Both the position numbers and the translations under genes were made by a program. Shown piece after piece: positions 1-34,915 of a DNA stretch of 34,915 nucleotides. The notes beneath the pieces are model-generated. The model made no database searches and was not told the DNA's origin. It worked only from the letters and a program-made list of their open reading frames with translations. Source of the stretch: Xanthomonas cassavae CFBP 4642 (GTDB lineage: Bacteria > Pseudomonadota > Gammaproteobacteria > Xanthomonadales > Xanthomonadaceae). Numbering within the stretch: position 1 is the stretch's first letter; every line of letters begins with the position of its first letter. Where the stretch lies: the NCBI RefSeq assembly GCF_000454545.1, contig NZ_CM002139.1, positions 4,672,606 through 4,707,520 of the forward strand. The letters run 5' to 3'.

Positions 1-71
1 CCTCGTGAAGAGGAAGTTGCCGCCGCCGCACCTCAATCCGCCGTAGCGTCTTTCCATGTAGCGAGCCGCCC

Positions 72-99
72 ATCATAGCCGGCTTTTGCGTTTCGTCAA
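72..99 (-). promoter_or_regulatory. Strong sigma-70 promoter (rrn P2-like) reading out of the left edge
   Basis: On the minus strand TTGACG (94-99) and TATGAT (72-77) are separated by exactly 16 nt. They are followed by a GC-rich discriminator (GGGCGGC), the hallmark of stringently controlled stable-RNA promoters. No coding frame on the minus strand follows before position 1. In Pseudomonas aeruginosa the order anmK, M23 peptidase, tyrZ, 16S rRNA is known, so the driven unit is inferred to be an rRNA operon starting beyond the window. The elements are seen; the rRNA assignment is inferred from synteny. Confidence 0.65.
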
Positions 100-175
100 C
101 ACCCTAAATCAGGGAATCTTCGAACCCGTCCCGCTCTGGTCCGCGTTTGCGGGTCCGTTGCGTCGGGGGAGGCGA

Positions 176-204
176 ACTATATGCCTGCGCAACGGTTTTG
201 GGAA
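176..204 (-). promoter_or_regulatory. Second upstream promoter (rrn P1-like)
   Basis: On the minus strand TATAGT (176-181) lies 17 nt from a weak -35 TTCCCA (199-204). An AT-rich stretch at about 209-233 lies where an UP element would be. The discriminator is again C/G-rich. It lies about 105 bp upstream of the TTGACG/TATGAT promoter and points the same way, which resembles the tandem P1/P2 arrangement of bacterial rRNA operons. The -35 is poor, so this is less certain than the downstream promoter. Confidence 0.45.
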
Positions 205-317
205 GGGTTTTGTGAAAAATATTTCACGAGATTTCCTGAAACCTAGCACTGCTGCGCAAACCTCTGGGTATTCGTAGTCTGAATATGCCGCTGGGGCTGC
301 CATCCCCTCATACAGAG

Positions 318-348
318 AGAGCGGCAGCCCACTTGCGATTGCCGCTCT
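318..348 (-). terminator. Hairpin after tyrS
   Basis: A perfect 9-bp stem (318-326 with 340-348) and a 13-nt loop lie 20 nt past the tyrS stop. There is no U-tract, as with the other hairpins in this GC-rich window. Its position suggests transcript 3'-end formation or protection. The remaining part of 1-367 holds no gene that I can support. Confidence 0.5.
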
Positions 349-367
349 GCAGCAGCGTGGCGCGCCC

Positions 368-1579
368 TTAGCTGTTGACCAGCACCACGCGGGCGAAGTT
401 GCGTTTGCCTACCTGGATCACGCCTTCAAAACCAGGGACCAACATGCGCGCCGCATCTTCGATGACCTCGCCGTCGATCTTGACCGCGCGCTCTTTCAGC
501 TTGCGCGTCGCTTCGGAATTGCTCGGCGTGAGGCCGGCTGCGGTCAGCAGACCGGCGATTCGCAGCCCTTCGGCGGGCACCGCAACTTGCTGCAAAGGCA
601 ACAGGCTGGTGTCGCCTTGCCCGGTTACCACGGCATGCCAGCCCGCGATCGCCTGCTCGGCGGTGGCCGCGTCATGGAATCGCGTGGCCAGTTCACGCGC
701 CAGGCGCAGTTTGACATCGCGCGGGTGCAACTCACCGGTGGCGACCTGCTCCTTCAGATGCACCGCTTCGGCCACGCTGATATCGAAGGACAGCAGATCG
801 ATCCAACGCCAGGTCAACTCATCGCCGATCTTCATCGTCTTGGTGACGATGTCGATGGCCGGCTCGTTGATGCCGATGTAATTGCCCAGTGACTTGGACA
901 TCTTGGCCATGCCGTCCAGGCCTTCCAGCAGCGGCATGGTCAGCACGATCTGCGGGGCCTGGCCGTAATGCTCCTGCAGGCCACGGCCCATCAACAGGTT
1001 GAACTTCTGGTCGGTGCCACCGAGTTCGACGTCCGCCTTTAGGGCGACTGAGTCGTAACCCTGCACAAGGGGATAGAGGAATTCGTGGATGGCGATGGGC
1101 TGCTGGCCGGTGAAGCGCTTGGCGAAATCGTCGCGCTCCAGCATGCGGGCCACGGTGTGCTGGGCAGAGAGCTTGATCATGTCCGCCGCGGTCATCTGCC
1201 CGAACCACTCGGAGTTGAAACGCACTTCCGTACGCTCGCGGTCCAGGATCTTGAAGACCTGCTCTTCATAGGTGCGTGCGTTGGCCAGCACATCCTCGCG
1301 GCTGAGCGGCTTGCGGGTGGCGTTCTTGCCACTGGGGTCGCCGATCATGCCGGTGAAGTCGCCGATCAGGAAAATGACCTGATGTCCGAGTTGCTGGAAC
1401 TGCCGCATCTTGTTGAGCAGCACGGTATGGCCCAGGTGCAGATCCGGCGCGGTGGGATCGAAGCCGGCCTTCACCCGTAGCGGTACGCCCGATGTCAGGC
1501 GTGCTTCGAGCTGATCGAGCTTGAGAATCTCGTCGGCGCCACGGCCGATGAGTGCGAGGGATTCTTCGAGAGTGGTCAA
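368..1579 (-). CDS. tyrS: Tyrosine--tRNA ligase
   Basis: Charges tRNA-Tyr with tyrosine in the cytoplasm. The 403-residue protein is a class Ic synthetase. The HIGH-type motif HLGH is at 48-51 and KMSKS at 226-230; the KMSKS form resembles the TyrZ type rather than the KFGKT form of E. coli TyrS. The tyrosine-binding stretch [20 protein letters not shown] is at about 172-191. The C-terminal ~60 residues ([12 protein letters not shown] onward) form the S4 RNA-binding domain. The start is TTG at 1579: GGAG sits 7 nt upstream (1587-1590) and no ATG or GTG lies in frame between it and the upstream stop. It is divergent from the M23 peptidase gene, with promoter candidates for both in the 170-bp gap. 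Confidence 0.96.
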
Positions 1580-1619
1580 CCACGGACTCCAGCGGCATTT
1601 GCCGTCAACAACGTGAATG

Positions 1620-1648
1620 ATGTTAAACGCGGGTTAATTCCGCGCCAA
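1620..1648 (-). promoter_or_regulatory. Candidate tyrS promoter
   Basis: On the minus strand TTGGCG (1643-1648) and TAACAT (1620-1625) are 17 nt apart, about 40 nt before the TTG start. The match to sigma-70 consensus is moderate. Confidence 0.4.
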
Positions 1649-1675
1649 GTGAAAATAATCAACGAGCTCAATGGT

Positions 1676-1704
1676 TTGACGCGCTGTTACAGCCTGTCTA
1701 TGGT
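1676..1704 (+). promoter_or_regulatory. Sigma-70 promoter of the M23 peptidase gene
   Basis: TTGACG (1676-1681) and TATGGT (1699-1704) with a 17-nt spacer give a near-consensus promoter 46 bp before the ATG. GAGGA at 1736-1740 is the ribosome-binding site. The -35 lies within 30 bp of the tyrS candidate -35 on the other strand. Confidence 0.6.
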
Positions 1705-1749
1705 ACCGGCGATCGGGCTCGCACTTCGAGCCCTCGAGGACATTGAACG

Positions 1750-3168
1750 ATGCAGAACTCAGAGCAGGGCCGTGCACGCAAGCGGCGCTTTCACGAACGC
1801 CTCCACGTCCTCCACGACACTGCACTGCATCGCAAGCTCAAGGCGCACCTGCCGGCGGCCTTCAATGACCGCTGGACACGCCGCCATTGGATCCACGCCA
1901 GCCTGTTCGCGACCATCGGGGCAATGGTCGCGACCATCGTGCCTGGCTTCTCCAACGCGATCGATACGCCGCTGTCCAGCCATTCCACGCTGGCATTGCC
2001 GTTGCCGCCGCTGGTGCCGAGCCGCAAGCAGCTGGCGCCGAGTACCGAGTGGGAGATCCTGCAGGTCAAGCCGGGCCAGACGCTTAGCACCTTGTTCGGC
2101 GAATTGGGAATTCCGACCACGGTGATGTACCAGGTGCTGGCGCATCCGGGCACCAAGGAGGCGCTGACCAAGCTGCGTCCGGGCGCGGAGATCGCGTTCG
2201 ACATACCGACGCCCGGCCAGTTGCGGGCCCTGCGCTTTGATCGCGACGACAGCCACCGGGTGGAATTGCGCCTGCTAGGCGATGCCGTGCGCGAGAACGT
2301 GACCGAGCGGGCGACGACCACGCGTACGGTGGTGGCCAGTGGCGAGATCACCAGCTCGCTGTACGCCTCGGCGGACAAGTCCGGGTTGTCGCCGGCAGCG
2401 GTGGCGATCATGACCGACGAGATCTTCAAGTACGACATCGACTTCGACAAGGACCTGCAGCCCGGCGACCGTTTCAGCGTGGTGATGGACGAAACCTGGC
2501 GCGAGGGCGAGCGGATCAATACCGGCGACATCCTGGCGGCAACCTTCACCACCGGCGGCAAGACCTACACCGGCTTCCGCTTCGAGCGCGCCGGCAAGCC
2601 GGCCGAGTACTACGACATCACCGGCCGCCCGCTGAAGAAGAGCTTCATTCGCATGCCGGTGGCCTATAGCCGCATCAGCTCCACCTTCGGCGCGCGCCGG
2701 CACCCGGTGCTGGGCACGATGCGCATGCACAAGGGCGTGGACTACGCGGCCGCGTCGGGCACGCCGATCATGGCGGCCGGCGATGCGCGGGTGGTGTTCG
2801 TCGGCACCCAGCGCGGCTACGGCAATGTGGTGATCCTGGATCACGGCAGGAACTTCAGCACGCTGTACGGGCACATGTCGCGCTTCGGCAAGATCAAGGC
2901 CGGCCAGCGCATCAACCAGGGCACGGTGATCGGCTATGTCGGCATGACCGGCCTAGCGACCGGCCCGCACCTGCATTACGAATTCCGCGTGGCCGGGCAG
3001 CAGCGCAACCCGATGTCGGTGACCATGCCGCCTCCGGAACCGTTGCAGGGCGCCGAACTGGCCGCCTTCCGCGCGCAGACCGCACCGGCGATGGCGCGCA
3101 TCGAAGGTATGGAAAAGCTGATCTATGCCGATGCCGGCAAGCCGGCCAAGGGCAAGTCGCGCGGCTGA
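1750..3168 (+). CDS. M23 family murein DD-endopeptidase (MepM/YebA type)
   Basis: A membrane-anchored or exported zinc endopeptidase expected to cut peptidoglycan cross-links in the periplasm during wall growth. The 472 residues comprise a basic N-terminus, a membrane/signal segment (~48-66), an OapA/LysM-like domain (~100-150, VKPGQTLSTLFGELGIP), a linking domain, and a C-terminal LytM/M23 domain (~300-425). The zinc motif HxxxD is H327/D331 and the HxH motif is H407/H409; a further conserved His is H375. Length and order match MepM-like proteins of Pseudomonas and Xanthomonas. The start is supported by GAGGA 9 nt upstream and the promoter at 1676. The downstream neighbour is anmK, which acts on anhydro-muropeptide sugars, so the pair fits murein turnover. 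The exact cleavage specificity is inferred from the family. Confidence 0.9.
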   Translation: MQNSEQGRARKRRFHERLHVLHDTALHRKLKAHLPAAFNDRWTRRHWIHASLFATIGAMVATIVPGFSNAIDTPLSSHSTLALPLPPLVPSRKQLAPSTEWEILQVKPGQTLSTLFGELGIPTTVMYQVLAHPGTKEALTKLRPGAEIAFDIPTPGQLRALRFDRDDSHRVELRLLGDAVRENVTERATTTRTVVASGEITSSLYASADKSGLSPAAVAIMTDEIFKYDIDFDKDLQPGDRFSVVMDETWREGERINTGDILAATFTTGGKTYTGFRFERAGKPAEYYDITGRPLKKSFIRMPVAYSRISSTFGARRHPVLGTMRMHKGVDYAAASGTPIMAAGDARVVFVGTQRGYGNVVILDHGRNFSTLYGHMSRFGKIKAGQRINQGTVIGYVGMTGLATGPHLHYEFRVAGQQRNPMSVTMPPPEPLQGAELAAFRAQTAPAMARIEGMEKLIYADAGKPAKGKSRG

Positions 3169-3183
3169 GCGCGACCTAGCACT

Positions 3184-3215
3184 GCGCTTGCCGCCGGCAG
3201 ACCGGCGGCAAGCGC
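3184..3215 (+). terminator. Perfect 14-bp hairpin after the M23 gene
   Basis: Arms 3184-3197 and 3202-3215 are perfectly complementary with a CAGA loop, 16 nt after the peptidase stop. No T-tract follows. It probably ends or attenuates the transcript before anmK. The rest of the 263-bp gap shows no gene. Confidence 0.6.
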
Positions 3216-3431
3216 CTGCAGTGGAGCGGCCATCGGCTGGGATTGCACAACCGGCGACACCGGTTGATTGCTTCCCACGCCATCTCGCCACTACAGCAAT
3301 GCCGCGTCGCCGGTGCCAAGCGTGCCGGCAGACCTGGACGCAGCCAATGACCACTGCCTTCGAACGCAGGAGCAGTTGACGACCCTGCTCCGGCTGCACA
3401 AGCTGGACGGCCGCGCATCTCTGGCTCCGGC

Positions 3432-4565
3432 ATGCCCGCTTTGGAACACGTTGACTCCCCGCTTTACCTGGGCCTGATGTCGGGCACCAGCGCCGACGGC
3501 ATCGACGCGGCGCTGGTGCGCTTTGCCGACGACAGCCATCGCCGCTGCGCGTTGGTGGCGGGCATCACGGTGCCATGGGCGCCGGCGTTGCGCGAGCTGC
3601 TGGTTACGCTGGGCCAGGGCGCAGAGACAGTCGCCATCGATACGCTTGGACGGCTGGATGCACAGGTGGGGCTGGCGTTCGCCGACGCGGCCAACCGACT
3701 CATCGACGAGGCCGGGGTGGCGCGCGCCCGTATTCGCGCGATCGGCTCGCATGGGCAGACCATCCGCCACCGCCCCAAGGCCGACCCGGCGTTCACCTGG
3801 CAGATCGGCGATGCCAGCCGGATTGCCGAGCACACCGGGATCACCACGGTGGCCGATTTCCGCCGTCGCGACATTGCCGCCGGTGGCCAGGGTGCGCCGC
3901 TGATGCCCGCCTTCCATCTGGCCATGCTGGGCGCAGGCGACGAAGACCGCGCCGTGCTCAACCTGGGCGGCATCGGCAACCTGACGCTGATCCCGCGCGA
4001 CGGCACGGTACTGGGCTTCGATACCGGGCCGGCCAACGCGCTGCTGGACAGCTGGTGCCAGCAGCATCACGGCACCGCGTTCGATGCCGACGGTGCATTC
4101 GCGGCCAGCGGCCAGGTGGATACGCGCCTGCTGCAGGCGTTGCTGGCCGACCCATGGTTTGCGCTGGCGCCGCCCAAGAGTACCGGGCGCGAGCAGTTCC
4201 ACCTGGCCTGGGTGATGCAGGCGATGGGCGATGCGCGCCTGCGCCCGGCCGATGTGCAGGCGACCTTGCTCGAACTCACCGCGGCCACCGTGGCCGACGC
4301 CTTGCTGCGGCTGCAACCGCAGACCCGCCGGGTGCTGGTCTGTGGCGGCGGCGTGCGCAATCCGGTGCTGATGGCACGCCTGGCGGCGCGGCTGCCGGGG
4401 GTGGTGGTGGAATCCAGCGCGCGGCATGGGCTGGATCCGGATTATCTGGAAGCGATGGGGTTTGCCTGGCTGGCGGCCGAACTCCTGGCCGGTCGCCCGG
4501 CGAACCTGCCGTCGGTCACCGGCGCGGCGGGGCTGCGGTTGCTGGGGGCGATCCATCCGGCCTGA
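3432..4565 (+). CDS. anmK: Anhydro-N-acetylmuramic acid kinase
   Basis: Phosphorylates and opens 1,6-anhydro-MurNAc to MurNAc-6-phosphate, a cytoplasmic step of peptidoglycan recycling. The 377 residues match the usual AnmK length. The N-terminal phosphate-binding signature [17 protein letters not shown] sits at about 12-28, and [18 protein letters not shown] and [12 protein letters not shown] follow in the order expected of this ASKHA-fold family. The C-terminal CGGGVRN motif is near 300. The ATG at 3432 gives the family N-terminus, although no clear Shine-Dalgarno precedes it. It is preceded by the M23 endopeptidase and followed, on the other strand, by an AmpG-like permease that would import its substrate. 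Confidence 0.95.
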
Positions 4566-4694
4566 GGGTCCTCCCAGGCCATTGCCAGCAGCCGGCGCAA
4601 GAGGATAGACGGTTGGGGCGAACGTGGGCTGGAGCCGGCTTCCATCCGGGCCTGAGACGGACCCGCCTGCCGCCAATTGCCTGGCCCCGCTAGT

Positions 4695-4741
4695 AAGGGC
4701 CGGAAGCGCTTCACCACTGCAGGTGTTGCGAATCGGCCCTT
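4695..4741. terminator. Possible hairpin between convergent anmK and the small RHH gene
   Basis: An 8-bp perfect inverted repeat (AAGGGCCG at 4695-4702, CGGCCCTT at 4734-4741) encloses a smaller CACC/GGTG pairing. It lies between convergent transcription units. The long loop makes it weak. Confidence 0.3.
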
Positions 4742-4779
4742 TCTAACCCTGCCTGGCAGCCGCCGCAGTTCGCCTGTCG

Positions 4780-5007
4780 CTAGGGAGTGTTCCCGGCCGG
4801 CAGCGCCTTGAGTGCAGCAATCGCTTCGGCCAGGGCATCGACTTCCGGATGCTGCAGGCCGCCAGTGACTTCGTATTCGCTGGCGAACAGCCCTTGCTCG
4901 AGCAGATGCATGACGGTCTGGTGCTGGGTCCAGCCCCGTGCGACGGAAATGCGGCGGATGCGGTCCACCAGCAGCGGATCGATGTCACGCAACACCAGAT
5001 CGGTCAT
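4780..5007 (-). CDS. Small ribbon-helix-helix-like protein of unknown function
   Basis: A 75-residue protein with an excellent ribosome-binding site (AGGAAG at 5011-5016). The N-terminal ~45 residues (a short beta-like LVLRDID stretch, then two helices around VDRIRRISVARG and TQHQTVMHLLEQGL) have the pattern of Arc/CopG ribbon-helix-helix DNA-binding proteins. The rest is an acidic tail. It begins 58 bp after the AmpG-like gene on the same strand and is probably co-transcribed with it. It could be a small regulator or an orphan antitoxin-like protein; no toxin is next to it. The fold is inferred from pattern only. Confidence 0.65.
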   Translation of the reverse strand: MTDLVLRDIDPLLVDRIRRISVARGWTQHQTVMHLLEQGLFASEYEVTGGLQHPEVDALAEAIAALKALPAGNTP

Positions 5008-5065
5008 GCCCTTCCTCGTGCGATGCAGTGCCCGGTCGGCATCATCGACAACCTTGACGGCGGTT

Positions 5066-6361
5066 TCAATCCGGCTGCCTGTCGTGTGCCAGCAGGCGCG
5101 GCCAGAGCCAGGCCAATAGCAGCAGGGTCGGGATCACCGTCAGGGCGCTGAGGATGAAGAAGGTGCTGTAGGACGTGGCCTGGACCAGAAACCCGGACAC
5201 GCCGCCAGCGAACTTGCCCGGCAGATTGGCCAGCGATACCAGCAATGCGTATTGCGTGGCGGTGAAGTTGCGGTCGGTCAGCGACGACATGAAGGCCACC
5301 AGCACGGTGGCTGCGAAACCCTGGAACAGGTTGTCGGCGCTGAGCGCGGCATAGAACGCCCACAGCTTGCCCGGGTTGTGCGCCATCAGCAGGAACGCAA
5401 GGTTGGACAGCGCTACACCCAGCGCAGCCACCAGCAACATGCGGCGGAAGCCGAATGTCGCCACCGCCGCGCCGCCGGCAAAGGCACCGACAATCCCGAT
5501 CCACACGCCGAACAGCTTGGAGACGGTGGCGATGTCGGCCTTGGTGTAGCCGGAATCCAGATAGAACGGCCCAGCCATCACGCCGATCACCTGATCGGGG
5601 AACTTGTACAAGCCCACGAACAGCAGCAGCACGACCCCCAACGCCACGCCGTTGCCGGAAAAGAAGCTGGAGATGGGTTGCCAGAACGCTCCTGCCACAT
5701 CGACGCGGCGGACCACCGTGGCTTCGGGTCGGTCGGGCTCGCGGCACACCAGCGTGGTGATGATCGGCAGCAGCATCAACGCCGACATGCCCAGGTACGC
5801 CCAGGTCCAGTCGAGGTATTCGGCCATGTACAGTGCGCCTGCACCGCCCAGGATCAGACCGATGCGGTAGCCCAGGGTGTAGGTCGCGGCCAGCGCTGCC
5901 TGCGCGGTTTCCGGCGCGATCTCGATGCGGTAGGCATCCACCACCGAATCCTGGGTGGCGCCCCAGAACGAGGCGAACAGCACCCAGCTCACCAGCCCCG
6001 TCACGCTCAGGTCCGGGCGCGAGAATGCCAGCGCAACCAAACCAATGGTGACGCCGATCTGCGCGACCAGCAGCCAGGAGCGGCGGCGGCCGAGGAAGGC
6101 CGTGAGCGGGAACGCGTAGCGGTCGATCAGCGGCGCCCACAGGAACTTGAGCAGATAGAAGAAGCTGGCCAGGCTGATCAGGCCGATGCTGCCTAGGTCC
6201 AGCCCGACATCACGCAGCCGGGTGGACAGGGTCTGCGAGGCGATCAAAAGGAACGGCAGACCGCTGCCGAAACCCAGCAGCGCCATGGTCGCCGCCGATG
6301 GCGTGGCGAAGGCTTGCCGGATGCCGCGCAGGCCGTTGTACTTGGGTGCGGGCTTGCTCAT
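5066..6361 (-). CDS. ampG: AmpG-type muropeptide MFS permease
   Basis: An inner-membrane major facilitator protein expected to import GlcNAc-anhydroMurNAc peptides for wall recycling. The 431 residues contain about 12 hydrophobic segments. The N-terminal block LLGFGSGLPFLLIASQTLSTRL and the loop FLWAPLIDRYAFP...LGRRRSW (about 70-100) are typical of AmpG, as is the conserved SWVLFASFWGATQDSVVDAYRIE region. It is shorter than E. coli AmpG, which has extra C-terminal segments, and fits the ~12-TM forms. ATG at 6361. Transcription probably starts in the 211-bp gap after xth. Nearby anmK supports the recycling role; the substrate itself is inferred. Confidence 0.88.
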   Translation of the reverse strand: MSKPAPKYNGLRGIRQAFATPSAATMALLGFGSGLPFLLIASQTLSTRLRDVGLDLGSIGLISLASFFYLLKFLWAPLIDRYAFPLTAFLGRRRSWLLVAQIGVTIGLVALAFSRPDLSVTGLVSWVLFASFWGATQDSVVDAYRIEIAPETAQAALAATYTLGYRIGLILGGAGALYMAEYLDWTWAYLGMSALMLLPIITTLVCREPDRPEATVVRRVDVAGAFWQPISSFFSGNGVALGVVLLLFVGLYKFPDQVIGVMAGPFYLDSGYTKADIATVSKLFGVWIGIVGAFAGGAAVATFGFRRMLLVAALGVALSNLAFLLMAHNPGKLWAFYAALSADNLFQGFAATVLVAFMSSLTDRNFTATQYALLVSLANLPGKFAGGVSGFLVQATSYSTFFILSALTVIPTLLLLAWLWPRLLAHDRQPD

Positions 6362-6572
6362 GCGTGCGGCCGGTGGGATCGGATGCTGGTCGATGCAGTG
6401 CGGGCAGTGTTACCGACCGCGGCGCGGGCCAGGCTGCCGTAACCGCACAATCGGCTCCCTGAAGGGTCTACAGCCGTTGCGATGCTCGCCTGCACCGCGC
6501 CAACAAAAGCGCGCCAATCGTGGGTAGCGACACCCGCACCCAGTCTCGCGCCGACCAATTGCGCGCCCTCAC

Positions 6573-7373
6573 TCACAGCGCGTAGTCCACGACGTACGGC
6601 GCGTGGTCGGAAAAGCGCTGCTCGCGGTAGATCGCACAGGCCTGCAGCGCATCGCGCAGGCCGGGGGTGACCAGTTGGTAGTCGATGCGCCAACCCACGT
6701 TGTTGGCGCGCGCCGCGCCGCGGTTGCTCCACCAGGTGTAGTCCTGGCCTTGCGGATGCAGCACGCGGTACGTGTCGACCCAGCCGCGGCCTTGGGCGGC
6801 GTCGGCGTCATCTGGCGCGTCGGCGCACAGGCCGTTGAGCCAGTCGCGCTCGGGCGGCAGGCAGCCGGAATTCTTCTGGTTGGATTTCCAGTTCTTGATG
6901 TCCAGCGCGGTGCGCACGATGTTCCAGTCGCCGCACAGCACGTACTGGCGGCCGCTGGCCAGCCACTGCTCCAGGATCGGCCGCAGCCACTGCATCACCT
7001 GGAACTTGTAGTCCTGGCGCAATTCGCCCGACGAGCCGGACGGGATATAGAAGGACACCACGCTGAGGTTGCCGAAACGCGCTTCGATATAGCGCCCTTC
7101 TTCGTCGAACTCGGGCCAGCCCAGCGCGGTGCGCACCTCGTCGGGTTCGCGCCGGGCGTAGATCGCCACCCCGCTGTAGCCCTTCTTGGTACTGGCATCG
7201 CGAAACCAGGCCTTATAGCCGGCCGGCAGGAAGTCCGGCCCGGCCAGCTGGCGCTCCTGGGCCTTGGTCTCCTGGATGCACAGCACATCCGCGTCCTGGG
7301 CGACGAACCAGTCGAAAAACCCCTTGCTGGCGGCCGAGCGCAGGCCGTTGGCGTTGAAACTGATGATGCGCAT
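6573..7373 (-). CDS. xth: Exodeoxyribonuclease III (AP endonuclease)
   Basis: A 266-residue repair nuclease of the EEP superfamily that cleaves at abasic sites and removes 3' blocks. Motifs in order: FNANGLRSA near the N-terminus, CIQETKAQ with the metal-binding Glu, CGDWNIVRTALDIKN, GWRIDYQLV, and SDHAPYVVDY with the catalytic His at the C-terminus. Length matches XthA. The frame is open for 87 more codons upstream, but the family N-terminus MRIISFN starts at the ATG at 7373 and the upstream part is repeat-derived. There is no Shine-Dalgarno; the leader just before the ATG is the C-rich strand of a G-rich repeat. It is divergent from pyrE. Confidence 0.94.
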   Translation of the reverse strand: MRIISFNANGLRSAASKGFFDWFVAQDADVLCIQETKAQERQLAGPDFLPAGYKAWFRDASTKKGYSGVAIYARREPDEVRTALGWPEFDEEGRYIEARFGNLSVVSFYIPSGSSGELRQDYKFQVMQWLRPILEQWLASGRQYVLCGDWNIVRTALDIKNWKSNQKNSGCLPPERDWLNGLCADAPDDADAAQGRGWVDTYRVLHPQGQDYTWWSNRGAARANNVGWRIDYQLVTPGLRDALQACAIYREQRFSDHAPYVVDYAL

Positions 7374-7385
7374 AGATGAAGAACC

Positions 7386-7414
7386 GGGATTCGGGAGTGG
7401 GAATTGGGGATTCG
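7386..7414 (+). repeat. G-rich repeat with quadruplex potential, copy 1
   Basis: Contains four G-runs separated by 3-4 nt (GGG ATTC GGG AGT GGG AATT GGGG) and ends in GGGGATTCG. It begins 13 bp from the xth start and is read as its C-rich complement in the xth leader. Confidence 0.7.
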
Positions 7415-7465
7415 CGAAAGCGTACCGCATCGGCGGATGCCGCAAGGCGCGACCGGCTATGCTTT

Positions 7466-7494
7466 CCAATCCCAAATCCCCACTCCCCAATCTC
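7466..7494 (-). repeat. G-rich repeat, copy 2 (inverted relative to copy 1)
   Basis: The minus strand reads GATTGGGGAGTGGGGATTTG followed by GGATTGG, nearly the same as copy 1 but inverted. It ends 6 bp before the pyrE ATG. It has three full G-runs plus a GG. Confidence 0.65.
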
Positions 7495-7500
7495 GTCACC

Positions 7501-8160
7501 ATGACCGACCACCGCACCCGATTCCTGCAGCTGGCCCTGGACGCCGATGCCTTGCGCTTTGGCGAGTTCACGCTCAAGTCCGGGCGGCTCAGTCCGTATT
7601 TCTTCAACGCCGGGCGCTTCGATTCCGGGGCCAAGACTGCGCAGCTGGCGCAGTGCTATGCGGATGCGATCGACGCGGCCGGGGTGGAGTTCGATCTGGT
7701 GTTCGGGCCGGCCTACAAGGGCATCCCGTTGGCGACGGCGCTGGCCTGCGCCTACGCCGGGCGCGGCCGCGACCTGCCGCTGGCGTTCAACCGCAAGGAG
7801 GCCAAGGACCATGGCGAAGGCGGCACCCTGATCGGGGCGCCACTGGCCGGCCGCAAGGTGCTGATCGTGGACGACGTGATCACCGCCGGTACCGCAATCC
7901 GCGAGGCGCTGGCCATCATTCGTGGCGCCGGCGGCATTCCGTCCGGGATCGTGGTGGCGCTGGACCGGCAGGAGATCGCCTCCGAGCAGGACCGCCGCTC
8001 GGCGGCGCAGGCGGTGGCGGCCGAGGCCGGCATTGCGGTGATCGCAGTGGCCAATCTTGCCGATCTGCTTGCTTTTGCGGCAGGAAACGCCGACCTTGTG
8101 GGCTTCCGGGAACCGCTGCTGGCCTATCGTGGCCGCTACGGCACCGACACCACAGGCTGA
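7501..8160 (+). CDS. pyrE: Orotate phosphoribosyltransferase
   Basis: Converts orotate and PRPP to OMP in de novo pyrimidine synthesis. The 219 residues include FGEFTLKSGRLSPYFFNAG near the N-terminus, the substrate loop GPAYKGIPLA (~63-72), the flexible FNRKEAKDHGEGG loop and the PRPP signature VLIVDDVITAGTA (~120-132). The ATG at 7501 gives the family start (MTDHRTRFLQLALDADALRF); the frame is open upstream but that part is repeat sequence. No Shine-Dalgarno is visible. The next gene begins 22 bp downstream and may be co-transcribed. Confidence 0.95.
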   Translation: MTDHRTRFLQLALDADALRFGEFTLKSGRLSPYFFNAGRFDSGAKTAQLAQCYADAIDAAGVEFDLVFGPAYKGIPLATALACAYAGRGRDLPLAFNRKEAKDHGEGGTLIGAPLAGRKVLIVDDVITAGTAIREALAIIRGAGGIPSGIVVALDRQEIASEQDRRSAAQAVAAEAGIAVIAVANLADLLAFAAGNADLVGFREPLLAYRGRYGTDTTG

Positions 8161-8182
8161 CGGCAGGCGACAGGGGGCTGCG

Positions 8183-8848
8183 ATGATGCCGAGACACACC
8201 CGTTTGGCGTTACTCGTCGCCGTTGCGGCAGCCATGGCCGCCGCGCCTGCCATCGCGCAGGACAAGCCGGCCGCGAAGAAGCTCTATTGCTGGAACAAGA
8301 ACGGCGCCCGGGTGTGCAGCGATACGCTGCCGCCGGAGGCGGTGAACCAGGCGCGCGACGAGTTCAACGCCAAGAGCGGGCTGCGCAGCGCCGAGGTGCA
8401 GCGGGCCATGAACAGCGACGAGCGCGCCGCCGCCGCGGCCAGCGAGCAGCAGCGCCAGGCCGACCTGGCTGCAGAGCAGATGCGCCAGCGCACCGACCAG
8501 GCGATGCTGATGTCGTATCAGAGCGAGGACGACCTGCGCCGCGTGTTCAACGAGCGCATTGCCATCGTGGACAACAACATCCATACCGCGCGCTTCAACG
8601 TGACCAGCCTGCGTGAAGGCTTGGCCAGCCTGCTACGTAGCGCCGGCGACCGTGAGCTGGCCGGCCAGGCGGTGGCCGACAAGCTGGCCGGCGACATCCA
8701 GCAACGCCATCGCGAGCTGATGGCGCAGCTGCGTCTGCAGACCAGCTTCGAGCAGCAACGGGTGGCGCTGGACAGCGAGATCGCCGACATCCTGCAGCGC
8801 TACCGGGCCATGAAGGAGCCGCCCGCTGGCGCCTCGCCGACCGGCTGA
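8183..8848 (+). CDS. Secreted DUF4124-like coiled-coil protein of unknown function
   Basis: A 221-residue protein with a signal peptide (basic MMPRHTR, hydrophobic ~8-24, cleavage likely after AIAQ). The mature N-terminus KLYCWNKNGARVCSDTLPPE resembles the DUF4124 pattern (Y-x-W-x-x-x-G-x-x-x-x-SDTPP), with two Cys that could pair. The rest is Ala/Glu/Gln-rich and probably helical or coiled coil (~70-210). AGGGGG at 8172-8177 serves either of the tandem ATGs at 8183 and 8186. It sits between pyrE and parA; that context says nothing definite about function. Periplasmic location is inferred. Confidence 0.8.
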   Translation: MMPRHTRLALLVAVAAAMAAAPAIAQDKPAAKKLYCWNKNGARVCSDTLPPEAVNQARDEFNAKSGLRSAEVQRAMNSDERAAAAASEQQRQADLAAEQMRQRTDQAMLMSYQSEDDLRRVFNERIAIVDNNIHTARFNVTSLREGLASLLRSAGDRELAGQAVADKLAGDIQQRHRELMAQLRLQTSFEQQRVALDSEIADILQRYRAMKEPPAGASPTG

Positions 8849-8870
8849 CCGGCGCCTGCGTCATTCATTC

Positions 8871-8899
8871 CCGCCCGTGCGGCGCACTGCCGCGGGCGG
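8871..8899 (+). terminator. Hairpin before parA
   Basis: A 7-bp outer stem (8871-8877/8893-8899) plus a 4-bp inner stem (8880-8883/8889-8892) with a TG bulge and 5-nt loop, 22 nt past the stop of the DUF4124-like gene. There is no T-tract. It separates that unit from parAB. Confidence 0.5.
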
Positions 8900-8925
8900 C
8901 ATTTCCCGATCCGACGCCCTGCCCG

Positions 8926-8931
8926 CATAAT
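8926..8931 (+). promoter_or_regulatory. Possible -10 element for parAB
   Basis: CATAAT lies 36 bp before the parA ATG, just after the hairpin. No convincing -35 accompanies it (TTTCCC at 18 nt is weak). Confidence 0.3.
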
Positions 8932-8967
8932 GGCCGGTCTTACTCCCTGCCCACGAGGCTCTCCCGC

Positions 8968-9765
8968 ATGGCCCGGATCATCGCCATTGCCAACCAGAAA
9001 GGCGGCGTCGGCAAGACCACGACCGCGGTCAATCTGGCGGCCGGCCTGGCGCGCGCGCCCAAGCGTGTGTTGCTGGTGGATCTGGACTCGCAGGGCAACG
9101 CCACCATGGGCAGCGGCATCGACAAGCGCGATGTGGCCGCCTCCACCTGTGACCTGCTGCTGGGCGAGAACAGCGCTGCCGAAATCCGCGTCGCCGCGCC
9201 GGAAGGCTTCGACCTGCTGCCGGGCAACATCGACCTGACCGCCGCCGAGATCCAGCTGATGGACCAGGGCGAGCGCGAGCAGCGGCTCAAGCGCGCCCTG
9301 GCGCCGATCCGCGACGAGTACGACTTCATCCTGATCGACTGCCCGCCAGCGTTGTCGCTGCTGACGCTCAATGCGTTGACCGCAGCCGATTCGATCATCG
9401 TGCCGATGCAGTGCGAGTACTATGCACTGGAAGGGCTGACCGCGCTGCTGGAAACCATCGAAGCGCTGCGCGCCAGCCTGAACCCGGCGCTGGAGATCGA
9501 AGGGGTGCTGCGCACCATGTTCGACATCCGCAACAACCTGGCCAATGCGGTGTCGGCCGAGCTGACCGAGCATTTCGGCGACAAGGTGTTTCGCACCATC
9601 GTGCCGCGCAACGTGCGCCTGGCCGAGGCGCCCAGCCATGGCCAGAGCATCGTGGGCTACGACCGCACCTCGCGTGGCGGAGTGGCCTACCTGGGCCTGG
9701 CCGGCGAGATCGTGCGCCGCCAGAACGACCGCAACAAGGCCGTCCGGCCCGTGGAGACCGTCTGA
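8968..9765 (+). CDS. parA: Chromosome-partitioning ATPase ParA
   Basis: A 265-residue Walker-type ATPase (Soj/ParA) that moves ParB-bound origin DNA. The deviant Walker A motif NQKGGVGKTTT is at about 9-19, with both signature lysines. Walker A' (LLVDLDSQGNAT) is near 34-45 and Walker B (FILIDCPPAL) near 112-121. It has no N-terminal helix-turn-helix, so it is the chromosomal type, not plasmid type Ia. GAGG precedes the ATG by about 10 nt. Its stop overlaps the parB start (TGATG). Confidence 0.96.
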   Translation: MARIIAIANQKGGVGKTTTAVNLAAGLARAPKRVLLVDLDSQGNATMGSGIDKRDVAASTCDLLLGENSAAEIRVAAPEGFDLLPGNIDLTAAEIQLMDQGEREQRLKRALAPIRDEYDFILIDCPPALSLLTLNALTAADSIIVPMQCEYYALEGLTALLETIEALRASLNPALEIEGVLRTMFDIRNNLANAVSAELTEHFGDKVFRTIVPRNVRLAEAPSHGQSIVGYDRTSRGGVAYLGLAGEIVRRQNDRNKAVRPVETV

Positions 9766-10694
9766 TGAGCAAGCCGCCGCTGGCAAAGAAGCGTGGCCTG
9801 GGCCGCGGCCTGGAAGCGCTGCTGGGGCCCAAGGGTGCGGCTGCCGCCGCAGCACCGGCCGGTGCCGACGAACAGGCCTTGCAGCCCGGCGACACCCTGC
9901 GCACCTTGGCGGTGACCCAGCTGCAGCCGGGCAAGTACCAGCCGCGCCGGGAGATGGACGAGGTCAAGTTGGCCGAGCTGGCGGCGTCGATCAAGGCGCA
10001 GGGGGTGATCCAGCCGATCGTGGCGCGCGAGCTGGCGCCGGAGCAGTTCGAGATCGTGGCCGGCGAACGCCGCTGGCGCGCCTCGCAGCTGGCCGGGCTG
10101 ACCGACGTGCCGGTGGTGGTGCGCGAGCTGGACGACCGCACCGTCATCGCGATGGCGCTGATCGAGAACATCCAGCGCGAAGACCTCAACCCGCTGGAAG
10201 AGGCGCAGGCGCTGCAGCGGTTGATCGACGAATTTTCGCTGACCCATGCCGAGGCCGCCGAAGCGGTAGGCCGCTCGCGCGCGTCGGTGTCCAACCTGCT
10301 GCGGCTGCTGGAACTGCCGGTGGCGATCCGGGTGCTGCTGGAAACCCGCCGACTGGAAATGGGTCATGCGCGTGCGCTGCTCACCCTGGCGCCGGAACTG
10401 GCCAGCAAGCTGGCCCAGGAAGCGGCCGACCAGGGTTGGTCGGTGCGCGAAGTCGAACACCGTGCGCAGCAGTTCGCCGCCGGCAAGGTACCCGGCTCGC
10501 TGCGCAAGGGCAAACCGGCGCCAGTAGCCCCGCAGGCCGACATCGCCTCGCTGGAAACCGAACTGTCCGAATCGCTGGGCACCAAGGTGGTGTTCAATCA
10601 CGGCCGCGGCGGCAAGGGCAAGCTGGTGATCCACTACACCGACCTGGACACGCTGGAAGGCGTGCTGGAACGGCTGCGCCTGCACAAGGGTTGA
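9765..10694 (+). CDS. parB: Chromosome-partitioning protein ParB
   Basis: A 309-residue centromere-binding CTPase clamp. The N-terminus KKRGLGRGLEALLG is the usual ParA-interacting start. The CTP-binding domain (~45-135) has VAGERRWRAS (GERR at 100-103) and ALIENIQREDLNPLEEA. A helix-turn-helix DNA-binding domain follows (~140-200, with AEAVGRSRASVSNLLRLLEL), and then the C-terminal dimerisation domain. The ATG overlaps the parA stop by one base, so the two are translationally coupled. No good parS palindrome was found in the window, so the binding sites must lie elsewhere. Confidence 0.95.
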   Translation: MSKPPLAKKRGLGRGLEALLGPKGAAAAAAPAGADEQALQPGDTLRTLAVTQLQPGKYQPRREMDEVKLAELAASIKAQGVIQPIVARELAPEQFEIVAGERRWRASQLAGLTDVPVVVRELDDRTVIAMALIENIQREDLNPLEEAQALQRLIDEFSLTHAEAAEAVGRSRASVSNLLRLLELPVAIRVLLETRRLEMGHARALLTLAPELASKLAQEAADQGWSVREVEHRAQQFAAGKVPGSLRKGKPAPVAPQADIASLETELSESLGTKVVFNHGRGGKGKLVIHYTDLDTLEGVLERLRLHKG

Positions 10695-10723
10695 GTGCCG
10701 CGGCCCGCGCACGAGGAGCACCG

Positions 10724-11065
10724 ATGCATCCTGCCAAGGTCGACCGCGCGCAGCTGCGGCGCCTGACCGACCTGCCCAATGTCGGGCCGGCCTGCGTACA
10801 GGATCTGCATCTTCTCGGCATCCACGAGCCGGCACAGCTGCGTGGCTGCGATGCGTTCGAGATGCATGCCCAACTCTGCCAGCGCAGCGGGGTGCGGCAC
10901 GACCCGTGCGTGATCGATGTGTTCCTGTCGATCGTGCGCTTCATGCAGGGCGAGGCGCCACGCCACTGGTGGGAATTCAGCGCCGAGCGCAAGACGATCC
11001 TGGCAAGCCGATCCGCGCTGACGGCGGAGCAGCCGCCATCCGGCGACCCCGCCCTTCGTACGTGA
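10724..11065 (+). CDS. Cdd1-like helix-hairpin-helix protein ('pathogenicity locus' family)
   Basis: A 113-residue protein with ribosome-binding site GAGGAG at 10713-10718. The N-terminal ~45 residues (LTDLPNVGPACVQDLHLLGI) form a helix-hairpin-helix motif like the TfoX C-terminal domain. The remainder (DPCVIDVFLSIVRFMQGEAPRHWWEFSAER) matches what I recall of the Cdd1 family. Its molecular role is not known to me; nucleic-acid binding is suggested by the HhH motif. It lies 29 bp after parB and 19 bp before the epimerase gene, so it is probably in the parAB transcript. Confidence 0.75.
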   Translation: MHPAKVDRAQLRRLTDLPNVGPACVQDLHLLGIHEPAQLRGCDAFEMHAQLCQRSGVRHDPCVIDVFLSIVRFMQGEAPRHWWEFSAERKTILASRSALTAEQPPSGDPALRT

Positions 11066-11084
11066 TGTCTTCAGGACTACTGCC

Positions 11085-12050
11085 ATGACCATTCTCGTCA
11101 CCGGCGCCGCCGGTTTCATCGGTGCCTACACCTGCCGCGCCCTGGCTGAACGCGGTGAGACGGTGGTGGGACTGGACAACTACAACAGCTACTACGACCC
11201 GCAGCTCAAGCGCGACCGGGTGGCGGCGCTGTGCCCGGACCTCGACCTGCGCACGCTGGACCTGACCGACCGCGACGGCCTGGCCGGGTTGTTCGATCAG
11301 ATTCAGCCAACCCGCGTGGTGCATCTGGCTGCGCAGGCAGGGGTGCGCTATTCGCTGGAAAACCCTGCCGCTTATGTCGACAGCAACCTGGCCGGCTTCG
11401 TCAACATGCTCGAGCTGTGCCGGCACCGCGGCGTGCAGCATCTGGTGTATGCCTCCAGCAGCTCGGTCTACGGCGACTCGGCCACCCCGCCGTTCTCCGA
11501 AGACCAGCGTGTGGACCAGCCGCGCTCGTTGTATGCCGCGACCAAGGCCGCCAACGAACTGATGGGCTACACCTATGCGCAGCTGTATGGCCTGTGCGCG
11601 ACCGGGCTGCGCTTTTTCACCGTGTACGGTCCATGGGGGCGGCCGGACATGGCGCCGCTGATCTTCAGCCGCGCGGTGCTAGCCGGGCGCCCGATCGCGG
11701 TGTTCAACCACGGCAGGATGCAGCGCGACTTCACCTTCGTGGACGACATCGTGGCCGGCGTGCTCGGCGCGCTGGACGCGCCCAGCGACGCGCCGGTACC
11801 GCACCGGGTGTTCAACCTGGGCAACCACACGCCGGTGGAGCTGGAGACCTTCATCGAGGTGATCGCCCAGGCGGCCGGTCGCCCGGCCGAGAAGGTCTAC
11901 AAGCCGATGCAGCCGGGCGACATGCTCCGCACCATGGCCGACACCCGACGCGCGCAGGCGGCCTTCGGGTTCGATCCGGCCACCCCGGTCGAGCGCGGCC
12001 TGCCGCAGGTAGTGGAGTGGTGCCGGCAGTACTTCGGCGACCGCGCCTGA
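11085..12050 (+). CDS. NAD-dependent sugar epimerase, UDP-glucuronate 4-epimerase-like
   Basis: A 321-residue extended SDR. The Rossmann motif GAAGFIG is at 7-13, followed by the GLDNYNSYYDPQLKRDRV segment typical of UDP-glucuronate 4-epimerases. The catalytic YxxxK is in SLYAATKAANE (~145-155), and FFTVYGPWGRPDMAP binds the sugar nucleotide. It would interconvert UDP-GlcA and UDP-GalA for surface polysaccharide. AGGA lies 9 nt before the ATG. It stands upstream of a GT2 transferase and a lipid-A-domain protein, which fits an envelope glycan role. UDP-glucose or related 4-epimerase activity is an alternative. Confidence 0.88.
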   Translation: MTILVTGAAGFIGAYTCRALAERGETVVGLDNYNSYYDPQLKRDRVAALCPDLDLRTLDLTDRDGLAGLFDQIQPTRVVHLAAQAGVRYSLENPAAYVDSNLAGFVNMLELCRHRGVQHLVYASSSSVYGDSATPPFSEDQRVDQPRSLYAATKAANELMGYTYAQLYGLCATGLRFFTVYGPWGRPDMAPLIFSRAVLAGRPIAVFNHGRMQRDFTFVDDIVAGVLGALDAPSDAPVPHRVFNLGNHTPVELETFIEVIAQAAGRPAEKVYKPMQPGDMLRTMADTRRAQAAFGFDPATPVERGLPQVVEWCRQYFGDRA

Positions 12051-12138
12051 ACGTGTTGCAGCGCAGGTAACACCGCGGGCCAGGGAGCGCTCGGCCGTCG
12101 CCGCAACCCGTACACTGCGGCGATAGCAGCCATCCGGC

Positions 12139-12171
12139 TGCCGCCAGCGTGCCAAGGCGAGCCTGGCGGCA
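12139..12171 (+). terminator. Hairpin after the epimerase gene
   Basis: A 9-bp perfect stem (12139-12147/12163-12171) with a 15-nt loop lies about 90 nt past the stop. There is no T-tract. The rest of the 256-bp gap holds no gene; CACAAT at 12259-12264 may be a -10 for the next gene. Confidence 0.35.
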
Positions 12172-12306
12172 TGCGGCCCTAAACGCTCCCGGCCGCTTGT
12201 GCGCATACCGGTACGGCGGATGCGCACAGGCTTCATGCCTGGCTCAGACGCTCAGGGCACAATGCGCGATCTTTTTGCTCTGCCCTCCTCCGGCCACCAC
12301 GAATCC

Positions 12307-13029
12307 ATGAGCCAACCTCAGCTTTCCGTCGTCGTCCCGGTGTTCAACGAACGCGATAACGTCGCGGCCCTGGTCGGCGAAATCGTCGCAGCGCTGCGCG
12401 GCCTGGTGGCCTTTGAAATCGTCTATGTCGACGACCACTCGCGCGATGACACCCTGGCCGTGCTGCAGGGCCTGAAGGCCACCACGCCGGAACTGCGCGT
12501 GCTGCATCACGTGACCCAGAGCGGACAAAGCACGGCGGTACGCAGCGGGGTCAAGGCCGCGCGCGCCAGCTGGATCGCCACCCTGGATGGCGACGGTCAG
12601 AACGATCCGGCCGACATCCCCAAGCTGCTCATCGCGCGCAGCCAGGCGCAGCCGCAGGTCAAGCTGTTTGCCGGCTGGCGGGTCAACCGCCAGGATTCCG
12701 GCTCCAAGCGCTGGGCCAGCAAGTGGGCCAACGCGATCCGCTCGCGCATGCTGCAAGACAACACGCCCGACACCGGCTGCGGCATCAAGCTGTTCGAGCG
12801 CGAGGCGTTCCTGGACCTGCCCTGTTTCGACCACATGCACCGTTACCTGCCGGCACTGATGCAACGCGCCGGCTGGCGCACGGTGAGCGTGCCGGTGAAC
12901 CACCGCCATCGCACCGCCGGCGTGTCCAAGTACAACAATCTCAATCGTGCGCTGGTGGGCATCCGCGACCTGCGCGGCGTGGCGTGGCTGATCACCCGCA
13001 GCAAGCGCACCGTGGTGGAGGAACGTTGA
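12307..13029 (+). CDS. Family 2 glycosyltransferase (dolichol-phosphate mannosyltransferase/ArnC-like)
   Basis: A 240-residue cytoplasmic-face GT-A enzyme without the C-terminal membrane helices of ArnC. It starts LSVVVPVFNERDN, then has IVYVDDHSRDDT and the metal-site block ATLDGDGQNDPADIPKL. The acceptor region DTGCGIKLFEREAFLDLPCF and NHRHRTAGVSKYNN are as in polyprenyl-phosphate glycosyltransferases. It probably loads a sugar onto undecaprenyl phosphate. The ATG at 12307 fits the family N-terminus; an in-frame ATG at 12262 is possible but coincides with a -10-like CACAAT. The stop overlaps the next start (TGATG). Confidence 0.88.
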   Translation: MSQPQLSVVVPVFNERDNVAALVGEIVAALRGLVAFEIVYVDDHSRDDTLAVLQGLKATTPELRVLHHVTQSGQSTAVRSGVKAARASWIATLDGDGQNDPADIPKLLIARSQAQPQVKLFAGWRVNRQDSGSKRWASKWANAIRSRMLQDNTPDTGCGIKLFEREAFLDLPCFDHMHRYLPALMQRAGWRTVSVPVNHRHRTAGVSKYNNLNRALVGIRDLRGVAWLITRSKRTVVEER

Positions 13030-13370
13030 TGGAAACGAGCCTGCTGGACCAGCCACTGACCTGGCTGTACTGGACCGGCATCCATGTCACCGGCTGGAAG
13101 CTGATCGGCTATGTGGGTGCACTGATGTTCGGCGGCCGCTGGCTGGTGCAGTTCGTTGCCTCCAAGCGCGCAGGAAAGCCGGTGATCCCGCGGCTGTTCT
13201 GGTACATGAGCGTGGTCGGCAGCCTGATGACGCTGAGCTACTTCGTGTTCTCGGCCAAGCAGGATTCGGTGGGCGTGCTGCAGAACCTGTTTCCAGCGTT
13301 CACTGCGTTTTACAGTCTGTATCTGGATGTGAAGCATCGCGGCTGGAAACGCGATCGGGCTGGGCATTGA
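13029..13370 (+). CDS. Lipid A biosynthesis N-terminal domain (LAB_N) membrane protein
   Basis: A 113-residue inner-membrane protein with about three hydrophobic segments. The central GALMFGGRWLVQFVASKRAGKPVIPRLFW block is the signature of the LAB_N family (PF07578), with the conserved R-x-x-V-Q-x-x-x-S-x-x and FWYMS-x-x-GS patterns. It is coupled to the GT2 gene by a one-base stop/start overlap. Pairs of GT2 plus LAB_N are common in Proteobacteria and are thought to help modify lipid-linked glycans or lipid A; the exact step here is unknown. Confidence 0.85.
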   Translation: METSLLDQPLTWLYWTGIHVTGWKLIGYVGALMFGGRWLVQFVASKRAGKPVIPRLFWYMSVVGSLMTLSYFVFSAKQDSVGVLQNLFPAFTAFYSLYLDVKHRGWKRDRAGH

Positions 13371-13398
13371 GGGGCTGGGATTGGGGATTGGGGATTCG
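13371..13398 (+). repeat. G-rich repeat with quadruplex potential, copy 3
   Basis: Starts immediately after the LAB_N stop codon and contains G-runs GGGG-CT-GGG-ATT-GGGG-ATT-GGGG followed by ATTCG. It has the same GGGGATTCG ending as the copy near xth. The rest of 13399-13601 shows no gene. Confidence 0.7.
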
Positions 13399-13601
13399 TC
13401 GGTAGTCGATAGTCGGCGCGTACAAGCCGTGTTGGTGGATAGATCGCTCCAGACGGCGCCAGGTTGTTCTTGTGGCTGGCCGCGTTGCGAAAAAGCGCTG
13501 CAGCTGGCGCCTGATTCTTACGCAGCGTTGCGCAGGTGGCCGACGCCTTGATGCGCGGCTGGATGATGGTGATGCCCTAACGGCGCGGGCAGGCTGTGGG
13601 C

Positions 13602-14156
13602 ATGTCCAGCGCGTCCGTCCCTTGTTCGGTTTTCGTGCCAGCGCCCACTGCGGCGTATTGGCATCTGTGCCTGCCCACCCATCAAGGCGTGCCGTTGTTT
13701 GCGGACTGGCGCTGCGCGCGTGCGGCTGCGGCCACCTTGGCGATGCCGCGTCATTGGCACGGTGCGCAGCTGTTGTGCTGGGTACTGCTGCCACAGCACT
13801 GGTGCGGCTTGCTGCAGGCGCCAGGCAAGGCGGGCTTGCTGCAACTGGCGGGCGCTGCACGGCTGGCAGCCGGCAAAGCGGTCAATCGCGCACGCGGGCG
13901 CGGCGGCACCATCTGGCAACCGGAGATGCAGGCGGCGGCGCTTCCAGCGGATATCGATCACCGGCAGTTCGCGCGCAGCCTGGTGGCGTCGCCGTTGCGC
14001 GCCGGGTTGGTCGACCGGATCGGCGCGTATCCGTACTGGGATGCGGTGTGGCTGCAGCGCGACGGCCCGCAGGCCATCGAACCGGCGGTTATGGCCAACG
14101 GCCTGCACCTGCATGCAGTGGCCGGCAATGCCGGTAGCAGCGGCAGCGAATGCTGA
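13602..14156 (+). CDS. Degenerate REP-associated (Y1/HUH) tyrosine transposase-like protein
   Basis: A 184-residue protein with the order of RAYT proteins: AYWHLCLPTHQGVPLFAD near 18-35, a VLLPQHWCGLLQ block at 61-72, NRARGRGGTIWQPEM at 95-109, then FARSLVASPLRAGLVDRIGAYPYWDAVW (~123-150), which matches the conserved 'NPVRAGLV ... YPHWDAIW' tail. By alignment from memory the HUH motif reads H66-W67-C68 instead of H-x-H, and the helix that should carry the catalytic Tyr has Ala (about residue 89). Both changes predict loss of nickase activity. The frame is intact, so it may be domesticated. The start is ATG 13602; an in-frame GTG lies at 13596. Confidence 0.7.
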   Translation: MSSASVPCSVFVPAPTAAYWHLCLPTHQGVPLFADWRCARAAAATLAMPRHWHGAQLLCWVLLPQHWCGLLQAPGKAGLLQLAGAARLAAGKAVNRARGRGGTIWQPEMQAAALPADIDHRQFARSLVASPLRAGLVDRIGAYPYWDAVWLQRDGPQAIEPAVMANGLHLHAVAGNAGSSGSEC

Positions 14157-14229
14157 GCCTGCCGCTGCGGCACGCCTGCTTCCCTGCCTGCCGATGTGGC
14201 GCGCCCGATTCGCCTTCGCCGCCGTTCTA

Positions 14230-14258
14230 CAGCGTCGCGACCAACGGTGCTGACGCTG
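14230..14258 (-). terminator. Hairpin downstream of algC
   Basis: A 7-bp perfect stem (CAGCGTC 14230-14236 / GACGCTG 14252-14258), 15-nt loop, 36 nt past the algC stop and between convergent genes. No T-tract. Confidence 0.35.
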
Positions 14259-14293
14259 CAGGGGCGAGGCCGCTGGCGGCGAAGCCCCCGGGC

Positions 14294-16639
14294 TCAGAAC
14301 GCCAGCGGATGCCCGGGCAACAGTGCCTGCAATTCGCTGCGGAACAGCGCGCGGATGCGCTCCAGCGCCGCTTCGCTGTCGGCTTCGAACCGCAGCACCA
14401 GGATTGGCGTGGTGTTGGAGGCGCGCACCAGGCCACAGCCGTCGACGAAGTCTGCGCGCAACCCGTCGATCGTGGACAGGCGTGCGGATTCGAACGGCGA
14501 TTCTTCGCCGACCTGCGCGCGCTCGACAAAGCGCGCCACCAGCGCATGCGCATCGCCCTCCACCGGCACCTTGATCTCCGGGGTGGAGACGCTTTCGGGC
14601 AGGGCGTCCAGCACTTCGGACGGGGTTTCCTCGCGCTGGGCCAGGATTTCCAGCAGGCGCGCAGCGGCGTAGATGCCGTCATCGAAGCCGTACCAGCGCT
14701 CCTTGAAGAAGAAATGCCCGCTCATCTCGCCGGCCAGCTCGGCATCGGTTTCGCGCATCTTCGACTTGATCAGCGAATGCCCGGTCTTCCACATCAGCGG
14801 GCTGCCGCCATTGCGCAGTACGTAATCGGACAGCTTGCCGGTGCACTTCACGTCGTAGATGACCAACGCGCCGGGATTACGCTGCAACACATCGGCGGCG
14901 AACAGCATCAGCAGGCGGTCGGGGAACACCACCGCGCCTTCCTTGGTCACCACGCCCAGGCGATCGGCGTCGCCGTCGAAGGCCACGCCGATATCGGCGT
15001 CGAAACGCTGCACCATCTTCACCAGATCGTCGAGATTGTGCGGCTCGCTCGGGTCCGGATGGTGGTTGGGGAATGTGCCATCGATGTCGCAATACAGCGG
15101 CACGACGTCGGCACCGATCGCCTCCAGCAGGCGTGGCGCAATCTCGCCGGCCGCGCCATTGCCGGCGTCCACGACGACCTTGATCGGGCGGTCGAGCTGC
15201 ACGTCATAGGAGACGCGCTGGATATAGGCATCGCTGAGATCGCGCTGCGCCAGCTCGCCGGACGCGGCGGCAGTATGCAGGCGGCCTTCGTTGATGCGCT
15301 GGTGCAGTTCGGCGATGGCCGTGCCGGACAGCGTCTCGCCACCGATGACGATCTTGAAACCGTTGTAGTCCGGTGGATTGTGGCTGCCGGTCACCGCCAC
15401 GCAGCTGCCGGCACGCAACTCGTACGCGCCGAAGTACACCATCGGCGTCGGTGCCAGGCCGATGTCGGTCACGTTGCAGCCGGCGCGCCGCAGACCTTCG
15501 ATCAGCCCGTTGGCCAGTTCCGGGCCGGACAGGCGCCCGTCGCGGCCCACTACCACATCGCGCAGGCCCTGTGCCTGCATCACGCTGCCGATGGCCTGGC
15601 CGATCAGCGCCGCCACGCCGGGATTGAGATCTTTTCCGACCACGCCACGGATGTCGTAGGCGCGGAACATGTCGGTGGCGACCTGCACCGCCGGCACCAG
15701 CGCTGGCGTGGCGGGCTGCGCTGCCTCATCCGCCGCAGCCGCCTCGCTGGCGAGGCTGGCGTCGTGTTGCAGGCTTTGACTAAAAGTGGGTTCGTCGGCC
15801 GTCGTGGCGCCGGCAACGCGGCGACGCGGCAACGCCATCCGGCCACGGCTGGCCAGCACCAGCAACACGGCAATGACGCCCAGCAAGCCCGCCACGATGG
15901 CGCAACCCACCGCGCCCAGGCCCAGCGGGCCGGCATCGCCCTGCGGCACCGCTGCGGCCACGCGCAGGCCGCTGGTGCCCAGCGGCCTGGCCAGCGTTTC
16001 GGCGGCGTCGGCCAGTGCCGCATCACCCTGTTGGGTCACGTTGTAGCTGCCCTGGCGCAGCGCCAGGTAGGCGCTGCCGGGCACCGCGATCGCATCCAGC
16101 GGTCCGGTCAGACGCAGCAGCGGCAATCGCGCATACGCCACTGCCGGCTGCCCGCCCAGGCGCACCGCGGCCGCCACGCCCAGGCGCACCTGTCTGGCGT
16201 CGCGCACCACGCGCACCTGCGCATGGTCGGCCACCTGCGCCGATTCGAGCAGGCTCAGGCGCGCGTAACCGAACTCCTTGGGGGTGGCATAGGCCGCGGC
16301 AAGGTCGCCAGGCAGCACCTGCACGTCCTCGGCGCCCTTGAAACGCTCACGGATGATCGAGGCGGCGGCCAATGCGTCGCCATTGCCCAGCGCAGTGACG
16401 ACCGCTGGTTGCTTGAGCACGGTATCGAGCTGGCTGGCCTGCGCGGCCATCGCCTGGCCGACCTCCTGCACCGCGCGGTCGCGGGCCTGCTCCAGGGTCT
16501 GCGCAATCGACTCTTCGTGCCATTGCGCATAGCTGTTCCAGCCGAACCACGCGGCCAGCAGCAGCAACACGCCCCCCAATACCGGACCACTCATACGCAC
16601 GCTGGACATCGACTGCCTGCGCTCGTTCGCCTTGCTCAT
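14294..16639 (-). CDS. algC: Membrane-anchored phosphomannomutase/phosphoglucomutase (AlgC long form)
   Basis: Interconverts hexose 1- and 6-phosphates for polysaccharide, LPS and nucleotide-sugar supply. It has 781 residues. A TM segment (~17-36), a ~200-residue likely periplasmic domain, a second TM (~241-263) and an Ala-rich linker (~275-320) precede the catalytic alpha-D-phosphohexomutase domain (~322-781). That domain has the phospho-Ser in VAVTGSHNP (S419), metal loop DGDADRLG (~555-562), sugar loop GEMSGHFFF (~637-645) and the phosphate-binding RASNTTP near the C-terminus. Pseudomonas AlgC is also known in a long form with such an N-terminus. It lies 12 bp after dut in coaBC-dut-algC. 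The role of the outer domain is unknown. Confidence 0.93.
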   Translation of the reverse strand: MSKANERRQSMSSVRMSGPVLGGVLLLLAAWFGWNSYAQWHEESIAQTLEQARDRAVQEVGQAMAAQASQLDTVLKQPAVVTALGNGDALAAASIIRERFKGAEDVQVLPGDLAAAYATPKEFGYARLSLLESAQVADHAQVRVVRDARQVRLGVAAAVRLGGQPAVAYARLPLLRLTGPLDAIAVPGSAYLALRQGSYNVTQQGDAALADAAETLARPLGTSGLRVAAAVPQGDAGPLGLGAVGCAIVAGLLGVIAVLLVLASRGRMALPRRRVAGATTADEPTFSQSLQHDASLASEAAAADEAAQPATPALVPAVQVATDMFRAYDIRGVVGKDLNPGVAALIGQAIGSVMQAQGLRDVVVGRDGRLSGPELANGLIEGLRRAGCNVTDIGLAPTPMVYFGAYELRAGSCVAVTGSHNPPDYNGFKIVIGGETLSGTAIAELHQRINEGRLHTAAASGELAQRDLSDAYIQRVSYDVQLDRPIKVVVDAGNGAAGEIAPRLLEAIGADVVPLYCDIDGTFPNHHPDPSEPHNLDDLVKMVQRFDADIGVAFDGDADRLGVVTKEGAVVFPDRLLMLFAADVLQRNPGALVIYDVKCTGKLSDYVLRNGGSPLMWKTGHSLIKSKMRETDAELAGEMSGHFFFKERWYGFDDGIYAAARLLEILAQREETPSEVLDALPESVSTPEIKVPVEGDAHALVARFVERAQVGEESPFESARLSTIDGLRADFVDGCGLVRASNTTPILVLRFEADSEAALERIRALFRSELQALLPGHPLAF

Positions 16640-16651
16640 GCGACTCCCCCG

Positions 16652-17119
16652 TCAGCGCACCCCGGTGTGGCCGAATCCACCCGCTCCCCGCGCGCTGTCG
16701 ACGAAAGTATCCACCACTTGCAGGCCCACGCGCACGATCGGCAGGATCACCAGCTGCGCGATGCGGTCGCCCGGCTCGATGGTGAAGGCCTCGCGCCCGC
16801 GATTCCAGGTGCTGATCAGCAGCGGCCCCTGGTAATCGGCATCGATGAGCCCGGTGCCGTTGCCGAGCACGATGCCGTGGCGATGGCCCAGGCCCGAGCG
16901 CGGCAGGATCACCGCGCACAGCTGCGGGTCGGCCAGATGGATGGCGATGCCGCTGGGAATCAGCGCCGCATCGCCGGGTTCCAGCGTCATCGGCGCTTCC
17001 AGTGCGGCACGCAGGTCCATGCCTGCGCTGGCCTCGGTGGCGTAGGCCGGCAACGGCCACACGTCGCCGAAGCGCGGATCGAGCAACTTCAGCTGCAAGG
17101 TGTGGGTCGGGTCGCTCAT
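16652..17119 (-). CDS. dut: dUTP diphosphatase
   Basis: Hydrolyses dUTP to dUMP and PPi, keeping uracil out of DNA and feeding dTMP synthesis. The 155-residue trimeric dUTPase has all five motifs: AGMDLRA (~32-38), PRSGLG (~73-78), [13 protein letters not shown] with catalytic D93, RIAQLVILP (~119-127) and GAGGFGHTG (~145-153) as the C-terminal arm. The ATG overlaps the coaBC stop by four bases (ATGA), so translation is coupled. Confidence 0.97.
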
Positions 17120-18387
17120 GCCTGCAATCTCTCCGCGATCAGGGCCAGCAGTTGGTCGGCCAGCTGGGTCTTGCTGCTGCTGGGGAACACACGCTCGCCG
17201 CCCTGCCAGTAGGCGGTGGCAGCGTTGTTGTCGCTTTCGAACCCGCCGCCCTCGATCCCCACCTGGTTGGCGATGATCAGGTCCAGCCGCTTGGCCGCCA
17301 GCTTGCCACGCGCGTAATGCTCCACGTCGTGCGTTTCGGCCGCAAAACCGACCACCAATTTGAGCGCGCCGGTCTGCGCGGCGACCTCGGACAGGATGTC
17401 CGGGGTGCGCACCAGTTCCAGGGTGAGCGTTTCACCGGTCTTTTTGATCTTCTGCGACACCACCCGCTTGGGGGTGTAGTCGGCGACCGCGGCCGCGCCG
17501 ATGTAGATATCGGCCGGGAAGGCGCCCAGCACCGCGTCGCGCATCTGCGCGGCCGAGCGCACGTCGATGCGCTGCACCCCGGACGGGGTGGTCTGGTGCA
17601 CCGGCCCGCTGACCAGGACGACGTCGGCGCCCTGGCGGGCAGCGGCGGCGGCCAGGGCGTAGCCCATCTTGCCGCTACTGCGGTTGCCGACGTAGCGCAC
17701 CGGGTCCAGGTCTTCGAACGTGGGCCCGGCGCTGATCACGATGCGCAGGCCCTCCAGCTGCGCGCTGCTGGGAATGAACACCGGTCCCGTGGCGGCCAGG
17801 GCGGCGGCAGGCGCGGCGGCCACGGCCTCTGCGCCTGCCAGTGCAGCGATGATCGCCGCCGGCTCGGCCAGCCGGCCGGGACCGGATTCGCCTTCGGCCA
17901 GCGGGCCGTCCTCGGGGCCGACCACTGCCACACCGCGCGCGCGCAGGGTGGCGATATTGGCCTGGGTGGCCGCATGCAGCCACATGCGGTGGTTCATCGC
18001 CGGGGCCACGGTCAGCGGCGCGCTCGTGGCCAGGCACAGCGTGGTGACCAGATCGTCGGCCAGCCCGTGCGCCAGCCGCGCGAGCAGGTCGGCGGTGGCC
18101 GGCGCCACGATCACCCGGTCGGCCCAACGGGCCAGTTCGATATGCCCCATCGCCTGCTCGGCGGCACTGTCCCACAGCGTGGTGCGGGTCGGTTGCCCGG
18201 ACAGCGCCTGGAAGCTCAGCGGGGTGACGAACTGTTGTGCACCGCTGGTCATGGCGACCTGCACCTGCGCGCCGGCGTCGCCCAGGCGACGGACCAGTTC
18301 AAGCGATTTGTAAGCGGCAATGCCTCCGCCGACGCACAGCAGCAAACGCTGTCCGTCCAGGGGGCGGGCCTGAGTGGAGCCGATCAC
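17116..18387 (-). CDS. coaBC: Bifunctional phosphopantothenoylcysteine decarboxylase / phosphopantothenate--cysteine ligase
   Basis: Makes 4'-phosphopantetheine from 4'-phosphopantothenate and cysteine in CoA synthesis. The N-terminal FMN-binding CoaC domain (~11-190) has GGIAAYK, the catalytic His in GHIELARW (H82) and PAMNHRMW (N132). The C-terminal CoaB domain (~210-423) begins [25 protein letters not shown] and includes KIKKTGE. By alignment from memory the position of E. coli Cys158 (QACGD) is Glu165 here (LAEGE). The start is GTG at 18387 with AGGAC about 10 nt upstream. It heads coaBC-dut-algC and is divergent from radC. Confidence 0.94.
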
Positions 18388-18483
18388 GTCGGAGTCGTCC
18401 TACGGTTACAAGGACAACTAGATTAGCCGATGGCCCCGCCTGGCCTGATGGGCGTGGGCGATAAGCACCGGCAATCTCGCCAT

Positions 18484-19170
18484 ATGCACATACACGACTG
18501 GCCCAGCACCGAACGCCCGCGCGAAAAACTCCTGGCGCGCGGCGCGCCTGCCCTCTCCGACGCCGAGCTGCTGGCGATCTTCGTCGGCTCGGGCCTGCGC
18601 GGCCAGGACGCGGTCAAGACCGCGCGCGAGCTGCTGCACCGGCACGGACCGCTACGCGTGCTGCTGGACCGCCCGGCCTCGGCCCTGGCGCGCCTACCTG
18701 GCCTGGGCCCGGCCTCGGCGTGCAAGCTCAACGCGGCGCTGGAACTGGCGCACCGCCACCTGATGAGCGGGCTGGAGCGCGGCGAGGCGCTCAGCGACCC
18801 GCCCAGCGTGGGCCGCTATTTTTCGCAGCGGCTGCGCGCACGCGCCTATGAGGTGTTCGCGGCACTGTTCCTGGACAACCGCCACCGCGCGATCGCCTTC
18901 GAGGAAATGTTCACAGGCACCATCGACGGCGCCGACATCCATCCGCGCGAAGTGGTGCGGCGGGCGCTGCTGCACAACGCCGCGGCGGTGATCGTGGGTC
19001 ACAACCACCCATCCGGCAATCCGGAGCCGTCCGAGGCCGACCGCGCCGTCACCCAACGCCTGCTGCAAGGGCTGGACCTGGTGGATATCCGCCTGCTGGA
19101 CCACTTCGTGATCGGCGACGGCCGGCCGGTCTCGCTGGCCGAGCGCGGCTGGCTGGACTGGCGCGCCTGA
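18484..19170 (+). CDS. radC: RadC family JAB1/MPN-domain protein
   Basis: A 228-residue cytoplasmic protein. An N-terminal UPF0758/HhH-like part ([27 protein letters not shown], then [20 protein letters not shown]) is followed by the JAMM metalloprotease-like core with [14 protein letters not shown] (H173, H175, D186). The RadC name is historical; a direct DNA-repair role is doubtful and the biochemical function is unclear. The ATG at 18484 gives the family start [17 protein letters not shown]; there is no clear Shine-Dalgarno. It is divergent from coaBC with a 96-bp gap. Confidence 0.9.
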
Positions 19171-19491
19171 TGCCCTGCCGGACGCGATGCCATCCGGGCG
19201 GCTGCCGTGGTCAGCGGGGGGCAGCACCGGTGGTGCGCAGTGCCAGGGCAGCTGCGTGCCAGATGCTAGCTGCGATGACCAGCCAATCCGCACGGGAGGC
19301 AGCCTTTGCCGCGCGTGAGCCATAGCGCACGAGGGCATCTGCCGGCGCCAAACGCCGCGGCCGCGCCCGCCTGGTCGTTGTGCCGCGCCCGGGTGGATCG
19401 CGTCACGCCGGCGCCCCGACCTGAACCATCGGCCGGGCCCTGCGCCGCGCGGTCGGGTAAAATCGCTGGTTTGGTTCCAAGCAGATCCCAC
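19171..19491 (+). promoter_or_regulatory. radC-argS intergenic region with candidate argS -10
   Basis: In this 321-bp gap I see no gene. TAAAAT at 19458-19463, 28 bp before the argS GTG, is a plausible -10 without a clear -35. A weak 5-bp inverted repeat (19178-19182/19193-19197) follows the radC stop. Confidence 0.35.
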
Positions 19492-21180
19492 GTGAAAGCC
19501 CTACTCCGCGCACTGATCGGCCAAGGCATTGAAGCCTTGCGCGCCAACGGCACCCTGCCTGCCGACACCCTGCCGCCGGATTTTGTGGTCGAGCGACCCA
19601 AGACCCGCGAGCACGGCGACTTCGCCACCAATGCCGCGATGCTGCTGGCCAAGGCCGCGCGCAGCAATCCGCGCGCACTGGCGCAGGCGCTGGTGGCCGC
19701 GCTGCCGGCCAGCGACGACGTGACCGAGGTGGAGATCGCCGGCCCCGGCTTCATCAACTTCCATCTTGCCCCCACCGCCTACCAGCGCGAAGTGGCGCAT
19801 GTGATCAAGCAGGGCCACGACTACGGCTGCGGGCTGGCCGGCAACGGCCGCTCGGTGGGCGTGGAATACGTCTCGGCCAACCCGACCGGGCCGCTGCACG
19901 TCGGCCACGGCCGCGCCGCAGCGATCGGCGACAGCCTGGCGCGCGTGCTCGATGCCAATGGCTGGAACGTCAAGCGCGAGTTCTATTACAACGACGCCGG
20001 CGTGCAGATCGAAAACCTGGCGCTGTCGGTGCAGGCGCGCGCGCAGGGGCTCACCCCCGACAGCGACGGCTGGCCGGAGAACGGCTACCGCGGCGACTAC
20101 ATCGCCGATGTGGCCAACGCCTACCTGGCTGGCGATACCGTCGACCTGGAAGGCCACCTGGTCACCGGCACCAAGGATCCGGCCGATCTCGAAGCGATCC
20201 GTCGCTTCGCGGTGGCGTATCTGCGCAACGAGCAGAACCACGACCTGGCCGCGTTCCGCGTCGACTTCGATATCTATTTCCTGGAAAGCTCGCTGTACAA
20301 GGACGGCAAGGTCGAAGAGGCGGTGCAGAAGCTGATCGCCTCGGGCCATACCTACGAAGAAGGCGGCGCGCTGTGGCTGAAGTCCACCGACTTCGGCGAC
20401 GACAAGGACCGGGTGATGCGCAAGTCCGACGGCACCTACACCTACTTCGTACCGGACGTCGCCTATCACCTGACCAAGTGGCAACGCGGCTACGAGCGCG
20501 CCATCACCGAGCTGGGGGCCGACCACCACGGCTCGCTGACGCGCGTGCGCGCCGGCCTGCAGGCGCTGGAACTGGGCATCCCGCAAGGCTGGCCGGAATA
20601 CGTGCTGCATCAGATGGTCACGGTGATGCGCGGCGGCGAGGAAGTGAAACTGTCCAAGCGTGCCGGCAGCTACGTCACCCTGCGCGATCTGATCGAGGAG
20701 ACCAGCGCCGATGCGGTGCGCTGGTTCCTGATCGCGCGCAAGCCCGATTCGCAGCTGACCTTCGACATCGACTTGGCGCGCGCGCAGAGCAACGACAACC
20801 CGGTGTTCTACGTGCAGTACGCGCATGCCCGCGTCTGCAGCGTGCTGCGGCAGGCGCAGGAGAAGGGCTACAAGTACGAGCAGGCGCATGGACTGGCCGA
20901 GCTGGCGCGCCTGGACGACGAGCATTCGCTCAACGTCATGGTCGAGCTGTCGCGCTATGCGGAGGTGGTGGAAATCGCCGGGCAGACGCTGGAGCCGTAC
21001 CAGATCGCGCAATACCTGCGTGAATTGGCGCACGCCTTCCACACGTGGTATCACAACACCAAACTGCTGGTGGACGATGCCGCCGAGCGCGATGCCAAGC
21101 TCACCCTGGCGGTGGCCACCCAGCAAGTGCTTGCCAACGCCCTGGAACTGCTGGGCGTCAGCGCCCCGGAAAAGATGTAA
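19492..21180 (+). CDS. argS: Arginine--tRNA ligase
   Basis: A 562-residue class Ia synthetase. The N-terminal Add-1 domain (~1-105, with [15 protein letters not shown]) contacts the tRNA D-loop. [14 protein letters not shown] carries the HIGH motif (HVGH, 146-149). [18 protein letters not shown] stands for KMSKS. The C-terminal anticodon-binding helical domain ends [11 protein letters not shown]. The start is GTG at 19492 ([17 protein letters not shown]); the frame is open to 19306 but that part is not family-like. Length agrees with other Xanthomonas ArgS. Confidence 0.96.
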
Positions 21181-21355
21181 GCACGCCACCGGGATGCCGC
21201 AGCCGGGGATGGCGCCCGCCCGGCTGCGCCGCGGGCAAGGCCGTTCGGGCCGCCCGTTCATCGCCCGCGCCGCGCCCGGCAGCAGGCGCAGCAACAGCGA
21301 TCGCCGCAGCACGTCGGGCAACGGCCCGCAACGACACGATTCGGAGAAGTGGTAG

Positions 21356-22246
21356 ATGGCAGCACGACGCGGTAAGAGCCAGGCACGACGCAACACCAGC
21401 AATGGCACGCCCGGTTGGGTGTGGTTGGTGGCGGGCGCCGCGATTGCGGCGGTGATCTTCCTGGCCGCGCCCAACCTGTTCAAGAAGGACGGCGACGGTT
21501 TCCTGCGCGCGGGTCCGCGGGCCAACCCCGACGCGCAGCCCGAGCCTGTGGCCGATGCCGACACCGATACGCCGGCAGAGCTGCCCAAGCCCAGCGCGCA
21601 ACCGCCCAAGCCGCAGGCCAAGCCGGGCGATGCGCAGACCCAGTACGACTTCTACACCTTGCTGCCCGGCAAGGAAGTGCAGATGTCCGATGCCGAACTG
21701 GCCGCCAGCGCGCGCGCCGAGGAAGCCGCGCGCGCGCGCGCGGCGCTGGAAGGCAAGCCGGTGCCACCGGCACCGGGCGCCGCAGCCAGCGTCGCCGCAG
21801 CCACTCCTGCCGCCAGCGTGCCGGTGCCCTTGAACGAACCGGCCGCCCGCGTGCCCAAGCCGTTGCCGGAAGCCGCCCAGACCCGTCCGGCCGCCACGCC
21901 TGCGCCAGCCAGCACCGCTGCGCTCACCACGCCGGCTGCCACAGCGCCCAAACCGACGGTTGCCGCCGCCACGCCGGCGTCCAGCCCCGCCGCCGCGCCT
22001 GCAGTGACCGACAACACCCGCTACATCCTGCAGGCCGGCTCGTTCGGTGCTTCCGGCGATGCCGAATCGACCAAGGCCAAGCTGGCGATGATGGGCCTGG
22101 CTGCACGCGTGGAATCGGCCGACATCAGCGGCAAGACCGTCTACCGCGTGCGCATGGGGCCGTACGGCAGCGCCAGCGAACTGGCCGAAGCCAAGCAGAA
22201 ACTGACCGGTAGCGGCTTGCCCGCCATTGCGATCAAGGCGCAGTAG
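21356..22246 (+). CDS. SPOR-domain cell-division protein (FtsN-like)
   Basis: A 296-residue bitopic inner-membrane protein: a basic cytoplasmic tail (MAARRGKSQARRNTSNG), one TM segment (~20-41), a long Pro/Ala-rich periplasmic linker (~50-220) and a C-terminal SPOR domain (~222-296, YILQAGSFGASGDAESTKAKL ... YRVRMGPYGSASELAEAKQKL). SPOR domains bind denuded glycan strands at the septum. The argS then ftsN-like order is common in gammaproteobacteria, so it is probably FtsN. GGAGAAG precedes the ATG. The 175-bp gap after argS holds nothing recognised. Confidence 0.88.
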   Translation: MAARRGKSQARRNTSNGTPGWVWLVAGAAIAAVIFLAAPNLFKKDGDGFLRAGPRANPDAQPEPVADADTDTPAELPKPSAQPPKPQAKPGDAQTQYDFYTLLPGKEVQMSDAELAASARAEEAARARAALEGKPVPPAPGAAASVAAATPAASVPVPLNEPAARVPKPLPEAAQTRPAATPAPASTAALTTPAATAPKPTVAAATPASSPAAAPAVTDNTRYILQAGSFGASGDAESTKAKLAMMGLAARVESADISGKTVYRVRMGPYGSASELAEAKQKLTGSGLPAIAIKAQ

Positions 22247-22251
22247 CCGCC

Positions 22252-22800
22252 GTGCTGCAGCGCACCGCCGGCCTGTGGTTGTGGTGGGGACTGATCGGCG
22301 CGGCGCACGCCACCGAGCAGATTCCCGACCGCATCCGGATCGACGGGCAGGACGCGGTGCTGCTGGCCGAGCCATTGGCGCCGGTGCTGGACGACCAGGC
22401 CGCCTGGCAACGGTTCGTAGCGCATGCGCGGCCGGCGCTGGGCAGTTGCAGTGCAAACTGGCGCGGCTACCAGGCCGATTGGCGCGTGGAGCAGGCGCAG
22501 GTGCTGCTGGATCGTATCGTCATCGGTGCCTGCGACACCGTGCCGCCGGCGTTGCCGCTCGAGGTGTTGTTCCCCGGACGAACCGCCCCGGTCGCCGCGG
22601 ACTGGATCGACGGTGAGCTGGTGATCGCCCTGCCAACCGCCGCGAGCACCGGCGACACCGCACCCGGCGCCGCAGAAGCACCGTATCTGCTCCTGCAGGT
22701 GCAACACGGCCGTGTAGTGACGCGCGAGCCGCTCAGTGAGGCCAAGCTGCGCGCGCGCCGTGCCCAGGCCCACGCGCCCTGCGCTGCCACCGCCCCCTGA
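22252..22800 (+). CDS. Predicted secreted protein of unknown function
   Basis: A 182-residue protein starting with GTG only 5 bp after the SPOR gene, so almost surely co-transcribed and perhaps translated by re-initiation. A short signal-like stretch (LWLWWGLIGAAHA) is followed by a globular part with two Cys (GSCSANW and IGACDT) that could form a disulphide in the periplasm. The tail is Arg/Ala-rich. I recognise no family. Its position next to an FtsN-like gene could hint at envelope function, but that is only context. Confidence 0.7.
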   Translation: MLQRTAGLWLWWGLIGAAHATEQIPDRIRIDGQDAVLLAEPLAPVLDDQAAWQRFVAHARPALGSCSANWRGYQADWRVEQAQVLLDRIVIGACDTVPPALPLEVLFPGRTAPVAADWIDGELVIALPTAASTGDTAPGAAEAPYLLLQVQHGRVVTREPLSEAKLRARRAQAHAPCAATAP

Positions 22801-22813
22801 TCCCTTTGCCTGA

Positions 22814-24385
<1,572 letters not shown>

Positions 24386-24678
24386 GCGGGCGATGCAAAG
24401 CCGAGGGAGCCCGATTGTGCCGCATCCCGCCGATGCGACGATGCCGGCGCCGGCGCTGGCGCATTCGCCAGCTCGGATCAGCAACGCAGACGCTGTTTCC
24501 ACGTCACTCCATCGTGCAGGCCGGGTCCGGTCGACCACCTATTGGCGACAGCAACACGCCAGCGCCACGCCCGTGCAGCAGCCAAAGGTCGTCGGTGAGG
24601 CCAGCCGCATTGCTGCAGCCAATCCAACGCCGACGCTGTGGCTCCCCCACAGCGTCATCCATCACGCATCGGCCTGTG
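24386..24678. other. Gene-free gap between glycosyltransferase and acyltransferase remnant
   Basis: 293 bp with no frame that I can support on either strand. It contains the hairpin at 24632-24656. Confidence 0.5.
24632..24656 (-). terminator. Hairpin after the glycosyltransferase gene
   Basis: A perfect 10-bp stem (24632-24641/24647-24656) with a 5-nt loop, 22 nt past the glycosyltransferase stop. No T-tract. It may end the NRPS-glycosyltransferase transcript. Confidence 0.5.
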
Positions 24679-26016
24679 TCACGCGACGGCCTGCTGCTCG
24701 ATTCGCACGGCCGGCGCCACCGACACCGCCGGTTGCAGCAATCCCCAGGCTTCCAGCTGCTCCACCGCACGGCCGATTCCGTCCTCCTCGCGGATGCGCT
24801 GCCCCAGCGCGCGTGCCGCTGCGCGCATGCTCGGCGCGCTGGCCTGACCGATGGCATCGGCCAGGGTCTCAGGCTGCAGCCCGACCCGTGCAAGCGCCGG
24901 CGGGGCGACGCCGCGGTGGGCCAGGCAGTGCGCCCAGAACGGCTGGTCATAGCCGAACGGCAGCACCACCGACGGAATCCCCGCAGCCAGCGCCGCACCG
25001 GTGGTGCCGGCACCACCGTGATGCACGGCCACCGACACCCGCGGAAACAGCCAATCGTGCGGTGCCTGCTCCAGCTGGAAGAAGCGCTGGGCATCGTCGG
25101 ATGCGTCTTGCGCGGCCGCCAGCCCGCCCCAGCCGCTGGCCAGCAGCGCGCGTTGACCGGTCAGACGCACCGCCGCCTTGACGGTGGCGGTGAGTTGGGC
25201 CGCATCGCTGCTGATCATGCTGCCGAAGCCGATATACAGCGGCGGCGGGCCGGCCTGCAGAAACGCCTGCAGCGCGGCCGGCGGCTGCCACTGCGGCTGC
25301 GGCAACTGCCAGAACCCGCTGACCTGGGCCCGGTCCGGCCAGTCCGGCGGGCGTGGGCACAGATGCTCGCTGTAGCCGTACACCACGCGCTGCGCACTGC
25401 GATCGGGGCCACTCCACGGATACGCCGGCAGCCCCAAGGCCGGGCGCACGATGCCGTTGAGCGCCGGGCGCATCAGCTGCCAGCCGGCAAAGCTCACCGC
25501 GTGATGCAGCGCCACGCTCACCAGCCCGGGCAGGCGCACAGTGGGCATCACCATCAACGGCACATGCCGCGAAGCGGTCAGCGGCTGCAATTGCGTGAAC
25601 ACCACCGGCAGGCCATAGGCCTGGCCCAGGCTATGCGCCAGCAGGCTGGTGCTGCCGACGCCGAGAATCAGGCCGGCATCGGCACAGGCCGCGCGGCCCT
25701 GCTCGGCCCAGTCGCGCGCCCATTCCAGCAGCTGCGCACGCAAGGTGCCCCAGATGCCGCGCCAGCCACCGCGCATCTCGGCGACATCCGGATGGCCCTG
25801 CAGCAGTTTCTGGTGGTCGCCGCTGAGTGGGAAGAAGTCCAGCTCATTGGCGCGGATCAGCGCTTCGAAGTTGGCACTGGTCAGCACCCGCACCGGGTAC
25901 CCGCGCTCCTGCAAGCCACGGCCCAGCGCGATGATCGGGCGCACATCGCCATGCGTGCCCAGGGTGGCGATCAGCACCGGGCGCTGGCGTCCCGCGTTGA
26001 ACGAAGACTCAGGCAT
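24679..26016 (-). CDS. GT1-type (UGT/sterol glucosyltransferase-like) glycosyltransferase
   Basis: A 445-residue GT-B enzyme that transfers a sugar from a nucleotide donor to a small, probably hydrophobic acceptor. The N-terminal acceptor domain begins VLIATLGTHGDVRPIIALG, the hallmark of natural-product and sterol glycosyltransferases. The C-terminal donor domain has PLYIGFGSM and SVAVHHGGAGTTGAALAAG followed by PFGYDQPFWA, the nucleotide-binding signature. The ATG at 26016 overlaps the NRPS stop by 8 nt, so translation is coupled and the enzyme very likely glycosylates the NRPS product or its precursor. It resembles macrolide or sterol glycosyltransferases; the sugar and acceptor cannot be told from sequence. 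Confidence 0.88.
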   Translation of the reverse strand: MPESSFNAGRQRPVLIATLGTHGDVRPIIALGRGLQERGYPVRVLTSANFEALIRANELDFFPLSGDHQKLLQGHPDVAEMRGGWRGIWGTLRAQLLEWARDWAEQGRAACADAGLILGVGSTSLLAHSLGQAYGLPVVFTQLQPLTASRHVPLMVMPTVRLPGLVSVALHHAVSFAGWQLMRPALNGIVRPALGLPAYPWSGPDRSAQRVVYGYSEHLCPRPPDWPDRAQVSGFWQLPQPQWQPPAALQAFLQAGPPPLYIGFGSMISSDAAQLTATVKAAVRLTGQRALLASGWGGLAAAQDASDDAQRFFQLEQAPHDWLFPRVSVAVHHGGAGTTGAALAAGIPSVVLPFGYDQPFWAHCLAHRGVAPPALARVGLQPETLADAIGQASAPSMRAAARALGQRIREEDGIGRAVEQLEAWGLLQPAVSVAPAVRIEQQAVA

Positions 26017-29000
26017 ATTCGGCCACCCCGTCGCTGGCGGTGGCGATGCTGCCATCGCGCTGTGCGGCGTTCGCAGTGGCCGCGTGCAGCAGTGCACTGA
26101 GCGTGGCCGCATGCGTGGTCGACAGCATCGAGTGGTGGTCGCTGTCCAGCACGTGCAGCTGCAGGTTGCGCACGTACGGGCGCCAGGCCTGCGGCCGGTA
26201 ATCCATCCACACCGTATCGTCGCCGCCGGAGGTCATGCGCACGCTCGCTTCGACGAACACCACATCCTGGTCCAGCGGCTTGGGACGGTGACGTCGCGCC
26301 AGATGCAGGTGGTGCTGGGTCATGCCGCCCATGTCGTCCAGCAACGTGGGGCGTTGCTCGAGCAGCTGGCGCACTGCGGGCAGGTCGTTCAAGCCGTAGT
26401 GATCGCACAGCAGGCTGGCCAGTTCGGCCACCGTGGTGGGCATCGGCTGGCCGTGTGCCAGATGCAGGCCCAGCGCATGCACCGATGCACGCACGTTTTC
26501 CGATTCCGGCAGCGACGCGGCCTGCTCCAGGTGCGGATAGCTGTCGAGCATCGCCAGCAGCTCGACTTCTTCGCCTAGCGCATGCAGTTCGGCAGTGATG
26601 GCATGGGCGATCAAGCCGCCCAGCGACCAGCCGATCAATCGGTACGGCCCCTGCGGCTGCACTGTGCGCAGCCGCGCCAAGTAATCGCGCGCGATCGCCT
26701 CGATGCTTTCCGGGCGATGCTGCGGGTCGCTCAAGCCCGGCGACTGCAAGGCATACACCGGCCACTGCGGATCCAGCTGACCGAGCAAGGTGAGATACGA
26801 CCAGCCCAGGCCGACCACCGGGTGGATGCAGAACAGCGGCGGCGTACCCGGGGTGCCCGCACGCAGCGGCAACAGCACGCCGAGCGGGTCGTTCGGGGTC
26901 TGCGCGTTGCGCTTGATCACCTCGGCCAGGCCGGCAATCGTCGGCGCATGGAACAGGGTACCCAGCGGCAGTTCGACACCGAACGTCTGCGGGAAACGTG
27001 CGGCCATTTCCGCCGCGCGCAGCGAGTCGCCGCCGAGCTCGAAGAAGTTGTCTTCGACGCCTACCACTTCGATGCCCAGTACATCCTGCAGCATCGCGGC
27101 CAGCTGTTGTTCGAGCGCGTCGCGCGGCGCCACATGCGCGCGCTGCGGCAGCGCACCCGGCGACGGCAAGGCGCGGCGATCCAGCTTGCCATTGGGTGTC
27201 AGCGGCAGTACCTGCAACGGCACCCACAAGGTGGGAATCATCGACGCCGGCAGGCGCTGCTGCAGATGTGCGCGCAACAGCTCGGGCGTTGGCGTCGCGC
27301 CATGCTTGCCCACCACATACGCCAGCAACTGCGGCGCGTCGTGGTCGCCATCGCGATGACCGACCACCACCGCCTGCGCCACCTGCGAGTGCAGCAGCAA
27401 GGCGTTTTCGATTTCGGCCGGCTCCACACGATGGCCGCGGATCTTCAGTTGGGCATCGGCGCGGCCGATGAATTCCAGCATGCCGTCGCGGCGCTGACGC
27501 ACGCGGTCGCCGGTGCGGTACATGTTGCTGCCGTCGTCGGCGAACGGGTCGCGCACAAAGCGCTCGCTGGTCAGCTGGCGCTTGCCGCGATAGCCCTTGG
27601 CCACGCCCGCGCCACCGATGTACAACTCGCCGATCGCGCCGGTCGGCAGCGGTTGTCGCTGCGCATCGAGCACATAGACGCGGGTATTGAGCAGCGGCCT
27701 GCCGATCGGCGGGGCGGCAGCGTCGGTGAGCTGTAACGGCATGATGGTCGACCAGATCGTGGTTTCGGTCGGCCCGTACAACTGGGTCAGGCGCCCGACC
27801 CGGCTCAGCAACTGGGTCGCCAGTTCCGGCACCAGGGCTTCGCCGCCGACCAGGGCGTGGATACGGTCCAGCGCCAGATCCTGGTTGACCAGCAGGATGC
27901 GCCACAGCGACGGGGTCGCCTGCACCATGCTGATCTGCTCCTGCGGGATCAGCCGCGATAGGCTGCGTGGATCGTGGGTGATGCCGGCCGGTGCGATGAC
28001 CACGCGCGCGCCCACCAGCAACGGCAGATACAGCTCCAGCCCGGCGATATCGAAGGTGATGGTGGTGACCGCCAGCACGCGGTCGCGCGGACGCAATGCA
28101 AGCTCATGCTCCATCGCATGCAGGAAATTGAACAGGTTGCGATGGCTGATTTCCACACCCTTGGGCGCGCCGGTCGAGCCGGAGGTGTACAGCACATAGG
28201 CCGTACCGTCCGGCGTAGCCAGCGGCGCGATCGCCGCCGGCAGCACCGCCGGACGCGGATCCAGCCAGACCATGCCACCGAGCAGATACCGCTCGCACAA
28301 CGCCGGCTCGCAGACCAGCGCGATGGCACCGGAATCGTTGAGCATCTGCCGGTTGCGTGCGGCCGGGCTTTCCGGGTCCAGCGGCAGATACGCCGCCCCG
28401 CTCCACATCACCGCCAGCAAGGCCACCAGCAATTGCTCGCTGCGCGGCAACGCGATGGCGACCACGTCGCCGGGGCGGACACCATCGGCCACCCATTGCG
28501 CGGCGATGCGCGAGGCCAGTTCGCACAGCGTGGCGTAGTCCAGGGTGCGGTTGTCGTATTGCACCACCACTGCCGCCGGCATCAGTTCGGCACGCTGCAG
28601 CATGCCGTGCAGCAGCGTGGCCGGCTCCGGCAGCGCTGCGGTGGTGGCGTTCCAGGTCTGCAACAGGCGGCGGCGTTCCGCATCGCCCAGCACATCGATC
28701 TGGCCCAGCGCGCATTCCGGATCGGCCAGCACCGCATCGGCCAGATGGGTCAGCCGGCGGCAGTGCTCGGCCAGCTCGTCGCTGTCGTACAGCGCCGGAT
28801 TGGCATCCAGATCGAAGCGCAACGCGGCACCGTCGCCGCGCTCGTAGCAGAAGATGGTCAGATCGTCGGCCGGGCCGTTGGAGAGGTTATGCGGCATTGC
28901 ATAGGCCTGGCCAAAGCGCAGTGCGTAATCGAAGGCTTCGATGTTCACTGCCAGGCGTGCGAACTTCTGATCGATCCCGAACATGCCCAGATCGCGGCGC

Positions 29001-29992
29001 ACGTCCTCGAAGCGGTATTGCTGATGACGCAGCGCATGCCTGACCACCGAGGACACCTGCGCGAACAGCGCATGCACCGGCTGCTGCGGATCCATTTTCA
29101 GGCGCAGCGAAATCGCATTGGCCACCAGGCCTGCGGTCTGCCGGTAACGCGCATTGATGCGGCCGGTCACCGGCATGGCCAGCACCAGATCCTCGGCACC
29201 GGTGCAGCGGTAGTAATACGCGGCGATCAGCGAAATCAGCATCTGCGGCAGGCTGGCGCCATAGCCCTTGCCGAGCGCGCGCAGCCGCACCACCTGCCGC
29301 GGCGAGAACTGTCCGGTGCCCCGCAACAACCCGGTCGACAGGTGATTGCCCGGACGCGCCAGGGTCGCCGGCGGCGGCAGATCGGCCAGCTGCTGCATCC
29401 AGTAACTGCGATCGCGCTGAAAACGATCAGAGTCGCGATACTGCTGTTCCAGCTCGATCAGCGACAGCGCGCTGCCGTATTGCGCGGGCTCCGGCTCGCG
29501 ATTTTCTGCGTAGGCGTTATACAGCATCGCCATGCGCTGCATCATGATCGAGGCGCAATAGCCATCCATCACCAGATGGCTGACGCATTGCACCCACATA
29601 TGGTGGTCTTCGCCAAGGCGGAACACCGCGCAATGCCATAACGGACCGTTCTGCAAGTCTTCCGGCTTGCGGATTTCCTCGTCAACCCAATGCTCGGCGG
29701 CGTTGCGCGGGAAGGGATCTTCGCTGACGTTGAAATACGGAATCGCAGCTGTGTAGTCGGGCAGGACCACCTGATGCGGCACGCCGTCGTGCTCGGCGAT
29801 GCATAGCCGCAGTGTGTCGAATTCGCGCGTCAGCTGCATGCTGGCGCGGATCAGCAGCTGCGGATCCAGCGGGCCGAACATTTCCAGCGCTTCGGACAAC
29901 ATCAAGGTGTTGTCGGTATGCAACTTGCTGGCGACCCACAGGCCGCGTTGCGCTTTGGTCAGGGGAAACACGGGAGAGGCGTCAGTGTGCAT
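26009..29992 (-). CDS. Single-module nonribosomal peptide synthetase, C-A-T-TE, glycine code
   Basis: A 1327-residue synthetase with the EntF architecture. Condensation domain ~8-440: the active motif reads S138-H139-xxx-D143-G144, Ser replacing the first His but keeping the catalytic second. Adenylation domain ~455-940: LYTSGSTGAPKG (~601-612), YGPTETTIW, YRTGD and NGKLDR. By alignment to GrsA from memory the pocket is D648 I649 L652 Q691 L714 G716 L738 I746 W747 K936, the known glycine code. Thiolation domain: FFELGGDSL with phosphopantetheine S990. Type I thioesterase ~1040-1310: GWSLGG (S1123), D1150, H1286. The ATG at 29992 is chosen because AAGGA (30001-30005) lies 8 nt upstream; earlier in-frame ATGs lack it. 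The C domain has no upstream module, so the donor comes in trans. A PPTase must be encoded elsewhere. Confidence 0.93.
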   Translation of the reverse strand: MHTDASPVFPLTKAQRGLWVASKLHTDNTLMLSEALEMFGPLDPQLLIRASMQLTREFDTLRLCIAEHDGVPHQVVLPDYTAAIPYFNVSEDPFPRNAAEHWVDEEIRKPEDLQNGPLWHCAVFRLGEDHHMWVQCVSHLVMDGYCASIMMQRMAMLYNAYAENREPEPAQYGSALSLIELEQQYRDSDRFQRDRSYWMQQLADLPPPATLARPGNHLSTGLLRGTGQFSPRQVVRLRALGKGYGASLPQMLISLIAAYYYRCTGAEDLVLAMPVTGRINARYRQTAGLVANAISLRLKMDPQQPVHALFAQVSSVVRHALRHQQYRFEDVRRDLGMFGIDQKFARLAVNIEAFDYALRFGQAYAMPHNLSNGPADDLTIFCYERGDGAALRFDLDANPALYDSDELAEHCRRLTHLADAVLADPECALGQIDVLGDAERRRLLQTWNATTAALPEPATLLHGMLQRAELMPAAVVVQYDNRTLDYATLCELASRIAAQWVADGVRPGDVVAIALPRSEQLLVALLAVMWSGAAYLPLDPESPAARNRQMLNDSGAIALVCEPALCERYLLGGMVWLDPRPAVLPAAIAPLATPDGTAYVLYTSGSTGAPKGVEISHRNLFNFLHAMEHELALRPRDRVLAVTTITFDIAGLELYLPLLVGARVVIAPAGITHDPRSLSRLIPQEQISMVQATPSLWRILLVNQDLALDRIHALVGGEALVPELATQLLSRVGRLTQLYGPTETTIWSTIMPLQLTDAAAPPIGRPLLNTRVYVLDAQRQPLPTGAIGELYIGGAGVAKGYRGKRQLTSERFVRDPFADDGSNMYRTGDRVRQRRDGMLEFIGRADAQLKIRGHRVEPAEIENALLLHSQVAQAVVVGHRDGDHDAPQLLAYVVGKHGATPTPELLRAHLQQRLPASMIPTLWVPLQVLPLTPNGKLDRRALPSPGALPQRAHVAPRDALEQQLAAMLQDVLGIEVVGVEDNFFELGGDSLRAAEMAARFPQTFGVELPLGTLFHAPTIAGLAEVIKRNAQTPNDPLGVLLPLRAGTPGTPPLFCIHPVVGLGWSYLTLLGQLDPQWPVYALQSPGLSDPQHRPESIEAIARDYLARLRTVQPQGPYRLIGWSLGGLIAHAITAELHALGEEVELLAMLDSYPHLEQAASLPESENVRASVHALGLHLAHGQPMPTTVAELASLLCDHYGLNDLPAVRQLLEQRPTLLDDMGGMTQHHLHLARRHRPKPLDQDVVFVEASVRMTSGGDDTVWMDYRPQAWRPYVRNLQLHVLDSDHHSMLSTTHAATLSALLHAATANAAQRDGSIATASDGVAEYA

Positions 29993-30000
29993 TGCGTGCA

Positions 30001-30005
30001 TCCTT
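30001..30005 (-). promoter_or_regulatory. Shine-Dalgarno that fixes the NRPS start
   Basis: AAGGA on the minus strand, 8 nt before the ATG at 29992. The ATG at 30001 overlaps it and so cannot be served by it. Confidence 0.7.
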
Positions 30006-30413
30006 CGTGTGTGGCGCGCAGTCGCCCGGTGCGCCATGTCCGCAATGCAGGCAGGGGGACGCCGGATCAGCACCTGGCCTTAAAACGTGAGGTAAGAGAT
30101 ACCGACGACCGCCAGCGCATGCCAGCGACATACGATGGAAACGCACAATGGGAATGCACCACGAAGCGACGTGCGGCGTCGCTACCACGACGTGCAACGA
30201 CGTTGCTAAAAGCACTTGTTTCCCGACAAGTTGCACAAACACTAACAATTAGCCACCGCGATAAACCGTGCAAAAATCACGAAATCCGCGTCGCCCGAAA
30301 AAATTTTTTGCTGATTTGTGATTTCAACTAGTGCTCTGGATGCATACGTCTACAGATCGCTTTTTTTGCGCGTTGCACACTACGGGACAGACTGCCATGC
30401 ATCGCGCAGCAAC

Positions 30414-30435
30414 CCGGCAAAGGCGTCTTTGCCGG
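30414..30435. terminator. Perfect 9-bp hairpin in the NRPS-speA gap
   Basis: CCGGCAAAG (30414-30422), GCGT loop, CTTTGCCGG (30427-30435). On the plus strand AAATTTT follows. It could end a transcript or be a regulator site; no adjacent gene explains it. Confidence 0.4.
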
Positions 30436-30614
30436 AAATTTTGCGTCTTTCATGTCGCATTCGGGACCGTATGCATCAAGACCACCGCATGCAGCGGCAT
30501 TGATTTTATTGCGTCGCAGGGACAACCATTCCGCAAGACACAGCGCTTTTTTTTAAATGCCGTCTGCAACCGGACGGTCACACGACGGTTATTTGATTGT
30601 CATTGCCACGCCGC

Positions 30615-30651
30615 GGCGATCACGCATGCACAGGTGTTGCTGGTGATCGCC
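30615..30651 (-). terminator. Inverted repeat downstream of speA
   Basis: GGCGATCAC (30615-30623) and GTGATCGCC (30643-30651) form a perfect 9-bp stem with a 19-nt loop, about 240 nt past the speA stop. Terminator or binding site; undecided. Confidence 0.3.
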
Positions 30652-30887
30652 TGACTCTGGTTTGAGCGGAGGGTGTTGGTCGTCGCACGCCGTCTCCGGG
30701 GCAAGACGTTACCGGGCTCGGCCAGTGCGCGCAGAAGCCATGGCGTCCGGCAATGGCGCCGGGTTCGGACCCTGAGCCACGCCGCATTACGGCCGCACAG
30801 CGGTGCTGCGGGCCGTCTCGTCAATGCAGTGCGCTCGAAGGTGAAACAGAATGGCGCGCCACGGCTTCGGCCGCAGCGCGCAGTGCC

Positions 30888-32774
30888 TCAGCCCAACGGT
30901 TCGTCGGACAGATAGGTGTAACCGGTCAACCCTGCTTCCAGCGCATCGCTCAATTCCTGTGCGCGCTCGGGCGACAGCTGCGCGGCGGCGATGCGCTCGG
31001 CATAGGTCGCACGCAGCGTGTCCAGCCGATAGCCCACGTAGTCCAGCATCACATCGGTGGTATCGCCGCGGCGCTGCTGCGCGATGCGATAGCCATCGCC
31101 GTCCGCGGCCACTTCCACCGCATCGGTATCGCCGAACAGGTTATGGATATCGCCCAGGATTTCCTGGTAGGCACCGACCAGGAAGAAGCCGATGCGATAA
31201 CTCTCGCCCGGATTCAGCGTGTGCAGCGGCATCGAGCTGTCCAGGCTTTCGTTCTCGACGTAGGTCTTGACCATGCCGTCGGAGTCGCAGGTCATGTCGG
31301 CGATGATGCCGCGCCGCTGCGGCGCTTCGTTCAAGCGCTCGATCGGCACGATCGGGAACACCTGATCGATCGCCCACACATCCGGAATCGACTCGAACAC
31401 GCTGAAGTTGACGAAGTACTTGTCGACCAGCCGCTCGTTGAGCTCGTCCAGCACCGGGCGATGGCTCTTCTCGTCGAAGCTCAGGCGTGCACGCACGCCG
31501 TGCGCGATCGCATAGAACAGGTCATCGATACGCGCGCGGTGGGTCAGGTCGATCTGGCCCAATGCGTACGCACTCAAGCCTTCGGCATGGAAGTGCTGCG
31601 CCTCCTGGAACAGTTCCACCGCCGGGCGCACGTCGAGCTCGTCATGGATCTCGCGCAGGTGGCGGATCGCTGCCGGCTCGTCGTCGTGCGCGTCCGGCAC
31701 ACGGCCTTCCGGCGCCTGCTCCACTTCGGACACGTTGGCGATCAGCACCGCGTGGTGGGCGGTCATCGCGCGGCCGCATTCGGTGACGATGCGCGGCGGG
31801 GGCAGGCCGTGCTCTTCGCAGGCGCTGGCCAGCGGCTGCACGATGTTGCTGGCGTAGGAATGCAGGCCGTAATTGATCGAGCAATAGCTGCGCGAGCGCG
31901 TGCCTTCGTAATCGATGCCCAGGCCGCCGCCGACGTCCACATGACTGATCTTCGCGCCCAGCCGCGACAGCTCCACGAAGTAGCGCGTGGCCTCGCGCAT
32001 GCCGTTGGCGATGTCGCGCACATTGGAGATCTGCGAGCCCATGTGGAAATGCAGCAGCTGCAGGCTGTCGGCGTACTCGGTGTCGCGCAGGGTCTTCCAC
32101 AGGTCCAGCACCTGCCGTGGCGACAGCCCGAACTTGGCCTTGTCGCCACCGCTGTTCTGCCACTTGCCCGCGCCCAGCGAGGCCAGGCGCATGCGCACGC
32201 CCAGGCCCGGTTTGACGTCCAGTGCGCGCGCCTCTTCCAGCACCAGGGTCAGCTCGGAAGGCTTTTCGATGACGATGAAGGTCTGCAGGCCGAGCTTGCG
32301 GCCGATCAGCGCCAGGCGGATGTATTCGCGGTCCTTGTAGCCATTGCAGACGATCAGCCCGCCCGGGCGCGACAGCGCCAGCACCGCCATCAGCTCCGGC
32401 TTGCTGCCCGCTTCCAGGCCGAAGCCGTCGCCGTGGTGGCTGGCCAGCGTGCCGGCCACGCCGCGATGCTGGTTGACCTTGATCGGGTACACGGCGGTGT
32501 AGCCGCCGGCGTAATCCCACTCGGACTGCGCCTGCGCGAACGCCGCCTGCAGCTTGCCCAGGCGCTGGCCCAGGATGTCCGGGAAGCGCACCAGCAGCGG
32601 CAGCTTGGCCCCAGCCGCGCGCGCGGCGTCCACCACCTCGGGCAGCGACACCGACGGGCCATCGACGGTGGGGGTGACCACCACGTGGCCGGCGGCGTTC
32701 ACATCGAAATACCCATCGGCCCAATGCGGGATCGAGTAGGTCTTGCGGGCTTGGTCGAGGGACCAATCGCTCAT
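30888..32774 (-). CDS. speA: Biosynthetic arginine decarboxylase
   Basis: A PLP enzyme of fold III that decarboxylates arginine to agmatine, the first step to putrescine. The 628 residues match SpeA length. The PLP lysine is K99 in YPIKVNQ. The glycine-rich phosphate site HVDVGGGLGIDYEGTRS, HFHMGSQI and the C-terminal catalytic Cys in DMTCDSDG are present. The frame is open 55 codons further upstream, but the family start MSDWSLDQARKTYSIPHW is at ATG 32774. It is divergent from speE, placing agmatine formation and spermidine synthesis under one intergenic control region. Agmatine-to-putrescine enzymes are not in the window. Confidence 0.96.
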   Translation of the reverse strand: MSDWSLDQARKTYSIPHWADGYFDVNAAGHVVVTPTVDGPSVSLPEVVDAARAAGAKLPLLVRFPDILGQRLGKLQAAFAQAQSEWDYAGGYTAVYPIKVNQHRGVAGTLASHHGDGFGLEAGSKPELMAVLALSRPGGLIVCNGYKDREYIRLALIGRKLGLQTFIVIEKPSELTLVLEEARALDVKPGLGVRMRLASLGAGKWQNSGGDKAKFGLSPRQVLDLWKTLRDTEYADSLQLLHFHMGSQISNVRDIANGMREATRYFVELSRLGAKISHVDVGGGLGIDYEGTRSRSYCSINYGLHSYASNIVQPLASACEEHGLPPPRIVTECGRAMTAHHAVLIANVSEVEQAPEGRVPDAHDDEPAAIRHLREIHDELDVRPAVELFQEAQHFHAEGLSAYALGQIDLTHRARIDDLFYAIAHGVRARLSFDEKSHRPVLDELNERLVDKYFVNFSVFESIPDVWAIDQVFPIVPIERLNEAPQRRGIIADMTCDSDGMVKTYVENESLDSSMPLHTLNPGESYRIGFFLVGAYQEILGDIHNLFGDTDAVEVAADGDGYRIAQQRRGDTTDVMLDYVGYRLDTLRATYAERIAAAQLSPERAQELSDALEAGLTGYTYLSDEPLG

Positions 32775-32806
32775 TTCGTTGTCTCGGCTGGGGCAAAAGG
32801 GCGTGA

Positions 32807-32842
32807 AGTGTAACGCCTGGCACGCGCAGGGTCCGTTACAAT
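32807..32842. promoter_or_regulatory. Symmetric divergent speA/speE promoter region
   Basis: A perfect 7-bp inverted repeat TGTAACG (32809-32815) / CGTTACA (32834-32840) contains mirror-image -10-like elements: TACACT on the minus strand (32807-32812) for speA and TACAAT on the plus strand (32837-32842) for speE. The -35 positions would overlap the opposite -10, so the promoters may exclude each other. No good -35 hexamers are seen. Confidence 0.4.
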
Positions 32843-32955
32843 CCGCGCCGACTTCACGCCCCGCTCCTGGTCGGACTGGGGCCGAGCAAGGGTCAGCCGC
32901 TGCGCAGTTTGGCTGCACGGGGCTGCGCCCGACCCTCATCCGGCGCTACGCGCCA

Positions 32956-32976
32956 CCTTCTCCCGCCGGGAGAAGG
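32956..32976. repeat. Dispersed-type palindrome in the speE leader
   Basis: CCTTCTCCCG and CGGGAGAAGG are perfect 10-bp arms around one base. Just before is GGCGC-TAC-GCGCC (32942-32954). This sort of 'CTCCCGC..GGGAGA' palindrome is a widespread intergenic repeat in Xanthomonadaceae, as I recall. It would lie in the 5' untranslated part of speE mRNA. Confidence 0.55.
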
Positions 32977-33009
32977 AACCGCCCGCTTCTTTTCGATTAG
33001 GACGTCCGC

Positions 33010-33867
33010 ATGAGCACCAACGACAACTGGTACATCGAACACTTCCAGCCCACCGGGTCGGCGATCGGCTTCCGCATCAGCGGCAAGCTGGACGAGGTGC
33101 AGTCTCCGTTCCAGAAGATCGAGATCTACCAGACCACCGACTGGGGCAAGCTGATGCTCATCGACGGCGCGGTGATGCTGACCAGCCGCGACAATTTCTT
33201 CTACCACGAGATGATCAGCCACCCGGCGCTGTTCACCCACGCCGCGCCCAAGCGCGTGGTGATCATCGGCGGCGGCGACTGCGGCACCCTGCGCGAGGTG
33301 CTCAAGCACCCGGGCGTGGAAAGCGCCACCCAGTGCGATATCGACGAGCAGGTCACGCGCATGTCGGAGAAGTATTTCCCCGAGCTGTGCGATTCCAACC
33401 ACGATGCACGCGCCGAGCTGCTGTTCGACGACGGCGTGGCCTACATGGCCAATTGCCCGGCCGGCAGCGTGGATATCGTGATCGTCGATTCCACCGACCC
33501 GGTGGGCCCTGCCGAAGGACTGTTCAACAAGGCGTTCTACGAGAGCTGCTTCAAGGCGCTGAAGGACGATGGCCTACTGGTGCAGCAGTCCGAATCGCCG
33601 CTGGCGTTGCTGGAGCTGATCAAGGAAATGCGTACCGAGATGGGCAAGGCTGGCTTCCAGTCGTTCAAGACCCTGCCGTTCCCGCAGCCGTGCTACCCCA
33701 CCGGCTGGTGGAGCGTGACCATGGCCAGCAAGCAGGCCAAGGCCGATTTCGCCTTCCGCCAGGACGCCGCGCAAGCCAAGGGCTTCGACACGCTGTACTA
33801 CACCGCGCACCTGCACACCGGCGTGCTGCTTGCCCCGCCGTTCGTGGCCAAGGCGCTGGGCGAGTAA
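33010..33867 (+). CDS. speE: Spermidine synthase (polyamine aminopropyltransferase)
   Basis: Transfers an aminopropyl group from decarboxylated SAM to putrescine. The 285 residues have WYIEHFQP near the start, YQTTDWGKLMLIDGAVMLTSRD (~40-61), the dcSAM loop IIGGGDCGTLREVLKH (~85-100), CDIDEQV and the catalytic VDSTDPVGPAEGLF (D160, D163). The downstream QQSESP and CYPTGWWSV blocks are conserved. AGGA lies 8 nt before the ATG at 33010. It is divergent from speA. Confidence 0.96.
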   Translation: MSTNDNWYIEHFQPTGSAIGFRISGKLDEVQSPFQKIEIYQTTDWGKLMLIDGAVMLTSRDNFFYHEMISHPALFTHAAPKRVVIIGGGDCGTLREVLKHPGVESATQCDIDEQVTRMSEKYFPELCDSNHDARAELLFDDGVAYMANCPAGSVDIVIVDSTDPVGPAEGLFNKAFYESCFKALKDDGLLVQQSESPLALLELIKEMRTEMGKAGFQSFKTLPFPQPCYPTGWWSVTMASKQAKADFAFRQDAAQAKGFDTLYYTAHLHTGVLLAPPFVAKALGE

Positions 33868-33907
33868 GCGCAAGCCGGCGCTGTAGAACGCCAGCAGCGC
33901 CCAAACC

Positions 33908-33941
33908 GCAACGGGGCGGATGTTGCCATCCGCCCCGTTGC
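33908..33941. terminator. Perfect 15-bp bidirectional hairpin between convergent genes
   Basis: Arms 33908-33922 and 33927-33941 are perfectly complementary with a TTGC loop. It sits between the convergent speE and outer-membrane protein genes (25 nt from the latter's stop). No T-tract on either side, but its size and place make a shared terminator likely. Confidence 0.7.
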
Positions 33942-33966
33942 CGTATCTGCCGTGCTGCGTCGCCAA

Positions 33967-34761
33967 TCAGAAACGGACTTCGGCGCCCACGTTCAACACT
34001 TCGGCACGATTGATGGTGATGTCTTCACCGTAGTCGTAGTAATCATTGGCGTACACATAGTTGGTGTACATCACGCTCACGCTGGCGTATTTGCCCAGGT
34101 CCACACCCACGCCGACGCCTGCGTAGCCACCGTAAATTTCCTCGCTCGTCTCTGCGACATCGGCGTACCACGAGCCCAGGCGCACCATCGCAAACAACGG
34201 GCTATCACCGAAGTTGAAGCGCGCCGTGCCACCAAGGCCGCCAAACTTCACGGACGGGATAAAGATGTCGTCCGTGCTCTCGCCGCGATCCAGGCGACCG
34301 ATCGATGCTTCAAGACCGATGAGGGTCACCGAGCCTGCGCGCCAGCGATAACCGGCGCTTAGACCGAGCATGTCCTGCTTATAGCCATCGAACACCTCCG
34401 CTCTACCGCGTTGCACGCCGATGAAGGCACCGCTGTCGATGCGGGACTCTTCGCGCGGGGCGGCCGCCACATACGCAGGCACAGGTGGCGATGCCACTGC
34501 GGGTGCTTGCGCCGTCACTGTAGTGAATCCGCCGCTCTGGCCAGATGCGTTACCGTCGCTGCCGGCCGGTGCCGTGGCAGTCGTGGTGGGCGTGGCGGCC
34601 GATACCGGAGCAGTCGGCGCTGCACTGCCCTGCGGGCCGGCCTGTTGCTGCTTGTGCTGCTGGCGGTAGCTATCCCAGCCGCGCGAGAGCGATTGCGCCG
34701 AGGCCTGTGCCGTGACGCCAAGCGCCGTGCAAGCCAACAGCAGTGTTGCGGTCTTTTTCAT
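33967..34761 (-). CDS. Outer-membrane beta-barrel protein
   Basis: A 264-residue exported protein. The signal peptide MKKTATLLLACTALGVTAQASAQ is followed by a Gln/Ala/Thr/Pro-rich low-complexity segment (~25-105) and then alternating aromatic/glycine strands from about 105 (GAFIGVQRGRAEVF, LGLSAGYRWRAG, GYAGVGVGVDLG, VSVMYTNYVYANDYYDY). It ends EVLNVGAEVRF, with the terminal Phe of the Bam recognition signal. It looks like an 8-stranded OmpA-like/porin-family barrel. The ATG at 34761 is chosen for the signal peptide and the AGGGGGA just upstream; the frame stays open to the right. Function unknown. Confidence 0.85.
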   Translation of the reverse strand: MKKTATLLLACTALGVTAQASAQSLSRGWDSYRQQHKQQQAGPQGSAAPTAPVSAATPTTTATAPAGSDGNASGQSGGFTTVTAQAPAVASPPVPAYVAAAPREESRIDSGAFIGVQRGRAEVFDGYKQDMLGLSAGYRWRAGSVTLIGLEASIGRLDRGESTDDIFIPSVKFGGLGGTARFNFGDSPLFAMVRLGSWYADVAETSEEIYGGYAGVGVGVDLGKYASVSVMYTNYVYANDYYDYGEDITINRAEVLNVGAEVRF

Positions 34762-34915
34762 CACATTCCCCCTGAGTGGTCGTCCATCGTTCCGCATCCT
34801 TGCGCACGCAGGCGGACCTAAGGATGGTCTGATCAACGCAGCCGGAAAACGAAACACGCCACATCCGCCGCGCTGAGGGCGCTCAAACCCCCGGTTTTTT
34901 GCCGTTTTCGGCACG

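What the first reader, a model, noticed from the sequence alone, without database searches (positions are those of the whole stretch)
24679..29992. Coupled single-module NRPS and glycosyltransferase: a possible glycosylated (acyl-)glycine pathway
The NRPS has one complete C-A-T-TE module beginning with a condensation domain that has no upstream partner, so it must take an acyl or aminoacyl donor in trans. The ten pocket residues give the glycine code (D I L Q L G L I W K) by alignment to GrsA from memory. Its stop overlaps the start of a GT1/sterol-type glycosyltransferase by 8 nt. A release thioesterase is attached. This predicts a small glycosylated product built on glycine, for instance an N-acyl-glycine glycoside or a cyclised oligomer made EntF-style. 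I know of no described Xanthomonas compound of this type.
Basis: partly seen in the sequence, partly recalled or inferred. Interest (0 to 1): 0.75.

Follow-up and report, generated by a model that had tools for sequence, protein, structure and literature searches.

The report
Glycine-lipid synthetase with sugar transferase
Nearly every Xanthomonas species examined carries a two-gene unit that probably joins fatty acids to glycine and adds a sugar, making a soap-like surface lipid similar to one known from an oil-eating marine bacterium; no such product has been reported from Xanthomonas in the papers I could search.

Summary
A one-module NRPS (C-A-T-TE, 26009-29992, minus strand) overlaps by 8 nt a sterol-type glycosyltransferase (GT, 24679-26016). 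The adenylation code is DILQLGLIWK (glycine). The C domain is closest to acyl-CoA-using starter domains, and its acyl-length gate residue is Ala, the size linked to C8-C10 acyl chains. Both genes occur in 33 of 35 Xanthomonas genomes and are missing from the same two; both are under purifying selection; the 8-nt overlap was read in 31 of 34 loci. The pair recurs in Nitrospirillum, Zhongshania, Spongiibacter and a genome of another family in the order.

The gene pair is not new: Royer et al. 2013 described it, predicted glycine + beta-hydroxy acid + sugar, and noted Alcanivorax borkumensis relatives. That bacterium makes a glycine-glucolipid, glucose-(3-hydroxyacyl)4-glycine, whose pathway a 2023 paper calls unsolved. 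An Alcanivorax NRPS in this family has the identical code and gate residue.

Best reading: a glycine-glucolipid-like cell-surface glycolipid; the usual 'entF/siderophore' label is probably wrong. Adjacent X. citri genes annotated entF and glucosyltransferase are both DSF-induced in planta. Product, sugar and chain number are inferred, and 5 of 33 NRPS copies look broken.

The parts
26009..29992 (-). Single-module NRPS (1327 aa): starter-type C, A (Gly code), carrier, thioesterase
28661..29968 (-). Condensation domain; motif SHLVMDG (second His kept, first His replaced by Ser); gate residue Ala147 at RzmA Arg148
27185..28594 (-). Adenylation domain with its C-terminal subdomain; code DILQLGLIWK
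26915..27109 (-). Carrier (PCP) domain; Ser990 (GGDSL) as phosphopantetheine site, Ser in 206 of 206 aligned relatives
26111..26842 (-). Type I thioesterase; Ser1123, Asp1150, His1286 each conserved in 204 of 206 aligned relatives
26009..26016 (-). 8-nt stop/start overlap (ATGCCTGA), conserved: translational coupling
24679..26016 (-). GT-B glycosyltransferase (445 aa), closest solved relative yeast sterol 3-beta-glucosyltransferase
30212..30352 (-). Most conserved stretch of the upstream region in 27 aligned Xanthomonas sequences (about -360 to -220 from the ATG); probably promoter/regulatory
   Evidence: no Rfam match; no sigma-70-like promoter found
23726..24385 (-). Downstream acyltransferase-3 gene, out of frame after about residue 199 here; NOT coupled to the pair across the genus, so probably not part of the system

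Best explanation
The two genes are a translationally coupled biosynthetic pair for a glycine-containing glycolipid. The A domain activates glycine onto the carrier domain; the starter-type C domain takes a medium-chain (most likely 3-hydroxy-) acyl group from acyl-CoA or acyl-ACP and amidates it onto glycine; further 3-hydroxyacyl units may be added as esters; the thioesterase frees the (oligo-3-hydroxyacyl)-glycine; the GT puts one hexose, most likely glucose from UDP-glucose, on the free terminal hydroxyl. [quoted passage not shown] Shown here: domain order, code, starter-type C, gate residue, conserved coupling, purifying selection, shared family with Alcanivorax. Inferred: glycine and acyl identity as real substrates, the iteration, the sugar, the product, its place in the cell.
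For: (1) Glycine code identical in the window and in the Alcanivorax NRPS P0252; 77 of 206 aligned relatives have exactly this code and 174 of 206 fit DILQ-x-G. (2) The C domain's best solved relatives are starter/lipid- or aryl-initiating domains: RzmA-Cs 1e-66, CDA synthetase 1.4e-51, ObiF1 2.5e-51, EntF 9.5e-46, against TycC 4e-22 and SrfA-C 9e-11; that these first ones are starter domains is from PMC7804268 passages for RzmA and CDA and recalled for the others. (3) The residue that sets acyl length in RzmA (Arg148, acetyl; CDA Met, C6; HolA Ala, C8; shorter side chains gave C8-C10, PMC7804268 passages) aligns without a gap to Ala147 here; it is Gly or Ala in 194 of 206 relatives and Ala in Alcanivorax P0252, while aryl-using EntF has Phe. 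A. borkumensis lipid has mostly 3-OH-C10 and some 3-OH-C8 (PMC10684412 passages). (4) GT: best solved match by sequence and by profile is sterol 3-beta-glucosyltransferase, 6e-44 and 2e-73. (5) Coupling: NRPS and GT each in 33 of 35 Xanthomonas genomes, absent from the same two; 8-nt overlap in 31 of 34 loci; pair also in L009, L050, L051, L055, in the last two with a phosphopantetheinyl transferase gene next, as Royer et al. report for ABO_1784-1783-1782. (6) Purifying selection: median dN/dS 0.118 (NRPS) and 0.165 (GT) over 29 comparisons each. (7) A. borkumensis makes minor alanine congeners and aglycones with Gly, and no glycine-free form was found (PMC10684412 passages and section 14 part 1), as expected if a glycine-selective A domain builds the aglycone first. 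(8) XAC3922 'entF' and XAC3921 glucosyltransferase of X. citri are both up in wild type over the rpfF mutant in planta, log2 1.42 and 1.52 (PMC6337780 passages).
Against: No product has been measured here or, in the searches made, by anyone in Xanthomonas. The link ABO_1784/1783 to the glycine-glucolipid is itself unproven in the papers seen (PMC10710537: pathway not elucidated; it names ABO_1783 and also ABO_2215 as candidate GTs). I could not obtain the A. borkumensis SK2 genes; P0252 is from 'unclassified Alcanivorax' and its neighbourhood was not seen. Identity to the window is only 42%. Xanthomonas C domains lack the first His of HHxxxDG (Ser in 16 of 17 rows, Asn in 1), and the gate is Thr or Val in 6 of those 17. 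Five of 33 NRPS copies look broken and one GT has two stops, so the function is dispensable. GT relatives without an adjacent NRPS exist (L010, L011, and L052 of Marinomonas spartinae). Royer et al. suggest the genes may have lost function where their XaPPTase is missing. That XAC3922/3921 is this locus is inferred from annotation and adjacent tags, not from sequence.
Confidence: 0.6

Rival explanations
1. Simple version: the NRPS makes a plain N-acyl-glycine with one fatty acyl group and the GT glycosylates it or its hydroxyl; no oligo-hydroxyacyl chain is built.
For: A single module with one C domain needs no iteration; Royer et al. predict one glycine, one beta-hydroxy acid and one sugar.
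Against: The only measured lipid that fits the family, that of A. borkumensis, carries four 3-hydroxyacyl units, with a three-unit aglycone also seen.
Confidence: 0.2
2. Siderophore part: the NRPS is an EntF- or DhbF-like enzyme that condenses an aryl acid with glycine (as annotated: entF, 'siderophore biosynthesis').
For: Nearest named NCBIfam models are MxcG (704 bits) and EntF (623 bits); a DHB-AMP-ligase-like protein fused to a salicylate synthase is in the same genome; annotated as iron-related in PMC6337780.
Against: Far under the cut-offs of 2300 and 2400 bits. Code is glycine-type, EntF's is DVWHFSLVDK. Gate residue Ala, EntF Phe. No MbtH protein in the genome, 0 of 1, the control rang in E. 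coli and B. subtilis. Aryl-AMP ligase at E <= 1e-120 in only 2 of 35 genus genomes, the NRPS in 33 of 35. In X. citri it goes up with DSF while siderophore receptors go down.
Confidence: 0.04
3. Cyclic product: the thioesterase joins two or more 3-hydroxyacyl-glycine units head to tail through the hydroxyls, as in serrawettin-like dilactones, and the GT acts on something else or on a free hydroxyl.
For: The EntF-like domain order and a complete thioesterase triad; single-module NRPSs that make cyclic dilactones are known (recalled).
Against: A closed ring would leave no hydroxyl for the invariably coupled GT; the Alcanivorax lipid has a free glycine carboxyl ('their free carboxyl groups').
Confidence: 0.08
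4. Relic: the pair has no working product in this strain, because the carrier domain is not activated or the C domain is dead.
For: Royer et al. propose loss of function where the XaPPTase is absent; 5 of 33 copies look broken; first His of the C motif replaced.
Against: dN/dS medians 0.118 and 0.165; overlap and catalytic second His, carrier Ser and thioesterase triad kept; two phosphopantetheinyl-transferase-superfamily genes with open frames in the genome.
Confidence: 0.08

Closest known systems
Short NRPS-glycosyltransferase pairs XALc_0364/0365 and XALc_1145/1144 of Xanthomonas albilineans (Royer et al. 2013, PMC3849588)
   Same: One C-A-PCP-TE module; GT gene overlapping its 3' end (8 bp, or 4 bp); glycine signature for XALc_0364; C domain in the starter clade; predicted glycine + beta-hydroxy acid + sugar. 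An X. albilineans NRPS in the database, P0016, is 67% identical with the same code; that it is XALc_0364 is my inference.
   Different: Different species; Royer et al. treated the campestris and citri copies as possibly non-functional, whereas the genus-wide selection and coupling seen here argue for function. They did not, in the passages I saw, connect the pair to the glycine-glucolipid.
Glycine-glucolipid of Alcanivorax borkumensis SK2 and its candidate genes ABO_1784-1783-1782
   Same: NRPS-GT order; relative P0252 from Alcanivorax has the same ten-residue code and gate residue, 42% identity over 1288 residues; a chemistry that such a pair could make.
   Different: Xanthomonas pair lacks an adjacent phosphopantetheinyl transferase; the Alcanivorax genes are not proven to make the lipid in the papers seen; chain length and sugar unknown in Xanthomonas.
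Starter condensation domains of lipopeptide synthetases (RzmA-Cs, PMC7804268)
   Same: Best solved match, 1e-66; aligned through the active site without gaps; gate position Ala as in the R148A variant that takes C8.
   Different: Ser for the first His of HHxxxDG; one module only; RzmA starts a multi-module chain.
EntF (enterobactin) and MxcG (myxochelin)
   Same: C-A-T followed by a terminal domain; EntF has a thioesterase; both are the nearest curated named models.
   Different: Serine code in EntF, aryl donor, MbtH partner, no GT; scores far under both cut-offs.
Yeast sterol 3-beta-glucosyltransferase (UGT51; PDB 5xvm, 5gl5)
   Same: Best solved match of the GT over nearly its whole length.
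   Different: Acceptor here is presumably an acyl-glycine hydroxyl, not a sterol.

Membership tests
Short NRPS-GT pair (Royer et al. 2013) | Single C-A-PCP-TE module | tested here: met
Short NRPS-GT pair (Royer et al. 2013) | GT gene overlapping the 3' end of the NRPS gene | tested here: met
   8 nt
Short NRPS-GT pair (Royer et al. 2013) | Starter-clade condensation domain | tested here: met
   By ranking against solved C domains and gate alignment; no tree with the Rausch reference set was built
Short NRPS-GT pair (Royer et al. 2013) | Glycine signature (XALc_0364 type) | tested here: met
   DILQLGLIWK
Glycine-glucolipid pathway | NRPS in one family with the Alcanivorax NRPS, same code | tested here: met
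   (P0252, 'unclassified Alcanivorax', not SK2 itself)
Glycine-glucolipid pathway | C domain fitted to medium-chain acyl donors | tested here: met
   Gate residue only; not an activity test
Glycine-glucolipid pathway | Adjacent Sfp-type phosphopantetheinyl transferase | tested here: not met
   None in the window beside the pair; two superfamily genes elsewhere in the genome
Glycine-glucolipid pathway | GT uses UDP-glucose | not testable with these tools
   Sterol glucosyltransferase is the nearest solved relative
Glycine-glucolipid pathway | Glucosyl-tetra(3-hydroxyacyl)-glycine made | not testable with these tools
   Needs mass spectrometry
EntF / enterobactin | Curated EntF model cut-off | tested here: not met
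   623 of 2400 bits
EntF / enterobactin | Serine code | tested here: not met
EntF / enterobactin | MbtH partner and aryl-AMP ligase in the genomes that have the NRPS | tested here: not met
   MbtH 0 of 1 own genome; aryl-AMP ligase 2 of 35
MxcG / myxochelin | Curated MxcG model cut-off | tested here: not met
   704 of 2300 bits
Rifamycin-inactivating glycosyltransferase Rgt | Curated Rgt model cut-off | tested here: not met
   105 of 800 bits

The most novel reading that the evidence does not exclude
Xanthomonas as a genus makes an undiscovered, quorum-sensing-controlled glycine-glucolipid on its cell surface, and this small NRPS-GT family, spread over Alcanivorax, Zhongshania, Spongiibacter, Nitrospirillum, Dyella, Lysobacter and others, is the long-missing pathway of the Alcanivorax glycine-glucolipid, with a one-module NRPS that itself works repeatedly to build an ester-linked chain of 3-hydroxy fatty acids on glycine.
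Probability: 0.35. Interest if true: 0.75.

Novelty: new member of a known kind. Interest (0 to 1): 0.5.

Why it matters
The glycine-glucolipid of A. borkumensis has been known chemically since the 1990s, and a 2023 paper still calls its pathway unsolved (PMC10710537 passages). If the pairing argued here is right, the pathway becomes testable with two gene removals. It would also give plant-associated Xanthomonas a surface lipid of a class not reported from them in the papers searched, co-regulated with DSF quorum sensing, and would correct a widespread annotation ('entF', enterobactin synthetase) that has led at least one transcriptome paper to count the gene as iron-related.

Tried and rejected
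Siderophore reading: rejected on code, gate residue, model cut-offs, MbtH and aryl-ligase distribution. Downstream acyltransferase-3 as third pathway gene: considered because it follows the GT on the same strand, rejected because it is present in 33 of 35 genomes but in a different set, kept in the two that lack the pair (G123, G129) and missing at the threshold from two that have it (G138, G152). RNA leader upstream: no Rfam match at E <= 0.1. Sigma-70 promoter: none found; the terminator-like stem at 30278-30290 is not above chance expectation (2 found, 1.6 expected). PIP box: none found upstream (no line printed). A search for the code in papers gave none. Structure prediction was not run; sequence matches to solved structures already settled the folds. 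Sampling the class for Alcanivorax-like loci gave 3 of 369 genomes including the own one, so the family is sparse; no SK2 genome was reached.

Limits of counts: the protein searches scored a capped candidate set and list only the best 120 each, so the 206-row alignment is a sample of near relatives. The 29 dN/dS pairs all have the window as one member and are not independent; they include two NRPS copies with stops (L030, L044) and leave out G135, G146 and G152, for which no locus was returned. In the tree EntF sits on a very long branch and its place is unsure. The GT threshold search over the order found 5 of 121 genomes, of which only 3 loci (L007, L008, L009) show the NRPS beside the GT.
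Full report
What is there. The NRPS runs from ATG 29992 to the stop at 26009 on the minus strand and contains one condensation, one adenylation, one carrier and one thioesterase domain. The glycosyltransferase (GT) starts at 26016 and ends at 24679; the two frames overlap by 8 nt. The database's nearest proteins, 98% identical, are named Xanthomonas arboricola. Upstream lies the biosynthetic arginine decarboxylase gene speA, closed by a terminator-like stem, so the pair is a unit of its own.

Substrates. The adenylation code is DILQLGLIWK. The same alignment columns give DVWHFSLVDK for E. coli EntF, recalled as the serine code, so the register is sound. Of 206 aligned relatives, 77 have exactly the window's code and 174 fit DILQ-x-G. 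The condensation domain is closest to solved starter domains: RzmA-Cs 1e-66, CDA 1.4e-51, ObiF1 2.5e-51, EntF 9.5e-46; elongation domains come far lower, TycC 4e-22 and SrfA-C 9e-11. In RzmA-Cs residue 148 sets the acyl length: Arg acetyl, and Ala or Gly C8 to C10 (PMC7804268, passages). The window has Ala there, in an ungapped alignment. The position is Gly or Ala in 194 of 206 relatives, though Thr or Val in 6 of the 17 Xanthomonas rows, and Phe in EntF. This favours a medium-chain fatty acyl donor over an aryl donor. The second, catalytic His of the C motif is kept; the first is Ser in 16 of 17 Xanthomonas rows. The GT's best solved relative is sterol 3-beta-glucosyltransferase.

Coupling and selection. 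NRPS and GT are each found in 33 of 35 genomes of the genus, and the same two genomes lack both. The overlap is 8 nt in 31 of 34 loci; the other 3 could not be read. Median dN/dS against the window is 0.118 for the NRPS and 0.165 for the GT in 29 comparisons each. Against this, 5 of the 33 NRPS copies carry stops, are split or are partial (G127, G135, G146, G152, G153) and one GT has two stops (G128). The downstream acyltransferase-3 gene, out of frame in the window, does not follow the pair's distribution.

Beyond the genus. The NRPS-GT order recurs in L009 (another family of the order), Nitrospirillum L050, Zhongshania L051 and Spongiibacter L055. By eye, 19 NRPS and GT clusters outside Xanthomonas in the two database lists share a longest-contig length, 7 of them on contigs under 17 kb, which suggests but does not prove adjacency. 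In L051 and L055 a phosphopantetheinyl transferase gene follows the pair and a sulfotransferase gene precedes it; in L050 the GT frame continues into an HlyD-type adaptor and is followed by an AcrB-type pump. Marinomonas spartinae L052 has a GT relative without the NRPS beside it. The family is sparse: 3 of 369 genomes of the class at E <= 1e-220, own genome included.

What is known. Royer et al. 2013 (PMC3849588; outline, passages and section 7 read) describe two such short NRPS genes in X. albilineans, each overlapping a GT by 4 or 8 bp, one with a glycine signature; they mention similar genes in X. campestris and X. axonopodis pv. citri and in A. borkumensis (ABO_1784, 1783, with a phosphopantetheinyl transferase ABO_1782), and predict glycine linked to a beta-hydroxy acid and a sugar. 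A. borkumensis makes glucosyl-tetra(3-hydroxyacyl)-glycine, and its pathway 'has not been elucidated' (PMC10710537, passages). Lipphardt et al. (PMC10684412, passages and section 14 part 1) found aglycones and minor alanine congeners and speculate that glycine is linked first and glucose last. Cui et al. 2022 is not held. Of the papers held, ABO_1784 occurs only in Royer et al. among those listed (15 of 27 listed), and 'glycine-glucolipid' occurs in 4 papers, two of them on Alcanivorax. So I found no paper that joins the two facts, but journals outside this library may.

Best explanation. The pair makes a glycine-glucolipid-like compound: glycine activated and loaded, acylated by the starter domain with a medium-chain, probably 3-hydroxylated acyl group, perhaps extended by further hydroxyacyl esters, released, and glycosylated. 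An Alcanivorax relative, P0252, has the same code and gate residue at 42% identity and lies in the same family in the tree. In X. citri, adjacent genes annotated entF (XAC3922) and glucosyltransferase (XAC3921) are both higher in wild type than in the rpfF mutant in planta, log2 1.42 and 1.52 (PMC6337780, passages); XAC3921 is also lower in a hemK mutant table, log2 -1.2 (PMC8999716, one passage). That these are the window's orthologues is inferred from annotation and tags.

Rivals. A siderophore role is unlikely: scores are far below the EntF and MxcG cut-offs, code and gate differ from EntF, the genome has no MbtH protein, and an aryl-AMP ligase occurs in only 2 of 35 genomes. The own genome's aryl-AMP ligase is fused to a salicylate synthase in a separate locus. 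A single-acyl product, a cyclic product and a non-functional relic remain open in that order.

Verdict. Observation confirmed, interpretation largely right, kind already described in 2013.

Noticed in passing
23726-24385 (-): Acyltransferase-3 gene that leaves its frame after about residue 199; a 404-aa open frame stands at the same place in X. prunicola (L048:11383-12597), and the gene is also interrupted in X. euvesicatoria (L047).
   Followed up: partly
30212-30352 (-): Stretch upstream of the NRPS more conserved than its surroundings in 27 Xanthomonas sequences, AT-rich, with an AAATCACA/TCGTGATTT-like inverted pair seen by eye; regulator unknown.
   Followed up: partly
L051:4282-5271 and L055:4399-5382: A sulfotransferase gene, 55% identical between the two, precedes the NRPS-GT-phosphopantetheinyl transferase genes in Zhongshania and Spongiibacter; a sulfated variant of the lipid is possible.
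   Followed up: partly
L050:9995-15645: In Nitrospirillum the GT frame continues into an HlyD-type adaptor and overlaps an AcrB-type pump gene, suggesting export of the product.
   Followed up: partly
G000:C6:2366000-2394000 (L136, L137): Separate large NRPS locus with a fused salicyl/DHB-AMP-ligase-like and salicylate synthase protein, a likely salicylate-capped siderophore; the ligase is found in only 2 of 35 genus genomes.
   Followed up: partly
P0064, P0071, P0081, P0090, P0092 and relatives: Some Lysobacter and other relatives of the NRPS have other codes (DIFQLTLVWK, DVLQLALVYK, and DILWLGLVLK in Dyella), so the family may use other amino acids there.
   Followed up: no
G123 and G129: The two genus genomes that lack both NRPS and GT keep the neighbouring acyltransferase gene, as if the pair had been lost together.
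   Followed up: no
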